Assembly: GCA_016285515.1 (NCBI GenBank)
Contig: JAEEQW010000004.1
Coordinates: forward strand, 1-64,000
Source of the DNA: Bacteroidales bacterium
Lineage (GTDB): Bacteria > Bacteroidota > Bacteroidia > Bacteroidales > BM520
Direction: 5' to 3'
Length of the DNA stretch: 64,000 nt
Under the pieces are notes generated by a model. The model was not told where the DNA came from. It was given only the letters and a program-made list of their open reading frames with translations, and searched no databases. The position numbers were made by a program, and so were the translations under genes. Positions within the stretch are counted from its first letter, which is position 1, and the number at the start of each line of letters is the position of its first letter. Of this stretch, positions 1-64,000 are shown piece by piece.

Positions 1-245
1 GAGCAAGGCTCTGAGTTTCAATCCACGCGCCCGCACGGGACGCGACCAGAATTTTAACCTGGACTACGCATTCAAGGAGAGTTTCAATCCACGCGCCCGC
101 ACGGGACGCGACTCCTTCGGTGGGATGGTAATTCGGTGCAATATTGTTTCAATCCACGCGCCCGCACGGGACGCGACAAAGTTTGCCACGAGGGTGCGAT
201 TTCCAGATACCGTGTTTCAATCCACGCGCCCGCACGGGACGCGAC
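1..245 (-). CRISPR. Type I-C CRISPR array (partial, leader-proximal end)
   Basis: Four identical 32-base repeats lie at 15-46, 81-112, 146-177 and 214-245, separated by spacers of 34, 33 and 36 bases. A partial spacer fills 1-14, so the array continues beyond the left edge. Read on the minus strand each repeat begins GTCGC and ends ATTGAAAC, the form known for type I-C repeats, and holds an internal GC-rich hairpin (CCCG-TG-CGGG inside CGCG arms). This puts transcription on the minus strand, the same as the cas genes, with the repeat at 214-245 first after the leader. In I-C systems Cas5 cuts the transcript at each repeat hairpin to give crRNAs with an 11-base 5' handle. No repeat degeneracy is visible in this part. 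Confidence 0.98.
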
Positions 246-414
246 TGTATTACTGCTAACACAAATAATACCAACTCTTTAAACGTTGTATTCCGCGAAA
301 GCAGTTTATCTTTCTAATAATTTATACACCGATTTACAGCCAAACACGATATTTGACTGATAATCAATCGGCGCGAAATTACAACTTTTTTCGCAATATT
401 TTAGGTTCGCGGAA
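246..414 (-). promoter_or_regulatory. CRISPR leader
   Basis: AT-rich, gene-free stretch between the end of cas2 and the first repeat, where a leader with array promoter and integration signals is expected. A perfect 10-base inverted repeat (ATTCCGCGAA at 290-299, TTCGCGGAAT at 406-415) brackets most of it and ends on the first base of the cas2 stop. On the minus strand TATTATTTG (270 down to 262) resembles the Bacteroidetes -7 box with one extra base and would start transcripts just upstream of the first repeat. The leader role is inferred from position. Confidence 0.75.
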
Positions 415-705
415 TTAAATAACCAATTCCGAAGTGACATCATACGAAGTCACCTTCCCTACCATTTCAATACGATTATTCCAATTGTTACCCATAAAAT
501 AGTAACGGACACTATCCTTCTCAGCATCAATAATGGCAGAAAGCCGATTTTTCAAAACAACAAATTGAGCTTCTGTCAAAACACACTCAAAGACAGAATT
601 CTGAACTCTTTGCCCATAATTTTGGCATTCCTTAGCCACTTTTCTTAACCTTCGGGCACCCGATGATGTTGTAGTCTCAACATCGTATGTAACCAAAACC
701 ATCAT
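415..705 (-). CDS. cas2: Cas2 adaptation endoribonuclease-fold protein
   Basis: 96 residues, normal for Cas2. The N-terminal strand MVLVTYDVET followed by GARRLRKVAKECQNYGQRVQNSVFEC is the ferredoxin-like Cas2 fold with the usual acidic residue after the first strand. Cas2 dimers bridge two Cas1 dimers in the spacer integration complex. The gene starts 3 bases after the cas1 stop and is the last cas gene before the leader and array, the usual I-C order. The doubled ATG at the start leaves a one-codon uncertainty. Confidence 0.97.
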   Translation of the reverse strand: MMVLVTYDVETTTSSGARRLRKVAKECQNYGQRVQNSVFECVLTEAQFVVLKNRLSAIIDAEKDSVRYYFMGNNWNNRIEMVGKVTSYDVTSELVI

Positions 706-708
706 ATC

Positions 709-1731
709 TCAGTGAATTATAAAAACAGGATAATCATCGATATCCCCTCTAATTGCCCGAGCGAGCAACAATGCCTGCACATAGGGCAAAAGGCCTATTT
801 GTATCTTCTCTTCCAAAAAAGGATGTACTATAGTTTCCGATTTCCTCTTCTGCCACGCAGAAAGAACTGTCTTACGACCGCCCTCCGTCAGCAACACCAT
901 GTCCTCTCCTGATTCGACAAAATCCATTGCGGTCAGCTGTTTTCGGTTAATGAGCGACAACACTAACCTATCCCCCAAATAAGCTCTCAGCTCTTCCATC
1001 AAATCCAACGCAAGAGACGAGCGTCCTGGCCTCAGTTTATGCAAAAAACCAACATAAGGGTCCAACCCAACCGTCTCCAAAGCTGAGGCTGTTTCGTTTG
1101 CCAGCAATGTATAAACAAAAGAAAGTAATGCGTTTACTTTATCTTTAGGTGGATGACGGTTTCTTCCATGAAAAGCGAAATCCTCCTGCTGATGAAGAAT
1201 CATCCTATGGAAAACTCCAAAATAAGAATTGGCAGCATCACCTTCCACCCCAATGAGTTGCGATGAATCTTCGGTATGCATAGCAACACGTTTGCTCGAT
1301 TCCAGCATCTTCACGACGGCATCCAATTCACCATCATCGCCATTGTCTCGAATATGACGTTGAAGAATAGTTCTATAATTCTGAATCTTCCCCGCAATAA
1401 ACAATCGGGCATAATGCATAGAACGTTCATCGTCTTCAGAAATTTGGTATTGTGTTTTTCGCAACAATACATTCCCTCGAACTGGACCTTGAAGTCGACC
1501 CACGAAATGACCACTAGGCGAAAGGAAAGAGAGAGATACTCCGTTATCAGCACAAAGTCTCATCAGTCCTGGGCTTGCCCCCATGTAGCCGAAGGTTACA
1601 ATACCTTCAATATTCATGACGGGAATACGAAATAACTCTTCCTTGTTCACGGACACCACCACATTCAACCCGTCCTTTGAAAGATAAGCATCTGGTGTGG
1701 TTACATAAAGTGTATTAAGCAATTTCCTCAT
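709..1731 (-). CDS. cas1: Cas1 spacer integrase, type I-C
   Basis: 340 residues, full length. The N-terminal beta domain (about 1-90) is followed by the helical catalytic domain. The metal-binding residues are recognisable as the Glu in GVEGDAANSYF, the His in GFLHKLRPGR and the acidic pair in LDLMEELR. Cas1 with Cas2 inserts new spacers at the leader end of the array. The start overlaps the end of cas4 by 17 bases and the stop is 3 bases from cas2, so cas4-cas1-cas2 form a tightly coupled adaptation module. No missing catalytic residue was seen. Confidence 0.98.
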   Translation of the reverse strand: MRKLLNTLYVTTPDAYLSKDGLNVVVSVNKEELFRIPVMNIEGIVTFGYMGASPGLMRLCADNGVSLSFLSPSGHFVGRLQGPVRGNVLLRKTQYQISEDDERSMHYARLFIAGKIQNYRTILQRHIRDNGDDGELDAVVKMLESSKRVAMHTEDSSQLIGVEGDAANSYFGVFHRMILHQQEDFAFHGRNRHPPKDKVNALLSFVYTLLANETASALETVGLDPYVGFLHKLRPGRSSLALDLMEELRAYLGDRLVLSLINRKQLTAMDFVESGEDMVLLTEGGRKTVLSAWQKRKSETIVHPFLEEKIQIGLLPYVQALLLARAIRGDIDDYPVFIIH

Positions 1732-2389
1732 TGAAAGATTTCTTTAGATAATAAGCCACAGTAGTTTTTTTGGTCAATACTGGCGAACAGATATCAAAAA
1801 GCGAACAGTTTTTACAACCTCGTTGCGGCACAGCTTGTGGAGTGATTCCACTGTCAAATGTCTTATGCATAGCCTCGCTCAATTCGCATGTCAACCGCCG
1901 AAGCGGTTCATCCATAGCAACGACCTCACGACGATGGGTTTCAAAATAGAATAAAGCCGCTTCGGAAATTTGAATTCCATACATTTCTTCAAGACACATA
2001 ACCTGTGCCGCCAATTGAACGGTATCCCTCTCGTCGGGTTTCTGATGCCCACGTTTGTATTCCACAGGGTATGGTTTCCAAAAACCAAAATACTTGGGAT
2101 GCGTAATTGTATTTTCTTCCGTATTGGACGGCAACAATTCTATAGCATCACAAATCCCATATAAGCCTAAAGTATGAGAAGCAACATGTACGCCACGTAA
2201 AGTTATTGTATCACCATTCTTCTGGCGATAAGCCGAATTGTCAACATTCTTGTGTAGAATCTCCCCCTCAGCAGTCAACCGGTTGTCAGCCCATTGCTGT
2301 TCGACATGAATCAACGCCCATTGGCGGGGACAGAACATATAGTGCTGAATCCCCGACAGCATGAGCATCTGATCATCATCGTACATCAT
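1715..2389 (-). CDS. cas4: Cas4 PAM-selecting exonuclease
   Basis: 224 residues. A cysteine near the N-terminus (MFCPRQWA, about residue 20) and the C-terminal cluster GCKNCSLFDIC provide four cysteines for an iron-sulfur cluster, and YPVEYKRG with the preceding acidic residues is the RecB-type nuclease motif. In type I-C, Cas4 trims prespacers and helps choose those next to a proper PAM. It overlaps cas1 by 17 bases. Its start lies 4 bases after the stop of the RhuM-family gene, so it depends on transcription through that gene. Confidence 0.97.
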   Translation of the reverse strand: MMYDDDQMLMLSGIQHYMFCPRQWALIHVEQQWADNRLTAEGEILHKNVDNSAYRQKNGDTITLRGVHVASHTLGLYGICDAIELLPSNTEENTITHPKYFGFWKPYPVEYKRGHQKPDERDTVQLAAQVMCLEEMYGIQISEAALFYFETHRREVVAMDEPLRRLTCELSEAMHKTFDSGITPQAVPQRGCKNCSLFDICSPVLTKKTTVAYYLKKSFNEEIA

Positions 2390-2393
2390 ACTG

Positions 2394-3437
2394 TTATTCC
2401 TTTATATCTGTGCCTTCTTCTTCAAGCGGCAATGCACCAAAAAATTTATCGAAATCACTTTGGAACAGACGGTCTTGCACGATTCGGTACTTTTCAAACT
2501 CCGTTTCCGCATGAAGCACAGCATCTTCGTGACTCACACTCCCGGCATTGTCAAGCAGAGGTCGCTCATCGCTGGTCAAATAGGCATCAATACGCTTGGC
2601 CCAGTCCTCCATTGTCATCGGGATGTGCTTCTTGGCACGGTTTTCGGCAAATTCCAGCACTGCGGTAACAATATGTCCCATATCCTCCAGTTCCATCTGT
2701 TTCAGGTAGTTTTTGGCAATTGAGACATCGGTCTTAACAATTTTCCCGTCAGGAGCATTCTCCCATGTGGTCAATCCCATGTGTTCCTTGTCGGCATCGG
2801 CCCGTTCCATTATCAGTTCCGCCGCTGTTCTGCCATGTACTGCATAGTGCATCTTGTTCTGCACCATTTTGAAGAATAGCCTGGTCGTGGGCGCATCGCG
2901 ATTGTAGTCTATTGCTGTGGCATAGATGTCTGTCAGTTTCTGGTAGAAACGCCGTTCCGAGAGACGAATCTCGCGTATCTCAGCCAGCAAGTGCTCAAAA
3001 TAATCCTCTCCCAAGAATGTACCGTTCTCCATGCGTTTCTTGTCAAGCACATAGCCACGTATGGCAAACTGGCGCAGTACACTCGTCGCCCATTGCCGGA
3101 ATTGTGTGGCGCGGATGCTGTTTACACGGTAGCCTACAGCGATAATGGCATCAAGTTTATACATCACCACCGTGCGTTTTACCTCACGGTTTCCTTCCTG
3201 CTGAACTGTTTCCATTTTGGAAATAGTTGCCTCTTCCTTCAGCTCACCCGTCTCGAACACATTGGCAAGATGCTTGCTGATGGCAGGCACTCCCACATCG
3301 AAGAGTGCCGCCATCGCTTTTTGTGTACACCAAATGGTTTCATCAGCATACATTACCTCGATGCCCTGTTCCTTATTCTCAATCTGGAAAATCAGGAACT
3401 CCGCCGTGCTATTTCTTATCAAACGTTTTTCTGCCAT
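2394..3437 (-). CDS. RhuM-family protein embedded in the cas operon
   Basis: 347 residues, complete. The N-terminal part (about 15-135: TQKAMAALFDV, AISKHLANVFETGEL, YKLDAIIAVGYRVNSIRA, ATSVLRQFAIRGY) and a long helical C-terminal part (DVSIAKNYLKQMELEDM, MTMEDWAKRIDAYL) match the layout of the virulence RhuM family, named after a Salmonella pathogenicity-island gene and without an established biochemical role. The N-terminal half looks like a DNA-binding module of the kind seen in phage antirepressor-like proteins; that is inference. Gaps are 6 bases to cas7 and 4 to cas4, so it is almost surely co-transcribed with them. It is not a standard I-C gene. Hand counts of GC are higher here (33 of 60 at 2581-2640, 31 of 60 at 2881-2940) than in two sampled stretches of the neighbours (20 of 60 at 5881-5940, 22 of 60 at 8401-8460), which suggests a separate origin. 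Confidence 0.9.
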   Translation of the reverse strand: MAEKRLIRNSTAEFLIFQIENKEQGIEVMYADETIWCTQKAMAALFDVGVPAISKHLANVFETGELKEEATISKMETVQQEGNREVKRTVVMYKLDAIIAVGYRVNSIRATQFRQWATSVLRQFAIRGYVLDKKRMENGTFLGEDYFEHLLAEIREIRLSERRFYQKLTDIYATAIDYNRDAPTTRLFFKMVQNKMHYAVHGRTAAELIMERADADKEHMGLTTWENAPDGKIVKTDVSIAKNYLKQMELEDMGHIVTAVLEFAENRAKKHIPMTMEDWAKRIDAYLTSDERPLLDNAGSVSHEDAVLHAETEFEKYRIVQDRLFQSDFDKFFGALPLEEEGTDIKE

Positions 3438-3443
3438 TGTTGG

Positions 3444-4286
3444 TTAAATCATCTCTTCAACGGACACACCATCTGGAAGATTGTTTTTGTCAATAGTAAT
3501 TTTGTAATCTTCAAAAGAGCGAGGAAAAACCACATTGTCTTTTTTCTCAATCTTCACGAGGTCAAATAATTGTGAGGAACGGGCATTGCCTAATTTCGAT
3601 TCGTGTTTAAACACGATTAGCGCACGGGCATTCATCTCGCCACGAGCTGCGGCATGGTCATGCTCAAAAGCGTTCATAAGAGCTTCCCACAAAAGATTCA
3701 AATCCTCTTCTGTAAAATGACACTTCTCTCCGTCAAATGCAGAGACATAGCCGTGCATACGATAGAGTCCATAGCTGACGGTTGATTTGTTGCCGAATGT
3801 GTTCACTTTGTCAGCATCCTTTTCATCAGTAATACAGCATCTCGTCAAGGAATGTGTTCGACTATCTATAGCATCAATGCTGCGAGAGAATACAAATTGT
3901 ACTGGTCCTCGCACAACTCCCAAGTCATTGCCAGTACTTAACACGGCTCCAAATGTGCGAATATCGAAGTAGCGGTCGCACAAAGCCATCCTTCCCTTTT
4001 TTTCATCATTTTCCGATTCTTCTTTTCCTTTGTTAATGATGTTGTTTAGTATGTTCCCTTGTCGAATGAAGATGTCGTATTTACTAGAATCGAGTTCGCC
4101 AGCCTCGACCTTTAAGTGAACATAATTACGCACCTTACGTTTGATACACACATCTGACACAAGACCTTCTCTCGTCTCAAAATCAATTCTCGGTTGATTA
4201 TCCATTTCTGGATCACCATTGGGATTTCCGTCCTTCACATCATAAAGGAACACGAAATCATACCTGTTTTTAATGTATTGCTCCAT
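3444..4286 (-). CDS. cas7c: Cas7 (Csd2) Cascade backbone subunit, type I-C
   Basis: 280 residues, usual for Csd2. The N-terminus FVFLYDVKDGNPNGDPEMD is the signature of this RAMP subfamily, followed by DVCIKRKVRNYV and a C-terminal region with LIVFKHESKLGNARSSQLFDLV. Several copies of Cas7 coat the crRNA and form the Cascade backbone. It follows cas8c with a 15-base gap. The gene after it is not cas4, as usual, but the RhuM-family gene. Confidence 0.97.
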   Translation of the reverse strand: MEQYIKNRYDFVFLYDVKDGNPNGDPEMDNQPRIDFETREGLVSDVCIKRKVRNYVHLKVEAGELDSSKYDIFIRQGNILNNIINKGKEESENDEKKGRMALCDRYFDIRTFGAVLSTGNDLGVVRGPVQFVFSRSIDAIDSRTHSLTRCCITDEKDADKVNTFGNKSTVSYGLYRMHGYVSAFDGEKCHFTEEDLNLLWEALMNAFEHDHAAARGEMNARALIVFKHESKLGNARSSQLFDLVKIEKKDNVVFPRSFEDYKITIDKNNLPDGVSVEEMI

Positions 4287-4301
4287 ATCTGTGTATATTA
4301 A

Positions 4302-4667
4302 TTAATTAGTACTTTCTGCGGTGTCTTTTTTGTGGTTTTTTTGGAAATAATAGCCCAAAGCAAACTCACCTTGCTCAATGGCTGAAAACCGTTGGGGGAA
4401 ACATCCATTTTCGCTAATTTTCCCTGCAATCTCATTAAGTTCATTTGCCAGATAACCACCTATCTTGCGTTGATAGATAGTTACATTCTTCGTCAATAAT
4501 TGGCCAAGGATGTAAGCAGGCTGCAAAACTGCTGCCGCAAAGTACCGCTCCTTGACCCCACTATTAACATTACCCATAGCCTTCCACTGCATTGATTCAA
4601 TGACAGCGAACAATCTGCCACACAAGTAGGCTACGCTTGTGTTGCTTTCATCCAATGTTGATTTCAT
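4302..4667 (-). CDS. cas11c: Predicted Cas11c small subunit from an internal start in cas8c
   Basis: Type I-C systems are known to make a small subunit from an internal start in cas8c. An in-frame ATG at 4667 gives a 121-residue product beginning MKSTLDESNTSVAYLCGRLF, directly before the helical block that corresponds to Cas11c (LFAVIESMQ, AAVLQPAYILGQL, YLANELNEIAGKI, FSAIEQGEFALGYYFQ). The size fits known Cas11c proteins. No Shine-Dalgarno site is visible, which is normal in Bacteroidetes. Product and start are inferred by family analogy. Confidence 0.55.
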   Translation of the reverse strand: MKSTLDESNTSVAYLCGRLFAVIESMQWKAMGNVNSGVKERYFAAAVLQPAYILGQLLTKNVTIYQRKIGGYLANELNEIAGKISENGCFPQRFSAIEQGEFALGYYFQKNHKKDTAESTN

Positions 4668-6452
4668 ATTCTTGTCTGTATTACGATTAATAATCAATTT
4701 TATGAGCGCAGCTCGCTCTGTTGAAAAGTAGTCTCCTTTCCATATTCGGATTAGAACACTTTGCAAGACTTCAAGTGGAAGCTTATTAGAGCTTCCTTTT
4801 ATAATTGCATTCCATAACAAGGCGCCCATTCTAGCCTTGGAATTGAGATCGGCTTTAGACTTGTCTCCGAGTTTTTTATCACGCTGAGTTGCATTTATTA
4901 ACATCCTCAAAGGACTATACACTAGTTCTCCATTATTGTTTTCTATTTCAATATCTCTAAACCACTCAGCTAGGTTCTTTTTGTATTCATCCAAACTGAT
5001 GGCAGTCCAATCACGAACAGCGATGCGGGCGGCAGCCGATGACAAGGTACAACTATAAAACATATTGGTGTCAACCGTGGAACCGAGATTCTTTTTACCG
5101 CTCCAAACAGACTCAAAAAGATTCTTCACCCACAAGGCCTCTGGTGAGTCAGCAACGATCAAAGGGTTGATGTCTTCAACATCTTGTCTTGTCCAAAACA
5201 CAGCTACTGTTGTATCACTAATATTAATCCTATGATTGTATTCATAATGCGCTTTTTGCTTTTCATTTCCAATAATCTCACGCCCATCAGACAGAAGAAA
5301 ATTCAATCCCTCGATATAATTCCTAGCACAATCTCGGCAAATCGATGAATTCAAATTACCTTTCAATCCGTAGGATTCAAAAGCATTTTCATTGAATGAA
5401 ACTAAAGCACAGCCTGCTGTTTGTCCCTTCGGCATTTTTACTAATCCGTGCGGTTCATCTAATACGGGACTATCTGATTTACCACAAACTGAACATATTC
5501 TTCCATTGGAAAGCTTTTGCTCATTGTCTTGGTAATGCCTGATAATGGAGGTTCTGACTTCATCTGTTTTCAATAGAACAGTATCTCCCATTACCATGAA
5601 TGTTATATTATCACTAAATGAATCCTTTGTAAATCGGAAAACAGATTCTGAGATTGCTTTTTTTAAGCCATTCTCATTGCTTTCTTCGTAGAATTTGAAC
5701 ACGGGCTCTATGTTGGGTAATCCCTCCCTATATTGTTGCAGCTTATTCAAGAACCACTGATGCTTTTTGTCTACACCCACTTCTGTAATGCCAAGAACAT
5801 CTTCATCCCTGCCCAGTAACAAATATGTCTCTTTTTTCTTGGCAGAGATTGTTTCTGTTAGGACAGACTGATTGTCATTAACAATAAACCCTTGAAACTC
5901 TCCATTTTCATTAATAACAATTGCAAGGTTGAAGAAAGCGACTTTTAAAGACATACTTTCACCCTGCTTTGTCTTTTTTTGTTTCTGTTCTTGGAGATAT
6001 TTGTTGATGGTCCCCTGTACTTCTTCCGTTGCCAACAGCATAGTAGAACCAATCATAAAGGTGATATTTCCACCCTTATTCCCATCGCTTAAGTTCAAGT
6101 ATTCGACAACGGCTTTTCTTAGTCCATTTAAATTTTGTTTTTCATAGAATTTAAAAATAGGCTTAAAAGATTTTACATCCTTATACGGCTCAAGTCGCTT
6201 TTTGAATGCTTCAAGTTTACCGACATCAACACTAACACCAAGAACCTCCTCGCTCTTATCAAGCAGAAAACGAGCTTTCCCCTTTTTAGCCGTTATGACT
6301 TCCGTCTCAACAGGCTGTCTTTCACCAACAATAAATTTTTGATACTGACCTTCTTTATCAATAACCAAAGTAATAGAGTAGTTTTCTTCTTTGAGGGCTC
6401 TATTTTTACCTTTTGTCACTCGCTTTCCAAATTCCACCAATTCCTGTATCAT
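4302..6452 (-). CDS. cas8c: Cas8c (Csd1) large subunit with duplicated N-terminal domain
   Basis: 716 residues, longer than the roughly 550-620 expected for Cas8c. The extra length is explained by two tandem diverged copies of the N-terminal domain, residues about 25-157 and 174-308. Each copy shows in order a strand pair (QKFIV / QGFIV), TEVITAKK / TETISAKK, a VLG turn, a PIFKFYE / PVFKFYE block with NGLRKA / NGLKKA, and NITFM ending in LLATEEV / LLKTDEV. Then come a four-cysteine site (CSVCG near 320, CRDC near 372) and the usual C-terminal half, including the Cas11c-like helical end. Cas8c recognises the PAM and recruits Cas3; the N-terminal region contributes to PAM contacts. The stop overlaps nothing; the start overlaps cas5c by 4 bases (ATGA). 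No frameshift was seen, so the protein looks functional. Confidence 0.95.
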   Translation of the reverse strand: MIQELVEFGKRVTKGKNRALKEENYSITLVIDKEGQYQKFIVGERQPVETEVITAKKGKARFLLDKSEEVLGVSVDVGKLEAFKKRLEPYKDVKSFKPIFKFYEKQNLNGLRKAVVEYLNLSDGNKGGNITFMIGSTMLLATEEVQGTINKYLQEQKQKKTKQGESMSLKVAFFNLAIVINENGEFQGFIVNDNQSVLTETISAKKKETYLLLGRDEDVLGITEVGVDKKHQWFLNKLQQYREGLPNIEPVFKFYEESNENGLKKAISESVFRFTKDSFSDNITFMVMGDTVLLKTDEVRTSIIRHYQDNEQKLSNGRICSVCGKSDSPVLDEPHGLVKMPKGQTAGCALVSFNENAFESYGLKGNLNSSICRDCARNYIEGLNFLLSDGREIIGNEKQKAHYEYNHRINISDTTVAVFWTRQDVEDINPLIVADSPEALWVKNLFESVWSGKKNLGSTVDTNMFYSCTLSSAAARIAVRDWTAISLDEYKKNLAEWFRDIEIENNNGELVYSPLRMLINATQRDKKLGDKSKADLNSKARMGALLWNAIIKGSSNKLPLEVLQSVLIRIWKGDYFSTERAALIKLIINRNTDKNMKSTLDESNTSVAYLCGRLFAVIESMQWKAMGNVNSGVKERYFAAAVLQPAYILGQLLTKNVTIYQRKIGGYLANELNEIAGKISENGCFPQRFSAIEQGEFALGYYFQKNHKKDTAESTN
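5529..6380 (-). repeat. Tandem duplication coding the Cas8c N-terminal domain
   Basis: The first copy is coded by about 6380-5982 and the second by about 5933-5529, joined by a 16-residue lysine/glutamine-rich linker. Similarity is clear at protein level (shared VLG, FKFYE, NGL-KA and NITFM blocks at the same spacing) but not at DNA level, so the duplication is old and both copies have been kept in frame. Confidence 0.85.
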
Positions 6453-7186
6453 AACTCTGCCTCCTCTTCTTTATATTGTTCGTAAACGACACGGTTATAA
6501 TCATCTGAAACCTTTGGTTGGATGTGTGTTGATGACAGCATTTTGATGGCATTGTCCTCTGGACATTCAAGCACTCCGTTTACAATAGCAACATCATAAA
6601 AAAACACAGGAGTAGCCTTACCTTTGTCATCATAAAACATATCATAAAACATACTTCCTATAGGATAAGTGACATCCAATGGCACATCATGCTCAGTAGG
6701 CAAAGAGAAGTCAGCAGCAAATTCTCTTGTCCCAAAACAAGGCTGATGCCAGCATTGCCCTTTCTTTACCCTACGCTCAAACATTGTGCGGTATTTCTTA
6801 ACTGTTATTGGATGTTCGCTGTTTTTGGTTTTTTCAATAAGAGTCTCATTTACATTAACCGATGCCTCTATGATATAGCCCACATCCTTCAATACAATGC
6901 TATTCCGCTGAACTCGATTCTCTGTAATATCTATCGGTTCACCCTTTGGATTCTGCTTCTTGGAAATTTCGTTCCTCTTTATTGAAGTGAATTTTATTGG
7001 ATTCAAAATGATAATTTTCCTAATAAACCACTGGAATTCTGGCTTCCAAAGGATGGATTCCAGAATGCCTCGCGCTGCTGACGGGGTCATACATGGATAG
7101 CTCATGCGCTCCACCTTCAAGTCGGGGCGCGTAAAACAGGCAAAATCGCCCGTTACTTTCAGTCTAACAATCTCTTTGTCAAGCAT
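6449..7186 (-). CDS. cas5c: Cas5c (Cas5d) crRNA-processing subunit
   Basis: 245 residues. The N-terminus VRLKVTGDFACFTRPDLKVER and the following PSAARGILESILW are typical of Cas5d, and FERRVKKGQCWHQPCFGTREF is the conserved C-terminal block. In type I-C, which lacks Cas6, Cas5 itself cuts the CRISPR repeat and stays on the 5' handle in Cascade. No cas6 gene is present in the window, in agreement. The stop overlaps the cas8c start by 4 bases, and cas3 ends 12 bases upstream. Confidence 0.97.
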   Translation of the reverse strand: MLDKEIVRLKVTGDFACFTRPDLKVERMSYPCMTPSAARGILESILWKPEFQWFIRKIIILNPIKFTSIKRNEISKKQNPKGEPIDITENRVQRNSIVLKDVGYIIEASVNVNETLIEKTKNSEHPITVKKYRTMFERRVKKGQCWHQPCFGTREFAADFSLPTEHDVPLDVTYPIGSMFYDMFYDDKGKATPVFFYDVAIVNGVLECPEDNAIKMLSSTHIQPKVSDDYNRVVYEQYKEEEAEL

Positions 7187-7198
7187 ATCTGTCTTCTC

Positions 7199-9391
7199 CT
7201 ATATTACAAAGTTAAATTCGTCCTTAAATGGCAGCCCAAAGTCTCTATCGTATGAACCATACCAAATCAAAACACCGCTTGGCTCATGGCCGATAAGTGT
7301 ACTATTTTCCTTAAGGAACTTATCATAAACCTGAACACAATACTGCGAAATCTCTTGGCGTTCTCGTTTGGTTATATATTCTTCGTTTTTCAATTGATTG
7401 TATAATTCTTGGCTCTTTTGATTATAGGTATATACGAAGATGGACTGTGTATTGTTGTTAATTATCTTGTATTTATCCGCAATAGTCTGGAACAAGAATT
7501 TCTTTCTGTCCGCTGTAATATCCAGTTTATCTGTGTCAGCAAAGTTTTTAACAAGTTCTCTGTAATAGTAACTATAGAAATCGTGAGTATACAGTTTTCC
7601 TTCATTCCCTTTGTAAAGCATATTGGCAAACTCCAACCATGAACGATATTCTTTGCTTGGCTGGCCAGATTCTGTCAGTGCGAACAAATAGACATCACCT
7701 TTGATCAAACTCCCATTTTCATCCTTTAATTGTCCCTCTCGGTTGCATCGACCCGCCGACTGAATGATGGATTCCAAAGGTGCCAATTCCCTATATACCG
7801 TTGGAAAATCCATATCGACACCCGCTTCGATGAGTTGGGTGGAACTGACAATGATACGTTTCCCCTCCCTCAATGCCTGACGAATATTGGTTATAACCTC
7901 TTTTCTATGCGCAGGACACATATTAGTAGAAAGATGGAATAAATAATAATCGTCACATCCTTTCATCTCCTCAAAAAACAATCGGGCTTTCTTCTTGGTA
8001 TTAAAAACGACAAGAGCTGACTTGTTGCTTTCTGATACAATATCCGCTAATTCTGACACTGCTATTTCTTCATATTTATTCAGCGGATGGTAGGTTACTC
8101 GCCTTGTTTCTTCAAAAATGAGCTTGGGGTTTTCAACCAATGATTCTATCTTGCTTACTCCCTGAAACCCTTCTCTATCTTCAAAATCAGGTTGAGTAGC
8201 CGTACAGAACAACATGCTACATCTGCAAAGTTTTTGCAAATTATCCAGCATGGTCAGTGTCGGCTCAGTAACATTCAGAGGCAGCGTTTGTATCTCGTCA
8301 AAAATGATGATTGAATCTTGAATATTATGCAACTTTCTGCAAGCAGGCCTCTTATTGTCAAAAAGGGACTCAAAGAATTGTACGGAAGTTGTGATAATTA
8401 TGGGATAGTCCCAATTTTCCGTTGCCAATTGTTTGGAATTGTATTCATCTTTATCCTCATTTTCCGTATAAATCACATTAGAATGATGTTCAAGCACAAA
8501 ATCGTCCCCCTCATCTTTATTGAATATAGTCTTAAACACCTCTGCTGTCTGGTCAATGATGCTGATAAACGGCAAGACTATAATAATCCTCTTTATGTTC
8601 TTGTGATGTTGCGCGTGGTGCAATGCCCAATTCATACTGCAAAGGGTCTTTCCCAAGCCTGTAGGTAGGGTCAAAGAAAAGAATCCTTGTGGTAGAGAAG
8701 CTTTTGATTCCGCATATTTACGAACATTGTCTCGCAATTGAGCTATTATTGAAACGCCTTTTTCCTGATTATTTTGGAAAGATTCAAACTTCTTTCGCAG
8801 CTTGTTTAACAACACTTCTGTGTTTAGAGGGCAATTCTTTCTTGCTTCAAACTTGGTTTCATCAAAATGTCTTTCCGTATCAAGACTGTCAGCATCAACG
8901 AGAGAACTGTATAACATCCTGACAAATAGCTCTTGCTTTAGAATGTCCGTCAAGTCTTGAAACTCTTTATCATTCGGGATATTAAGTTTTTGTCCTATAT
9001 CCTCCTTCCATACTCTGCATATTTCACCATACGGACTATCATCCATATTTTGTTCTGCCATAATATCTTGTCGCATTTTTGGATTGTCTGGCAACCCGGC
9101 ATGATGTCCAAACACCGGAAAAACGACCTCCATCAATGATTGTTCTTTGGCGAAGATGGCTCCATAAATAGAATGTCTGACTTGATTGTTTTCCCCAGTA
9201 ATATGCTTTTGGAAAGCATCTGAATACTTACCAATATCATGAATGAGTCCACAAAACTCGTACAAATCTTCAAACGATTCTGACAAGGCAAATTTTCGGG
9301 TAAATGCACCTACGCCAGAACTATGTTCCTTCATCGTTTGCTTTTTGCCACTTGCGTTTTCAGAGTGAGCAATGTATTCTTTGTGTTCCAT
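7199..9391 (-). CDS. cas3: Cas3 helicase-nuclease with fused HD domain
   Basis: 730 residues. The N-terminal HD nuclease domain (about 1-200) shows EHSSGVGAF, LIHDIGKY, RHSIYGAIFA and FGHHAGLP. The helicase core follows: Walker A TLPTGLGKTLCSM, DEAD-box variant FDEIQTLP (usual in this subtype), FCTATQP, and motif VI with QSAGRCNREG after TQLIEAGVDMDFP. Cas3 is recruited by Cascade to unwind and degrade target DNA. All expected motifs are present, so the separate HD gene just upstream is not needed to supply a missing nuclease. It ends 12 bases before cas5c. Confidence 0.97.
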   Translation of the reverse strand: MEHKEYIAHSENASGKKQTMKEHSSGVGAFTRKFALSESFEDLYEFCGLIHDIGKYSDAFQKHITGENNQVRHSIYGAIFAKEQSLMEVVFPVFGHHAGLPDNPKMRQDIMAEQNMDDSPYGEICRVWKEDIGQKLNIPNDKEFQDLTDILKQELFVRMLYSSLVDADSLDTERHFDETKFEARKNCPLNTEVLLNKLRKKFESFQNNQEKGVSIIAQLRDNVRKYAESKASLPQGFFSLTLPTGLGKTLCSMNWALHHAQHHKNIKRIIIVLPFISIIDQTAEVFKTIFNKDEGDDFVLEHHSNVIYTENEDKDEYNSKQLATENWDYPIIITTSVQFFESLFDNKRPACRKLHNIQDSIIIFDEIQTLPLNVTEPTLTMLDNLQKLCRCSMLFCTATQPDFEDREGFQGVSKIESLVENPKLIFEETRRVTYHPLNKYEEIAVSELADIVSESNKSALVVFNTKKKARLFFEEMKGCDDYYLFHLSTNMCPAHRKEVITNIRQALREGKRIIVSSTQLIEAGVDMDFPTVYRELAPLESIIQSAGRCNREGQLKDENGSLIKGDVYLFALTESGQPSKEYRSWLEFANMLYKGNEGKLYTHDFYSYYYRELVKNFADTDKLDITADRKKFLFQTIADKYKIINNNTQSIFVYTYNQKSQELYNQLKNEEYITKRERQEISQYCVQVYDKFLKENSTLIGHEPSGVLIWYGSYDRDFGLPFKDEFNFVI

Positions 9392-9437
9392 ATATGCAAT
9401 ATTTCCGTTTCTGATCTTCGTCTATTCTATGCCTATT

Positions 9438-10016
9438 CTACGCCTTTCCTTCAAATACGTTACAATAATCGAACAAATAGCCCCACTTGGTTCGTCCATG
9501 AACGCTACTGCCATACCCTTCGCATACTCTACCCATATTCTTGGCATACTCAAACAGCTTGCTTGAGCCTACAAACAGCCTACCATCTCCGAGGTAACAG
9601 CCTGCTAGACCTATGTTAGTCCGAGTCAATTGTGTCACCAACGGTGTCACAATCTCCAAATCCTCAACATAATCACAATAGTCATAGAGCCCACGATGGT
9701 GACCAGCAATAGGTTGTGCAATCAATGGAGCAATCTGAGGATACTGTTTTTGCACAATGACAGCTCCAACGTAAGAGTGATTCGGTCTGCTTTTTATATG
9801 CGAGTATTCCTTGCTATATCCTGTGACACCTTGAATATACTTTTGCCATTCTACTTGCTCTTTTCCCTTGTCATGCAAACGTCCCATAAGCTTTCCATAA
9901 TCACCCATACCAAACTCAGCAGCAAAACTTTCGGCCCTCTCTGCAACGCCTTGTTGGTGGTCTGCGTTAGATTGGACTGCCATGTCAGACTGTCGTATAT
10001 GTGATATGATTTCCAT
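9438..10016 (-). CDS. Stand-alone HD-domain protein, Cas3''-like
   Basis: 192 residues, first gene of the cas operon, 46 bases before cas3. The first two thirds match a Cas3 HD domain motif by motif: NADHQQGVAERA, RLHDKGKEQ, NHSYVGAVIV and AGHHRGLYD, equivalent to EHSSGVGAF, LIHDIGKY, RHSIYGAIF and FGHHAGL in the neighbouring Cas3. The metal-binding residues appear intact. The last 60 or so residues (from about VTPLVTQLTR) were not recognised. It is either a working second HD nuclease or the kept front part of a broken second cas3; no helicase remnant is visible in the 46-base gap. It is not part of the standard I-C set. Confidence 0.8.
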   Translation of the reverse strand: MEIISHIRQSDMAVQSNADHQQGVAERAESFAAEFGMGDYGKLMGRLHDKGKEQVEWQKYIQGVTGYSKEYSHIKSRPNHSYVGAVIVQKQYPQIAPLIAQPIAGHHRGLYDYCDYVEDLEIVTPLVTQLTRTNIGLAGCYLGDGRLFVGSSKLFEYAKNMGRVCEGYGSSVHGRTKWGYLFDYCNVFEGKA

Positions 10017-10048
10017 AATGCTTCAATGGCTTTTTGATTTTCATGCTG

Positions 10049-10056
10049 CAAATTTA
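10049..10056 (-). promoter_or_regulatory. Candidate promoter of the cas operon
   Basis: CAAATTTA on the plus strand reads TAAATTTG on the minus strand, matching the Bacteroidetes -7 box TAnnTTTG, 33 bases before the HD gene start. A CAAA at 10072-10075 (TTTG on the minus strand) could be the upstream box, though the 15-base spacing is short. No other promoter-like site was seen inside the tightly packed operon. Confidence 0.5.
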
Positions 10057-10142
10057 CAACCAATACTGTTTCAAAACATGACACACCCCAATTTTTTTTC
10101 TGCCATGAGAAACGCCGACACATTCCGTCAATACATTTGGCT

Positions 10143-10172
10143 TTTGAAACAACGGAAACATTATTATCTTTG
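10143..10172 (+). promoter_or_regulatory. Bacteroidetes-type promoter, TTTG and TATCTTTG
   Basis: TTTG at 10143-10146 and TATCTTTG at 10165-10172, 18 bases apart, fit the Bacteroidetes sigma-ABfr pattern. The transcript would start near 10178, giving a very short leader before the ATG at 10190. Confidence 0.65.
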
Positions 10173-10189
10173 CCACAAAATATCACACA

Positions 10190-10465
10190 ATGGGATTAAC
10201 TCTTCTAATTTTCGGATTAATTAGCAACACTTTTCTTGCGGCACTGGTCGGATTGGTTGGAGCGAGAAGGAGAATCGGCTTTGGCTGGACATTCTTTCTG
10301 TCGGTTCTGTTTACACCGTTGATAGGTTTGATTATTTGTCTGCTGTCAGACAGGTTGCCGGATGGTGAAAGGAAATGGGGCTGCTTGGGTAGTATTTTGG
10401 CGATAATTACGATAGTGTTGCTGGTGTTTTTTGGATTAATGATTTTGGGAGCAGCGGCAGCATAA
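10190..10465 (+). CDS. Small membrane protein of unknown function
   Basis: 91 residues with about three hydrophobic segments (residues 3-24, 32-53 and 67-90). A basic loop ARRRIGFG follows the first and LSDRLPDGERKWG joins the second and third. The family was not recognised. It has its own promoter with the ATG only about 18 bases from the -7 box, and lies 15 bases before mutT on the same strand, so the two may share a transcript. It is divergent from the cas operon. A link to defence is only positional. Confidence 0.7.
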   Translation: MGLTLLIFGLISNTFLAALVGLVGARRRIGFGWTFFLSVLFTPLIGLIICLLSDRLPDGERKWGCLGSILAIITIVLLVFFGLMILGAAAA

Positions 10466-10480
10466 ATACATGTTATCAAC

Positions 10481-10870
10481 ATGAACAAAACAATACAAGT
10501 GGTGGCAGCCATCATCCACGACTCTGAGGGGCGTATCTTCGCAACACAGCGAGGATATGGGGACTTTAAGGACTACTGGGAGTTTCCTGGCGGCAAGATG
10601 GAGGCCGGAGAAACGGCAGAGGAAGCTTTGAAGCGCGAGATATGGGAGGAATTGGAGACGCGGATTGTGGTTGAACGGTTTGTAATGACGGTGGAATGGG
10701 ACTACCCGCAGTTTCACTTGACGATGCATTGTTACCTCTGCCACGTGGAGAGCGGTTATCTGGAGCTGAAAGAGCATGAAGCGGCACGATGGCTGGCGAA
10801 AGATGAATTGGAGAGCGTGGAATGGCTGCCCGCAGACTTACAGATAATTGCATTGCTAAAAGACAGCTGA
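10481..10870 (+). CDS. mutT: MutT-type Nudix hydrolase
   Basis: 129 residues. The Nudix box is complete, starting GGKMEAGETAEEALKRE and ending IWEELET, with WEFPGGK just before it as in MutT. MutT removes oxidised guanine nucleotides such as 8-oxo-dGTP before they enter DNA. The length and the start MNKTIQVVAAIIHD fit the 8-oxo-dGTP diphosphatase group. It is convergent with folC and follows the small membrane protein by 15 bases. Confidence 0.9.
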   Translation: MNKTIQVVAAIIHDSEGRIFATQRGYGDFKDYWEFPGGKMEAGETAEEALKREIWEELETRIVVERFVMTVEWDYPQFHLTMHCYLCHVESGYLELKEHEAARWLAKDELESVEWLPADLQIIALLKDS

Positions 10871-10919
10871 TGTATGGTATTGCAAACGAATGACAAAACC
10901 ATCACAAACAAAGGTCCGT

Positions 10920-12212
10920 TCAATGTAAGGAGGACAAAATATCCGCAACGACAAACGTGCTGCCGCCAACGTAAATCAAATCATCAGGCAATGCGGCAGC
11001 CCTTGCGGCCTGTAACGCATCCATGCACGATTCATACGCTGTGCCGCTAATTCCGGCCTTGGCAAACCACCCCATAAGCACATCAACATTCATCCCGCGA
11101 GGAATGTCAGGCCTGCAAAAATAATATGTCGCATCCTTCGGGAACAAATTTATGGTTTTATCCATCTTCTTGTCGGAAACGGCTCCGAAAATGATATGAA
11201 GCCTGCGATATTTGGCAAAACTTATCATCTCCAGCGTCTCGGCAAGTCCCTCTGCATTATGTCCAGTATCACAGACTGTCAAAGGGTTACGGCCGATTAT
11301 ATCCCATCTTCCCCTCAATATCGATGACTTCAGCCCGTCAAGAACTGCCTGCTTAGGAATGAAGACCTGTTTCGACAGCACTTCGACAGTTGCAAGAACA
11401 GAAGTGATATTCTTAATTTCATAATGTCCGACAAGAGCACTCTCAACATCATAGACCTCATCGGTCAATCCCGATACTGCCCTAAAGCTCAGTTTATCCA
11501 CGGTCTGCACCACATCGGAAATCTGAAACACCTGGTCAGCGAATATTAGCGGTGCATCTTCCTGAAAAGCCTTTTTCACATACACCATCGTTGTTTCCGG
11601 CTGGGTCTCCCCTATCACAGCAGGGACGTTTTTCTTGATAATTCCAGCCTTTTCGAACGCTATGGCAGGAAGTGTATTTCCCAAGAACTGAGTATGGTCG
11701 AACCCTATATTCGTTATCATGCTAACCAGCGGAGTGATGACGTTGGTAGAGTCCAGCCTGCCGCCAAGTCCAACCTCTATCACGGCATAATCAACCTTCA
11801 TGTCAACGAAATACTTGACAGCAAGCACAAATGTCATTTCAAAGAAAGAAGGCTGAAGTTTTTCGAAAACGGCCTTGTTACTTTCAACGAAATCAGCCAC
11901 ATAGTCCTTGTCTATCATCTTTCCGTCAACAATGATTCTTTCGCGGAAGTCAATAAGATGCGGGGATGTATAAAGTCCGACCTTATAGCCTGCCTTTTGA
12001 AGTATTGACGCCATAAAATGCGATGATGACGTTTTGCCGTTGGTGCCGGCGATATGTATGCATCGCAGTTGATTCTGCGGATTTCCGAAATGTTCACATA
12101 AAAGTACCGTGTTGGTGATGTCGGTCTTATATGCTGCAGCCCCAACTCTATGGTACATTGGCAACTGCGCCTGCATATATTTGACGCAGTCCTCATACCT
12201 GTTATTACTCAT
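10920..12212 (-). CDS. folC: Folylpolyglutamate synthase / dihydrofolate synthase
   Basis: 430 residues, normal for FolC. The Mur-ligase-like ATP site IAGTNGKTSSSHFMASIL lies near residue 52, followed by VGLYTSPHLIDFRERI and the C-terminal domain with VCDTGHNAEGL. FolC joins glutamate to dihydropteroate and adds glutamates to folates in the cytosol. The start overlaps the tonB-like gene by 8 bases, so it probably rides on the ExbB-ExbD-TonB transcript, a mix of membrane energisation and folate metabolism. Confidence 0.95.
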   Translation of the reverse strand: MSNNRYEDCVKYMQAQLPMYHRVGAAAYKTDITNTVLLCEHFGNPQNQLRCIHIAGTNGKTSSSHFMASILQKAGYKVGLYTSPHLIDFRERIIVDGKMIDKDYVADFVESNKAVFEKLQPSFFEMTFVLAVKYFVDMKVDYAVIEVGLGGRLDSTNVITPLVSMITNIGFDHTQFLGNTLPAIAFEKAGIIKKNVPAVIGETQPETTMVYVKKAFQEDAPLIFADQVFQISDVVQTVDKLSFRAVSGLTDEVYDVESALVGHYEIKNITSVLATVEVLSKQVFIPKQAVLDGLKSSILRGRWDIIGRNPLTVCDTGHNAEGLAETLEMISFAKYRRLHIIFGAVSDKKMDKTINLFPKDATYYFCRPDIPRGMNVDVLMGWFAKAGISGTAYESCMDALQAARAAALPDDLIYVGGSTFVVADILSSLH

Positions 12213-12981
12213 TTACCCTTCTGAAATTATATGTGATTGTACCTTTTTGTCTCTCGGAGGCATCAGGTTTTGCGGAGAACTTGGTTCTCATGGCTGCCTC
12301 GTATGCCTTCTTCCATAAATTCTGGTCTGTTATGGTTGTACCTCTCACACCGGCTGTAGCTTCGACAACCTTGCCCTTCTTGTCAACAATTATCTCTACC
12401 ACGATTGTACCCTGTTCCTGCGAAGTGTATTCAGGTTTAGGAATTCCGCCGATGGGGCTTCTGCCTTCGAGGCTAAAGGACGTACCGTTACCGCTTCCGC
12501 CCAAGCCATTAAGATTATCGCTGTCAGGGTTCCCATATTCCGAGCCGCCGGTGCCTGACTGTCCTGAGGTGCCGGAATTGCCGGAATTGTTGCTGTTCGA
12601 CTTGGAGCCCTTATACAAGGCATTCGGGTTCACTACAGGCTCAGGTTTGCCGACTTCGGGAATTTCCTGTTTTTCGTTCTCCTTCTTGTCCTTGTCATCA
12701 TCCTTCTCTTCGGGGATATATGGCTCGTCTTCCGACTGGGAGGTTATCAGCTTGTTGTCATCTTTCGAGACTTCTTCATCAGGCTGGGCTGGGGCTGGAT
12801 TCACGAAATAATCGTTGGCAGCACCGGCATCGCTGTAGCCAAAACGAACTTCAACGCCTTCTTCGCCAGGTAATGGCAATGGGGTTACAAAAGCGGATAG
12901 CAGACAGAAAATCAGCACACCCACATGAACCAGTATTGTCACTGCCAAAGCAGTCGTTTTAGTTTTCTTTTCGAAATCCAT
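12205..12981 (-). CDS. tonB: TonB-family energy transducer
   Basis: 258 residues. One N-terminal membrane segment (about 9-33, LAVTILVHVGVLIFCLL) is followed by an acidic/lysine-rich stretch, then a Gly/Ser/Asn-rich linker (about 130-175) instead of the usual proline-rich arm, and a C-terminal TonB-like domain (GTIVVEIIVDKKGKVVEA). It would carry proton-motive energy from ExbB/ExbD to outer-membrane receptors. ExbD ends 6 bases upstream and folC overlaps by 8 bases. The linker type may reflect a TolA/TonB variant; the exact partner receptors are not in the window. Confidence 0.88.
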   Translation of the reverse strand: MDFEKKTKTTALAVTILVHVGVLIFCLLSAFVTPLPLPGEEGVEVRFGYSDAGAANDYFVNPAPAQPDEEVSKDDNKLITSQSEDEPYIPEEKDDDKDKKENEKQEIPEVGKPEPVVNPNALYKGSKSNSNNSGNSGTSGQSGTGGSEYGNPDSDNLNGLGGSGNGTSFSLEGRSPIGGIPKPEYTSQEQGTIVVEIIVDKKGKVVEATAGVRGTTITDQNLWKKAYEAAMRTKFSAKPDASERQKGTITYNFRRVNE

Positions 12982-12987
12982 GATTCA

Positions 12988-13407
12988 TCATTTTTTCTTT
13001 GGACTTGTCGCCAATATCACCTTATTCTTCGCGTCATACATTGCGTTGACATTGTTGACAGCGTCTATAACATTTACAAGATATTGAATTTCAACGGTTT
13101 TATCAGCTCTGACAACCACCGATGCATCTGTCTCACCCGCTAATCTCTCCTGCAGAATCGGTTCAAGCTGTTTCAGGTCAATCATATTCTCCTCCACATA
13201 ATAATTGTATTTATCATCGATATAGACTGTCACCGAAGCCGGTTTTGCCATAGTCTTGCTATTGGAGCTTGGAAGCAACAGTTTTACCGCATTGGGGCTC
13301 ACCAGTGTGGAGGTAAGCATGAAAAAAATCAGCAGCAGAAAAACAAGGTCCGACATGGAGGACATGTTCGGGGTGTCCTGTACTGCTTTTTTATAACGGA
13401 TATTCAT
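12988..13407 (-). CDS. exbD: ExbD/TolR biopolymer transport protein
   Basis: 139 residues. A single membrane segment near 20-42 contains the essential aspartate in MSDLVFLLLIFFML, followed by a periplasmic domain (VTVYIDDKYNYYVEEN, VVRADKTVEIQYLVNVIDAV). It works with ExbB as the proton-driven motor for TonB. Spacing is 7 bases from exbB and 6 from the tonB-like gene. Confidence 0.95.
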   Translation of the reverse strand: MNIRYKKAVQDTPNMSSMSDLVFLLLIFFMLTSTLVSPNAVKLLLPSSNSKTMAKPASVTVYIDDKYNYYVEENMIDLKQLEPILQERLAGETDASVVVRADKTVEIQYLVNVIDAVNNVNAMYDAKNKVILATSPKKK

Positions 13408-13414
13408 GACAAGA

Positions 13415-14134
13415 CTATTTATCAGTTGGTTCGTTCAAAAGATCGAGGAAGTCCATTGACTGTGCTTGAAGCAGGAAGCCGACTTTGTTAATCCTGGAAT
13501 TCAGAATATTATGAAGCACGTATGCGGTAATACCCACGATAAGACCACCGATGGTTGTAACCATTGCCTGGTAAATGCCGGTTGCCAGCAGTGCAATGTC
13601 AAGGTTGTTACCTGCTACCGACATGTTGTAGAAAGCATTGACCATACCGATTACAGTTCCCAAAAAACCGAGCATTGGTGCGGCACCGCCAATCACTCCC
13701 ACCAAAGCTACATTCTTATCAAGAGATGCAAGTTCCACATTGGCAGTTGTTTCAATAGCCTTGTCAATATCACTCTTTGTACTATTGCCAAGTCTTGAGA
13801 GACCGCTGTCAATCACATGTGACAAAGGTGAATCAGTGGTCTGGCACAAAATACGGGCAGCTTTGATGTCACCATTGTAAATGTAAGACCTGATTTTACT
13901 CATGAAATCCTTGTCAAACTTACCCGCCTTATTGATGACCAACAGACGTTCAACGAAAATGTAGATGGCTATAATCGACATTGCAAGCAGGAGGTACATA
14001 ATCCAGCCGCCATAATTAAACATTTGCCAAAATGAAGTTTTCATTTCACCCGAGACATCCTGAACAGCACCTCCGATAACAGTGTCATTGGCAGCTTGCA
14101 ACAGCACAAACATCTTATTTAATATGATTCCCAT
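13415..14134 (-). CDS. exbB: ExbB/TolQ/MotA proton channel protein
   Basis: 239 residues with about three membrane segments (near 38-60, 135-160 and 180-205). The MotA/TolQ/ExbB block is clear: VALVGVIGGAAPMLGFLGTVIGMVNAF and LLATGIYQAMVTTIGGLIVGI. First gene of the exbB-exbD-tonB-folC cluster, with a TACTTTTG-type promoter 31 bases upstream. Confidence 0.95.
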   Translation of the reverse strand: MGIILNKMFVLLQAANDTVIGGAVQDVSGEMKTSFWQMFNYGGWIMYLLLAMSIIAIYIFVERLLVINKAGKFDKDFMSKIRSYIYNGDIKAARILCQTTDSPLSHVIDSGLSRLGNSTKSDIDKAIETTANVELASLDKNVALVGVIGGAAPMLGFLGTVIGMVNAFYNMSVAGNNLDIALLATGIYQAMVTTIGGLIVGITAYVLHNILNSRINKVGFLLQAQSMDFLDLLNEPTDK

Positions 14135-14164
14135 AATTTATATTTTTAATTTTGATTTAAAACG

Positions 14165-14172
14165 CAAAAGTA
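14165..14172 (-). promoter_or_regulatory. Promoter -7 box for exbB
   Basis: CAAAAGTA on the plus strand reads TACTTTTG on the minus strand, matching TAnnTTTG, 31 bases before the exbB ATG. Confidence 0.6.
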
Positions 14173-14184
14173 AGCATTTTATTA

Positions 14185-14223
14185 TAAAAAAAACTCGCAA
14201 CTTTAATAATTAAAGCTGCGAGT
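14185..14223 (-). terminator. Intrinsic terminator after tRNA-Lys
   Basis: On the minus strand ACTCGCA-CTTTAAT pairs with ATTAAAG-TGCGAGT with one mismatch and is followed directly by a run of T. It lies 34 bases after the 3' end of tRNA-Lys and upstream of the exbB promoter, so it separates the two units. Confidence 0.85.
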
Positions 14224-14256
14224 CAACACATAAATACATTTACCCATGAAAAAAGG

Positions 14257-14329
14257 TGTCCCCGGAGAGACTCGAACTCTCGACCCAATGATTAAGAGTC
14301 ATTTGCTCTACCAACTGAGCTACGGAGAC
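14257..14329 (-). tRNA. tRNA-Lys (CTT)
   Basis: 73 bases. The acceptor arms GTCTCCG / CGGGGAC pair, the D loop AGTTGGTAGAGC and T loop TTCGAGT are standard, and the anticodon loop CTCTTAA gives CTT. No CCA is encoded, discriminator A. Confidence 0.95.
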
Positions 14330-14417
14330 GTTTTTTCCGCCTGCAAAATTATAAAAATTTCATGGAATGAATTACTTTTTCAAAAATATTTTTTCAAATC
14401 ACCTAACTCACAACCAA

Positions 14418-14951
14418 TCAATCGATTAAATCATCGAATCGTGGATCTCCAGAGACAATACTCTTCAATCTTTGCTTATATTGCCACCGGCTTCTGCGGG
14501 TTTCAGAATCATTCTGCATCATAATTTTGCATTGTTCATCTTTCATCTTACTCATACTGTCATGCAGAATTTTTTCCCGCAATTCACACATCATCTTTTC
14601 ATTTCGTTCATTTTCAGGATTATATGAATCGGACAAGTTCAAACGTTCAATAGCCTGATGCTGTTTCATCTCATCTCTTTTTCTGACTTTAATGAGATTT
14701 CGGGCAATCGAATACATGAGTGTCGTGAGCGAACATGTCAGTACCATCCCTTCCCTAATCTTACAAACAAGCAACAAAACGCAATCCTGAAAGATATCTT
14801 TGGCATCTTCCTCCGAATAATTGTAATCAGCAACAAGTTTACGAATATATGGGAAAATATCGCTATATAGCATTTCTTCAGCTTCTCTGTCATCATTCGA
14901 CAGAATTGCCTCAATAATCCTTTTATCAGTATTCTTGTCGGTCTTACTCAT
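14418..14951 (-). CDS. Sigma-70 family (ECF-like) factor with shortened region 4
   Basis: 177 residues. Region 2 is clear (YSEEDAKDIFQDCVLLLVCKI, LTTLMYSIARNLIKVRKRDE). The expected region 4 starts normally (DSMSKMKDEQCKIM) and ends in a plausible tail (WQYKQRLKSIVSGDPRFDD). The stretch of roughly 15-18 residues that normally forms the first part of the helix-turn-helix seems to be missing, without a frameshift. Promoter -35 recognition may therefore be changed or lost. The start overlaps the dnaE stop by 4 bases (ATGA), implying translational coupling to DNA polymerase, an uncommon pairing. No anti-sigma gene is adjacent. Confidence 0.75.
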   Translation of the reverse strand: MSKTDKNTDKRIIEAILSNDDREAEEMLYSDIFPYIRKLVADYNYSEEDAKDIFQDCVLLLVCKIREGMVLTCSLTTLMYSIARNLIKVRKRDEMKQHQAIERLNLSDSYNPENERNEKMMCELREKILHDSMSKMKDEQCKIMMQNDSETRRSRWQYKQRLKSIVSGDPRFDDLID

Positions 14952-17900
14952 TTATTTAAAAGAAACTTGAAATTATGAGTCTGAAGCTCAGGTATGAAAG
15001 TTGACGGCTTTACCCCCTTCCGTCCGGTAACCTTCAGTGTAACCTCTGTATTTTGCTGTCTGTCAATCAAATCAACATACAATGCGCAGCTGCCGGGATT
15101 ATTTTTAATGAGATTATATAAATTATCGACATAACCTTTGTTTACATCGGAGGAATCAATCATAATCATCACTGACCTGGTCTTTTTGTCAAGTATAGTG
15201 TCCAACATGGAAATGTCCGTAATTTTGAAATCGAACCGTTGATTGTATCTTGGAATAACATTACCAGTAATAAACAGCATAGAGCCCACGCTCAGCCACC
15301 CCTTAAATTTCCGATAGTCATCACTGAACAATGCCAATGAGAGGCTGGAATAGTAATCTTCTATGGTGATTCTTCCATATTCACTGTCGTTTTTAGTGAT
15401 TCCGTTCACTGATTCAGTCACCATGCAGCCTATCATCAAATTATCCGTACGCTTGCCGTTTTCAATCAAATCTTTAATTATCGAAAGGTTGCAGTTGGTA
15501 TAATTGTCAAGTTCAACCCTATACTGGTCCAATGGATAACCGGAAAGATAGAAGCCGATACCTTCTTTTTCCAGTTTCAGTTTTTGAATCAAACTGAACT
15601 CGGGACATGAAGGAAACTGTACGTTCAGTGTCGTATCACTTTCCATTTCGCCGAACAACGACATTTGGGCATTGTTAATCTGCGCCTTTGCATCACTTAC
15701 TATTCTGATAAGTTTATCGGTGAATGTTCCTGAATCTTCCTTGTCGCGATAAGCAAACTGCGCCCTGTGGATGCCCGAAAAACAGTCGAAAGCACCTACG
15801 GACGCAAGAGCTTCCACAGCCTTTTTGTTGACCGTACGAAGATTAACCCTCATAAGGAAATCGACCACATCTTTAAACGGACCGTCTTTCTCTCGCACAT
15901 CAGTGATTTCCTGCACAGCCGACATGCCGACTCCTTTAATGCCTGCAAGTCCGAATAAAATCTGTCCGGCCTTGTTTACGCTGAAATTGAAGAAGCTTTC
16001 GTTGATATTCGGTCCGACAACGTCTAGTCCCAGCCTGTGACATTCATCGATAAAGAACGATATTTTCTTTATATCCGACAGGTTATGAGTCAGTATCGCA
16101 GCCATATATTCAGCAGGATAGTGCGCTTTGAGAAAAGCTGTCTGATACGCGATAATTGAATAAGCCGCAGCATGAGAACGGTTGAACCCATATTCGGCAA
16201 ATTTCACCATGATGTCGAAGATTTCCTCAGCCTTTTTTTCATTGATGTTGTTAGTTTTGGCACAGCCTTCGACAAATTCTTGTTTCATCGACATCATGAC
16301 CTTCATCTTCTTCTTACCCATAGCCCTTCGCAGAATATCTGCTTTGCCAAGTGAAAATCCTGCACAAGCCTGAGCTGTCTGCATTATCTGTTCCTGATAG
16401 ACCATGATACCGTACGTCGGTTTCAATATCTCCTCAAGCACCGGATGCGGATACTCAACCGGCTTTCTGCCCAGTTTTCTGTCAATGAAAAGAGGGATAT
16501 AATCCATTGGGCCGGGACGATACAGGGCATTCATGGCAATAAGGTCTTCAATGTTTTCCGGTATAAGTTCTTTCAGATATTTCTGCATTCCGGGAGATTC
16601 AAATTGGAAAATGCCAATCGTTCCGCCATTCTGGAACAGCTTATATGTCAACGGGTCATCGAGCGGTATATCATCTATGTCAATGGTCTTCCCCGTCACA
16701 TGATGGATTTCATCCAATGCATCCTTGATTATCGAAAGAGTCTTCAAACCGAGGAAATCCATCTTCAGCATACCTGCTGATTCGACCTTTGAGCCTTCAA
16801 TCTGCGTAACCATGATATTGGAATCCTTAGCGGAAGCCAAAGGCACATGGTTTGTCAGGTCTTCGGGACCTATAATCACACCGCAGGCATGCACACCTGT
16901 CTGGCGGACCACACCCTCAAGCTGCATTGCATATTCAATGGTCTTCTTTGCAAGTTCAGAGCCGTTATTATATTCCTTGGAGAAATCAGGACTTTCCTTG
17001 AGAGCCTCAGCAAGATTCTTCACCTTGTCAGGAATACTTTTGCATATTCTGTCAACATCACCGAGCGGCAGCTTGAAAACACGCCCCACATCTCTGATTG
17101 CCAACTTCGATGCCATAGTTCCGAAAGTCACTATCTGCGCCACATGGTCATCGCCGTATTTTTCCAAAACATAATTGAGGACCTTCTCACGACCGGCATC
17201 ATCGAAATCCACGTCGATATCAGGCATTGAAACTCGCTCCGGATTCAGAAAACGTTCAAACAGAAGATTATACTTTATCGGGTCAACATTGGTGATACCG
17301 ATGGCATAAGCAACTGCAGAGCCTGCCGCAGAGCCTCGTCCGGGTCCAACTATCACCCCATTATGACGACTGTGATTGATGTAATCCTGAACTATAAGAA
17401 AATACCCGGGAAATCCCATCTCCTTTATCACAGAAAGTTCATAATCAATACGTTTCTTTACTTCGTCAGTCATTTCAGGGTACTTCTTTTTCGCACCCTC
17501 GTATGCCAGCTCCTTCAAATATTCGTTCTCATCGGCATATTTTTCCGGAATTTTGAACACAGGAACTATGACATGCTCCTTCAAAATTGAATAATGCTCG
17601 ACCTTGTCAGCAATTTCCAAAGTGTTTGCAAGGGCATCCGCATCTTCAGGCAGCATCTGAAGCATCTCATCGTAAGTCTTGAAATATTCCTGTCCCGTAT
17701 ATCTCAACCTTTTAGGATCATCGTAGTCGGATGCCGTATTTACGCATATCAGTATATCGTGTGCGGTTCTATCCTCTGCATTGATGTAATGGACGTCATT
17801 AGTCGCAATCAGCTTTATATCGTATTTTTTTGACAACTCATGTAAGGCTTCATTGACCACTTGCTGTTTCTCAAGTCCGTGATTCATCAGCTCCAGATAA

Positions 17901-18415
17901 AAATCGTCCTTATAGACGCTTTTGTACCATTGGACAAGTTCTTCGGCCTTCTTCATGTTTCCGTTGATGATATTAAAAGGGATTTCGCCGGCGAGACAGG
18001 CGCTGGAACATATTATACCCTCCGAATACTTCTCCATGATTTCATGGTCAACGCGTGAATTGTAGTAAAAGCCTTCCTTGAAGCCCAATGATATGAGTTT
18101 GCACAGATTTCGGTAGCCAACAATATTTTTCGCGAGGAAAATGCAGTGATACCCCCTTGCCCTTTCGGTATTTGCCGAACTCTTTTCAAACCTGCTGCCC
18201 TCAGCGACATATCCCTCGCATCCGATGATAGGCTTTATTCCGGCATCATTAGCCGCATTGAAGAAATCCACAATCCCGTACATGTTTCCATGGTCGGTGA
18301 TTGCAACTGCCGGCATATCCAAATCCTTAGCTTTTGCAATCAGTTTAGGAATATCCGACAAACCGTCAAGAATGGAATACTGTGTATGGACGTGAAGATG
18401 AACGAACTGCGACAT
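14948..18415 (-). CDS. dnaE: DNA polymerase III alpha subunit
   Basis: 1155 residues, full length. The N-terminal PHP domain begins VHLHVHTQYSILDGLSD. The polymerase core has GPGRGSAAGSAVAYAIGIT and the catalytic MPDIDVDFDDAGR, then the fingers region (GIMVYQEQIMQTAQ, GFNRSHAAAYS) and a C-terminal OB-like part (MIGCMVTESVN). It is the replicative polymerase of the cell. A TAATTTTG -7 box lies 24 bases upstream of the ATG. The sigma-factor gene follows with a 4-base overlap. Confidence 0.98.
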   Translation of the reverse strand: MSQFVHLHVHTQYSILDGLSDIPKLIAKAKDLDMPAVAITDHGNMYGIVDFFNAANDAGIKPIIGCEGYVAEGSRFEKSSANTERARGYHCIFLAKNIVGYRNLCKLISLGFKEGFYYNSRVDHEIMEKYSEGIICSSACLAGEIPFNIINGNMKKAEELVQWYKSVYKDDFYLELMNHGLEKQQVVNEALHELSKKYDIKLIATNDVHYINAEDRTAHDILICVNTASDYDDPKRLRYTGQEYFKTYDEMLQMLPEDADALANTLEIADKVEHYSILKEHVIVPVFKIPEKYADENEYLKELAYEGAKKKYPEMTDEVKKRIDYELSVIKEMGFPGYFLIVQDYINHSRHNGVIVGPGRGSAAGSAVAYAIGITNVDPIKYNLLFERFLNPERVSMPDIDVDFDDAGREKVLNYVLEKYGDDHVAQIVTFGTMASKLAIRDVGRVFKLPLGDVDRICKSIPDKVKNLAEALKESPDFSKEYNNGSELAKKTIEYAMQLEGVVRQTGVHACGVIIGPEDLTNHVPLASAKDSNIMVTQIEGSKVESAGMLKMDFLGLKTLSIIKDALDEIHHVTGKTIDIDDIPLDDPLTYKLFQNGGTIGIFQFESPGMQKYLKELIPENIEDLIAMNALYRPGPMDYIPLFIDRKLGRKPVEYPHPVLEEILKPTYGIMVYQEQIMQTAQACAGFSLGKADILRRAMGKKKMKVMMSMKQEFVEGCAKTNNINEKKAEEIFDIMVKFAEYGFNRSHAAAYSIIAYQTAFLKAHYPAEYMAAILTHNLSDIKKISFFIDECHRLGLDVVGPNINESFFNFSVNKAGQILFGLAGIKGVGMSAVQEITDVREKDGPFKDVVDFLMRVNLRTVNKKAVEALASVGAFDCFSGIHRAQFAYRDKEDSGTFTDKLIRIVSDAKAQINNAQMSLFGEMESDTTLNVQFPSCPEFSLIQKLKLEKEGIGFYLSGYPLDQYRVELDNYTNCNLSIIKDLIENGKRTDNLMIGCMVTESVNGITKNDSEYGRITIEDYYSSLSLALFSDDYRKFKGWLSVGSMLFITGNVIPRYNQRFDFKITDISMLDTILDKKTRSVMIMIDSSDVNKGYVDNLYNLIKNNPGSCALYVDLIDRQQNTEVTLKVTGRKGVKPSTFIPELQTHNFKFLLNK

Positions 18416-18439
18416 TTTTGATTTTGCTTTTTACCTAAA

Positions 18440-18447
18440 CAAAATTA
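18440..18447 (-). promoter_or_regulatory. Promoter -7 box for dnaE
   Basis: CAAAATTA on the plus strand reads TAATTTTG on the minus strand, matching the Bacteroidetes TAnnTTTG box, 24 bases before the dnaE start. Confidence 0.6.
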
Positions 18448-18559
18448 ACAGTTTTCCCAAAAAATCCAGTCATAAAAACAAAACAGATTATCAACACGTA
18501 ATAAACAACTTTTGAACAATCATATTTTAGATAATCATAACGGTATACTGAAAAATTAT

Positions 18560-18567
18560 TACTTTTG
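18560..18567 (+). promoter_or_regulatory. Promoter -7 box for the peroxiredoxin gene
   Basis: TACTTTTG followed by C matches TAnnTTTG, 27 bases before the ATG at 18595. It supports the later ATG over one at 18565, which would overlap the promoter. Confidence 0.65.
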
Positions 18568-18594
18568 CAATTCGAATCAAAACAAGTAACAAAT

Positions 18595-19236
18595 ATGTCA
18601 TATATAGGCAAAAAAGCTCCGCAATTCGAGGCTGACGCTGTTATCAACGGCAACGAAATAGTAGAAAGATTTTCTCTTGAACAGTTCAATGGAAAGAAAA
18701 ATGTGCTTCTTTTCTTCTACCCGATGGACTTCTCTTCCGTATGTCCAACCGAAATTCTTGCATTTCAGGACAAAATCGAAGAATTCGAAAAGCGTAACGT
18801 CGCAGTAATCGGCTGCTCTGTTGACAGCGTGAACACCCATCTGGCATGGCTCAACACCGATATTGACAAGGGCGGAATCAAAGGTGTCACCTTCCCGTTA
18901 GTTTCCGATTTCAGCAAAACCATTTCACTCAACTACGATGTGCTCGGTGGAGAATACGATTACGATGAGGAGGAAGACGAAGTGTATTTCGAAGGCAATC
19001 CGTTCGCTTACCGCGCTCTGTTCCTCATCGACAAGATGGGAATAGTCAGACATCAGTTAATCAACGACTTGCCTTTTGGACGCTCAATAGACGAAGCTCT
19101 TCGCATGGTGGACCAACTTCGCCATTACGAAAGGCATGGTGAATCGTGTCCGGCCAACTGGAAGAAAGGCGACAACGGGATAGTCGCTCCGGAAGCCACT
19201 TACAGCAATTTCATTGAAAAACACAGAAATGACTGA
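18595..19236 (+). CDS. Typical 2-Cys peroxiredoxin (AhpC/Prx1 group)
   Basis: 213 residues from the ATG at 18595; an earlier in-frame ATG at 18565 falls on the promoter box and is rejected. The peroxidatic cysteine is in DFSSVCPTEILAF and the resolving cysteine in HGESCPANWKKG near the C-terminus. It reduces hydrogen peroxide and organic peroxides in the cytosol. The insertion YDYDEEEDEVYFEGNPF is acidic. The stop overlaps rdgB by 8 bases, linking peroxide defence with nucleotide-pool cleaning. Confidence 0.95.
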   Translation: MSYIGKKAPQFEADAVINGNEIVERFSLEQFNGKKNVLLFFYPMDFSSVCPTEILAFQDKIEEFEKRNVAVIGCSVDSVNTHLAWLNTDIDKGGIKGVTFPLVSDFSKTISLNYDVLGGEYDYDEEEDEVYFEGNPFAYRALFLIDKMGIVRHQLINDLPFGRSIDEALRMVDQLRHYERHGESCPANWKKGDNGIVAPEATYSNFIEKHRND

Positions 19237-19810
19237 TTTAGTTTTTGCAACCAACAACAAACACAAGCTCTTCGAAGCACAAACCAAGATAGGCGACAAA
19301 TTCAAAGTTATCTCTTTGGCTGATTTGAATTTCAATGAAGAAATCGAAGAGACTTCCGATACTATTGAGGGAAACGCAAAGATTAAGGCAGAAATCATAT
19401 ATAAACGGTTCGGCATGAACACCTTTGCCGATGATACCGGTCTGGAAGTGGAAGCTCTCAACAATGCCCCTGGCGTTTATACTGCACGCTATGCCGGTGA
19501 GAACGCAACCTTCAGTGACAACTGCAACAAACTTCTGCACGAAATGCAGGGAAAGACCAACAGAAACGCCCGTTTCCGCACAGCCATCTGCCTTATCCTG
19601 AATGGACAGCATTATATCTTCGAAGGTATGGTACATGGAAAAATAACCGAAACCGCATTCGGAAATGGCGGCTTCGGTTATGACCCTGTCTTCATGCCTG
19701 ACGGCTATGACAAAACCTTTGCGGAATTACCTCTTGAAATCAAAAACACTATTAGCCATAGAGGTAAGGCGTTGGAAGAATTATGTGATTTTCTCGAATC
19801 TCACACATAA
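19229..19810 (+). CDS. rdgB: XTP/dITP diphosphatase (HAM1/RdgB)
   Basis: 193 residues from the ATG at 19229; an ATG at 19214 would add five residues, but MTDLVFATNNKHKLFE is the family's normal start. Motifs include EGNAKIKAE, FADDTGLEVEALNNAPGVYTARYAG and GFGYDPVF, then the C-terminal KNTISHRGKAL. It removes deaminated purine nucleotides. It overlaps the peroxiredoxin gene by 8 bases, so the two are co-translated. Confidence 0.95.
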   Translation: MTDLVFATNNKHKLFEAQTKIGDKFKVISLADLNFNEEIEETSDTIEGNAKIKAEIIYKRFGMNTFADDTGLEVEALNNAPGVYTARYAGENATFSDNCNKLLHEMQGKTNRNARFRTAICLILNGQHYIFEGMVHGKITETAFGNGGFGYDPVFMPDGYDKTFAELPLEIKNTISHRGKALEELCDFLESHT

Positions 19811-19840
19811 TATCTCCCACCGACTGTCATGATACATGAC

Positions 19841-21370
19841 TTAGAACCTGAATCCTAACGTCAATTGGTACTGATCATATTTGTACACGCTCTTCACATT
19901 CGGTGACGGGTAAGAGACAGTATATGGATAGAAATATCCGTATTCCTTGGTGCGTGCATATCCGAAATCAAGTAAGAAATTCTCGAAACGCAGTCCTGCT
20001 CCAACAGAAAACGTTTCTGTTTGATCATCGAGATCACTTTTTGCAATATAAGGAGATGTGCCAAAACTGTAACCTCCTCTTATTCTGAAAATGCCTATTG
20101 CCCATTCCGTTCCAAAACGAAATGTGGATGTCGCCTTAAGAGAATTTAGAATATCGCTGTTAGTGTTTTCAAAAACATCATCAGCATAGATATCCTCTTT
20201 GCTGCTGAATTTTGCGGTTGTATAATCAACATATTGATATTCAGCACCTATCATTCCAATTTGTCCTATCACAAGGCCTAAACTTGCCATATAACGTGCA
20301 GGTGTCTTCAACTTATATTCGTAAAACAGTTCAGCATCGTCGGTATAAACTTGGTAATTCCTGTTTCCATTTAAGTCAAGGTTTGCATCAATAGCAGCAA
20401 AATACTTATCCTTGAGATTATACCATGAAGGAGTATGATATGCCAATCCGATTCTAAGGAACTGGACAGGTTTTATAATAGCACCGAACTTCAGATTGAT
20501 ACCCGATCCATTCGTTTGAAGATCAGTTGAATACGACATCTTGTTGAAATAATCATGTCCTGTTTCAGTAGCATCGGTTTCAGTCAGAAGGTATTTTTCG
20601 TTATAACTGAAATAAGGCACTCCCATTGTCGTTCCAAAATAAATGACATCATTCCAGTTAAAGCCGAAAGTCATGTCATATTCGTTGGATGAGCCATACG
20701 TGTTGAGTCTCACAGCCTGATTTACTTGGCCACCATACATATCAGACAACAAATGAGTTTGGTTCGTTGAAGGATCAGTATAAGTAAAAATGAGATTAGT
20801 GTTCCATGCAAGCCTTGTCGAATAACTGTCCAAGCCGTAGATTATTGGATTACCCTCGTCATCAAACCTGATATTAGGATTCACACCATTCAGATAATCC
20901 ACCCAGCCGGTAGTGATGGAGTTGTCCCCATTATATCCCTTTCCGTATATGTTCCTTCTGAAATTACCCGTTCTGTTGATACCTACTCCAAAATGGAACA
21001 TCTTGAATCCATACCTTTGGGCACCTTCACCGGCATCAAAAGGAATCACCAGTCCGATGTTTCCGATATTGAACTTGGAAGCCGATTCACTTGTCTTGTT
21101 GCCTAAGAATTCAGAACTTGTGTTTGCATTGTAAACGGAAGGGGTAAATGACAGTTCACCAGATCTATAGACCGCAATGCCGGCAGGATTTGTTGCAAGT
21201 GACAGAAAATCACCGCCCAATGCTCCGAATGCTCCCGCCATACCGGCTGACCTTGCTGTACTTCCGACATAACTCAATGTTGAATATCTAACTGCATCCT
21301 GCACTGTTTGAGCACTTACGCTTACTGATGCAACAAATGCTGCTATTGCTATAACTATTATCTTTTTCAT
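19841..21370 (-). CDS. OmpP1/FadL-like outer-membrane protein
   Basis: 509 residues from the ATG at 21370; a start at 21397 would place nine residues before an otherwise clean signal peptide (MKKIIVIAIAAFVASVSVSAQ). The mature start DAVRYSTLSYVGSTARSAGMAGAFGALGGDFLSLATNPAGIAVYRSGE is typical of the Bacteroidetes OmpP1/FadL/TodX group, and the rest alternates as a beta-barrel, ending with a C-terminal phenylalanine (LTLGFRF). It probably lets hydrophobic compounds across the outer membrane. It lies 30 bases after the aromatic-rich lipoprotein gene on the same strand. Confidence 0.85.
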   Translation of the reverse strand: MKKIIVIAIAAFVASVSVSAQTVQDAVRYSTLSYVGSTARSAGMAGAFGALGGDFLSLATNPAGIAVYRSGELSFTPSVYNANTSSEFLGNKTSESASKFNIGNIGLVIPFDAGEGAQRYGFKMFHFGVGINRTGNFRRNIYGKGYNGDNSITTGWVDYLNGVNPNIRFDDEGNPIIYGLDSYSTRLAWNTNLIFTYTDPSTNQTHLLSDMYGGQVNQAVRLNTYGSSNEYDMTFGFNWNDVIYFGTTMGVPYFSYNEKYLLTETDATETGHDYFNKMSYSTDLQTNGSGINLKFGAIIKPVQFLRIGLAYHTPSWYNLKDKYFAAIDANLDLNGNRNYQVYTDDAELFYEYKLKTPARYMASLGLVIGQIGMIGAEYQYVDYTTAKFSSKEDIYADDVFENTNSDILNSLKATSTFRFGTEWAIGIFRIRGGYSFGTSPYIAKSDLDDQTETFSVGAGLRFENFLLDFGYARTKEYGYFYPYTVSYPSPNVKSVYKYDQYQLTLGFRF

Positions 21371-21400
21371 TATTATTTCTCCTTTCAAAATTATCATTAA

Positions 21401-23050
21401 CTATCTTCTGCCACCTCTGGCTGCGCCTCCTCTGCCACCACCTGTAGAAGAACCGCTTCTGCTGCCTGACACTGACCCTCTTGACGATGAACTTCCTGAA
21501 AGTCCGCTTCTACTCGATGAAGACACGCCACTTCTATTAGAAGAACTGCTATTTGAAGAACTGCTTCTGTTGTTCGATGAGGAACTGCCTCTGTTTTTTG
21601 ATGAAGAGTTGTTCGATGAAGACTTGTTGTTCGATGAGGAACTTTCTTTGTTATTTGAAGAACTGTTTACTGAAGAGCTGCCACTTTTGTTGGACTTTGA
21701 AGATGAACTTGTGCGAGGATTTGTGTAGTCAGAACTGCTGCTTGGTACGGAGACCGATGGAGTCTGATAGTTGGATGGTTTCGAATATCTTGAGCCAATG
21801 GAAGAGTCATCTTTTGAGGAAGATGTGCCTGAATTTGATGAACCGCTTGGCTTTGACTGGTTGTTGGTTGATGAGCCACCTCTATTGTTTTTGTTTGAGG
21901 AATTGACATCACTGTTTGATGAGCTAATCCCATTGTTTGAGGAATTGAGGCCACTGTTGGTGTTGGTTCCGACATTGTTGCCGGAACCACGAAGATTGCT
22001 ATTATTGTTGTTAGAGCTGTTGACGTTCGAGTTGTTGTTGGAGGAAGTAGGATTTACTGTTGACGAACCGGCTCTGTTGTTGGATGAGTTGACACCGCTG
22101 TTAGTGTTAGTGCCCATATTTGAGTTTGAGTTGGAACCACGGACGTTATCGTTGTTAGTGGTATTTTTAGTGTTGGCTGTTGACTGATTGGCTCTGTTGT
22201 TATTGCCGGAACCGCCATTATTGTTGGTATTACCGTTTTTATTTGTATTGCCGCCCTGTCCCGTTGTGGACGATGATCTGTTGGAATTTCCGTTCTTACC
22301 TGAACCATTTGAACCTGTTCCCGAACCAAGGCCGCCTCCACCGTTATATCCTTCATATCCGCCTCTTGAACCTCTTGGCTCGTAGTTGGTTTTGTTATGA
22401 TGACCAGGGTCGTACGGGTCATGATGATGATGACCAGGGTTGTACGGATCATAAGGTCCCCAAGGTCTGTGTGGGTCGCAGTGATGGCATCCGTGATACC
22501 AAGGGTTGTTCCAGTAATTATTGTAGCATGTGTAGCAGCCACCGCCATAGTACCAAGGAGAATACCATGGATTGTACCATGAGCCGTACCATGGGTCATA
22601 CCATGAACTGTACCATGGGTCATACCAACCGTTGTACCATGGGTTGTACCAGCCGAATGTTACACCGTAACGATAGCCACTGCGCCACCAAGGACGATAA
22701 TCATTCACGTATATTATTGAGCCGTAATCATAAGGATTACCGGAATAATAATAATTGTTGATGTAAACATCACCGAAATAATCGTCTGACAGACTATAAG
22801 GATCAAAACGCCTTATGTTTGACGAATACTGGAAATCAGTATAGTCATCCATATCGTAATCATTGATATTTACGACTGTCGTTTTTCCTGATCTACCGCC
22901 ATCGTATGTTGCGATGTAGTCTCCTGAATTTCTTGATGTTCCGCCTCCGCTGTAGTAAACATCGTCATAATTTCTGACAGTTGTCACTGAAGCGCATCCT
23001 GTAAGAAGTGATACCAGGACTAATCCGATTAATGATCTGTAAGCTTTCAT
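21401..23050 (-). CDS. Low-complexity lipoprotein with Trp-Tyr and His-rich repeats
   Basis: 549 residues. A lipoprotein signal ends in LLTGC with the modified cysteine at 19. Residues about 134-168 repeat the unit PWY with variable short spacers (seven times). A cysteine/histidine-rich part follows (CYTCY 172-176, GCHHCDPH 187-194, HHHH 207-210, PGHHNK to 220). From about 225 to the end it is almost only Ser, Asn, Gly and Thr, closing with an Arg/Gly tail (GGRGGAARGGRR). No enzyme domain is seen. The family was not recognised; a surface-exposed, extended, possibly metal-binding protein is inferred. The serine/asparagine codons form an impure trinucleotide-like stretch that could change length by slippage. 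It precedes the OmpP1-like gene by 30 bases. Confidence 0.85.
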   Translation of the reverse strand: MKAYRSLIGLVLVSLLTGCASVTTVRNYDDVYYSGGGTSRNSGDYIATYDGGRSGKTTVVNINDYDMDDYTDFQYSSNIRRFDPYSLSDDYFGDVYINNYYYSGNPYDYGSIIYVNDYRPWWRSGYRYGVTFGWYNPWYNGWYDPWYSSWYDPWYGSWYNPWYSPWYYGGGCYTCYNNYWNNPWYHGCHHCDPHRPWGPYDPYNPGHHHHDPYDPGHHNKTNYEPRGSRGGYEGYNGGGGLGSGTGSNGSGKNGNSNRSSSTTGQGGNTNKNGNTNNNGGSGNNNRANQSTANTKNTTNNDNVRGSNSNSNMGTNTNSGVNSSNNRAGSSTVNPTSSNNNSNVNSSNNNNSNLRGSGNNVGTNTNSGLNSSNNGISSSNSDVNSSNKNNRGGSSTNNQSKPSGSSNSGTSSSKDDSSIGSRYSKPSNYQTPSVSVPSSSSDYTNPRTSSSSKSNKSGSSSVNSSSNNKESSSSNNKSSSNNSSSKNRGSSSSNNRSSSSNSSSSNRSGVSSSSRSGLSGSSSSRGSVSGSRSGSSTGGGRGGAARGGRR

Positions 23051-23098
23051 ATTTCGTTCCTCCTATATAGTTTTTTTTATTTATTTATCCTTTTTTTA

Positions 23099-23106
23099 TA
23101 ATTTTG
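23099..23106 (+). promoter_or_regulatory. Promoter -7 box for proS
   Basis: TAATTTTG followed by C, 42 bases before the proS ATG, matches TAnnTTTG. Confidence 0.6.
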
Positions 23107-23148
23107 CAGTTTATAAAAATATAATCAAATATCATACCAAAATTTATT

Positions 23149-24621
23149 ATGGCAAAAGATTTTACAACAAGAGAAGAAAATTATTCTCAATGGTATAACG
23201 AGCTTGTAAAGAAAGCCGACTTGGCAGAGCAATCGTCTGTCAGAGGATGCATGGTCATCAAACCGTATGGATATGCTCTCTGGGAAAAGATGAAATCCAT
23301 CATGGATACAAAATTCAAGGAAACCGGACACAGCAACGCATATTTCCCTTTGTTTATCCCCAAATCATTTTTCAGCCGTGAGGCCGAACACGTCAGCGGG
23401 TTTGCAAAGGAATGCGCCGTAGTCACCCACTACCGTCTCAAAGTCGATGAGTCATCCAACTCCATAGTGGTTGACCCTGAGGCAAAACTCGAAGAAGAGC
23501 TGATAGTCCGTCCGACATCCGAAACCATAATCTGGGATTCATATCGCAATTGGATACACTCATACAGAGATTTACCTATATTAATTAACCAATGGGCAAA
23601 TGTGGTCCGCTGGGAGATGCGCACAAGACTTTTCCTCCGCACCGCCGAATTTCTGTGGCAGGAAGGGCATACAGCACACGCAACCCGTGAAGAGGCTGTT
23701 GAAGAAGCACAGAAGATGATCAATGTCTATGCTGATTTCGTGGAAAACTATATGGCTATTCCTGTTATCAAAGGTGTAAAAACAGCTAATGAAAGATTCG
23801 CAGGTGCCATTGACACATACTGCATCGAAGCTCTCATGCAGGACGGTAAGGCACTTCAGGCAGGCACCTCCCACTTCCTCGGCCAAAATTTTGCCAAATC
23901 ATTTGATGTGCAGTTCCTCGACAAGGACAACAACCTGCAATATGTTTGGGCAACATCTTGGGGCGTTTCCACACGTCTCATCGGTGCACTTATCATGTCA
24001 CATTCCGATGACAACGGTCTCGTGCTGCCTCCGAAGCTTGCTCCTATCCAAGTGGTCATAGTACCTATCTATAATAAGTTGGAACAACTGCCGGCTGTGT
24101 CGGAAGTCGCCCTAAAAATCAAAAAGGAACTCGAAGCCAAAGGTATTTCAGTAAAATACGATGATGATGACAACAACCGTCCAGGCTGGAAATTCCATGA
24201 ATATGAATTCAAGGGGGTTCCTGTAAGACTTGCCATCGGCCCGCGCGATATCCAGAATAACACCGTTGAAGTCGCACGCCGTGACACCCTCAGCAAAGAG
24301 GCGATGCCTATCGACGGAATAGCCGACAACGTGGCAAAACTTCTCGACAACATCCAAAACAATCTGTTCAAACTCGCACTCGAAAGACGCGAACAGATGA
24401 CTCATGAAGCCAATACTTGGGAGGAATTCTGCGAACTGATCGAAAAAGGCGGTTTCGTCTTGGCACACTGGGACGGCACCACCGAAACAGAAATCGCAAT
24501 CAAGGAAAAGACCAAAGCAACTATCCGAGTCCTTCCTTTCGAATACACTCCGGAAGAAGGCAAATGCATCCTCACAGGCAGACCAAGCCACAGAAGAGTA
24601 ATATTCGCAAGAGCATACTAA
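23149..24621 (+). CDS. proS: Prolyl-tRNA synthetase, short archaeal-type form
   Basis: 490 residues. This is the class II form without the editing insertion of the long bacterial type. Motif 1 includes [13 protein letters not shown], motif 2 [29 protein letters not shown], and motif 3 [14 protein letters not shown]; the C-terminus ends [14 protein letters not shown], with a terminal tyrosine as in this group. It charges tRNA-Pro. mazG follows after 11 bases. Confidence 0.97.
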
Positions 24622-24632
24622 TCCGTTATATT

Positions 24633-25418
24633 ATGCAAGACTATCATTTTCAGGAACTTCTTGATATAATGGACCGTCTGAGAGTCGAATGTCCATGGGA
24701 TAAAAAACAAACATTCGACTCCATCAGATGCAATACTATCGAAGAAACCTACGAACTTTCCGATGCAATCATCGAAAAAAATTATCCTGAAATCAAAAAG
24801 GAACTCGGAGACCTTCTTTTGCACGTCGTTTTCTATTCCAAAATGGGTTCCGAACTCTCAGGCGATGATTACTTCGACATCAACGATGTCACTGAAGGTA
24901 TCTGCGAAAAACTTATCCGACGTCATCCTCATATCTATGGTTCTGTAACAGCAAACACATCGGAAGACGTCCTGCAGAACTGGGAAAAAATCAAAATCCA
25001 AAGCGAAAAAAGGAAATCCGTCCTTGAAGGTGTTCCAAAATCACTGCCGGCCATGATTAAAGCTTATAGAATTCAGGAGAAGGCACATGGCATCGGCTTC
25101 GACTGGGACAATAAGGAACAGGTATGGGACAAAGTGCAGGAAGAACTTGAAGAGCTACAGAATGAAATAAAAGCTGACGACAACAGGGAAAACCTTGAAA
25201 TGGAATTTGGCGATGTGCTCTTCGCACTCATCAACTATGCACGCTTCCTTCACATCAACCCCGAAGATGCCCTTGAAAAAAGCAACAGAAAATTCATTTC
25301 CAGATTCCAGAAAGTCGAACAAAAAGTAGCGGAACACCATCAGAATCTTACCGACATGACTCTCGAACAACTCGACAAATATTGGGACGAAGCCAAAAGC
25401 GAAGAAAAAGACAAATAA
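24633..25418 (+). CDS. mazG: MazG nucleoside triphosphate pyrophosphohydrolase
   Basis: 261 residues from the ATG at 24633. An in-frame extension back to 24417 overlaps proS and codes a basic sequence unlike the family. Two MazG units are seen: residues 6-90 (LRVECPWDKKQTFDSI, ETYELSDAI, KKELGDLLLHVVFYSKM) and about 135-225 (EELEELQNEI, EMEFGDVLFALINYAR). It hydrolyses NTPs and dNTPs, including aberrant ones. It lies in a proS-mazG-EEP run with gaps of 11 and 2 bases. Confidence 0.95.
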   Translation: MQDYHFQELLDIMDRLRVECPWDKKQTFDSIRCNTIEETYELSDAIIEKNYPEIKKELGDLLLHVVFYSKMGSELSGDDYFDINDVTEGICEKLIRRHPHIYGSVTANTSEDVLQNWEKIKIQSEKRKSVLEGVPKSLPAMIKAYRIQEKAHGIGFDWDNKEQVWDKVQEELEELQNEIKADDNRENLEMEFGDVLFALINYARFLHINPEDALEKSNRKFISRFQKVEQKVAEHHQNLTDMTLEQLDKYWDEAKSEEKDK

Positions 25419-25420
25419 TA

Positions 25421-26434
25421 ATGAAATCATTTTTCATCATCTTATTTTTTTCGTTATCACTGCATTGTGTATCACAAGAATGCAAATGTCCCCCGGGAAC
25501 CGACCATGTACGAATCGTTTTCTTCAATCTGGAAAATTTCTTCGACACATACGATGACCCATTAAAAAATGATGATGACTATACTCCACGAGGCCTCAAA
25601 GGCTGGAATAAAAAGAAATTTAAAAGCAAAACTTCCAATATTTACAAGACCATTCTCGGTCTGAGTGAATCGGAACCTGTTCCCATTATAGGCATAGCGG
25701 AAATAGAGAACAAACTATGTATCAACGAGTTGTTACACAACACCCCCCTAAAGAAAGTCGATTACAGATACATTCATTATGATTCGCCCGACAAACGCGG
25801 CATTGACGTTGCTTTCATCTACAACCCGAAAGTGTTCACTCCCCTGCGTCATTATCCGATAAATGCAACCATCGATGGTGATCCGCCAACATTAACAAGG
25901 GACATCCTGTATGTTAAAGGCACACTTTGTTCCGGCGACACTCTTCATTTCTTCGTCTGCCATCTCCCTTCAAGACTGGAAGGACAGGCTGCGAGCAACT
26001 ACAAACGGAATTTTGTATGTGACATTATATACCATAATATAGATTCAGTAATTAAAAACAACCCCAATGCCAACATCATCGTCATGGGCGACATGAACGA
26101 CGATCCCTCGGACGAAAGCATATCCGAACACCTCTGCCGAAACAATCTTGTACAGAACATCTCTAAGGACATCATATCCCAGCAAGGCATAGGAACCATC
26201 AAGCACAATGCATTCTGGAATGTCTTTGACCAGATACTCGTATCAAATAATCTTCTTTTTGGGAAAGAAATTACAGTTGCAGATGGAACTGCATACACTG
26301 GCAACTTGAACTTTCTTCTTATAAAAGACAAGAAATTCGGAGGGGTGAAACCGTTACGGACATACAACGGGGCAAAATATCAGGCAGGATACAGCGACCA
26401 TCTTCCGACATATATTGACTTAAAAACAAATTAG
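25421..26434 (+). CDS. Exported endonuclease/exonuclease/phosphatase-family protein
   Basis: 337 residues from the ATG at 25421 (an in-frame ATG at 25382 overlaps mazG). A signal peptide MKSFFIILFFSLSLHCVSQ precedes the EEP fold: VFFNLENFFDT, IAEIEN, DKRGIDVAFIYNP, CHLPSR, MGDMNDDPSDESI and YSDHLPTYID, giving the Asn, Glu, Asp and His residues of the metal-dependent active site. The substrate (nucleic acid, lipid or phosphoester) cannot be told. It ends before a strong bidirectional terminator. Confidence 0.9.
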   Translation: MKSFFIILFFSLSLHCVSQECKCPPGTDHVRIVFFNLENFFDTYDDPLKNDDDYTPRGLKGWNKKKFKSKTSNIYKTILGLSESEPVPIIGIAEIENKLCINELLHNTPLKKVDYRYIHYDSPDKRGIDVAFIYNPKVFTPLRHYPINATIDGDPPTLTRDILYVKGTLCSGDTLHFFVCHLPSRLEGQAASNYKRNFVCDIIYHNIDSVIKNNPNANIIVMGDMNDDPSDESISEHLCRNNLVQNISKDIISQQGIGTIKHNAFWNVFDQILVSNNLLFGKEITVADGTAYTGNLNFLLIKDKKFGGVKPLRTYNGAKYQAGYSDHLPTYIDLKTN

Positions 26435-26443
26435 TTATAAAAC

Positions 26444-26472
26444 AAAAAAAGGTGCCTGCGGGCACCTTTTTT
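26444..26472. terminator. Bidirectional intrinsic terminator
   Basis: AAAAGGTGCC-TGCG-GGCACCTTTT has perfect arms with A and T runs on both sides. It ends the proS-mazG-EEP run on the plus strand and the tRNA-Val transcript on the minus strand. Confidence 0.9.
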
Positions 26473-26483
26473 AATTTCCAAAG

Positions 26484-26558
26484 TGAGATATACAAGATTC
26501 GAACTGGTGACCTCTTGCCTGTCAAGCAAGCGCTCTAAACCAACTGAGCTAATATCTC
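26484..26558 (-). tRNA. tRNA-Val (GAC)
   Basis: 75 bases. The acceptor arms GAGATAT / ATATCTC pair, the T loop is TTCGAAT, and the anticodon stem CTTGC / GCAAG encloses TTGACAG with anticodon GAC. Discriminator A, no encoded CCA. Confidence 0.92.
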
Positions 26559-26660
26559 ATCTTTTTCACGCTGCAAATATATATAAAATTTTGTTTATAA
26601 CTCTGTTTATAGAAAAAAAACTTTTTTTTAAAAAAACTCTTATAAATACCAATTTATTAT

Positions 26661-26668
26661 TAATTTTG
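26661..26668 (+). promoter_or_regulatory. Promoter -7 box for the OmpA-family gene
   Basis: TAATTTTG followed by C matches TAnnTTTG and would give a leader of about 80 bases before the ATG at 26753. The 26559-26752 gap holds nothing else that was recognised. Confidence 0.55.
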
Positions 26669-26752
26669 CAAAGTGTGTGCAAAAGACTACTATCGCACAC
26701 AACAAATTTTTATGCTTAGTATGTAAAATAATGTAATACAAATAATTAAGTT

Positions 26753-29320
26753 ATGAAAAGAATTGTACAATTAACTAAGTGGGCGCTTTTATGTTTTGCA
26801 ATGACAATCGTATTTACGCCTAATGCAAAAGCACAAAGCTACAATGAATTCCAAGGTGACAACTATGGCGGAATCAACAGTGTGTACGACAATCCTGCAA
26901 ATCTTGCAGATTCACGCTACATTTTCGACATGACACTCTTAGGAGGTTCCCTCAATGCCTACAATGATTACTTCGGTCTTCAGAGAAGGCTGATGTTCCA
27001 AACCATCAACGTGTTCAATAACACAAGAAGAAATGCATACAGAAACATTCTTCTTAATGAACCGTGGGATTATCCAACTGATGTCACTGCTAAAGACAGA
27101 TTTGTCACCAGAAATGGTAACCCCAACAGTGGCAAAACCTACAACCTCAACACAGCTTTTGATGTTCAGTTACTCAACTTCATGTTTACCTTTAACCATG
27201 ACAAGATGGGTATCGGATTCACAGCAAGAACTCGTGGCATCACTTCAATAAACGGTGTGTCACAGAATATGGCAGACTTATGGTTCTATGAAGGTCAGGA
27301 CTATGATTTCACAAATTCATACCCAATCCTCAATGAAACATCAAGATACGCCAATGCAAACTGGGCTGAAATAGGTCTCTCTTTCGGAACTCAGATTGTT
27401 GACGCAGGTGCCAACTACCTCAAAGGCGGTATCACCCTTAAGGCTTATAAAGGTCTCACCGCCATGTATTTCATCACTGACAATGTTGACGTCAAAATAG
27501 TTGATGCTACAGACGATGTGGTTCTCAACTACGACGGTGAAGGCAGAATCATGTATGGAATTTCTGAAGGTTACAACGCAGCTTACCGTGCCAACATCAT
27601 CAACAAACGTCAAAACAGTGACAATCCTTATGACTACCAGAATGTCGGCATATTTGACGTATTCAAAACTGTCGTAAACGGTTCACGCTACCTCAACAAG
27701 GAATTCTTCAAAAACTTAGGATTCGGCTTGGACTTGGGACTCATCTATGAATGGAGACCTAACTACGAGGATTACAAATATGACATGGACGGTCAGACAG
27801 GTCTTACAAGAAATGACCTTAACAAATACACTCTTAAGGTTGCTCTTTCAGTCAATGACCTGATGCTCAAAAACATGAAATATACAAGAGATGCAGCTTT
27901 GACTTCCATGATGTACAAAGGCACTAACACAGCTTTCAACTCAGGTAATTTCAACGACTTCATGTCAATGTCAACCACTGAACTTAACACAGCTATTACC
28001 AATTCATTTGGTGCCGCAAATTTAACTGCTGCCGATGATGCATTCTATGTAAAAGTCTCCCCTACCGTCAACCTCAACGTTGATTATAGAATAAGCAAAT
28101 CAAATTTCTTCGTGAACTTAGGCGGAATTGTTCCATTCTCAGCATTCTCAAAATTTGCTGTCAACGAATTTGACAAAAACTACGTAACAGTTCACAACAA
28201 TACCATTATCAACCTCACCCCAAGATACGAAAGAAGATACTTCGGAGTTTCTCTCCCTGTTACTTTCCTTCCTGACTATATGGGTGGTGCCGGCGGCAAT
28301 GGCAATAACACCTACGCTCCTGTTAACGTAGGTTTAGGTTTCAGACTTGGTCCTGTTTGGGTTGGTTCCAACACAGCTGTCACAAGTCTCCTCCAAAACT
28401 ATTGGAATGGTGTTGATCTCTGCGCAGCAGTTAAGATACCTATTCTTTACAAGGCTCCTAAGGATATCGACGGTGACGGCGTTTCCGATGCTAAAGATGA
28501 ATGCATGTACATTCCTGGCCCTTGGGAACTTCGTGGTTGTCCTGATACTGATGGTGATGGTATCACTGATAATGAAGATGATTGCCCATTGACACCTGGT
28601 GTTCCACAATTCAATGGCTGTCCTGATACTGATGGTGATGGCATACCTGACAAAGATGACAAATGTCCATACGAACCAGGCTTACCTAAGTTCCAAGGTT
28701 GTCCTGACAGAGACGGTGACGGTATTCCTGATTATGAAGACAAGTGCCCAGATGTTCCTGGCGTTAAGGAATTACAAGGTTGCCCAAGAATCTCTGACAG
28801 AGATGGTGATGGCATTCCTGACGATGAAGATGATTGTCCAGATACTCCTGGTCTGCCTAAATATCATGGTTGTCCTGATACCGATGGCGACGGCATACCT
28901 GACATTTATGACCAGTGCCCAACTATCCCTGGTACAATTGAAAACTATGGCTGCCCAGACAACTATCGTAAGGTAATAGGCGGCAATGATATACCTGGCG
29001 TCAACTTCGACACCAATAAGGATATCGTTAAGACACAGTACTTCGCAGAACTCGACCACTTCGCAGAAGAAATAAAGGCTTGCAAGAATCCTAAGGTTCA
29101 TATCACAGGCCACTGCGATACCACAGGTAACGATGCAATCAACGACCCATTGGCTGTTAGAAGAGCTGAATCAGTTAAGAGATATCTCGTTAGCAAGGGC
29201 GTTGATCCTAACATCATCACCACATCCGGTGAAGGCTCACACAGTCCTGTTGCTACTAACAAGACCAAAGAAGGCCGCGCTAAGAACCGTAGAGTCGAAA
29301 TCGAAGCTACATTCAAATAA
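26753..29320 (+). CDS. OmpA-family outer-membrane protein with TSP3 repeats
   Basis: 855 residues. The signal peptide ends near AKA-Q (about 27). Residues about 28-565 form a predicted beta-rich barrel of the DUF5723 type often found before this arrangement. Six calcium-binding thrombospondin type 3 repeats follow (about 571-737, each with a DGDGI/V-D core and a C-P pair), then an OmpA peptidoglycan-binding domain (about 738-855; NFDTNKDIVK, ITGHCDTTGNDAIND, AVRRAESVKRYL, GRAKNRRVEI). It should anchor the outer membrane to the cell wall. It has its own promoter and a strong terminator, so it is a single-gene unit. Confidence 0.92.
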   Translation: MKRIVQLTKWALLCFAMTIVFTPNAKAQSYNEFQGDNYGGINSVYDNPANLADSRYIFDMTLLGGSLNAYNDYFGLQRRLMFQTINVFNNTRRNAYRNILLNEPWDYPTDVTAKDRFVTRNGNPNSGKTYNLNTAFDVQLLNFMFTFNHDKMGIGFTARTRGITSINGVSQNMADLWFYEGQDYDFTNSYPILNETSRYANANWAEIGLSFGTQIVDAGANYLKGGITLKAYKGLTAMYFITDNVDVKIVDATDDVVLNYDGEGRIMYGISEGYNAAYRANIINKRQNSDNPYDYQNVGIFDVFKTVVNGSRYLNKEFFKNLGFGLDLGLIYEWRPNYEDYKYDMDGQTGLTRNDLNKYTLKVALSVNDLMLKNMKYTRDAALTSMMYKGTNTAFNSGNFNDFMSMSTTELNTAITNSFGAANLTAADDAFYVKVSPTVNLNVDYRISKSNFFVNLGGIVPFSAFSKFAVNEFDKNYVTVHNNTIINLTPRYERRYFGVSLPVTFLPDYMGGAGGNGNNTYAPVNVGLGFRLGPVWVGSNTAVTSLLQNYWNGVDLCAAVKIPILYKAPKDIDGDGVSDAKDECMYIPGPWELRGCPDTDGDGITDNEDDCPLTPGVPQFNGCPDTDGDGIPDKDDKCPYEPGLPKFQGCPDRDGDGIPDYEDKCPDVPGVKELQGCPRISDRDGDGIPDDEDDCPDTPGLPKYHGCPDTDGDGIPDIYDQCPTIPGTIENYGCPDNYRKVIGGNDIPGVNFDTNKDIVKTQYFAELDHFAEEIKACKNPKVHITGHCDTTGNDAINDPLAVRRAESVKRYLVSKGVDPNIITTSGEGSHSPVATNKTKEGRAKNRRVEIEATFK
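28463..28962 (+). repeat. Six TSP3 repeats inside the OmpA-family gene
   Basis: Units of about 25-28 codons share GATGGTGATGGC-like cores coding D-x-DGDG-I-x-D and a GCPD junction. At DNA level the copies are similar but not identical; they are coding repeats that bind calcium in known TSP3 proteins. Confidence 0.85.
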
Positions 29321-29336
29321 ACCAATAATTCAGGTT

Positions 29337-29370
29337 AAAAAAACCGCAACTGATGTTGCGGTTTTTTTTT
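29337..29370 (+). terminator. Intrinsic terminator after the OmpA-family gene
   Basis: AAACCGCAAC-TGAT-GTTGCGGTTT is a perfect stem with a T run of ten, 17 bases after the stop. Confidence 0.92.
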
Positions 29371-29391
29371 ACTTGCTAATATTTTAATATC

Positions 29392-31578
29392 ATGAGAAAA
29401 TTTTTATCAGTTATAATCGTATCCCTGGTGGCTCTCACCACGTTCGGCCAGAAACAACTAACACTTGACGACTTCGTCAGAAACTATACCTTCAGGCAAA
29501 ACTCCGTATATGGCATCGTATCCATGAATGACGGAGTCCACTATACAACTCTCGAAAACAACAGCATCGTCAAATACTCATACGAAACGGGCATGCCTGT
29601 CGAAACCATTCTCGACATTAGCAAGGCTCCAGACAACTATTCCAAAATCAGAATAGCATCATACTCTATGAGCGAAAACGAAACCAAAATTCTCCTTGCC
29701 ACCAATGTTGAATACATATATCGCCGATCATTCACAGCCGACTACTATATATATGATATTGCAAAAGACTCATATTCAAAACTTTCCGACAATGGAAAGC
29801 AACAACTTGCAACTTTCTCGCCTAATGGTGACAAAGTGGCCTTCGTTAGAGAGAACAATCTTTTCATAAAAGATTTGAATGCAAACAAAGAAACACAGAT
29901 TACGTTCGACGGCAAATTCAACTATATCATAAATGGCGCACCAGACTGGGTATATGAAGAAGAATTCGGGTTCAACAAAGGATTCCAATGGTCAACCGAT
30001 GGCAACAAATTGGCTTTCATGAGATTCGATGAAAGCAATGTCAGAATGTTTAACATGACAATGTATCAGGGTCAGAAACCTTCATACGATAACAACAAGT
30101 TATATCCTGAAAATCACACATTCAAATATCCGAAAGCAGGTGAAGACAACTCTCTCGTCACAATAAAAGTCTATGACATCAACACCGGCAAAATAACCGA
30201 TATGAATGTTGGTCCTGAAACCAACCAGTATATTCCACGAATATTCTGGACCAAAAAAGCAAACACTCTTGCCATACTCAGAGTCAACAGACTGCAGAAC
30301 AAAATGGAGATTCTGTACGCCGATGCCGATTCCGGAAACTCAGAAGTCGTATATACTGAAGAGAACAAATATTATATAGATGAAAGCAATTACGACAACA
30401 TCAAGTTCATAGACGACAAACAGTTCCTTCTCACAAGTGAAAGGGACGGCTATATGCATATATACCTATATAATATATATACACACGAATACAAACAAAT
30501 AACCAAAGGCGAATGGGATGTAAGGTCTTTCGATGGATTTGACCCGAGCACAAAGACTGTATTCTACACAGCTTCAGATGTCACACCTATACAGACCAAC
30601 CTGTTTTCTGTAAGACTTGACGGCAAAAAACTGACAAAACTTAACAGCAGGGACGGGACAAACTCAGCTGTTTATTCCACAGGATACAAATATTTCATCA
30701 ACTATTTCTCGAATTCAACCACTCCGAATTATGTAACTCTCTGCAACAGAAGCGGAAAGCTGATCAGAATCTTGGAAGACAACAAGGAATACATAGAGCA
30801 GATTTCCGAATACAACTATACCACCAAGGAATTCTTTACTTTCACAACTCCTAACGGTGATGTCCTTAACGGTTACATGCTTAAGCCTGTTAATTTTAAC
30901 GAGAACAAAAAGTATCCTGTTGTTATGACGCAATACAGTGGGCCTAATTCACAAAGTGTCGTTGACTCATGGTCATTCAACTGGCATAACTATCTGAGTC
31001 AGGAAGGATTTTTAACTGTGTGCATCGATCCAAGAGGCACGGCGGCAAGAGGTGAAGAATTCAGAAAATGCACATACCTCCAAATAGGCAAATACGAAAC
31101 CGAAGACCAGATTTCAGCTGCAAAATACCTGCAGACACTTCCATACGTTGATGGTGACAACATATCCATAATCGGATGGAGTTATGGCGGTTTCATGGTA
31201 TCACTCTGCATGACCAAAACCGATGTGTTCAAAGCCGGCGTAGCCGTCGCTCCCGTCACAAACTGGAGATATTACGACAACATCTACACCGAAAGATACA
31301 TGAGAACCCCTCAGGAAAATCCAAACGGATACGATGACAATTCGCCTATCTCACATGCTGAAGAGCTCAGTGGACGTCTGCTGCTGATACACGGCACAGC
31401 TGATGACAATGTGCACTTCCAAAACTCAATAGAGTTTTCAGAAAGACTGGTACAAGCCAACAAGCAATTCGACTTCATGTGCTACAACAATAGGAATCAT
31501 GGGATATACGGAGGCAACACATCACGTCACCTGTACACCAAAGTCGTTGATTTCCTGAAGTTTAACCTGATGAAATAA
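29392..31578 (+). CDS. Dipeptidyl peptidase IV (S9B serine peptidase)
   Basis: 728 residues, normal for bacterial DPP IV. A signal peptide MRKFLSVIIVSLVALTTFGQ is followed by the beta-propeller (about 30-470, with the substrate-binding DWVYEEEF) and the alpha/beta-hydrolase domain. The catalytic Ser is in GWSYGGFMVS, Asp in GTADDNVHFQNS and His in NRNHGIYGG. It removes X-Pro dipeptides from peptides in the periplasm, a common trait of peptide-using Bacteroidales. It begins 22 bases after the preceding terminator, and no -7 box was found close by. Confidence 0.95.
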   Translation: MRKFLSVIIVSLVALTTFGQKQLTLDDFVRNYTFRQNSVYGIVSMNDGVHYTTLENNSIVKYSYETGMPVETILDISKAPDNYSKIRIASYSMSENETKILLATNVEYIYRRSFTADYYIYDIAKDSYSKLSDNGKQQLATFSPNGDKVAFVRENNLFIKDLNANKETQITFDGKFNYIINGAPDWVYEEEFGFNKGFQWSTDGNKLAFMRFDESNVRMFNMTMYQGQKPSYDNNKLYPENHTFKYPKAGEDNSLVTIKVYDINTGKITDMNVGPETNQYIPRIFWTKKANTLAILRVNRLQNKMEILYADADSGNSEVVYTEENKYYIDESNYDNIKFIDDKQFLLTSERDGYMHIYLYNIYTHEYKQITKGEWDVRSFDGFDPSTKTVFYTASDVTPIQTNLFSVRLDGKKLTKLNSRDGTNSAVYSTGYKYFINYFSNSTTPNYVTLCNRSGKLIRILEDNKEYIEQISEYNYTTKEFFTFTTPNGDVLNGYMLKPVNFNENKKYPVVMTQYSGPNSQSVVDSWSFNWHNYLSQEGFLTVCIDPRGTAARGEEFRKCTYLQIGKYETEDQISAAKYLQTLPYVDGDNISIIGWSYGGFMVSLCMTKTDVFKAGVAVAPVTNWRYYDNIYTERYMRTPQENPNGYDDNSPISHAEELSGRLLLIHGTADDNVHFQNSIEFSERLVQANKQFDFMCYNNRNHGIYGGNTSRHLYTKVVDFLKFNLMK

Positions 31579-31616
31579 ATTTTACACAAAATAAAGTTCA
31601 TTATCTCAGAAATTTA

Positions 31617-31624
31617 TATCTTTG
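31617..31624 (+). promoter_or_regulatory. Promoter -7 box for rpsU
   Basis: TATCTTTG followed by C matches TAnnTTTG exactly, 50 bases before the rpsU ATG. Confidence 0.7.
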
Positions 31625-31673
31625 CACCCGCAAAAAATTAGTTATTAACAAATTTAAGAAAGAGGTATTTTTT

Positions 31674-31871
31674 ATGATTTTAGTTCCTGTAAAAGAAGGC
31701 GAAAGCATTGACAAGGCTTTAAAGAAATTAAAAAGAAAATTTGAGAAAACCGGTTACGTCAAAGAATTGAGAAACCGCAAAAAATTCACAAAGCCATCAG
31801 TTGCAAAGCGCGATATGATGATGAAGGCAAAGTACGTTCAGCATCTCAGAACCATGCAGGAAAACGCATAA
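31674..31871 (+). CDS. rpsU: 30S ribosomal protein S21
   Basis: 65 residues. MILVPVKEGESIDKALKKLKRKFEKTG and the basic tail ending in LRTMQENA are characteristic of S21 from Bacteroidetes. In this phylum S21 is part of the ribosome set-up that sequesters the anti-Shine-Dalgarno region. A perfect -7 box lies upstream and a long hairpin with a T run follows 22 bases after the stop. Confidence 0.97.
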   Translation: MILVPVKEGESIDKALKKLKRKFEKTGYVKELRNRKKFTKPSVAKRDMMMKAKYVQHLRTMQENA

Positions 31872-31893
31872 TTTATTTGCGTAAAATAAGATT

Positions 31894-31948
31894 GATGTTT
31901 CGAAATTTTTCGTTATCTTTAACGAAAATTTCGGAACATCTTTTTTTT
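31894..31948 (+). terminator. Long hairpin terminator between rpsU and the Xer gene
   Basis: GATGTT-CGAAA-TTTTCGTTA pairs with TAACGAAAA-TTTCG-AACATC (31894-31940) around a TCTT loop and is followed by eight T. The T run ends exactly at the ATG of the recombinase gene, so any read-through transcript holds the start codon at the foot of the stem. Confidence 0.85.
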
Positions 31949-32863
31949 ATGGATAACATATTATCAATCAAAGAAATAACCGATTTCATTGATTATCTTT
32001 CATACGAAAAACGTATGTCAGGGTTGACTGTTCAGTCCTACAAAAAGGATTTGTCCGACTTTTATAACTACATTCACTCCATATACGGAATAGAAGATTT
32101 CAATCTTGTGTCCACTTCCGTAGTGAGAAGTTGGATAGCAGACATGATGGACAGCGGGAAAGCGAAAACCACTGTAAACAGAAAACTGTCATGTCTGCGT
32201 TCGTTCTACAAATTCGCAAACAGGCAGAAACTGCTTGACAACAATCCGACCAAACTGATTGTTGGTCTCAAGAAAGACAAAATGCTTCCCACATTTCTTA
32301 CCGAAACAGAGTTGTTTGAAGTCATTGACGATGACAACTACAAAGACAATTTTGAAGGGAAAAGGGACAGGATTGTACTGATAATATTAGGTGGCACCGG
32401 CATCAGACGTGCAGAACTGATAGATTTGAAAATACAGTCCGTAGATCATTCGGCAAAGCAGTTAAAGGTTAGAGGCAAACGTGACAAGGAAAGGCTGATA
32501 CCGATAAGCGATAATATTATAAAGGTATTGGACGAATATATTTCTGCAAGAAATGAGCTGATAGAAGAGAAGCAGATTGAGGATGAAGGCTGGCTGATTT
32601 TAAGTGACAAGGGGAAAAAGTCCTATCCGGAGATGATATACAGGATAGTGAATGAGAGATTGGATTCAATAAATCGCAAAGGCAAAAAGAGTCCGCATAT
32701 ACTACGGCACACCTTTGCAACGTTATTATTAAATGAAGGTGCGGAGATAAATGCGGTGAAGGAATTGCTTGGACATGCAAGTCTGTCAGCCACACAGATT
32801 TACACGCACAACACAATAGAAAAGATAAAGAAGACATACGAAAGCGCGCATCCACGCGCATAA
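31949..32863 (+). CDS. Tyrosine recombinase, XerC/XerD family
   Basis: 304 residues from the ATG at 31949. An upstream in-frame start at 31877 lies inside the terminator hairpin and codes no family sequence. The SAM-like N-terminal domain (about 1-95) precedes the catalytic domain with the Arg in GTGIRRAELIDL, HILRHTFATLLLNEGA, LLGHASLSATQIYTH and the nucleophilic Tyr in the last motif. Length and neighbourhood (rpsU, hpf, tRNAs, tuf) point to the chromosome-dimer resolution type rather than a mobile-element integrase. C versus D could not be decided. Confidence 0.93.
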   Translation: MDNILSIKEITDFIDYLSYEKRMSGLTVQSYKKDLSDFYNYIHSIYGIEDFNLVSTSVVRSWIADMMDSGKAKTTVNRKLSCLRSFYKFANRQKLLDNNPTKLIVGLKKDKMLPTFLTETELFEVIDDDNYKDNFEGKRDRIVLIILGGTGIRRAELIDLKIQSVDHSAKQLKVRGKRDKERLIPISDNIIKVLDEYISARNELIEEKQIEDEGWLILSDKGKKSYPEMIYRIVNERLDSINRKGKKSPHILRHTFATLLLNEGAEINAVKELLGHASLSATQIYTHNTIEKIKKTYESAHPRA

Positions 32864-32887
32864 TTAATAACCTAAAACTAATAAATC

Positions 32888-33187
32888 ATGAACATTAATG
32901 TAAACGCAGTTGGTTTCAAAACAGATGTCAAATTAGATGAATTCATTGACAAGAAGGTATCCAAGTTAGAATCAGTTTATGAAAGAATTCAAGGAGCTGA
33001 AGTAACTTTACGATTAGATGCCAAGGAAAAGGACTCAAACAAGGTGGCAGAAATCAGATTACAGGTTCCTGGAGAAAACATTTTTGCAAAAAAGCAATGC
33101 GACACATTTGAGGAGGCCATAGACAATTGCGTGGAAGCCATTAGAAAACAGACAGTTAAGAGAAAGGAGAAAATTAGTAACAAATAG
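32888..33187 (+). CDS. hpf: Ribosome hibernation-promoting factor, HPF/RaiA family
   Basis: 99 residues, the short form. MNINVNAVGFKTDVKLDEFIDKKVSKLE with AEVTLRLD and the basic C-terminus TVKRKEKISNK match the HPF/YfiA fold. It binds the decoding centre of idle 70S ribosomes in slow growth. It follows the Xer gene by 24 bases and precedes the tRNA promoter. Confidence 0.93.
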   Translation: MNINVNAVGFKTDVKLDEFIDKKVSKLESVYERIQGAEVTLRLDAKEKDSNKVAEIRLQVPGENIFAKKQCDTFEEAIDNCVEAIRKQTVKRKEKISNK

Positions 33188-33208
33188 GAAAAAAAATTTT
33201 TCAAAAAA

Positions 33209-33240
33209 TTGAAACAATTTAAAAAAAAGGTATATCTTTG
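33209..33240 (+). promoter_or_regulatory. Promoter of the tRNA-tuf cluster
   Basis: TTG at 33209-33211 and TATCTTTG at 33233-33240, separated by 21 bases, fit both boxes of the Bacteroidetes consensus. Transcripts would start about 60 bases before tRNA-Thr. Confidence 0.75.
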
Positions 33241-33304
33241 CACACGCAATTTTGGTAAAGAAAAGAGCCAGAATTCGTGTGCAAAGAGTGCTAATTGAAA
33301 ATTT

Positions 33305-33377
33305 GCCGATGTAGCTCAGTTGGTAGAGCAGCTGATTTGTAATCAGCCGGTCGGCGGTTCGACCCCGTCCATCGGCT
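33305..33377 (+). tRNA. tRNA-Thr (TGT)
   Basis: 73 bases. The acceptor arms GCCGATG / CATCGGC pair, and the anticodon stem CTGAT / ATCAG encloses TTGTA with anticodon TGT. Discriminator T, no encoded CCA. Confidence 0.95.
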
Positions 33378-33395
33378 CAATCTTAATCGAGATTA

Positions 33396-33477
33396 GGGAA
33401 GATACCAGAGCGGTCAAATGGGGCAGACTGTAAATCTGTTGGCTAAGCCTTCCGTGGTTCGAATCCACGTCTTCCCA
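33396..33477 (+). tRNA. tRNA-Tyr (GTA)
   Basis: 82 bases with a long variable arm (class II). The acceptor arms GGGAAGA / TCTTCCC pair, and the anticodon loop CTGTAAA gives GTA. Discriminator A. Confidence 0.95.
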
Positions 33478-33480
33478 CGA

Positions 33481-33513
33481 AAGAATGAGTAAGAAATTAC
33501 CCATTCTTTTTTG
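33481..33513 (+). terminator. Hairpin with T run between tRNA-Tyr and tRNA-Gly
   Basis: AAAGAATG-A-GTAA pairs with TTAC-C-CATTCTTT and is followed by TTT. It looks like an intrinsic terminator inside the tRNA cluster, yet no promoter fits in the 8 bases before tRNA-Gly. It may be partial or a processing signal. Confidence 0.6.
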
Positions 33514-33521
33514 TCAAAAGG

Positions 33522-33594
33522 CGGGAGTAGCTCATCCGGTAGAGCGACAGCCTTCCAAGCTGTAGGTGGCGGGTTCGAGTCCCGTTTCTCGCTC
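33522..33594 (+). tRNA. tRNA-Gly (TCC)
   Basis: 73 bases. The acceptor arms GCGGGAG / TTCTCGC pair with two G-T pairs, and the anticodon stem ACAGC / GCTGT encloses CTTCCAA with anticodon TCC. Confidence 0.95.
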
Positions 33595-33602
33595 TTCATT
33601 TA

Positions 33603-33674
<72 letters not shown>

Positions 33675-33723
33675 CGGTGTTTTTAAGAAAGAAATTATCC
33701 ACAAAACTTAAATATTAGAAAAA

Positions 33724-34911
33724 ATGGCAAAAGAAACATTCGTTCGTACCAAACCTCATGTTAACATCGGTACAATAGGTCACGTTGATCACGGTAAGAC
33801 CACATTAACAGCAGCTATTACACAATACCTTCAGACTAAGGGCTTAGCTGAATTCAAATCATTCGACTCAATCGATAATGCTCCGGAAGAGAAGGAAAGA
33901 GGTATTACCATTAATACCGCACACGTAGAATATGAAACAGAGCACAGACACTATGCTCACGTTGACTGCCCTGGTCACGCCGATTACGTTAAGAATATGG
34001 TAACTGGTGCAGCTCAGATGGATGGTGCTATCCTCGTTGTCGCAGCAACAGACGGTCCTATGCCACAGACCAATGAACACATTCTTTTGGCTCGTCAGGT
34101 TGGTGTTCCAAAGATTGTAGTTTTCATGAATAAAGTTGACTTGGTTGATGACCCAGAACTTCTCGAACTCGTTGAAATGGAAATCAGAGAGAGACTGTCA
34201 TTCTACGGTTATGACGGTGACAACACTCCTGTCATTCAGGGTTCCGCTCTTGGTGCATTAAACAACGATCCAAAATGGATTCCTCAGATTCAGGAATTAC
34301 TCGACGCATGTGACTCATACATTCCTTTGCCAGACAGAGCAGTTGACAAACCATTCCTGATGCCTGTTGAAGACGTATTCTCAATCACAGGTCGTGGTAC
34401 CGTTGCTACAGGTAGAATTGAAAGTGGTAGAATTAAGATAGGTGACCCTGTTGATATCATTGGTCTCGGCGCTGAAAAACTGAAATCAGTTGTTACCGGC
34501 GTTGAAATGTTCCGTAAGATTCTTGAATACGGTGAAGCAGGTGATAATGCAGGTCTGTTACTCCGTGGTATTGACAAAGACGAAATCCGTCGTGGTATGG
34601 TTATCGCAGCTGTCAACTCCATTCACCCACACAAACACTTCAAAGCTCAGGTTTATATCCTGTCAAAGGAAGAAGGCGGTCGTCACACCCCATTCCACAA
34701 CCACTATCGTCCTCAGTTCTATTTCAGAACAACTGACGTTACCGGTGAGATCATTCTCCCAGAAGGCGTAGAAATGGTTATGCCAGGTGATAACCTCGAA
34801 ATCGAAGTTGAACTCATCAGCGAAATCGCTATGGATGTCAACCTGAAGCTTGCTATCCGTGAAGGCGGCAGAACCGTCGGTGCTGGTCAGGTCACCCAGA
34901 TTATCGAATAA
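33724..34911 (+). CDS. tuf: Elongation factor Tu
   Basis: 395 residues. The G domain has [15 protein letters not shown] (P-loop), [14 protein letters not shown] (switch I), [12 protein letters not shown] (G3) and MNKVDLVDD (G4), followed by domains 2 and 3 ending [12 protein letters not shown]. It brings aminoacyl-tRNA to the ribosome. It sits between tRNA-Thr (GGT) and tRNA-Trp, a common arrangement, and codon choice is strongly biased as in a highly expressed gene. Confidence 0.99.
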
Positions 34912-34950
34912 TAAAATTTAATTTTTAATTTTTATATAAGTCTTGTGGAC

Positions 34951-34983
34951 AAAGGTGTTCCGTCGGACAGACGGAATACCTTT
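34951..34983 (+). terminator. Hairpin after tuf
   Basis: AAAGGT-TTCCGTC pairs with GACGGAA-ACCTTT around GGACA, with one mismatch. The following T run is short (TTTATC), so termination may be partial and let tRNA-Trp, secE and nusG be read through. Confidence 0.65.
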
Positions 34984-35005
34984 ATCTAAAAGATTTTTTA
35001 GGCAT

Positions 35006-35078
35006 ACGGGTGTAGCTCAATTGGTAGAGTAGTGGTCTCCAAAACCATTGGTTGTGAGTTCGAGTCTTACCACCCGTG
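35006..35078 (+). tRNA. tRNA-Trp (CCA)
   Basis: 73 bases. The acceptor arms ACGGGTG / CACCCGT pair, and the anticodon stem GTGGT / ACCAT (one G-T pair) encloses CTCCAAA with anticodon CCA. Discriminator G, as needed for tryptophan. It is 20 bases before secE. Confidence 0.95.
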
Positions 35079-35098
35079 CAGTTAAAACAAATAATAAA

Positions 35099-35296
35099 AT
35101 GGCTAAGAATAAAGTGGTTCAATACTGTGTTGAGTGCTATGAAGAACTTAAATATAAGGTAACATGGCCAACCTGGGAGGAATTACAAAATAGTGCAATA
35201 GTGGTATGCATTGCTTCCCTTATCATCGCGTTAGTGGTGTTTTTGATGGATATCTCTTTCGAAAATTTGCTCAAACTATTTTATAATTTAGCGTAA
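35099..35296 (+). CDS. secE: Preprotein translocase subunit SecE
   Basis: 65 residues from the ATG at 35099; an earlier in-frame start lies inside tRNA-Trp. A short cytosolic part with YEELKYKVTWPTWEELQNSA, the conserved SecE block, leads to a single membrane segment (about 37-58). SecE clamps the SecY channel. nusG follows after 9 bases, the standard order. Confidence 0.95.
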   Translation: MAKNKVVQYCVECYEELKYKVTWPTWEELQNSAIVVCIASLIIALVVFLMDISFENLLKLFYNLA

Positions 35297-35305
35297 GGTT
35301 TGAAT

Positions 35306-35857
35306 ATGGGCGAAGAGTCTAAAATAAAATGGTACGTTGTTAAAGCAATCAGCGGAAAGGAGAAAAAAGTCAAACAATACCTGGAAAGCGAAATCGCATT
35401 ACGTCACCTTGAGAATGTTATTACCAGAGTGCTTATCCCTATGGAGAAAGTATATAAGGTAAGAAACGGCAAAAAGGTCATAAGCGAACGCTGCTTCTAT
35501 CCGGGTTATGTTCTCATTGAAGCTGATTTGAGTGACTCCAACACTGTTGGTGTCATTCGTAACTTACCTGATGTTTTGGGACTCTTGGGCTCAAAAAACG
35601 AACCCGAACCAATCAGACCCGCCGAAGTTAAAAGACTCCTCGGCAAAGTGGACGAGATAGCGGAACAGGGCGAAGACGTCGAAGTGCCGTTTATCGTAGG
35701 CGAGTCGGTTACTGTCACTGACGGGCCGTTCAACAGTTTTACCGGAACCATTGAGGAAATCAATGAGGAAAAGAAGAAACTGAAGGTGATGGTCAAAATC
35801 TTTGGCAGAAAAACACCGTTGGAACTCGGATTTATGCAAGTATCAAAAGAACAGTAA
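35306..35857 (+). CDS. nusG: Transcription termination/antitermination factor NusG
   Basis: 183 residues from the ATG at 35306 (a TTG at 35300 is less likely). The NGN domain begins [19 protein letters not shown] with [12 protein letters not shown], and the C-terminal KOW domain holds [22 protein letters not shown]. It binds RNA polymerase through the NGN domain and couples to Rho or ribosomes through KOW. Confidence 0.97.
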
Positions 35858-35932
35858 ATGTTACGTTATTATTCTGATGAGAAAACAGAAAGACACAGTT
35901 CAAACTATTCAACAATTTAATAAAATTAGAAA

Positions 35933-36376
35933 ATGGCAAAAGAAATTATCGGCTATGTGAAGTTGCAAATTAAAGGCGGTGCAGCAAATCCATCTCCACC
36001 TATAGGACCGGCCCTCGGTTCCAAAGGTATAAACATCATGGAGTTCTGCAAGCAGTTTAATGGAAGAACTCAGAATAAAGCTGGCAAGGTATTACCTGTA
36101 ATTATTACTGTCTATAAAGACAAGTCATTCTCTTTTGTTGTAAAGACTCCTCCTGTTGCCGTTCAACTCCTGGAAGCATCTAAGGCAAAAAAAGGCTCAG
36201 CAGAGCCTAACAAGAAATCCGCTGGAAGCGTTACCTGGGATCAGGTAAGAGCTATCGCAGAGGAAAAAATGCCTGACCTTAACTGCTTCACCATTGAATC
36301 AGGAATGAGACTGGTAGCAGGTACAGCTCGCAGCATGGGTATAAAAGTTAGCGGTGATTCACCATTTGCCAAATAA
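35933..36376 (+). CDS. rplK: 50S ribosomal protein L11
   Basis: 147 residues. [37 protein letters not shown] is the L11 N-terminal domain, and the C-terminal 23S RNA-binding domain ends [12 protein letters not shown]. It forms the GTPase-associated stalk base. rplA follows after 33 bases. Confidence 0.98.
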
Positions 36377-36409
36377 TTAAAGTCGTATCATTAAAAAAAA
36401 TTCCTAAGA

Positions 36410-37105
36410 ATGGCAAGAATATCGAAGAAAAAGCAAATAGCTCTTTCGAAATTTGATCAACAAAAGTTCTATTCTTTAAGTGAAGCAATGGATGTCGTAA
36501 AGAAAGTTGCTTACGAGACTTTTGATGCAGCAGTTGATGTCGATGTCAGATTAGGCGTGGACCCTCGTAAGGCCAATCAGATGGTCAGAGGTACTGTTAC
36601 CCTCCCTCACGGAACAGGTAAGACCAAAAGAGTCCTTGTACTCTGTACTCCTGACAAGGAAGAAGAAGCCAAACAGGCAGGCGCTGACTATGTCGGTCTC
36701 GACGAATACATCAAGAAGATCAAAGACGGATGGACAGATGTTGACGTTGTAATTACGATGCCTAGTGTGATGCCTAAAGTTGGTGCTTTAGGTCGAATAC
36801 TTGGTCCCCGTGGCCTGATGCCAAATCCTAAAACCGGTACGGTTACTATGGAAATCGCAAAGGCAGTAAACGAGGTGAAAGCCGGTAAGATTGACTTTAA
36901 AGTTGACAAAAACGGAATCATTCACACAACAATAGGCAGAGTATCATTTGACAGGGAGAAACTCGTTGAAAACGCACGCGAATTTCTGCAAATGATAATC
37001 AAACTCAAACCATCAGCAGCTAAGGGTACTTATATGAAGAGCGTTTACTTCTCAAGTACTATGGGCCCTGGTATTAAAGTCGATATCAAAACAATTACAG
37101 CTTAA
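36410..37105 (+). CDS. rplA: 50S ribosomal protein L1
   Basis: 231 residues. [35 protein letters not shown] and the C-terminal [20 protein letters not shown] are L1 signatures. L1 forms the mobile stalk at the E site and in many bacteria represses its own operon by binding its mRNA; no operator was identified here. Confidence 0.98.
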
Positions 37106-37130
37106 TACGTATTTATAAATTAGTGAGAAA

Positions 37131-37652
37131 ATGAAAAAAGAATTAAAAGGTGGATATATCGAAAAGCTCACCGAGTTATTAAATGCGAACAATACACTGT
37201 ATTTGGCTGATATCGGTGACCTGAATGCACAGCAGACAGCAGACTTGCGTCGTCTTTGCTTCAAGAACGAAGTGAAAGTTCAAGTCGTAAAAAATGCTTT
37301 GCTAAAGAAGGCTATGAAGGAATCCTCAATCAATTACGAGGAGCTCGAAAAAGTCCTCAAAGGACATACAGCAATAATGACTGCTGAAGTCAACAATGCA
37401 CCTGCAAAACTCATCAAGGAAGCAAGAAAGACTAGCGACAAGCCTATACTTAAGGCCGCTTACGTTGAAGAGTGTTTCTATATAGGTGACAATCAGCTTG
37501 ACTATCTGTGCAACATCAAAAGTAAGAACGAACTCATCGGCGAAATCGTCGGATTACTCCAATCTCCTATCAAAAATGTTGTTTCTGCATTACAATCAGG
37601 CGGCAACACAATCCATGGAGTACTCAAGACCTTATCGGAAAGACCAGAGTAA
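37131..37652 (+). CDS. rplJ: 50S ribosomal protein L10
   Basis: 173 residues. Start MKKELKGGYIEKLTELLN and the block LRRLCFKNEVKVQVVKNALLKKAM match L10. It binds 23S RNA and carries L7/L12 dimers on its C-terminal helix. The 25-base gap before it leaves little space for the long autoregulatory leader known in E. coli. Confidence 0.97.
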   Translation: MKKELKGGYIEKLTELLNANNTLYLADIGDLNAQQTADLRRLCFKNEVKVQVVKNALLKKAMKESSINYEELEKVLKGHTAIMTAEVNNAPAKLIKEARKTSDKPILKAAYVEECFYIGDNQLDYLCNIKSKNELIGEIVGLLQSPIKNVVSALQSGGNTIHGVLKTLSERPE

Positions 37653-37715
37653 AAAAACCTTATATTACAATATTATTAATCAATTTATTCAAGAACAATT
37701 TAAACAATAAATAAA

Positions 37716-38093
37716 ATGGCAGATTTAAAAGCACTTGCAGAACAGTTAGTTAATTTAACCGTTAAAGAAGTTAACGAACTTGCAGAAATACTCAAGACAG
37801 AATACGGTATCGAACCAGCAGCTGCAGCAGTAGCAGTAGCAGCAGCTCCTGCAGGAGAAGCAGCAGCAGCAGTAGAAGAAAAGACTGAATTCGATGTTAT
37901 CCTCAAAGAAGCTGGTCCAAAGAAACTTGACGTTGTAAAACTTGTCAAGAATCTCACAGGCGAAGGTCTTAAGGAATCTAAGGCTTTAGTTGACAATGCT
38001 CCTTCACCACTGAAACAGGGTGTCAGCAAAGACGAGGCAGAACACATGAAAGCAGAATTGGAAGCTGCCGGAGCTGTCGTTGAAGTTAAATAA
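37716..38093 (+). CDS. rplL: 50S ribosomal protein L7/L12
   Basis: 125 residues. The N-terminal dimerisation helices, an alanine-rich hinge (about 34-52, coded by repeated GCA codons) and the C-terminal factor-binding domain ([33 protein letters not shown]) are all present. It recruits GTPase factors. A structured hairpin follows before rpoB. Confidence 0.98.
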
Positions 38094-38110
38094 TCATTTT
38101 CCCCCATATA

Positions 38111-38163
38111 GAAATAGACGTGATGGGCTTCCAGCCGGTCATCGTCTATTTCTTGTTTTTATT
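38111..38163 (+). terminator. Hairpin attenuator between rplL and rpoB
   Basis: GAAATAGAC at 38111 pairs with GTCTATTTC ending at 38152, GATG with CATC inside it, and GGCT-TCC-AGCC forms the inner hairpin. A T-rich run (TTGTTTTTATTT) follows. By position it resembles the known E. coli rplL-rpoB attenuator, which lowers rpoBC relative to the ribosomal genes. Partial termination is inferred. Confidence 0.65.
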
Positions 38164-38206
38164 TACAACACTTTATTCTTTTTTTTAAAACCATAATCCT
38201 CATAAG

Positions 38207-41200
38207 GTGGCTCTGAATCATTACGATAGAATCAATTTTTCTAAAACAAAAATAAAAGCTGATTATCCTGACTTACTTGATATTCAGCTAAAGTCGTTTC
38301 ATGACTTCTTCCAATTGGACTGCAGTCCTGAGAACAGACAGAAAGAAGGACTTTATAAAGCATTCTCAGAGAATTTCCCGATTCACGATGCGAGAAATAA
38401 TTTTGTCCTCGAATTTGTCGATTACTTTATCGACCCTCCCAGATACTCCATCAGCGAATGCATGGAAAGAGGCCTTACCTACAGTGTGCCTCTTAAAGCC
38501 AAATTAAAACTCTATTGCACCGACCCCGAACATGAAGATTTCGAGACTGTGGTGCAAGACGTGTATCTGGGCATGATTCCTTACATGACCCCTAATGGGA
38601 CATTCTGCATAAACGGTGCAGAACGTATTGTTGTATCACAACTTCACCGTTCCCCTGGCGTATTCTTCGGAAGTCACCTCCACGTCAACGGAATGCAACT
38701 GTATTCAGCCCGTATCATCCCGTTCAAAGGCTCATGGATGGAATTCACAACCGATATAAACAATGTCATGTATGCTTATATCGACAGAAAAAAGAAATTG
38801 CCGGTAACCACCCTCCTCCGCGCCATAGGCTACGAATCAGATAAGGATATTCTCGAAATATTCGACCTGGCCGAAGAAATAAAGGTCTCAAAAACAGGCC
38901 TTAAGAAAGTTTTAGGCAGAAAACTCGCCGCTCGTGTCGTAAGAACATGGACCGAGGACTTCGTAGATGAAGATACCGGTGAAGTAGTTTCCATTGAACG
39001 TACCTCAGTCATCGTTGAACGTGAAACGATACTGGAAAATGAACATATAGAACAAATTATCGATGCAGGCGTCAAAACCATTCTCTTACATAAAGACCAG
39101 CCTGAATCACTCGACTATTCCATAATATTCAATACGCTCCAAAAAGATACAGCCAACAACGAAAAAGAAGCTATTGAATTCATATATCGTCAGTTACGTA
39201 ACTCAGACCCTCCAGATGAAGAAACTGCCCGTGGCGTCATTGAAAAACTCTTCTTCTCCGACAAGAGATATGACCTCGGTGACGTGGGACGATATAAAAT
39301 CAACAAAAAACTCGGACTCGACATATCTCCTGACGTAAGAGTACTTACGAACAAAGATATTATATCCATAATAAACTACCTTATCCGTCTTATCAACTCC
39401 AAAGTTGAAGTAGATGATATCGACCACTTGAGCAACCGTCGTATCAGAACAGTAGGCGAACAGTTCTACAACCAGTTCTGCGTCGGTCTTCTCCGTATGA
39501 CCCGTACCATCAAGGAAAGAATGAATGTCAGAGACAATGAGACATTTACACCGGCCGAACTTATCAACGCCAAGGCACTGTCATCAGTAATCAATTCATT
39601 CTTCGGCACAAACCAGCTGTCACAGTTCATGGATCAGACAAACCCATTGTCGGAAATCACACACAAGAGAAGAATTTCTTCCCTTGGTCCCGGCGGTCTT
39701 TCCCGTGAACATGCAGGATTTGAGGTTCGTGACGTTCACTACACCCACTACGGTCGTCTGTGTACCATTGAAACTCCTGAAGGTCCTAACATCGGTCTTA
39801 TTTCATCACTCAGCGTCTATGCACGTATCAACAACCTCGGATTTATCGAAACACCTTACCTGCCAGTTGAAAACTGCAGAGTGTGCATAGAACAGCAGCC
39901 AAAATATATGACTGTTGAAGAGGAAGAAGGTAAGAACATAGCTCAGGCCAAGACTGAAATTGACGACCAGGGCAACATAACAGAAACAAGAGTCAAAGCA
40001 AGACGTCTGGCTGACTTCCCTATCGTTTCAAAGGAAGAAGTACAGCTTATAGACGTTGCGCCTAACCAGATTGCATCCATTGCAGCATCACTGATTCCAT
40101 TCCTCGAACATGATGATGCTAACAGAGCCCTGATGGGTTCCAACATGATGCGTCAGGCTGTTCCACTGCTTAATCCTGAAGTTCCAATCGTAGGAACAGG
40201 TATCGAGATTCCTGTTGTAAAGGATTCCCGCGTCCTCATCAACGCAGAAGGCAACGGCACAGTGGAATACTCCGACTCCACAACTATTATTATCAGATAT
40301 GACAGAACTGCGGAAGATGAATTTGAAAGTTTCGACGAACCAGTCAAGACCTATCATCTTACAAAATACAGACGCACCAACCAAAGCACCTGCATCAACC
40401 TCCGCCCTATCGTAAGAAGAGGCGACAGAGTTGAAAAAGGACAGCCTCTGTGCGAAGGCTACGGAACCCAAAACGGCGAACTGGCCCTCGGACGCAATAT
40501 GAAGGTTGCCTTCATGCCTTGGAAAGGCTACAACTATGAAGATGCCATAGTAATCTCCCAAAGAGTACTTAAGGAAGACATCTTCACATCAGTTCACATT
40601 GAAGAATTCACTCTCGAAGTCCGTGACACAAAACGCGGTATCGAAGAGTTAACCAATGATATTCCTAACGTCAGTGCAGACGCAACCAAAGACCTTGACG
40701 ACAATGGCCTCGTAAGAGTCGGTGCCGAAGTCGTTGAAGGCGACATCCTTATAGGTAAAATCTCACCTAAGGGCGAAAGCGATCCTACTCCTGAAGAGAA
40801 ACTCCTTAGAGCAATCTTCGGTGACAAGGCAGGTGACGTTAAAGACGCTTCCATGAAAGCACCTCCTTCAATGAAGGGCGTTGTAATCGATACCAAACTG
40901 TTCTCCAAATCCATCAAGGACCGCAAGCAAAGAGCTAAGGAAAAAGAATCCCTTGCAGTCACGGATGAAAAGTACAAAAAGGAATTTGACGAGCTTCACG
41001 CAAAAGTCGTCAGCAAGCTGTTTTCACTGCTCAATGGCAAGTCAAGCCAGGGAGTATATAACAACTACAAGGAAGAAATAATTCCTAAGAGAACAAAATA
41101 CAACCAGAAGAACCTGTCAACAGTTGACTACACCATAGTCAATGCCAACAACTGGACTACCGATGCATCAAAGAACGAGATCATCAAACGCATCATCTTC

Positions 41201-42013
41201 AACTACAACCAAAAATACAAGGAGATTCTCGGCAGATACAACCGCGAGAAGTTTGTGACCTCAGTGGGCGACGAACTGCCAAGCGATATTGTCCAGATGG
41301 CAAAGGTTTATGTTGCAAAGAAGCGCAAACTCAGAGTAGGTGACAAGATGTCAGGCCGTCACGGTAACAAGGGTATTGTTTCCAGGATAGTGAGAGAGGA
41401 GGATATGCCTTTCCTCGAAGACGGAACACCTGTTGACATAGTACTTAACCCATTGGGTGTACCTTCACGTATGAACCTCGGACAGATTTTCGAGACCATA
41501 CTTGGATGGGCCGGACACGAACTGGGAGTCAAATTCGCAACACCTATCTTCGATGGTGCATCTCTCGAAGAGGTCAACTCCTACATAAAGAAAGCCGGAC
41601 TGCCGGAAAACGGCATGTGCTACCTGTATAACGGCGAAACAGGCGAAAGATTCACAGAGCCTGCAACAGTCGGATACATCTACATGATTAAGCTGCACCA
41701 CATGGTTGATGACAAGATGCACGCACGTTCCATAGGTCCATATTCCATGATTACCCAGCAGCCTTTGGGCGGTAAAGCCCAATTCGGCGGCCAGCGTTTC
41801 GGTGAAATGGAGGTTTGGGCTCTCGAAGCATTCGGCGCATCAAATATACTTCAAGAAATTCTTACTGTAAAATCAGATGATGTACAAGGAAGAGCAAAAG
41901 CATACGAAGCTATTGTTAAGGGAGATGTCATGCCGGAACCTAACCTTCCGGAATCTTTCAACGTTCTCGTACACGAACTTAGATGCCTCGGCTTAAACAT
42001 TACATTTGAATAA
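38207..42013 (+). CDS. rpoB: RNA polymerase beta subunit
   Basis: 1268 residues. The start is a GTG at 38207; no ATG is available near it. The rifampicin-binding block ([27 protein letters not shown]) is wild-type in appearance, and C-terminal blocks [18 protein letters not shown] and [20 protein letters not shown]-like sequence are intact. With rpoC 32 bases downstream it forms the catalytic core of RNA polymerase. A hairpin sits between rplL and this gene. Confidence 0.98.
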
Positions 42014-42045
42014 TCATTGAAGATCACTTAAAAACATAGTTATCA

Positions 42046-45000
42046 ATGGCATACAAAAGTGAACAAAAAAGCAACAATAATTTCAAGTCTATAACCATCA
42101 GCCTTGCATCACCGGAATCTATACTGGAACGTTCCTGCGGTGAGGTGCTGAAACCGGAGACTATCAACTATAGAACCTACAAGCCGGAAGCCGACGGTCT
42201 TTTCTGCGAAAAGATATTCGGCCCCGTTAAGGACTGGGAATGTCATTGCGGCAAATATAAAAGAATAAGATACAAAGGTATAATTTGCGACCGTTGCGGC
42301 GTCAAAGTTACTGAGAAGAAAGTGCGTAGAGAGAACTCAGGACACATAAAACTCGTCGTCCCTGTAGCTCATATCTGGTATTTCCGCTCTCTTCCAAACA
42401 AGATAGGAGCCCTGCTCGGACTTCAGACCAAGAAACTTGACAGTATCATTTACTATGAAAAGTTCATTGTCATCAATCCGGGCATAGTAGCCCAAAACCC
42501 CGATATCAACGGCAGTCACTATATGGATCTCCTCTCGGAAGAAGAATACTACAACATCATTAAAGACCTTCCGGCAGAAAACCAATATCTTGACGATTCA
42601 GATCCCGACAAGTTCGTTGCAAAGATGGGTGCAGAAGCCATCTGCGAACTTCTTTCAAAGATAGATCTTGACGCTGATGCAGCTGCTCTGCGTAAAATAG
42701 CCGATGTGGAGACATCACAGCAAAGAAAGGCTGAAGCACTCAAACGTCTTCATGTTTTCGAAGCTTTCCGTGAAGCCAACAAGAAGATGGAGAACCGTCC
42801 TGAATGGATGATTATAAAGGTGGTTCCTGTCATTCCACCTGAACTGCGTCCTCTCGTACCATTGGATGGCGGAAGATTTGCAACATCCGACCTTAACGAC
42901 CTCTACAGAAGGGTCATCATTCGTAATAACCGCTTGAAACGTCTTATTGAAATCAAAGCTCCAGACGTTATCATGCGTAATGAGAAACGTATGCTCCAAG
43001 AGGCTGTCGATGCTTTGCTTAACAATTCCCGCAAGACAAACTCAGTAAGACCTGAGGCAAACAACGCCCTCAAGTCATTGAGCGACAGTCTGAAAGGCAA
43101 ACAAGGACGTTTCCGCCAGAACCTGCTTGGTAAACGTGTTGACTATTCCGGTCGTTCCGTTATCGTTGTAGGTCCGGAACTGAAACTGAACGAATGTGGT
43201 CTGCCTAAGGAAATGGCATCAGAATTATACAAGCCATTCATCATCAGAAAACTTATCGAAAGAGGTATCGTTAAAACAGTTAAATCTGCAAAGAAGATTG
43301 TTGACAAAAAGGATACCGTTGTATGGGATATCCTCGAGAACATACTCAAGGGTCACCCTATATTGCTCAACCGTGCACCTACCCTTCACCGTCTTGGTAT
43401 TCAGGCATTCCAGCCTAAACTTATCGAAGGTAAGGCAATACAACTGCACCCGTTGGCATGTACGGCATTCAACGCCGATTTCGACGGTGACCAGATGGCT
43501 GTCCATGTACCATTAGGAAATGCAGCTGTCCTCGAAGCACAAATGCTGATGCTGGCTTCCCATAATATCCTTAATCCTGCCAACGGCGCTCCTACGACAG
43601 TCCCGTCACAGGATATGATTCTCGGTCTGTATTACATGACTAAGGAAAGAAAAAGCACTCCTGAATACCCTATCAAGGGCGAAGGTCTGAGATTTTACTC
43701 TCCTGAAGAGGTCATAATAGCATACAACGAGCATAAAGTTGACATGCATGCAGGCATAACCGTAAGGATATTGAACGTTGAGACAAACAAATACGAAAAT
43801 ATCCATACCACAACAGGTAGAGTCCTGTTCAATAGAGTCACTCCACCTACCTATCCATTCATCAACCAGCTGTTAAAGAAGAAAAATGTCAGGGATATCA
43901 TCAGTGATGTTCTCAAGAAAACCGATAACACCTCAACAATCAAGTTCCTGGATGCCATGAAAGAAATGGGATACAGGAATGCATTCGAAGCAGGTTTGTC
44001 ATTCAATCTTGGTGACATTCTTATTCCTGAAAACAAGGCAGCTTTGATAGAGGATGCTCATGGAAAGGTCGATGAAATCACAGATGAATACAACTTCGGT
44101 AACATTACAAACACCGAAAGATATAATCAGGTAATCGATACTTGGGGACGTGTGGTCACACAAATCACCGATTCTCTGATGAGGACCATCACGGAAGACA
44201 GACAAGGATTCAATCCTATCTACATGATGATTGACTCAGGTGCCCGTGGTTCCAAGGAACAGATACGTCAGTTGTGCGGACTCAGAGGTTTGATGCAGAA
44301 GCCGCAGAAATCAACTGCCGGCGGTGCCGAAATCATCGAGAACCCTATTCTTTCCAACTTCAAGGAAGGTCTGTCAGTCCACGATTACTTCATCTCAACC
44401 CATGGTGCGCGTAAAGGTCTTGCCGATACAGCTTTGAAGACAGCTGATGCCGGATACCTTACAAGACGTCTGGTCGATGTTGCACACGATTGCATCATAA
44501 CCGAAGATGACTGCGGAACCCTCAGAGGAATTACAATCACAGCTCTGAAGAAAAACGACAGCATCATCGAATCTCTTGGCGACAGAATCGTTGGTCGTGT
44601 AACTCTTCACGACATATACCATCCGAAGACCGGTGAAATAATTCTCAAGGCCGGTGAGGAAATAACTGAAAAATATGCAAAACTGATTGAAGAATCAGGT
44701 ATTGAGGAACTTGAAATCAGATCAGTTCTCACATGTGAATCCAAGAGAGGTGTATGTGCAAAATGTTATGGACGTAACCTCGCAACCTCGAAGATGGTTC
44801 AGATGGGTGAAGCTGTCGGCGTAATTGCCGCACAATCAATCGGTGAGCCTGGTACACAGTTGACACTGCGTACATTCCACACCGGTGGTTCTGCACGTAA
44901 CGTCGGTATCGATGCAAAACTCGAAGCCAACTATGACGGTATCATCGAATTCGAGGAACTCCGTTACATACCTTACGTCAATAAGAATGGCGAACATTTC

Positions 45001-46467
45001 CACCGCGTTATTGGACGTGCAGGTGAAATGAAGATTATCAATGAAACCACAGGCATTGTGCTTACCAACACTTTGATCCCATACGGTTCAAGACTGTTCT
45101 TCAAATCAGGCGATAAAGTCAAAAAGGGTGATTTAATCTGCGATTGGGATGCATTCAACACCGACATATACACAGATGTCGTAGGTAGGGTCGTTTATGA
45201 ATCCATTCTGGAAGGTATCACAATGAAATCCGAAATGGATGAAGTAACAGGCTACACCCAGAAGATTATCATAGAAAGCAAACAGAAGCTGAAAACTCCT
45301 GCAATCAATATTGTCAGCCCTGAAGGTGAAATCATCAAACGTTTTGATATGCCTATCGGTGCTCACATTGAAGTTGAAGAAGATTCAATCGTTAAAGCCG
45401 GTGACATCCTTGCCAAGATACCAAAAGAACAGAAAGGCAAGGCAAGTGATATTACAGGCGGTCTTCCACGTGTTACCGAACTCTTTGAGGCACGTAACCC
45501 GTCGGATCCTGCAATCGTATCCGAAATCGACGGTATCGTCTCCTTCAGCAAGAAGCCTAAACGTGGCAACCGCGAAGTCGTCATCACTTCAAAGACAGGT
45601 GATGTAAGAAAATATCTGATTCCAACATCCAAACAGATTCTTGCACAGGAAATGGACTACGTAAAGGCTGGTACTCCTCTGTCAGAAGGTCTGATGACCC
45701 CTGCAGACATCCTTGCCATCAAGGGCCCTATGAAAGTTCAGGAATATATCGTAAATGAAATCCAGGAAGTTTATCGTATGCAGGATGTAAAAATCAGCGA
45801 CAAGCACTTTGAAGTCATAGTTAGACAGATGATGCGTAAAGTTGAGATTGATGAATCCGGCGATTCAAAGTTCCTTGAGGAAGATATCGTCAATCGTACT
45901 GAATTCAACGAAGAGAACGACTGGCTGTTCGGACGTCACGTGATACTTGATGCCGGAGATTCCCAGAAATTCAAAGCAGGCGAAATCGTCAGCGCAAGAG
46001 ACTTCAGGGAAGAAAATTCAAATCTGAGACGTAAAGACTTGAAACTGATGACATCGAGAGCGGCAAAACCGGCAACGGCAAAGCAAATGCTTCAAGGTAT
46101 CACAAGAGCATCACTTCAGACATCAAGCTGGATTTCCGCAGCATCCTTCCAGGAGACCACCAAGGTTCTCACCGAAGCATCAATCAGAGCAAAAACTGAC
46201 TATCTGCTCGGCATGAAGGAAAACGTCATCGTCGGTCATAAGATTCCTGCCGGCACCGGACTGCGCTCATACAACAATATCCGGGTTGCACCTAAGGAAA
46301 CCCTTGAAACTCTGAAGGATGAACTTGATGAAAACGAAAAAGAAAGAATAATCGATGACAACGTCATCAACATCACTTCTGAAGACTTCGTACAGGAAGA
46401 AACTGGATACAATGCGGATGAATTGCCAGAATCAACCACAACTATCGAAGAACTTAACCAGCAATAA
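42046..46467 (+). CDS. rpoC: RNA polymerase beta' subunit
   Basis: 1473 residues. The N-terminal zinc site ([20 protein letters not shown]), the active-site aspartate triad [15 protein letters not shown], and the second zinc site ([13 protein letters not shown]) are all present. The C-terminal tail ends in an acidic stretch. It holds the catalytic magnesium. A DUF3467 gene begins 2 bases after the stop, a Bacteroidetes-specific addition to the rpoBC operon. Confidence 0.99.
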
Positions 46468-46469
46468 TT

Positions 46470-46778
46470 ATGGAAGAAAAAAATAAACAACAAATTAACA
46501 TTGAAATGAGTGACGATGTTGCAGAAGGTATCTATTCCAATCTGGCAATAATCTCTCATTCCAATACAGAATTTATCATTGATTTTCTGAAGATAATGCC
46601 TAACATGCCTAAGGCAAAAGTCAAATCAAGAATTGTCTTGACCCCACAACATGCCAAAAGACTTATGAGGGCTTTGGAAGATAACATGCAGAAATATGAG
46701 CAAACACACGGCAAAGTCTCTGACACAAACAGCAACCAGTTTACGGTTCCGTTCGGAGGTCCAACCGGTCAAGCATAA
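46470..46778 (+). CDS. DUF3467 protein downstream of rpoC
   Basis: 102 residues. EMSDDVAEGIYSNLAIISHSNTEFIIDFLKIMPNMPKAKVKSRIVLTP is characteristic of DUF3467, a small family of unknown function commonly found right after rpoC in Bacteroidetes. The 2-base gap to rpoC implies co-transcription and a role near transcription or RNA polymerase, but this is not shown. No catalytic motif is visible. Confidence 0.9.
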   Translation: MEEKNKQQINIEMSDDVAEGIYSNLAIISHSNTEFIIDFLKIMPNMPKAKVKSRIVLTPQHAKRLMRALEDNMQKYEQTHGKVSDTNSNQFTVPFGGPTGQA

Positions 46779-46819
46779 AAGTATTAACCGATTTTAATAA
46801 CAATTTAAATTTAAGTTAT

Positions 46820-47569
46820 ATGTCAGGACATAATAAATGGTCAACCATTAAGAGAAAAAAAGGCGCAAACGATGCAAAACGTTCCAAAGCCTTTTCAAAG
46901 ATTATCAAGGAGATTACCGTAGCTGTTAAAGAGGGCGGTGCAGATCCAGATTCCAACCCAAGATTAAGAATGGCTATCACTAATGCAAAGAGCATCAGTA
47001 TGCCTAAAGACAACATTACCAGAGCCATAAGCAAAGGTAAGGACAAAGACAGTGCAAACTTCTCCGAAGTTTCGTACGAAGGTTATGGTCCTCACGGAAT
47101 TGCTATCTTTGTTGACTGTACAACCGACAACCCTCAGAGAACTATCGCCAATGTCCGCTCCATCTTCACAAAACACAATGGCAGCATAGGCAAAAACGGC
47201 TCACTTTCATTCCTTTTCGACCGCAAGGCTATATTTACCATCAATGCAGCTGATGTACAAGACCCTGATGAGTTCGAACTCGAAGCTATCGAAGCCGGAG
47301 CTGAAGATATCGATAAAGATGAGGAAGAAGGAACTCTCACAATTACAACATCTTTTGAAGATTATGGTAACATGATCAACAAGCTTTCAGAGCTTAAAAT
47401 CGAACCTACCAGCGCTGAAATAGCCCGTATCCCTAACGATACTGTCAAAGTAAGCGAAGATGTTGCCCGCTCAGTTCTCAAGATGGTTGACATGCTTGAG
47501 GATGACGATGACGTTGTTGACGTCTTCCACAACATGGATGTCCCAGAATCAGTTCTCGAAGAAGAGTAA
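46820..47569 (+). CDS. yebC: YebC/PmpR-family protein
   Basis: 249 residues, the family's usual length. MSGHNKWSTIKRKKGANDAKRSKAFSKI is the signature start, followed by GPHGIAIFVDC and the acidic end DDDDVVDVFHNMD. Members have been described as transcription regulators and more recently as translation factors that relieve stalling at prolines. It follows DUF3467 by 41 bases and ends before a strong terminator. Confidence 0.95.
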   Translation: MSGHNKWSTIKRKKGANDAKRSKAFSKIIKEITVAVKEGGADPDSNPRLRMAITNAKSISMPKDNITRAISKGKDKDSANFSEVSYEGYGPHGIAIFVDCTTDNPQRTIANVRSIFTKHNGSIGKNGSLSFLFDRKAIFTINAADVQDPDEFELEAIEAGAEDIDKDEEEGTLTITTSFEDYGNMINKLSELKIEPTSAEIARIPNDTVKVSEDVARSVLKMVDMLEDDDDVVDVFHNMDVPESVLEEE

Positions 47570-47592
47570 TGTTATAATTTAATAATACTAAT

Positions 47593-47628
47593 AAAAAACG
47601 CCACTCAAATGAGCGGCGTTTTTTTTTT
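47593..47628. terminator. Bidirectional terminator between yebC and ackA
   Basis: AAAAACGCC-ctcaaatga-GGCGTTTTT has strong arms with T runs on both strands, between two convergent genes. Confidence 0.9.
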
Positions 47629-47646
47629 GAGGGTTTTACCATGATA

Positions 47647-48837
47647 CTACAGCAGATGGTATGTATCCTGTGCTATTACGAGTTCCTCATTGGTTTCTAC
47701 GACCATGACCTTAACCTTTGAACCAGGTTTCGACAGCATCTTTGTGCCGCGTGACGTACGGTTCAGCTCAAAATCGAAGTCGATACCAAGATACTCCATG
47801 TTCTCCATGATTCTGCCTCTTGTCGAAGCATCGTTTTCACCAATACCGCCAGTGAAGACGATAAGGTCAACACCACCCATTGCTGCTGTGTAAGCACCGA
47901 TATATTTCTTAACTCTGTATGCAAACATCTCAAGCGCAAGAATGCAATTCTTGTTGCCTTCATTTGCAGCAGTCTCAATATCACGCATATCAGATGAAAT
48001 GCAGGATATGCCTCTCAGACCGCTTTTCTTGTTCACGAGATTGCTAAGTCCGTCAATGTCAAGATGCTCAAGGTTGGCAATTGTCAGAGCTGCACCTATG
48101 TCAAGGTCACCACAACGAGTACCCATCATAATGCCTTCGATAGGTGTCAGGCCCATTGAAGTATCCATCGACTTACCGTTCTTGACTGCTGCAAGAGAGC
48201 TGCCGTTACCTAAGTGACAGGTAATTATTTTTGAGTTGTTGTAATCAAGTCCTGCGAGTTTTGCACCAAGAGCGGAGACATATCTGTGACTTGTTCCGTG
48301 GAAACCATATCTGCGAATAGCATATTTCTTGTAAAGTTCGTAAGGAAGAGCATACATGTATGAATATTCAGGCATTGTCTGATGAAATGCCGTATCAAAA
48401 ACTGCAACCTGTGGAACGTTAGGAAGAAGAGCCTGCATTGCACGGATGCCTTCGATGTTAGGCGGATTGTGCAACGGAGCAAGATGAATGCATTCGGTCA
48501 GAGCATCTATTACTGCATCGGTTATTCTTACGCTACCGCTGTATTTTTCACCTGCATGCACTACCCTATGCCCAACTGCACCTATCTCGTTGATGGAATG
48601 CAGACAGCCCATTTCAGGGTCAAGAAGGCATTCGAGTACAGTGTTGATACCAACCTTGTGATTAGGAATATCTTTATTGACAACCTTTTTGTCGAATCCC
48701 ATTTTTTCATGTTTGATGAAAGAATCAGGAAGACCGATTTTTTCAACAACGCCTTTTGCCAGCACATTTTCGCTTGGCATGTCGAAGACCTGATACTTTA
48801 TCGAGGAGCTTCCACAGTTGATTACTAATATTTTCAT
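47647..48837 (-). CDS. ackA: Acetate kinase
   Basis: 396 residues from the ATG at 48837; an extension to 48900 enters pta and is unlike the family. MKILVINCGSSSIKYQVFD, RYGFHGTSHRYVS, GNGSSLAAVKNGKSMDTSMGLTPIEG and FTGGIGENDA are the kinase-fold motifs. It turns acetyl phosphate and ADP into acetate and ATP. pta lies 4 bases upstream, giving the classical acetate-producing pair. Confidence 0.97.
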   Translation of the reverse strand: MKILVINCGSSSIKYQVFDMPSENVLAKGVVEKIGLPDSFIKHEKMGFDKKVVNKDIPNHKVGINTVLECLLDPEMGCLHSINEIGAVGHRVVHAGEKYSGSVRITDAVIDALTECIHLAPLHNPPNIEGIRAMQALLPNVPQVAVFDTAFHQTMPEYSYMYALPYELYKKYAIRRYGFHGTSHRYVSALGAKLAGLDYNNSKIITCHLGNGSSLAAVKNGKSMDTSMGLTPIEGIMMGTRCGDLDIGAALTIANLEHLDIDGLSNLVNKKSGLRGISCISSDMRDIETAANEGNKNCILALEMFAYRVKKYIGAYTAAMGGVDLIVFTGGIGENDASTRGRIMENMEYLGIDFDFELNRTSRGTKMLSKPGSKVKVMVVETNEELVIAQDTYHLL

Positions 48838-48841
48838 ATTA

Positions 48842-49849
48842 TTACAATTTGAGTCCGGCTGCCTGATTTGCAGCAATTGAAACAACATTAACGATATCAC
48901 TTACGGAGCATCCGCGTGACAAGTCGTTGATAGGTGCAGCCATTCCCTGCAAGATAGGGCCTATGGCTTCAGCACCAGCAAGACGCTGAACAAGTTTATA
49001 GCCGATATTGCCAGCTTCAAGTGACGGGAATACCAAAACGTTGGCATGACCTGCGACTATGCTGCCTGGTGCCTTGCTTGAACCGACTTTCTGCACGATA
49101 GCAGCATCAGCTTGCATCTCACCGTCTATGACCAATGATGGATCCATTGATTTTGCGATTTTTGTGGCTTCCACGACCTTGTCAACCATTTCATGCTTTG
49201 CACTGCCCTTTGTGGAGAAGCTGAGCATTGCAACTATAGGGTCAATCTGCGCCACAACCTTTGCGGTACGTGCAGTACAAACGGCAATCTGTGCAAGCTC
49301 CTCTGCCGTCGGATTAGGACATACGGCACAATCGGCAAAAACGAGCAGATTACCTGGAACATACGGATTATCCTTCAACATCATGATGAAAGCACCTGAT
49401 ACCACCGACATGCCTGGAGCCGTCTTGACAATCTGCAATGCCGGACGGAGCACATCACCCGTTGCATTCATTGCACCGGCGACTTCAGCATCGGCATCAC
49501 CGTTCTTAATCATCAATGTGCCAAGATACAGAGGATTTTCAACCAGTTTCTTGGCCTCTTCGATAGTCATGCCTTTCTTCTTGCGAAGTTCATACAGAAG
49601 TTCGGTATAAATATCCTTCTTGTCATGTTGCTTGGGGTCAACTATGTTTGCTCTTTCAATATTTTTCAAAGCAAATTTCCCCGCCAGTTTCATGATATCA
49701 TCGCGATCACCGATAAGAGTTACCTGGGCTATACCATGTTCAATTATCTGGTCTGCTGCCTGTATGGTCCTCTCCTCTGTACCTTCGGGAAGAACCACAC
49801 GTTTATTGAGACTTACAGCTTTCTTTCTTATTTGTTCTAACAAGTTCAT
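48842..49849 (-). CDS. pta: Phosphate acetyltransferase
   Basis: 335 residues, the short form without the N-terminal regulatory domains. GAMNATGDVLRPALQIVKT, SVVSGAFIMM, FADCAVCPNPTAEELAQIA and the C-terminal GPILQGMAAPINDLSRGCSVSDIV are typical. It converts acetyl-CoA and phosphate to acetyl phosphate for AckA. No clear -7 box was found in the 49850-49950 gap on this strand; TAACTTCG at 49876-49869 is a weak match. Confidence 0.97.
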   Translation of the reverse strand: MNLLEQIRKKAVSLNKRVVLPEGTEERTIQAADQIIEHGIAQVTLIGDRDDIMKLAGKFALKNIERANIVDPKQHDKKDIYTELLYELRKKKGMTIEEAKKLVENPLYLGTLMIKNGDADAEVAGAMNATGDVLRPALQIVKTAPGMSVVSGAFIMMLKDNPYVPGNLLVFADCAVCPNPTAEELAQIAVCTARTAKVVAQIDPIVAMLSFSTKGSAKHEMVDKVVEATKIAKSMDPSLVIDGEMQADAAIVQKVGSSKAPGSIVAGHANVLVFPSLEAGNIGYKLVQRLAGAEAIGPILQGMAAPINDLSRGCSVSDIVNVVSIAANQAAGLKL

Positions 49850-49950
49850 AATTTGAATAATTTTGCCGCGAAGTTAAACATTTTTTTTAAATAATTATTG
49901 TTACTTTGCAATCATAAAACCAAAGATAAAGACAAATAACACAATTCACT

Positions 49951-50637
49951 TTGTTACAGATAGATACATATTATTTCTCAAGACCGTTCACCTCAATGTT
50001 CAATGAAAGTTGGGTTAATGTTGTGCTGATTTTGTCACTCATTCTATTTGCAGTTTTGTTGACATTCAGAAGAAACAGGCTCAGATATGTTCCCGAAGCT
50101 TTGGTCAGCGAATCTGGAATGAACAAACTTGAACACGACGGACTACTTCTTGAAGACTGGAGCGGTTATATGATGATGCTGTTCTATACAATTATCACGG
50201 CACTTTTTTATTATGAGTTGTTCAGCATCAGGGATGTACACATAGACAACCACGAAGGTTTAGGGATGTATGCCATTATTGCCGCGGTGGTTATTGGACT
50301 TCCGGCGGCAAAAATGCTCTTCGTTTCAATAATGCTTATGCTTGCCGACTGCCGCATTGCAAATTCAAAATTTTTATCCACAATTATCACCTATAATTTT
50401 GCAGTTGGGACCATCCTTCTGCCAATATTGTTCCTCACAACATACACCAACATTAAATTACTAATATACATTGCTTTAGGACTAATAATCCTACTATATG
50501 CACTTGAATTTGTCATTCTGTTCTTGAGTGGAATGAGCTACAAAAAATTGCAGAATATCTATTTTTTTGTATATCTTTGCATCCTAAAAATTCTACCCGC
50601 AATTATTATAGGATTAATCACCACGAATCAATTGTAG
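49951..50637 (+). CDS. DUF4271 membrane protein
   Basis: 228 residues from a TTG; an in-frame ATG at 49996 is the alternative start (213 residues). About six membrane segments are visible. The pattern matches the Bacteroidetes DUF4271 family, which commonly stands directly before hemD. The function is unknown. The stop lies 34 bases before hemD, and hemD and rnpA follow on the same strand, so it heads a long plus-strand run. Confidence 0.8.
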   Translation: MLQIDTYYFSRPFTSMFNESWVNVVLILSLILFAVLLTFRRNRLRYVPEALVSESGMNKLEHDGLLLEDWSGYMMMLFYTIITALFYYELFSIRDVHIDNHEGLGMYAIIAAVVIGLPAAKMLFVSIMLMLADCRIANSKFLSTIITYNFAVGTILLPILFLTTYTNIKLLIYIALGLIILLYALEFVILFLSGMSYKKLQNIYFFVYLCILKILPAIIIGLITTNQL

Positions 50638-50671
50638 GTTGCTGATTATCAAACAATTAAACGGATGTAAG

Positions 50672-51415
50672 ATGAAAATAAAAAATATATTATTTTCTCA
50701 GCCTAAACCCGCTGATATTGAAAAATCCCCATACCAAAGCCTGATTTCAAATTTCAATGTCAACCCAACTTTTAAGCAATTCATCAAAATAGAAGGGATG
50801 ACGGCCAATCAGTTCAGATTAGACAAAATATACATGCAGGAATACGGCGCAATTATTTTCACAAGCCGTAATGCCATTGACCATTTGTTCAGAATTGTTA
50901 AGGAGATGAAATATACCATTCCCGATACAATGAAATATTTCTGCAACTCCGAATCCACCGCCTTATATCTCCAGAAATATGTTCAGTACAGAAAAAGGAA
51001 AATCTTCCACGGCAAACAGGAACTAAGCGAAATACTTGACATAATTCTGAAAAACAAAGACGACAAATTCCTGTTCCCATGCTCCGATGTCCAAGGTCAG
51101 AACATTACGGATATGCTCAATGCAAATGGAATAAACTATAAGAGAGCCACCATCTACAAAACAGTGTCAAGCGACATAAAAGATCTCGACCTGACACAGT
51201 TCGACATGATTGTCCTCTTCACCCCTTCCGGTGTAAAATCATTGTTTGACAACTTCCCTGATTTCCAACAGGGAAACATCATCTTCGGCGGATTCGGCCA
51301 ACACACAATCAAGGCAATGGAAGAAGCAGGTCTGAAAACCGATGTCATCGCTCCTACTGAAAAAACACCATCGATGACTATGGCTATCGAACAATTTATC
51401 AAAAATAACAAATAG
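50672..51415 (+). CDS. hemD: Uroporphyrinogen-III synthase
   Basis: 247 residues from the ATG at 50672. ILFSQPKPADIEKSPYQSLIS, IIFTSRNAIDHLF, FDMIVLFTPSGVKSLFDNFP and GGFGQHTIKAMEEAGLKTDVIAPTEKTP match the two-domain HemD fold. It closes and rearranges hydroxymethylbilane on the way to haem and corrinoids. rnpA follows after 9 bases. No other haem gene is in the window, so the enzyme may serve corrinoid or partial haem metabolism. Confidence 0.88.
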   Translation: MKIKNILFSQPKPADIEKSPYQSLISNFNVNPTFKQFIKIEGMTANQFRLDKIYMQEYGAIIFTSRNAIDHLFRIVKEMKYTIPDTMKYFCNSESTALYLQKYVQYRKRKIFHGKQELSEILDIILKNKDDKFLFPCSDVQGQNITDMLNANGINYKRATIYKTVSSDIKDLDLTQFDMIVLFTPSGVKSLFDNFPDFQQGNIIFGGFGQHTIKAMEEAGLKTDVIAPTEKTPSMTMAIEQFIKNNK

Positions 51416-51424
51416 CTTCTTTTG

Positions 51425-51829
51425 ATGCCAGTCAAACATAATCTTACCAAAGCCGAAAGACTTCATAGCAAAACCTTAATAGACAAACTGTTTAAGAACG
51501 GAACAAGAAAATACTCATACGGTATTATTTTCTACAACCTATTAACCGACAAAACGTTGTCATCAGACCAAAAAGATGTTTCCATCATCGTGGTCGCAAG
51601 AAAAAAACAATTCAAGCACGCAGTTGACAGAAACAGGATAAAACGACTTTTCAGAGAAGCTTTCAGAAACAACAAACATATACTTGACAATTTGATTCCG
51701 GATGACAAACATCTTATGCTTGGCATGATATATGTAGGCAATGGTTTACCTGAATATTCCTTCTGTTTCAAACATGTTGAGAATTATCTGACCACATTGG
51801 CAACACATTTTAAAAATCAGAAGAAGTGA
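51425..51829 (+). CDS. rnpA: Ribonuclease P protein component
   Basis: 134 residues from the ATG at 51425. [20 protein letters not shown] and the RNR motif block [18 protein letters not shown] are diagnostic. It binds the catalytic RNA and matures tRNA 5' ends. The stop overlaps the GTG start of yidD by 4 bases (GTGA). Confidence 0.95.
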
Positions 51830-52047
51830 AAAAAATATTAGGCAAAATTCTAATCTGTCTTATAGTCTTCTATCAAAAGGCCATTTCACCATATCTGCCA
51901 AACTCATGCAGATATACTCCGACATGCTCACAATATGGAATAGAAGCCATTACGAAATACGGTCCTTTTAAGGGCGGGTGGCTGACCTTCAAACGAATCC
52001 TGTCATGCAACCCTTGGGGCGGCAGCGGTTATGATCCGGTGCCATAA
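51826..52047 (+). CDS. yidD: Membrane protein insertion efficiency factor YidD
   Basis: 73 residues with GTG start overlapping the rnpA stop. [32 protein letters not shown] and [10 protein letters not shown] are diagnostic of YidD. It supports insertion of membrane proteins by YidC. The rnpA-yidD pair is widespread. Confidence 0.95.
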
Positions 52048-52079
52048 TAATTTTTTTACTGTTTTCACGTTATCAGAAT

Positions 52080-53732
52080 ATGAAAAAATTAATATCAACA
52101 ATCATCCTTTTAGGCATAATCTTCACATTATCAGCCCAAAGCAGCAATTTCGAGATTTCCAAAAACATGGAAATTTACACATCAGTTTATAAATCATTAT
52201 TCCAAAACTATGTTGACGACATCAACTCGGGCGAACTGATGCGTACCGGAATCGATGCAATGCTCAAAACCCTTGACCCCTATACAGTCTATAAATCGGA
52301 ATCTGAAATTGAAGACTTCAGATATATGACCACCGGACAATACGGTGGAATAGGAGCATTAATACAGCAGCAGGGCGATTATGTCGTGATAAGTGAACCT
52401 TATCAGGGTTTTCCAGCCGACAAAGCAGGTCTTATCGCAGGTGACAAGATACTAAAGATTGACTCAAAAGACATGAAGGGAAAATCTTCCTCCGACATCA
52501 GCGAACTGATGAAAGGCGAACCTGGCTCCTCATTCGAAATAACCGTGGAAAGATACGGCGAGAAAAAACCTATTGTCAAGAAAATAACCCGCGAGGTGGT
52601 GAGCATCCCGTCAGTATCCTTCTACAAAGTAACCGACGACTCAATAGGATACATTTATTTTTCAAGCTTTACCGCCAACTCAGGAGCCGAATTCAAGAAC
52701 GCATTCCTTGACCTCAATAAAGAGAAAGAACTGAAAGGACTTATCATCGACATAAGAAGCAACGGTGGCGGTCTGCTTAATGAAGCCGTCAACATCATGG
52801 GAATGTTTGTACCCCAAGGTGAAGAAATAGTCAGCACAAAAGGAAGAATAGCTTCCAAGAATCAGATGCACAAAACCACATCCAAACCAATTGCTCCTGA
52901 TATCCCAATAGTCGTTCTGGTTGACGGCGCAAGTGCATCCGCAAGTGAGATTCTTTCAGGCTCCATGCAGGACCTGGACAGAGGTGTAATAGTCGGACAA
53001 AGGACCTTCGGCAAAGGACTGGTTCAGAATATCGTTCCAATCGCCTACAATTCGCAGATGAAAGTAACCGTCGCGAAATACTATATTCCAAGCGGACGCT
53101 GCATTCAGGCCATTGACTACTCTCACAAAAATGAAGACGGAAAATGGGAGAAAGTCCCTGATTCCCTGATGACTAAATTTTATACAAAAAAAGGCCGCGT
53201 GGTATGGGACGGTGCAGGAATACAGCCTGACGTGGAAGTCGAACCAAAAGATTCAGGTGAAATAACCACAAACCTCTACATCAATCACCACATTTTCAAC
53301 TTCGCCACAAAATACTACATTGAACACAAGAACGATTCCATCAATCCTGAAAACTTCAGGATAACAGATGAAATATGGAATGAATTTACTGACTATCTGA
53401 AAGATAAAGACTACAATTACGAAACCTACGCCGAAAAACAACTTGACGAATTCGCCGAATCAATCAAAGAAAGCGAATACTATGCGTCAATTGAAGGCAA
53501 TATAGAAAGCATGAGAAACAGCCTCAACGAAGCCAAAAACAATGACTTGGAAAATCATAGGGAGGACATTTCTTATCTGCTTGGTATCGAAATAGTCACA
53601 AGATATTGTTATGAAAAGGGCAAAATAATATACGGACTTACGGATGACCCGACATACGAAGAAGCCATAAAAATACTCAACGACCCTGACAGGTACAACG
53701 AAATCCTTTCAGTAAAGCCAACAGATGAATAA
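52080..53732 (+). CDS. C-terminal processing peptidase (S41, CtpA/Tsp type)
   Basis: 550 residues. A signal peptide MKKLISTIILLGIIFTLSAQ, an N-terminal helical part, a PDZ domain (about 85-175, GGIGALIQQQ, GLIAGDKILKID), and the S41 domain with SNGGGLLNEAV. The catalytic Ser is in GASASASEILSG and Lys in QRTFGKGLVQ. It trims or degrades periplasmic proteins from their C-termini. The O-antigen ligase-like gene overlaps its end by 8 bases. Confidence 0.93.
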   Translation: MKKLISTIILLGIIFTLSAQSSNFEISKNMEIYTSVYKSLFQNYVDDINSGELMRTGIDAMLKTLDPYTVYKSESEIEDFRYMTTGQYGGIGALIQQQGDYVVISEPYQGFPADKAGLIAGDKILKIDSKDMKGKSSSDISELMKGEPGSSFEITVERYGEKKPIVKKITREVVSIPSVSFYKVTDDSIGYIYFSSFTANSGAEFKNAFLDLNKEKELKGLIIDIRSNGGGLLNEAVNIMGMFVPQGEEIVSTKGRIASKNQMHKTTSKPIAPDIPIVVLVDGASASASEILSGSMQDLDRGVIVGQRTFGKGLVQNIVPIAYNSQMKVTVAKYYIPSGRCIQAIDYSHKNEDGKWEKVPDSLMTKFYTKKGRVVWDGAGIQPDVEVEPKDSGEITTNLYINHHIFNFATKYYIEHKNDSINPENFRITDEIWNEFTDYLKDKDYNYETYAEKQLDEFAESIKESEYYASIEGNIESMRNSLNEAKNNDLENHREDISYLLGIEIVTRYCYEKGKIIYGLTDDPTYEEAIKILNDPDRYNEILSVKPTDE

Positions 53733-55332
53733 CATTCAAGATAACGACACATACAAAAATGCTTATTTTGTTCTGGAAATCATACTCGTATTAATTACGG
53801 CTGGTACTGTCGTATCCAAAACACTGATAACCATTGCAGATGTATTGCTCGTAGTCCTGTGGCTTGCTTTCGGAATAATTGAGACAAAATCCATCAAGGG
53901 TATTCCTCTTCAGTTCAGTAGATTCTTCACCAACAAGTCATCTGTCATTTTCTCAATGATATTCGTTGTCTGCATTGTCGGACTTTTTTATTCATCAAAC
54001 ACAAAGACAGGGACTGACGAATTGGTGTGCAAACTGCCACTGCTAATCATGCCTTTGGTCTTTTCAGGATTTCCGAAAATCAAGGAAAGGACTGTCAATA
54101 TAATAATCACAACATTCTGCGCATCACTCCTTTATGCCTCAATTGTAGCTTTTATCACATACAGTCATAATCCATACGACTATAGACAAGTATATTCCCA
54201 CGTCAACACAACTGTTTTTGGATTTTTCCTGAGTTTCGGCATCATCCTTCTCATATATGAACTTTTCAAATACAAAAAGAGACTTCCGGTTTGGGTAAAA
54301 ACTGCCATATTGGTGGTCATTGCCATATTTCTTGCAACAATTCTTATCAAGAAATCCCTGACCGGAATCACCACTCTGATAATCACCTCAATAATTGTCA
54401 TATTTACCGACAAAACACTGATAAACATCAACAGGAAAGCCAGAACGATAGCAATAATCACGATATTGCTGCTATTGTGCGGAGTGCCGGCTTATTTCAT
54501 TTATGCACATAACAGATATTACAGTTTGAGAGCAGATTACACAAATCTTCCTGAATTTACCGTCAACGGCAATCGTTACAAGCATGATATTGAAAACAGT
54601 ATTCTTGAGGAAGGAAATTACAATCTGTGTTATCTTTGCGAGAAAGAACTTGCACAGGAATGGCCTGCAGTCAGTGGCTGTCAATGGCCTGAATACAAAG
54701 ATGAACTCATAAGGTATCTGAATTCCATTAATTACACAAAAGACAGTGCAGGAGTGCATAAACTCACCGATAATCAAATCAAAGACATAAAACACGGAAT
54801 CGCAAATGCCAACTACACCAAGTTAGGCTTTTACCCCAGATTCTCCGAGGCTTTTTTCTGTTACGAAACATATAAAAAAACCGGATGTCCGACAGGTTCC
54901 ATATTGTCACGAATCGGGGCATGGTCGAGCGGACTTTCACTTATAAAAGAAAAACCGCTTTTTGGTCATGGTACAGGTGAAGTTGTTGAAATACAACGAA
55001 ACAGAAGTTTTGAATTATTCCCTTGTCTCGAAGTTACCGAGGCAAACTCACATGACGTTATCACACATGGAATTCTACCCCACAACCAATACATATTTTT
55101 TGCCATACAATCCGGGATTATCGGTCTGACAATCATTGTTTTATGCTTTATTTTACCTGGATTCATAAAGAAAAAGAACAAGAGTTTCCTCTGGAAATCA
55201 TTACTGACAGCCACTCTTGTCGTATTCTTTTTTGAGGACATACTCGGAAGACAGACCGGAGTTACAATGATAAGCACTTTTTATTTCATTTTTTTGCTAA
55301 TTGATGAACAGCCATGCGAACAGAAACAATAG
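53725..55332 (+). CDS. O-antigen ligase-family membrane protein
   Basis: 535 residues with about ten membrane segments and a large loop (about 260-400) in the second half, containing EEGNYNLCYLCEKELAQEW. The loop is followed by PLFGHGTGEVVEIQ and HNQYIFFAIQSGIIGL, the usual Wzy/WaaL end. Such proteins transfer or polymerise glycans on the periplasmic side. It is not in a polysaccharide cluster here; it overlaps the peptidase gene by 8 and the cytidine deaminase gene by 19 bases, so the substrate cannot be told. Confidence 0.8.
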   Translation: MNNIQDNDTYKNAYFVLEIILVLITAGTVVSKTLITIADVLLVVLWLAFGIIETKSIKGIPLQFSRFFTNKSSVIFSMIFVVCIVGLFYSSNTKTGTDELVCKLPLLIMPLVFSGFPKIKERTVNIIITTFCASLLYASIVAFITYSHNPYDYRQVYSHVNTTVFGFFLSFGIILLIYELFKYKKRLPVWVKTAILVVIAIFLATILIKKSLTGITTLIITSIIVIFTDKTLININRKARTIAIITILLLLCGVPAYFIYAHNRYYSLRADYTNLPEFTVNGNRYKHDIENSILEEGNYNLCYLCEKELAQEWPAVSGCQWPEYKDELIRYLNSINYTKDSAGVHKLTDNQIKDIKHGIANANYTKLGFYPRFSEAFFCYETYKKTGCPTGSILSRIGAWSSGLSLIKEKPLFGHGTGEVVEIQRNRSFELFPCLEVTEANSHDVITHGILPHNQYIFFAIQSGIIGLTIIVLCFILPGFIKKKNKSFLWKSLLTATLVVFFFEDILGRQTGVTMISTFYFIFLLIDEQPCEQKQ

Positions 55333-55802
55333 AATTCAAATATAACATCTACAATTCGATAGATGAACTTTCAAAAGACGAGCAGGAACTTGTAAAGAAA
55401 GCAATTCTTGCAGTTGACAACTCGTATGCACCGTATTCGCAGTTTCATGTCGGAGCCGCCGCCCTGCTTGAAAACGGTGAAACAGTTCAAGGCAATAACA
55501 TTGAAAACACCGTCTCACCGGTATGCATCTGTGCTGAACGCACAGCATTGTTTTCATCCGCTGCCCAATATCCCGACACTAAAATATTAAAATTGGCCAT
55601 AACTGCAAAAGCTGACAACTTTGAACTCGAAGAACCGGCAAGTCCATGCGGTTCATGCCGGCAGGTACTCGTTGAATTTGAGACTAAACAACAACACCCG
55701 ATTAAAGTTATATTATACAACAAAAATCACATAATCAGCATAGAATCAGCAAGATATCTATTACCACTGACTTTTGATGAAACCCGACTGAAAAAACATT
55801 AA
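55314..55802 (+). CDS. cdd: Cytidine deaminase
   Basis: 162 residues. The zinc site is complete: CAERTALFSSAA (Cys and Glu) and PCGSCRQVL (two Cys), as in the tetrameric type. SYAPYSQFHVGAAAL binds the nucleoside. It turns cytidine and deoxycytidine into uridine forms. The next gene is a nucleoside phosphorylase, giving a short pyrimidine salvage pair. Confidence 0.95.
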   Translation: MRTETIEFKYNIYNSIDELSKDEQELVKKAILAVDNSYAPYSQFHVGAAALLENGETVQGNNIENTVSPVCICAERTALFSSAAQYPDTKILKLAITAKADNFELEEPASPCGSCRQVLVEFETKQQHPIKVILYNKNHIISIESARYLLPLTFDETRLKKH

Positions 55803-55814
55803 AAACATTGACTT

Positions 55815-56735
55815 ATGGAAAATATTGACAGCACAAACAATCTGAACGTTTTAGGATTAGCCAATTCAGAATTGGTTACAAACGATGAAGGATGCGTTTA
55901 CCATCTCAACCTGTTGCCTGAGCATTTAGCAGACGATGTTATTGTTGTGGGTGACCCTAACAGAGTCCCAATGCTTTCTTCATTACTCGACAGCATAGAA
56001 TTAAAACGCTCAAACAGAGAAATTGTAACTCACACAGGATACATCGGCAAAAAAAGGATAACCATCATGTCAACCGGCATGGGTACCGACAACATCGATA
56101 TCGTAATGACAGAGTTGGATGTGCTTGCAAGCTTTGACTTGAAAACGAAAACCCTGAAAGACAAATGCAACCGTAGAACTCTGAATATCATAAGATTAGG
56201 GAGCTGTGGCGCTTTACAGAAAGATATAGAGCCAGGACATCCTGTGATGACACACTATGCAGTTGGACTTGACGGGCTGTTGTATTTTTATGACTGCAAC
56301 CCGGAAATTTTTGAAAGAGAACTTACCGACCAACTTGCCAAACACCTAAACTGGGATGTAAAACTTCCAAGTCTTTACTGCACAAAGGCAAGCGAAAAAC
56401 TCGAAAAACTATTTGAAGGGCAGGGCTTCATAAAAGGCATAACACTTTCAGCACCAGGATTCTACGGACCACAGGGAAGAAACATACACCTGCCTTTGAA
56501 ATATCCTGACATTAACGACAAAGTCGAAACATTTGCTTATAACGGCTATAAAATAGCCAACTACGAAATGGAGTCGTCTGCCACATACGGATTGGGTAAA
56601 GCATTGGGACACAACGCTCTGACAATATGTATTCCAATAGCTAACCGAACCAACGGAAAATTTGTATCAGATTATCACAGCATGATGATAAATCTCGGAA
56701 CCAAAGTATTCGAAATTCTTGAAGCCACTGCATAA
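55815..56735 (+). CDS. Nucleoside phosphorylase (uridine phosphorylase-like)
   Basis: 306 residues. VVGDPNRVPMLSSLLDSIE, ITIMSTGMGTDNIDIVMTELD, IIRLGSCGALQKDI and a late ANYEMESSATYGLGKALGH place it in the PNP/UDP phosphorylase family, nearest to uridine phosphorylase by the glutamate-methionine-glutamate block. It would split the uridine made by cytidine deaminase. It starts 12 bases after cdd. Confidence 0.88.
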   Translation: MENIDSTNNLNVLGLANSELVTNDEGCVYHLNLLPEHLADDVIVVGDPNRVPMLSSLLDSIELKRSNREIVTHTGYIGKKRITIMSTGMGTDNIDIVMTELDVLASFDLKTKTLKDKCNRRTLNIIRLGSCGALQKDIEPGHPVMTHYAVGLDGLLYFYDCNPEIFERELTDQLAKHLNWDVKLPSLYCTKASEKLEKLFEGQGFIKGITLSAPGFYGPQGRNIHLPLKYPDINDKVETFAYNGYKIANYEMESSATYGLGKALGHNALTICIPIANRTNGKFVSDYHSMMINLGTKVFEILEATA

Positions 56736-56738
56736 AAC

Positions 56739-57392
56739 ATGAACATCACATCTTCCTGCTGCGATGATAAAGTCAGCGAATATGCTGTCAGGCACACCGA
56801 TGCCGAACCCGGACTTCTGAAAGAACTCGACAGGACAACCAATCTGCGTACAATTTATCCAAGAATGCTTTCCGGACACCTTCAAGGCAGATTCTTGAAG
56901 ATGATAACCGAAATGATAAATCCTACGAACATTCTCGAAGTCGGCACATTCACCGGATACTCCACAATCTGCTTCGCTGAAGGGCTGTCTGAAAACGGAA
57001 AGATTTATACCATTGAGGTTAATCCGGAATTCAAATATATCTCAGATGAATATTTCAGCCGCAGCGGACTGAAAGACAAAATAATTCCAATACTCGGAGA
57101 CGCTATGAAAATCATACCGACTCTTGATATAACCTTCGACTTGTCATTCATCGATGCCGACAAGAAAAACCTTGTGGAATATTATGAAATGATATTGGAG
57201 AAAACCCGAACAGGAGGGTTCATCTTGATTGACAACATGTTGTGGAGCAATAAAGTTCTTGACACATCGGCAAACCACGATGCCGACACGCTACGAATCG
57301 ACAAATTCAACAATTACATCACCAATGACATCCGCGTTGAGAATATACTTCTACCCTTCCGTGACGGCATAATGATGATACGGAAAAAATAA
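56739..57392 (+). CDS. O-methyltransferase, YrrM/CCoAOMT family
   Basis: 217 residues. The SAM site ILEVGTFTGYSTICFAEGL, then IYTIEVNPEFKYI, SFIDADKKNLVEYYE and GGFILIDNMLWSNKVLD give the metal-dependent O-methyltransferase pattern. A small-molecule catechol-like or a tRNA hydroxyuridine substrate is possible for this family; the sequence does not decide. It begins 3 bases after the phosphorylase gene. Confidence 0.9.
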   Translation: MNITSSCCDDKVSEYAVRHTDAEPGLLKELDRTTNLRTIYPRMLSGHLQGRFLKMITEMINPTNILEVGTFTGYSTICFAEGLSENGKIYTIEVNPEFKYISDEYFSRSGLKDKIIPILGDAMKIIPTLDITFDLSFIDADKKNLVEYYEMILEKTRTGGFILIDNMLWSNKVLDTSANHDADTLRIDKFNNYITNDIRVENILLPFRDGIMMIRKK

Positions 57393-57413
57393 TTGCGAAT
57401 CATTATCCGCCCT

Positions 57414-58646
57414 CTAAGATACTTGCGGTCTGTAAATCAATTGTGAGAGATTGTTTTCATCGAAGACGATATTCGCTACCTCGAGCATATCATCCTCAGT
57501 TATCGTATCAATCCTGCGAAACACAGTTTTCAAATCATCAACCTTATTGAAAACCGACAGCGATTTTGCCGATGAAATCGCATCATTCAACCTGGAATCG
57601 GCAGCAACGGCAATATATCCCTTCAACCGCTTTTTTGCAATGCCCAACTGCAATGAGCCCATCCTGTTGGCCTTTAACTTGTTCAATTCCCTCCTAATGA
57701 TTGAATTGACTTTTTCTTGAGCATCATATTCACACTCATAGAAAATTGAAAATATTCCGGTATCGCAGTAAGGGGTATATGAGGATTCAATCTGATAAAC
57801 AAGTCCGCGTTTTTCCCTCACTTTATCGTTCAGCCTCGAAGAAATTGCATCACTGCCGAGAATATGATTCAGCAAAGTAAAAGCATCCCTACCCTTTTCG
57901 TATGACGAAAAAGCTCTGCCACCCATCACGACATTACACTGGACATCATCCCTGTCAACAACTTTATTGAATCCCACATACGGCGTAACATGCTGTCTTT
58001 CACGAGAATGTGTCTTTAAAGGAGAATTTCCGAAATACTTGTCACACAACGACATAAACTTTTTTTCGGAAAGATTGCCATCAGACCATAATACTATTTC
58101 ATTGTTGAGATAGTTATTGGAGAAGAAATTCCTCACAATATCAAGATTATTGGTAAAAACGTCGAGGGTCTGGGCAGTGCCAAGAATATTTCTGCCGAGG
58201 CTATGTCCTGTGAAAAGGAAATTTTCGAAATCGTCGTATATCACTTCCGACGGACTATCGAAACACGACATTATTTCTTCCTTTATCACATTGATTTCTT
58301 TGCAGATTTCTTTCTCGGGAAAAGTCGAATAAAAAAGCATGTCTGCAAAAATGTCCATGATTCGAGGATAATATTCTGACAGAAATGACACATGAACGCA
58401 CGTATCTTCCTTGGTAGTATAGGCATTGATATCGGCACCGATATTGTCAAGCCCGAGTGCCAATGACTTTGCGGAACGATTTGAAGTGCCTTTGAACAAG
58501 GAATGTTCAACAAGATGTGCGCATCCGTTTTCATTCTGAAGTTCATCTCTGGTACCCGTGTTAATCAAAATACCGAAATGTGAAACAGGACTGTTATGTT
58601 GTATGTGCAACACTCGCAGGCCGTTGTTTAGCTGTGATATATACAT
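57414..58646 (-). CDS. M16-family zinc peptidase
   Basis: 410 residues. The inverted zinc motif HLVEHSLFKG is at about residue 45, with the third ligand expected in EICKEINVIKEEI about 75 residues later. The C-terminal half repeats the M16 fold (DAISSRLNDKVREKRGLVYQIESSYTPY). Such one-chain proteins process or degrade peptides and often work as dimers. It is 5 bases downstream of the pseudouridine synthase gene, so the two share a transcript. Confidence 0.92.
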   Translation of the reverse strand: MYISQLNNGLRVLHIQHNSPVSHFGILINTGTRDELQNENGCAHLVEHSLFKGTSNRSAKSLALGLDNIGADINAYTTKEDTCVHVSFLSEYYPRIMDIFADMLFYSTFPEKEICKEINVIKEEIMSCFDSPSEVIYDDFENFLFTGHSLGRNILGTAQTLDVFTNNLDIVRNFFSNNYLNNEIVLWSDGNLSEKKFMSLCDKYFGNSPLKTHSRERQHVTPYVGFNKVVDRDDVQCNVVMGGRAFSSYEKGRDAFTLLNHILGSDAISSRLNDKVREKRGLVYQIESSYTPYCDTGIFSIFYECEYDAQEKVNSIIRRELNKLKANRMGSLQLGIAKKRLKGYIAVAADSRLNDAISSAKSLSVFNKVDDLKTVFRRIDTITEDDMLEVANIVFDENNLSQLIYRPQVS

Positions 58647-58651
58647 TATTA

Positions 58652-59356
58652 TCAGTCATTTACATTATTAAAGAAGGACCAGATTTTATCGGCAGACGGA
58701 TACGGTGCGACAACGCAAACAGGTTGTTTGGTGACAGGATGGACAAATTCCACTCTTCTGGCATGGAGTGAAATCGAGCCGTCAGGATTTGAGCGCGGAG
58801 CACCGTACTTCAAATCCCCTTTAATGACACAACCCATAGAGGAAAGCTGTACCCTAATCTGATGATGACGACCTGTAATCAATTCAACTTCAACAAGATG
58901 ATACCTTTCGCTGCTCGCAAGGCACCGATAATTCAACTCCGCACGCTGAATGTCTTTCCGACCACCAATTTTATCTTCAGGAACAATGTATGATTTGTTG
59001 CGTTTTTCATCTCTGAAAAGATAATTGACAAGTTTACCCTCAACAGGCTCCGGTTTGGAGTATGTCACGGCATGATAAGTCTTGTGAAACTCACCGTTTC
59101 TAATCATTTCTGACATTCTTGCAGCAACCTTGCTTGTCTTGGCAAAAAACACAACTCCGCTAACAGGACGGTCAACACGGTGAATCACAGCCAGATAGAC
59201 GTTGCCAGGTTTGTTGTATTTCTTTTTGAGATACAATTTAATATCTTCCGACAAAGGCACATCTTCAGTTTTGTCACCTTGCACTATCTCCGAAGGCAAT
59301 TTGTTGACAGCTATCAACTGACTGTCCTCATACAATATTCTTCCTTCCAAATCCAT
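58652..59356 (-). CDS. RluA-family pseudouridine synthase
   Basis: 234 residues, lacking the S4 domain. The catalytic Asp lies in HRVDRPVSGVVFFAKT, and the C-terminal RHHQIRVQLSSMG with GDLKYGAP is the conserved RNA-binding part. It makes pseudouridine in rRNA or tRNA; the target cannot be told. A TAATTTTG -7 box lies 20 bases upstream of the ATG. Confidence 0.93.
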   Translation of the reverse strand: MDLEGRILYEDSQLIAVNKLPSEIVQGDKTEDVPLSEDIKLYLKKKYNKPGNVYLAVIHRVDRPVSGVVFFAKTSKVAARMSEMIRNGEFHKTYHAVTYSKPEPVEGKLVNYLFRDEKRNKSYIVPEDKIGGRKDIQRAELNYRCLASSERYHLVEVELITGRHHQIRVQLSSMGCVIKGDLKYGAPRSNPDGSISLHARRVEFVHPVTKQPVCVVAPYPSADKIWSFFNNVND

Positions 59357-59375
59357 TCAAAACAATTTGATTCTG

Positions 59376-59383
59376 CAAAATTA
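59376..59383 (-). promoter_or_regulatory. Promoter -7 box for the RluA-type gene
   Basis: CAAAATTA on the plus strand reads TAATTTTG on the minus strand, matching TAnnTTTG. Confidence 0.6.
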
Positions 59384-59405
59384 TACGCTTTTTAAGAAAA
59401 ACCAC

Positions 59406-59413
59406 TATATTTG
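59406..59413 (+). promoter_or_regulatory. Promoter -7 box for the lipoprotein gene
   Basis: TATATTTG followed by C matches TAnnTTTG, 26 bases before the ATG at 59439, divergent from the RluA-type promoter. Confidence 0.6.
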
Positions 59414-59438
59414 CAGATGAATAATTTTCCAATCGAAT

Positions 59439-60536
59439 ATGAAAACCACAAGCAAATTCACGCTGCTAACAATAACAATATTAGCTGTTTTATTGTCCAT
59501 GACATCATGTGACAATGAGATACATCTATGTGACGAATGGCGTGAAACCACAGTTATATATGGTATGATAGATGCAGCCGACACATTCACTGATTTGCGC
59601 GTTTACAAGGCATTTCTCGGTGAAGGCAATGCATACGACATGGCAAAAATTGTTGACTCTTCGGAATACGACCCGAGTGAGGTATCAGTAAAGATGGAAA
59701 AATGGCATAAAGTCAACAATCAAGACGTTCTTGTCAGAACCATTGATTTTGAGCCATATTACTCCTACAACAAGGAACCCGGAACTTTCTACAACGAAAG
59801 GCAACTGTACTTCAGAGCCAACACTTTGGGGAAGATAATCGACATGATTCCGATAACCGATTCCACATTCATTGATGATTATGAAACCACAAAATTAAAA
59901 GTCATAGTTATCAACAAGAGCGGTGATACCATAACGGCAACCACTCCGGTCGTTAAGCCTGACACATACGTCACAGTATCGAGGGATCACGGTACCGAAA
60001 CGAGAGCTGCAACCATTTACAAAAACCTCAGATTTCCAAGCAATGTCAGTTGGACTGCCGTAACCAACGGTTCCAGATATGAAGTATATGCGGATTTCAA
60101 CATTATAGAGGTATTGACTAATGGAGATACGATATCCAGAACCATTCCTCGGGGCATAGTTGCTACAAAAACGCTGGCCTCCAACGGCAACAACACTACG
60201 TTTTCATACGACGATTACGCTTCCGGTTTCTTTGCATTTGTCGAAGCCAACACCCCATATTCAGATCCAGCCATGGAAGCATCCGTCGCTTACAGAAAAG
60301 TCAGACTATATATGCTCACATTTGCCATGGCAGATGAGGCCTTCCAAAACTATATGGTCACTTCAAGGGGTACCGGAATGTCACAGAATCTCAATGTCTA
60401 TAGCAATGTGAAAAATGGTCGTGGACTTGTATGCTCAAGGGCTAACCTCGTATTTCCATGTCAAATCTCAGAAGAGGCAAAGACGGAACTTTTCGAAAAC
60501 CCTGATTACGACTATCTGAAATTCAAAAACGAATAG
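59439..60536 (+). CDS. Uncharacterised lipoprotein
   Basis: 365 residues. The signal peptide ends in LLSMTSC with a lipid-modified cysteine near residue 24. The rest alternates as beta strands with sequences such as TVIYGMIDAADTFTDLRVYKAFLGEGN and no catalytic motif. It resembles Bacteroidetes surface or periplasmic lipoproteins with an immunoglobulin-like start; a DUF4249-like family is one possibility that was not confirmed. It stands alone between a divergent promoter and dnaK. Confidence 0.75.
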   Translation: MKTTSKFTLLTITILAVLLSMTSCDNEIHLCDEWRETTVIYGMIDAADTFTDLRVYKAFLGEGNAYDMAKIVDSSEYDPSEVSVKMEKWHKVNNQDVLVRTIDFEPYYSYNKEPGTFYNERQLYFRANTLGKIIDMIPITDSTFIDDYETTKLKVIVINKSGDTITATTPVVKPDTYVTVSRDHGTETRAATIYKNLRFPSNVSWTAVTNGSRYEVYADFNIIEVLTNGDTISRTIPRGIVATKTLASNGNNTTFSYDDYASGFFAFVEANTPYSDPAMEASVAYRKVRLYMLTFAMADEAFQNYMVTSRGTGMSQNLNVYSNVKNGRGLVCSRANLVFPCQISEEAKTELFENPDYDYLKFKNE

Positions 60537-60540
60537 CCAC

Positions 60541-60591
60541 TGACAATTTGTCACTTTCACACTGATTTTTCCCTGTGGCATGATAATTGTG
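60541..60591 (+). promoter_or_regulatory. Candidate regulatory region of dnaK
   Basis: TGACAA-T-TTGTCA (60541-60553) is a palindrome. TGGCATG-N4-TTGT (60576-60590) resembles the sigma-54 -24/-12 pattern, with T instead of the final C. TAATTGTG (60584-60591) is a one-mismatch version of TAnnTTTG. No CIRCE element was found. Which of these acts in heat-shock control is open. Confidence 0.35.
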
Positions 60592-60657
60592 TTTCTGTGT
60601 TTTTGCCTGCGAGTAGTGTGGGCATTAACAAGAAATAATAATTAAAAACTTTATAAA

Positions 60658-62568
60658 ATGGGAAAAATCATTGGTATAGACTTAGGCACAACAAATTCTT
60701 GTGTGGCAGTCATGGAAGGCAACGAGCCTGTTGTCATTCCGAATTCAGAAGGCAGTAGAACCACTCCTTCAATAGTAGCATTCACCGATTCCGGTGAAAG
60801 AAAAGTAGGTGATCCTGCCAAGCGTCAGGCTGTAATCAATCCTAAAAAGACTGTTTACTCCATCAAACGTTTCATGGGCGAGCCTTACAGCAAGCTTTCA
60901 GGTGAAATATCTCGTGTTCCTTATACAGTAGTAAAAGGTGACAATGACACTCCAAGAGTCGTCATTGACGACAGAAAATACACTCCACAGGAAATATCAG
61001 CCATCGTCCTTCAAAAGATGAAAAAGACTGCTGAAGACTATTTGGGTCAGGAAGTGACAGAAGCTGTCATCACAGTTCCTGCATACTTTAGTGACTCACA
61101 GCGTCAGGCAACCAAGGAAGCAGGCGAAATTGCAGGTCTTAATGTAAGGAGAATTGTAAATGAACCTACAGCAGCATCCTTGGCATACGGCCTCGACAAG
61201 AAGGATAAAGACATGAAGATAGCTGTCTTCGACCTTGGCGGCGGCACATTCGATATCTCCATCCTCGAACTCGGCGGTGGCGTTTTCGAAGTCAAGTCAA
61301 CAAACGGCGACACTCACCTTGGCGGTGATGATATTGACCACGTAATAATCGACTGGCTGGTTGATGAATTCAGAAATGAAGCCAATGCCGACCTTCGTCA
61401 GGATTCGATGGCAATGCAACGTCTGAAAGAGGCTGCAGAGAAAGCTAAAATCGAATTGTCAAGCACAACTTCAACCGAAATCAACCTTCCTTACATCATG
61501 GCTATCAACGGTGTTCCGAAACACCTGACAAGAACTCTTACAAGAGCCAAATTCGAACAGTTGGCAGATCCTATCTTCCAGAGGACTATCGAGCCATGCA
61601 GAAAAGCCCTTCAGGATGCAAATTACAAGGCAAGCGACATTGATGAGGTTATCCTCGTCGGCGGTTCAACACGTATTCCTGCAGTTCAGAAGATAGTTCA
61701 GGATTTCTTCGGCAAGACTCCTTCAAAGGGCGTCAACCCTGATGAAGTCGTAGCAGTAGGAGCAGCAATTCAGGGCGGTGTCCTCACCGGTGAAGTCAAG
61801 GACGTCCTTTTGCTTGATGTCACTCCATTGTCATTGGGTATCGAGACTCTCGGCGGCGTATTCACTAAGCTGATTGAAGCAAATACGACCATACCAACCA
61901 AAAAGTCAGAGATATTCTCAACTGCATCCGACAATCAACCTGGTGTTGAAATTCACATTCTTCAGGGTGAAAGGCCTATGGCATCACAAAACAAGAGCAT
62001 CGGTCACTTCATGCTTGACGGCATAGCACCTGCCCCTCGTGGAGTTCCGCAAATTGAAGTCACATTCGACATTGATGCCAACGGTATCCTGAACGTCACA
62101 GCCAAGGATAAGGCAACAGGCAAACAGCAGAACATCCGTATCACTGCAAAATCGGGCATTACCGAGGCTGAAATCAAGAGGATGAAGGCAGAAGCCGAAG
62201 CCAACGCAGAGTCCGACAAGAAAGAGAGAGAGAAGATTGACAAGATCAATGGTGCCGACAGCATGATATTCCAGACAGAAAAGCAGCTGAAGGAATTCGG
62301 TGACAAGATTCCTGCCGACAAGAAATCTGCAATTGAATCGGCTCTCGCAGAACTGAAAAGTGCCCACTCATCACAGAACATCTCAGCAATCGATGCTGCA
62401 ACCGAAAAGTTGAACAATGCTTGGCACGTAGCCAGCGAAGAGATGTACAAGAACACTCAAGGCAATCCTGGCGGCCAGAATTTCAATGGCGGCCAAAACT
62501 ACACTTCTGACAATACGAGCGGCAACGACCAGGAAGTCACCGATGTTGACTTCGAGGAGGTGAAGTAA
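60658..62568 (+). CDS. dnaK: Chaperone DnaK (Hsp70)
   Basis: 636 residues. The ATPase domain has [32 protein letters not shown] and [14 protein letters not shown]. The linker [16 protein letters not shown] leads to the substrate-binding domain and lid, ending with the acidic motif [12 protein letters not shown]. It folds proteins with DnaJ and GrpE; neither gene is in the window. A strong terminator follows 26 bases after the stop. Confidence 0.99.
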
Positions 62569-62593
62569 GATTTGTTAAAATAAAGAAAGTAAG

Positions 62594-62628
62594 AAAGTAG
62601 GTGTGTGTATCATACACCTACTTTTTTT
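62594..62628 (+). terminator. Intrinsic terminator after dnaK
   Basis: AAAGTAGGTGT pairs perfectly with ACACCTACTTT around a nine-base loop and is followed by a T run. Confidence 0.92.
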
Positions 62629-62647
62629 GTTATATAAGAAATTGATT

Positions 62648-62778
62648 ATGGAAGAAAACGATTACATGATTGGTTTTACACTGGGTTCAAATTTTGGCAG
62701 TTACCAAAACTTTATGCCAATGCACAAGCAATGCAGAATGGTCAATATATGCCAATATCGGATGACAACATAGAATAG
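62648..62778 (+). pseudogene. Possible frameshifted gene remnant
   Basis: An ATG at 62648 opens a 41-codon frame (MEENDYMIGFTLGSNFG...) ending at 62773. From about 62714 a second frame reads YANAQAMQNGQYMPISDDN and stops at 62778. Both pieces look protein-like, and together they suggest a short gene broken by a frameshift. No family was recognised. The rest of 62569-62841 holds only the terminator of dnaK. Confidence 0.35.
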
Positions 62779-62841
62779 AGGTGTTGAATATGAAAAAGCG
62801 CGGCAAAAGTATATTTCAAATTCAAGTTGTTCTTTCTGTGG

Positions 62842-63576
62842 TTATTTGTTTCTTGAGATAATCACAGACAATAGCGCACATATCTCATTTGTTTTAAGTT
62901 CGTCATCTTCAAGTTTCAATCTTTCAATCGGGTTAGAAATGCTGTTGACGGTAACAGAAATTAAATAGTCGTGAAATGTGGAATATATCGTTGTGGATGG
63001 TTCAACTCTTGATATGGTTGTTCGGTTTGCGGTCAAGCCACCAATGACTGCGCCAACATCACCAGCCCACGCTCCGCCTACCATAGCACGTCCCAACATA
63101 CTGCCTGTATCAGTTGACGATGTTGATATGATTTCTCCGCCGATTTGCTCTTGTATCACGATTACATCACCGTCCAACACAGTATAACTTGTTATATCAT
63201 TAAAGTTATAAATATGCTCATTTAGCATAATTTGCGAGTTCTTCTCGTCAACCATGACATAATGGTCAAAATCGTACACAATTACCTTATTTGTATAGGA
63301 CAACTTTTTAAGCAACTTATTGTATTTTATATTTCTTTCTTCCTCTTTTATTTCGTCGAGCTTACGATAAGTCTCTTCTAATTTCTCTTCTATTTCAGCC
63401 TTCGCTCGTTCCGCTTTCTTACTTTTGATGTATTCAACTGTTTTAACAATAGCAACTACCACAATCACAATATTAATACTTATAACGATAAATAATTCAG
63501 TGCTGTCATCAGAAGCACCAGCCAAAAGTGCAAATACAATTATTGCAATGAATGATAAGATTTCTTTCTTGTACAT
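62842..63576 (-). CDS. Membrane-anchored coiled-coil protein of unknown function
   Basis: 244 residues from the ATG at 63576; the longer frame to 63639 lies in the preceding gene. Two hydrophobic segments (about 5-22 and 27-48) are followed by a charged coiled coil (about 53-88, KSKKAERAKAEIEEKLEETY) and a soluble part. The soluble part contains a glycine-zipper-like stretch (GRAMVGGAWAGDVGAVIGG). The family was not recognised. It overlaps the upstream gene by 37 bases, so the two are coupled. Confidence 0.7.
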   Translation of the reverse strand: MYKKEILSFIAIIVFALLAGASDDSTELFIVISINIVIVVVAIVKTVEYIKSKKAERAKAEIEEKLEETYRKLDEIKEEERNIKYNKLLKKLSYTNKVIVYDFDHYVMVDEKNSQIMLNEHIYNFNDITSYTVLDGDVIVIQEQIGGEIISTSSTDTGSMLGRAMVGGAWAGDVGAVIGGLTANRTTISRVEPSTTIYSTFHDYLISVTVNSISNPIERLKLEDDELKTNEICALLSVIISRNK

Positions 63577-64000
63577 ATTTTGACTATTGTTATTGTTATC
63601 AATATGATTAATGGAAGCGAGTAACATACAACATCCCACCAGTCAAAATGACCTGGTATTATTGCTGTCAACTGCATAAACTCTAAAATCAATGCAATGA
63701 TTGGCATCAGGCAAAACCAGACAATGTTTTCTCCGCCAACTTTGCCCCAAATGGAAAAAATAATAAGAAAGTACGATATCGACCATAAACCATCAGGAAG
63801 GTTGTATTTCACAAAGTCCGAAGGGTTATAAATAGACATTGATTGTCGAAGATTCTCAATATGACCAGTAACGTTCAATGCATCTGCCCATCTAAACATT
63901 AATAGAGTTTTTGAGCGATATAGAAAATATATTCCACCTCCGATAGACAATGCGACTATCGAAAGAAAAAATGCCAAAGCCCTACTGTATGTTTTAATCT
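63540..64000 (-). CDS. Membrane protein, 5' end outside the window
   Basis: The frame is open from the right edge down to 63540, about 153 codons. A TTG at 63977 could serve as start (145 residues), but no stop lies between it and the edge, so the gene probably begins outside. About four membrane segments are visible, with PSDFVKYNLPDGLWSISYFL between the first and second. Family not recognised; the layout recalls VanZ-like membrane proteins, without firm motifs. Confidence 0.6.
   Translation of the reverse strand, partial: IKTYSRALAFFLSIVALSIGGGIYFLYRSKTLLMFRWADALNVTGHIENLRQSMSIYNPSDFVKYNLPDGLWSISYFLIIFSIWGKVGGENIVWFCLMPIIALILEFMQLTAIIPGHFDWWDVVCYSLPLIILITITIVKICTRKKSYHSLQ

Follow-up and report, generated by a model that had tools for sequence, protein, structure and literature searches.

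A RhuM-family gene recurs as an optional element at the cas7–cas4 junction of type I-C CRISPR operons

Introduction

RhuM proteins form a common bacterial family for which we know of no established function. Published work already places their genes in R-M loci (PMC3710099) and within a type II-C CRISPR locus (PMC5704556). In the first of these settings RhuM-like genes, frequently as fusions to DOC, neighbor R-M and PrrC-like genes, and RhuM has been proposed to be a protein-modifying toxin (PMC3710099, Biol Direct 2013). As in the operon described here, RhuM then lies inside a defence locus; however, that locus is R-M and not CRISPR, and the accessible part of that paper describes no CRISPR placement of RhuM. 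For the type II-C system of Bacteroides fragilis the authors report RhuM ORFs between cas1 and cas9 (PMC5704556), likewise a case of RhuM-domain genes within a Bacteroidales CRISPR-Cas locus. It differs in being Class 2, in the slot occupied and in having two ORFs, and the available text mentions it in passing. RhuM is named once among toxins in Pseudomonas islands in the accessible text of PMC12629846, and a coupling of immunity to suicide has been proposed as a general hypothesis (PMC3506569). RhuM is absent from the main text of a paper on Cas4 (PMC5704561), and in the open-licence literature we found no description of a RhuM gene preceding cas4 in operons of type I-C or I-B.

We have analyzed a 64,000-nucleotide stretch (the window) of contig JAEEQW010000004.1 (assembly GCA_016285515.1) from a Bacteroidales bacterium, in which a RhuM gene lies within a type I-C operon. 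The arrangement is real and repeated, and this makes the function of RhuM testable. The reading that we favor, with a probability of about 0.45, is that RhuM is a DNA-binding, defence-type gene sufficient by itself, an optional and co-expressed accessory that belongs neither to Cascade nor to the adaptation complex. We rank it above four others, in which RhuM would be a mobile passenger, a guard, an adaptation cofactor or a transcriptional regulator.

A RhuM gene within a complete type I-C operon

The gene order on the minus strand of the window is cas3–cas5–cas8c–cas7–RhuM–cas4–cas1–cas2, and a CRISPR array begins beyond cas2. On this strand cas3 lies at 7199..9391, and belongs to an interference lineage that we name ICa. 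It is followed by cas5c (6449..7186), cas8c/csd1 (4302..6452, 716 aa), cas7 (Csd2 of type I-C, 3444..4286), cas4 (1715..2389), the I-C cas1 (709..1731) and cas2 (415..705). The end of the array, with four repeats, occupies 13..245, also on the minus strand, and the contig begins within it. The I-C models TIGR03640, TIGR02589, TIGR01863 and TIGR01876 (Cas1c, Csd2, Csd1 and Cas5c) all score over cut-off, and with the cas order and the nearby array they identify the operon as complete type I-C. Each of the three spacer cores gave 0 exact matches in viral contigs. The N-terminal region of Cas8c is duplicated in tandem, the copies being 39% identical over 147 aa, and among 16 relatives aligned only that of locus L066 matches the window Cas8c over nearly its full length.

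The RhuM gene runs from ATG to TAA at 2394..3437 on the minus strand, and encodes 347 aa. Re-measurement bears out the initial annotation, which had placed a complete RhuM gene between cas7 and cas4 on the cas strand, with gaps of 6 nt upstream and 4 nt downstream. This tight spacing, which the annotation had taken to mean co-expression, is an operonic fit. RhuM is probably co-transcribed with the cas genes and translated from their transcript. A Bacteroidetes-type promoter pattern has four matches in the window, where 2.15 would be expected; none is directly upstream of RhuM, and the pattern is uninformative here.

The protein matches PF13310 (Virulence_RhuM) with E = 3.9e-107 and 357.7 bits (gathering cut-off 33.7), residues 70-323 aligning with positions 1-249 of 252 in the profile, and it is the sole PF13310 match in a genome that is 98% complete. 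Its best match in PADLOC is the candidate family PDC-S05 (E = 4.3e-153, residues 1-334, profile 1-332 of 342), which is listed with neither mechanism nor description. There was no match in NCBIfam at E 0.001. At the same threshold Pfam reported PF13310 alone, and RhuM is therefore not Bro-N (PF02498) by Pfam.

The GC content of the RhuM gene is 0.481 and its GC3 is 0.54, compared with a GC3 of 0.35-0.42 for the seven cas genes and 0.48-0.51 for folC, dnaE and proS, which are housekeeping genes of the window named by eye. The composition of RhuM is thus near that of the chromosome, and it is the cas genes that are AT-rich outliers. Arrival from elsewhere, earlier suggested by a higher GC, finds no support here, and the argument from composition for a foreign origin is rejected, the GC3 being near that of three host genes.

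Recurrence at the cas7–cas4 junction

The closest 80 RhuM genes were taken with their flanks from a longer list of GTDB matches, and cas genes were sought in these loci with the window I-C proteins only, so that other CRISPR types could escape. RhuM follows cas7 of a I-C operon in 12 of these 80 closest listed (L042, L044, L045, L046, L047, L049, L050, L060, L063, L066, L069 and L071). The next gene is cas4 in 11 of the 12, and L046 has a cas4 match of 26 residues only. In one further locus of the 80 (L053) the operon is type I-B-like, with cas6, a DevR-type cas7, cas3, cas4, cas1 and cas2 as well as an array; Pfam does not recognize its cas5 and cas8. Here 112 nt separate RhuM from cas3 upstream, and 17 nt separate it from cas4 downstream. 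The other 67 of the closest 80, some with short flanks, gave no match to the window Cas proteins. A script reads the RhuM frame as open from ATG to stop in 79 of the 80 loci, and inspection by eye shows the remaining one to be open too.

Type I-C operons were also sampled blind to RhuM. Csd2 scored over cut-off in 15 of 393 genomes of the order, and RhuM is at the junction in four of the 15 (the window, L127, L129 and L133). In the family of genome G330 the corresponding numbers are 22 of 399 and four of 22 (L311, L312, L313 and L322). Two of 71 genomes in the family of G318 have a I-C system, that of L129 with RhuM and the other without. Across the phylum Csd2 was over cut-off in 44 of 395 genomes, and one of the 40 loci fetched has RhuM (L197, 44% identical to the window RhuM). 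RhuM was thus not found in 11 of the 15 order genomes (one of which, L128, has no cas4 after cas7), in 18 of the 22 genomes of the G330 family and in 39 of the 40 phylum loci. Nor was it near any of 34 lower-scoring Cas7 loci of the order that were fetched (35 listed), many of which end at contig ends. RhuM is a recurrent minority feature that is optional and not a core I-C component, in agreement with the first impression that it is no regular member of such operons.

Nineteen window-type operons were read: the window, the twelve listed above, L127, L129 and the four from the G330 family. In every one of them RhuM begins exactly 6 nt after the cas7 stop, although the cas7 genes of these operons form two lineages that are ~53% identical. 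In L133, where RhuM is 50% identical to that of the window, the gap is 12 nt. In the RhuM-less relatives compared, cas4 lies close behind cas7. L309 provides a natural empty site, in which cas7 and cas4 touch and cas4 is 79% identical to that of the window. The absence of RhuM from most I-C samples, together with this clean empty site, indicates that CRISPR needs no RhuM. Recurrent but optional occupancy, with an empty site in a close relative, also offers natural with-and-without pairs for testing RhuM function.

The same junction is occupied in other operons, including ones sampled regardless of RhuM, and the arrangement therefore exceeds chance. For the order, 99 genomes contain 78 RhuM matches that are near-complete (E up to 2.2e-98). 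With less than one per genome, chance placement at one given junction is unlikely, although this probability is blurred by shared descent and by the insertion hotspot described below. The initial annotation had left it to a survey whether RhuM near cas7 and cas4 is confined to a single strain cluster. It is not, for it occurs with two divergent interference lineages, in the I-B-like locus and in the distant genome of L197.

The junction is an insertion hotspot

A census of inserts covered the window, 14 loci from the order sample and 40 from the phylum sample (55 I-C loci in all), taking as an insert at least 250 bp between two neighboring reading frames. Inserts are present at 16 of 50 readable cas7–cas4 junctions, whereas the five other junctions have them in 3 of 228 cases (Fisher p = 8e-11, or 4e-10 without the window). 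The cas7–cas4 junction of I-C operons is thus an insertion hotspot.

The inserts are of unrelated kinds. Bro-N genes of ~280 aa are found in L188 (7246-8085), L205 (7191-8033) and L212 (2329-3162); they lie in the slot of RhuM, on the cas strand and adjoining cas4, and no RhuM is present there. L196 has a Bro-N fragment, recognized by eye. DUF559 occurs in L191 (5650-6078; no RhuM) and by resemblance in L194, and IS200 transposases occur in L121 and L195 and by resemblance in L196. On the opposite strand there is a PIN gene in L198 (5786-6229; no RhuM), with another by resemblance in L199, and HicA in L123 (2707-2946; no RhuM), with a remnant seen by eye in L126. Every full-length RhuM or Bro-N insert that was read is on the cas strand and adjoins cas4. 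Upstream of RhuM in L197 there is a 70-aa frame that is Bro-N-like by eye and has no Pfam match.

These observations bear on a serious rival to the favored reading, that RhuM is a mobile passenger. It would be a dispersed single gene, like Bro-N, DUF559 or IS200, lodged in an insert-tolerant recombining seam and having no CRISPR role. The census and the unrelated kinds of insert are what this would lead us to expect. The common strand and the contact with cas4 of the full-length RhuM and Bro-N inserts, and a 6-nt gap without exception in the window-type operons, are not, and we place the passenger second, below the favored reading.

The toxin-like HicA and PIN genes at the same junction of other I-C operons are consistent with a different role, that of a guard. 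By analogy with PrrC and PrrI, RhuM would be a toxin restrained by Cas proteins and freed when a phage blocks CRISPR. Such a role would accord with the published toxin proposal, made for RhuM beside R-M and PrrC-like genes and often fused to DOC (PMC3710099), and with the general hypothesis of coupled immunity and suicide (PMC3506569).

Exchange of interference modules at the junction

The window-type RhuM operons have interference modules of two lineages, ICa, which is that of the window, and ICb. All trees were quick trees. In that of Cas7 the two form separate clades (SH-aLRT 100 and 98), and ICa and ICb proteins are ~27% identical for Cas8c and ~35% for Cas3. The trees of Cas1, Cas4 and RhuM mix them. 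The RhuM tree has 91 rows, with values under 80 on 30 of its 88 inner branches. In it the ICa and ICb labels cluster no more than shuffled labels, and at least 13 changes between CRISPR-linked and lone, as a raw count, are required for 18 CRISPR rows.

Upstream of the intact cas3 lies an ORF of 192 aa (9438..10016, minus strand). Its first ~125 residues are Cas3-like, with 117-123 residues 72-75% identical to the ICb Cas3 of L044, and this part is 28% identical to the window's own Cas3. Such a remnant of an ICb Cas3 N-terminus was found in the window only, among six ICa-type operons compared. The ORF is the trace of a replacement of the interference module. RhuM sits at the seam where interference modules exchange. 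Both the swap trace and the mixing of interference lineages in the RhuM, Cas1 and Cas4 trees, which for RhuM is no less than for shuffled labels, are consistent with a passenger.

The trees also bear on the possibility that RhuM is a cofactor of adaptation, capturing or protecting DNA ends made by Cas3 and helping Cas4–Cas1–Cas2 to make spacers. RhuM lies 5' of cas4 in both I-C and I-B-like operons, and in a sample of 30 rows Cas1 from the 14 window-type RhuM operons falls into a single clade (96), as does Cas4 (93), across both interference lineages, as might be expected of such a cofactor. However, a single clade of RhuM-carrying adaptation modules was not upheld by a 48-row Cas4 tree that takes in RhuM-less operons of the blind samples. 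Here RhuM-bearing and RhuM-less modules are interleaved with at least six changes, three of them forced by starred branches, and the RhuM-less L309 is nested among RhuM-bearing modules. Lone copies of RhuM have no adjoining adaptation genes, which also counts against a cofactor, and we think this role improbable.

Selection and copies away from CRISPR

Sixteen RhuM copies that are at least 88% identical to the window copy give dN/dS values of 0.028-0.049 against it; these are rough, with pS of 0.62-0.72 and synonymous sites near saturation. Nine of the copies are in I-C operons, one is in the I-B-like operon and six (L041, L043, L048, L051, L052 and L054; 89-93% identical) are away from cas genes found by our queries, with 435 bases upstream only in the case of L052. 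Strong purifying selection in CRISPR-linked and lone copies alike indicates that RhuM is an old and functional protein, and the same selection in the lone copies indicates a function independent of CRISPR.

The existence of such close copies away from cas genes, under the same selection, argues against Cas proteins as a required antitoxin. Coupled with the lack of a prominent enzyme fold (below), this makes a guard unlikely. More broadly, the readings first offered for this gene, as an ancillary effector, a regulator of adaptation or a guard on the cas genes, are all weakened by these copies, and by the collection of unrelated genes at the junction. RhuM copies in housekeeping regions and the number of near-complete matches in the order are in favor of the passenger, whereas the very low dN/dS and the occurrence of less than one near-complete RhuM per genome are against it. 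All the points against it would be compatible with upkeep for reasons other than CRISPR.

Lone RhuM genes are surrounded by housekeeping regions or assorted genes, and no neighbor away from cas is as frequent as the I-C genes. In three loci (L080:1446-1811, L118:11039-11770 and L119:2530-2907) the gene just downstream of a lone RhuM, 7-14 nt from it, belongs to a ~125-aa family that is a possible partner. A Bro-N-type family is found within three genes of RhuM in four loci, and an AAA-like family within five genes in five. By Pfam, 43 close same-strand neighbors include four RhuM, two of AAA_15/AbiEii type, two Fic and two Bro-N, with single GmrSD, Eco57I and PDDEXK_3 and housekeeping proteins. 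RhuM was found in 124 plasmid records, a type I methylase being overlapped in five among 30 matches listed, and in 51 phage records, of which 22 are named Streptococcus and two Wolbachia. Streptococcus satellite phages and Wolbachia phage WO carry RhuM (e.g. MK448384 and AB036666).

The predicted fold of RhuM

An AlphaFold2 model of the whole protein (87 sequences) has a pLDDT of 77.9 and a pTM of 0.54, and one of the C-terminal domain alone (85 sequences) has 89.5 and 0.78. RhuM is predicted to comprise a winged-helix-like N-terminal domain (~29-128) and an all-helical C-terminal domain (~144-334). The best structural match is DdrC of Deinococcus radiodurans (PDB 7qvb, 8u0g and 7udi), in which the two domains follow in the same order as predicted for RhuM. 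DdrC is a protein that binds broken or damaged DNA. It takes ranks 1-5 in Foldseek with the whole model (E = 2e-3 to 1e-2, with probability 0.99 at E = 2e-3) and the top three places in VIA, with Z = 7.9-8.1 over 170-188 aligned residues, where a Z near 8, higher for helical bundles, can mean a common arrangement without kinship. The rmsd is 14-16 Å, as if the domains were placed differently in the model. The N-domain of DdrC (8u1j) matches the RhuM model with Z = 6.6 and an rmsd of 3.6 over 90. With the C-terminal domain alone three DdrC entries come first in VIA (Z = 7.4-7.6, rmsd 2.2-2.9 Å over 79-98 residues), whereas Foldseek gives nothing firm, DdrC being at rank 5 (E = 1.1) behind nuclear receptors. 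Neither for the whole model nor for this domain do the Z values of DdrC exceed the level regarded as safe in VIA.

In sequence no similarity to DdrC was found when profiles were compared with solved chains. One sequence search of solved chains at E up to 1 gave eight unrelated chains, the best at 0.48, and the single chain from a second search, with E up to 10, was unrelated as well (0.83). No enzyme fold is prominent for the C-terminal domain among the Foldseek and VIA matches listed. Viral proteins labeled Bro-N, KilA-N and antirepressor are among the fold matches of RhuM, and residues 23-121 weakly match the antirepressor profile phrog_2011 (E = 0.0023), which is also matched by the junction Bro-N of L212 (E = 1.2e-6). 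This hints at a distant link between RhuM and Bro-N. The junction genes are nevertheless Bro-N by Pfam where RhuM is not, and the resemblance is confined to the N-terminal region.

FadR follows DdrC in VIA for the C-terminal domain at Z = 5.7, the FadR and NanR rows together spanning 4.8-5.7. These rows, and the antirepressor-type matches, might suggest a transcriptional regulator that acts, by means of its winged helix, on the cas operon or on stress genes, and whose helical domain is like the ligand-binding domain of FadR or NanR. The FadR rows fall below DdrC, however, and regulation of cas would leave the copies away from cas operons unexplained; we consider a regulator very unlikely. A DdrC-like predicted fold would suit a cofactor of adaptation, the improbable role discussed above.

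A proposed second layer of defence

In the reading that we favor, RhuM most likely acts by itself, while seated between the interference genes and cas4–cas1–cas2. The predicted winged-helix domain would bind DNA, and the helical domain, DdrC-like in its predicted fold, would dimerize or clamp damaged or broken DNA. RhuM could then respond while invader DNA is replicating or being cut, and would be a second defence layer produced together with CRISPR. DNA binding, lesion binding, a role in defence and transcription together with the cas genes are what we infer for RhuM from these data.

In support of this we count the constant 6-nt gap, the slot before cas4 in L053, the divergent RhuM proteins of L133 and L197, the dN/dS values and the open frames. 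We also count the placement in a candidate defence family (PDC-S05), the DdrC-like fold and the matches to Bro-N, KilA-N and antirepressor proteins. Against it are the frequent absence of RhuM, the empty site in L309, the unrelated inserts of the junction, a DdrC match with Z near 8 and an rmsd of 14-16 Å, and the proposal of a toxin (PMC3710099).

A more specific and bolder possibility, which we hold to be unlikely, is that RhuM is a DdrC-like binder of DNA ends and belongs, with the Bro-N genes of other I-C operons, to a new class of Bro-N-like DNA-binding accessories on the adaptation side, for which a position before cas4 is the mark. Its members would catch breaks made by Cas3, or prevent repair by the host, and in this way let fragments reach Cas4–Cas1–Cas2. 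If true, this would explain the convergent placement of RhuM in I-C and I-B-like operons.

As a hotspot of insertion and recombination, the I-C cas7–cas4 seam is a place to seek further accessory genes. L127 has ~1.6 kb of extra DNA between cas3 and cas5, and in L134, L210, L211, L213, L215, L326 and L327 the match to Cas7 is split in two, as would be expected of an insert within the protein.

What the first reader, a model, noticed from the sequence alone, without database searches (positions are those of the whole stretch)
9438..10016. A second, stand-alone HD nuclease domain ahead of a complete Cas3
The 192-residue protein repeats the metal-binding motifs of the HD domain of Cas3 next door, and the Cas3 HD domain is itself intact. 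Type I-C normally has one fused HD domain. The last 60 residues match nothing recognised, so it may be an added nuclease, an inhibitor or partner of Cas3, or the kept front of a duplicated cas3.
Basis: partly seen in the sequence, partly recalled or inferred. Interest (0 to 1): 0.62.

Follow-up and report, generated by a model that had tools for sequence, protein, structure and literature searches.

The report
Leftover front of a replaced cas3
The small protein is not an extra CRISPR nuclease but the broken-off front of the operon's previous cas3 gene, left behind when a different version of the cas3-cas5-cas8-cas7 block replaced the old one; it is a clear scar of a known kind of gene swapping in bacterial immune systems.

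Summary
An intact 192-codon frame (9438-10016, minus) lies 46 bp ahead of a full type I-C cas3, and its first 115-120 residues are a Cas3-type HD domain. The interpretation of an added nuclease or partner does not hold. Residues 3-125 are 50-72% identical to the front of complete I-C Cas3 proteins of other Bacteroidales ("lineage A"), but only 30% identical to the Cas3 next door. Trees place the stub in lineage A (100/99) and the window's Cas3, Cas5, Cas8 and Cas7 in a separate lineage B (100/99 or better). RhuM (80-90% identical), Cas4 and Cas1 downstream are again lineage A. An effector block B therefore replaced that of an A operon in place, and the front of cas3A was left upstream. The odd tail is junk from the joint: 35 bp come from a DUF1016_N gene that directly follows cas3A in a relative; the rest matches nothing and has no confident predicted fold. 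The stub keeps all six metal ligands known from I-C Cas3 but lacks the second half of the HD domain (SCLVDAD segment) and all helicase. In situ effector-module exchange is described in the literature, so this is a well-preserved new example. The stub shows no decay yet, so a residual role is not excluded.

The parts
9662..10016 (-). 5' part of a former cas3 (lineage A): residues 1-118 of the stub, with the first half of a Cas3 HD domain and all six metal-ligand positions (H6, H20, H48, D49, H106, H107)
   Evidence: 50-72% protein identity to the N-termini of complete Cas3 proteins; DNA homology to cas3A of four loci stops at window 9661; clade support 100/99; ligand positions invariant, matched to NlaCas3
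9627..9661 (-). 35-bp piece of a DUF1016_N (YhcG-type) gene, read in that gene's own frame (LEIVTPLVTQL), joined to cas3A with about 1 nt of overlap
   Evidence: 33 of 35 bases identical to L030 3363-3397, inside a DUF1016_N frame (PF17761, 6e-26) that directly follows cas3A there (E 1.7e-9)
9438..9626 (-). Tail of the stub frame beyond the DUF1016 piece, of unknown origin, with no confident predicted fold
   Evidence: No Pfam match, no match in plasmids or phages, only chance-level matches in 393 genomes of the order and in the related loci; pLDDT 26-41; single copy in its own genome
9392..9437 (-). 46-bp spacer between the stub's stop codon and the start of cas3
7199..9391 (-). Complete cas3 (lineage B), the working Cas3 of the operon
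   Evidence: in the tree with L046 and L047 only, 100/100; 47-48% identity to them against 33-36% to lineage A
6449..7186 (-). cas5c, lineage B
   Evidence: 60% identity to L046 and L047, 37-43% to lineage A; 100/100
4302..6452 (-). cas8c, lineage B, with a tandem repeat of its N-terminal ~150 residues
   Evidence: 37-40% identity to L046 and L047, 26-29% to lineage A; 100/100; internal repeat 39% identity, E 1e-31
3444..4286 (-). cas7c, lineage B; last gene of the replaced block
   Evidence: 58% identity to L046 and L047, 51-54% to full-length lineage A proteins; 100/99
2394..3437 (-). rhuM-family gene, lineage A; first gene kept from the old operon
   Evidence: 80-90% identity to lineage A, 50% to L046; PF13310
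1715..2389 (-). cas4, lineage A
   Evidence: 73-74% identity to L031 and L032 against 50-51% to L046 and L047; 100/98
709..1731 (-). cas1, lineage A
   Evidence: 64-66% identity to L031 and L032 against 58-59%; 99/99
415..705 (-). cas2, nearest to lineage A by identity; tree unresolved
   Evidence: 66-69% identity against 53-55%; no supported grouping
10049..10056 (-). TAAATTTG, a match to the TAnnTTTG -7 element of Bacteroidales promoters (consensus known to me, not tested), 40 nt before the stub's start codon; the only such match in the 825 bp before cas3 on this strand
   Evidence: background 41 per 64 kb, so weak

Best explanation
The 192-residue frame is the truncated front of the cas3 that once headed this operon. 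The ancestral operon was a lineage-A Bacteroidales type I-C operon (cas3A, probably followed by a DUF1016 gene as in L030, then cas5A-cas8A-cas7A-rhuM-cas4-cas1-cas2-array). The block cas3-cas5-cas8-cas7 was replaced in place by that of a distant I-C lineage B, while rhuM and the adaptation genes stayed. One breakpoint lies between cas7 and rhuM. The other lies in and behind cas3A and left its first ~118 codons joined to 35 bp of DUF1016 and ~190 bp of unidentified DNA, which by chance stay open for 192 codons. Today's Cas3 does all interference work. The stub lacks the second half of the HD domain, the helicase and the C-terminal domain, and is expected to be inactive. What may have kept its DNA in place is that it carries the former operon start (promoter and leader). 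Shown: homology, both lineages, both breakpoints, the DUF1016 joint. Inferred: order of events, inactivity, promoter role.
For: Stub residues 3-125 are 50-72% identical to the fronts of complete 723-769 aa Cas3 proteins at operon heads. Among 13 genomes of the order with a match, every other matching frame is 720-807 aa; only the window has a stub. The tree puts the stub in lineage A (100/99) and the window's Cas3 with L046 and L047 (100/99). Cas3, Cas5, Cas8 and Cas7 all group with B at 100/99-100/100, but rhuM (80-90% against 50%), cas4 (100/98) and cas1 (99/99) group with A. Lineage-A homology ends at 9661 and a DUF1016_N piece begins there, 33 of 35 bases identical to the gene following cas3A in L030. 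The tail has no homologue and no confident fold. In situ exchange of effector modules with a fixed adaptation module and array is described in PMC6452270.
Against: The stub shows no sign of decay in its 118 cas3A codons: no stop or frameshift, and one change at 47 columns invariant in six relatives, as few as working Cas3 proteins. That fits a recent event but also continued selection; synonymous sites are saturated, so it cannot be dated. No congener or family member held here has the locus (0 of 4 and 0 of 3), so the ancestral operon was not seen in a near relative. The origin of 9438-9626 is unknown.
Confidence: 0.91

Rival explanations
1. The stub is a maintained protein that modulates the resident Cas3 or Cascade, for example a decoy that binds Cas8c through its HD surface and slows recruitment of Cas3.
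For: Intact frame with all six metal-ligand positions and no excess of changes at conserved columns; it lies just ahead of cas3 and is probably co-transcribed with it.
Against: It belongs to a different Cas3 lineage from the resident Cascade, so a fitted interaction is unlikely. The pair was not found in any of the other 392 genomes sampled from the order, nor at the five genome contigs relatives. The second half of the HD domain is missing. The tail is a chance join without a confident fold.
Confidence: 0.05
2. A stand-alone Cas3''-type HD nuclease was added to the operon.
For: It passes the TIGR01596 cas3_HD cut-off, and its ligands match NlaCas3 H8, H25, H52, D53, H118, H119.
Against: The match covers only positions 3-110 of the 178-position model. 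The segment with S192 of NlaCas3 (S219 of TfuCas3, crucial for nuclease function; PMC11417383) and, by position, the Asp corresponding to T. thermophilus D205 (PMC5965380; correspondence inferred, not aligned here) is absent. The nearest kin are fused Cas3 proteins, not stand-alone Cas3''.
Confidence: 0.02
3. The stub is a truncated duplicate of the cas3 next door.
For: Same family and adjacent, in the same direction.
Against: Only 30% identity to the neighbouring HD domain against 72% to L030; separate clades.
Confidence: 0.01
4. The stub frame is an assembly or sequencing error in a working lineage-A cas3.
For: The window comes from a draft assembly in 54 contigs.
Against: No second lineage-A cas3 front exists in the genome: the only two matches to the HD query are the stub and the neighbouring cas3. 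The joint lies inside a contig and leads into DUF1016 sequence and then a complete cas3B operon.
Confidence: 0.01

Closest known systems
In situ exchange of effector modules in CRISPR-Cas loci (review 'Origins and evolution of CRISPR-Cas systems', PMC6452270)
   Same: The effector genes (cas3-5-8-7) are swapped while cas4-cas1-cas2 stay; the exchange is between variants of one subtype.
   Different: Here the outgoing module left a readable 118-codon scar with a mapped joint, so the exchange can be read from one genome.
Type I-C Cas3 (NlaCas3, 8zns; 8g9u), N-terminal HD domain
   Same: Residues 4-115 align at E 2e-11, with the same metal ligands; best structural matches are the same two entries.
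   Different: The stub lacks the second half of the HD domain, RecA1, RecA2 and the C-terminal domain.
Stand-alone Cas3'' HD nucleases (for example the type I-A HD domain of M. jannaschii)
   Same: HD motifs and the absence of a helicase in the same chain.
   Different: Cas3'' is a complete HD domain that works with a separate Cas3'; the stub is a half domain of fused-Cas3 descent.

Membership tests
Type I-C Cas3 (fused HD-helicase) | Homology to I-C Cas3 over the HD front | tested here: met
   50-72% identity to complete I-C Cas3 proteins; clade 100/99
Type I-C Cas3 (fused HD-helicase) | Complete HD domain plus DEAD/DEAH helicase and C-terminal domain | tested here: not met
   Homology ends at stub residue ~118; no helicase match
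Stand-alone Cas3'' nuclease | Six metal ligands of the HD site | tested here: met
   H6, H20, H48, D49, H106, H107 against NlaCas3 H8, H25, H52, D53, H118, H119
Stand-alone Cas3'' nuclease | Full-length HD domain including the C-terminal Ser/Asp segment | tested here: not met
   Match covers positions 3-110 of 178 in TIGR01596; the SCLVDADSLDTE segment is absent
Stand-alone Cas3'' nuclease | DNase activity | not testable with these tools
   needs protein
In situ effector-module exchange | Effector and adaptation genes of different phylogenetic origin in one operon | tested here: met
   cas3, cas5, cas8, cas7 in lineage B; cas4, cas1 and rhuM in lineage A; cas2 unresolved
In situ effector-module exchange | Remains of the replaced module at the breakpoint | tested here: met
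   cas3A front and DUF1016 piece at 9627-10016
In situ effector-module exchange | Ancestral operon at the same site in close relatives | tested here: inconclusive
   No match in 4 congeners and 3 family members held
Cas-derived anti-CRISPR (solitary viral cas gene) | Carried by a virus or other mobile element | tested here: not met
   No relative in viral contigs; the one 'phage' hit is a 563-residue Cas3 frame, cut by the record's end, in an unverified scaffold with bacterial-looking neighbours

The most novel reading that the evidence does not exclude
The half HD domain of the displaced Cas3 is kept as a small protein that still docks on Cascade or on DNA and tempers the resident Cas3, so that a scar became a regulator.
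Probability: 0.05. Interest if true: 0.6.

Novelty: new member of a known kind. Interest (0 to 1): 0.24.

Why it matters
Module exchange in CRISPR-Cas loci is largely inferred from conflicting trees. Here one genome shows both breakpoints and a remnant of the outgoing effector. The remnant shows that in this case cas3 was exchanged together with Cascade as one block, while rhuM, cas4 and cas1 stayed. It is also a caution: automatic annotation would call this a second Cas3 HD endonuclease.

Tried and rejected
Origin of the tail 9438-9626: Pfam, plasmids, phages, 393 genomes of the order, own genome, and all six frames against all related loci gave only chance-level matches. Stub on viruses or plasmids: no viral-contig relative; the plasmid hit H1 and 'phage' hit H8 are long Cas3 frames (755 residues, and 563 residues cut by the record's end), and the Treponema hit annotated Cas3'' is a 2.3-kb cas3 ahead of cas5c-cas8c. 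Dating by dN/dS failed because synonymous sites are saturated. sigma-70 scan: no more sites than in shuffles. More stub cases in the family of G373: none in 20 genomes. CRISPR repeat sequences differ among A, B and the window and do not decide which lineage the array belongs to. Two literature searches, for I-C Cas3 truncation in Bacteroidetes and for RhuM in I-C loci, returned nothing.

Full report
What is there. The window's first 10 kb hold a type I-C CRISPR-Cas locus of a genome of 2.58 Mb in 54 contigs; its relatives by cas genes are Bacteroidales. All cas genes are on the minus strand: cas3 (7199-9391), cas5c (6449-7186), cas8c (4302-6452), cas7c (3444-4286), a rhuM-family gene (2394-3437), cas4 (1715-2389), cas1 (709-1731), cas2 (415-705), and the end of an array at 13-245. 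Forty-six bases before cas3 ends an open frame of 192 codons, 9438-10016. Its first 115-120 residues are a Cas3-type HD domain: TIGR01596 50.2 bits against a cut-off of 43.45, PADLOC Cas3c 7e-22.

What it is. A scan of 84,980 species genomes with the stub returned five places. Four of them (L003-L006) lie in cas3 frames behind a WYL-type regulator gene; L003-L005 are complete at 724-769 residues and head I-C operons, and L006 runs off its contig. The fifth, L007, is itself a stub. A sample of 393 genomes of the order gave 12 further genomes with a match, all in frames of 720-807 residues, the closest being G373 (72%, L030) and G117 (69%, L031). The stub is 30% identical to the HD domain next door. 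It is therefore the front of a different, fused Cas3.

Two lineages in one operon. Each gene of the window was compared with lineage-A operons (L003, L004, L005, L030, L031, L032) and with the two closest operons of the window's own cas3 (lineage B, L046 and L047; found, fetched). Identities, A against B: HD stub 44-72 against 36 or none; cas3 33-36 against 47-48; cas5 37-43 against 60; cas8 26-29 against 37-40; cas7 51-54 (full-length) against 58; rhuM 80-90 against 50; cas4 73-74 against 50-51; cas1 64-66 against 58-59; cas2 66-69 against 53-55. Maximum-likelihood trees agree: the stub is inside A (100/99), while the window's Cas3 (100/100; its HD part 100/99), Cas5 (100/100), Cas8 (100/100) and Cas7 (100/99) are with B. 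Cas4 is with A (100/98) and Cas1 is with A (99/99). The cas2 tree is unresolved, and the rhuM tree has too few rows for starred support, but its identity is unambiguous. Effector block B thus sits between two pieces of an A operon: the cas3A front on one side and rhuM-cas4-cas1 on the other.

The joint. DNA homology to cas3A in four loci (L003, L004, L030, L031) ends at the same base, window 9661. From that base, 33 of 35 bases are identical to L030 3363-3397, inside a frame with a DUF1016_N domain (PF17761, 6e-26) that follows cas3A directly and precedes cas5A in L030. The piece is read in the DUF1016 frame (LEIVTPLVTQL) and the join shares about one base. In L031 the same gap holds a different gene, a Schlafen AlbA_2 / RecG-C-like protein, so accessory genes do occur between cas3A and cas5A. 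The remaining 189 bases of the frame match nothing. An AlphaFold2 model gives pLDDT 60-84 for most of residues 1-110 (41-49 in the loop at 61-80) and 26-41 for 111-192; its best structural matches are the two solved I-C Cas3 structures, 8zns and 8g9u.

How it works, most likely. It does nothing as a protein. The six ligands that hold the metals in I-C NlaCas3 (H8, H25, H52, D53, H118, H119; PMC11417383) are all kept (H6, H20, H48, D49, H106, H107). But the polypeptide leaves the Cas3 sequence just after the GHH motif and loses the second half of the domain, including the segment with S192 of NlaCas3 (equivalent to S219 of TfuCas3, reported as crucial). By position it should also lose the Asp reported as a ligand in the T. 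thermophilus domain (D205; PMC5965380); that correspondence is inferred. It also has no helicase and no C-terminal domain. The DNA may matter more than the protein: the only TAnnTTTG match in the 825 bp before cas3 on that strand is 40 nt before the stub's start codon, and L003 and L032 have one at -35 and -34 of their cas3. The background rate is about 0.5 per 825 bp, so this is only a hint that the old operon start still serves the new genes.

What speaks for restraint. The stub is not visibly decaying: no stop, no frameshift, one change in 47 columns that are invariant in six relatives. Either the exchange is recent or the frame is under selection; saturated synonymous sites prevent dating. 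No close relative with the locus is held.

Compared with what is known. PMC6452270 describes in situ exchange in which the adaptation module and array stay and the effector module is swapped, also between variants of one subtype. The window is a new and unusually legible example.

Noticed in passing
window 4302-6452 (cas8c): Cas8c carries a tandem repeat of its N-terminal ~150 residues (39% identity, E 1e-31); the protein is 716 aa against 562-605 aa in complete relatives of both lineages seen. In one search the Pfam Csd1 match starts only at residue 175.
   Followed up: partly
window 2394-3437; L003 11455-, L004 11466-, L031 11765-12796, L032 11045-12085, L046 11415-12449: A RhuM-family gene sits between cas7 and cas4 in I-C operons of both lineages (80-90% identity within lineage A). 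No paper was found that mentions RhuM together with type I-C. Its role in these operons is an open question.
   Followed up: partly
L007 5974-6342: A second, independent stub: a 122-codon frame with the cas3A front (50% identity) and no recognisable cas genes after it in the ~5 kb held, in an uncultured Prevotella.
   Followed up: partly
L030 3357-3677; L031 6871-8445: Accessory genes between cas3 and cas5 in lineage-A operons: a DUF1016 gene with a stop codon after VTQLS in L030, and a 524-aa AlbA_2 / RecG-C-like protein in L031.
   Followed up: partly
L053 4822-7044 and 9262-14570: In this relative cas3 points the opposite way to cas5-cas8-cas7-cas4-cas1-cas2 and lies on the cas2 side of them.
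   Followed up: no
MT838366.1 (L056): An unverified 'Bacteriophage sp.' scaffold that looks like a bacterial contig: kinase- and MurQ-like frames (by eye) beside a Cas3 frame cut by the record's end.
   Followed up: partly
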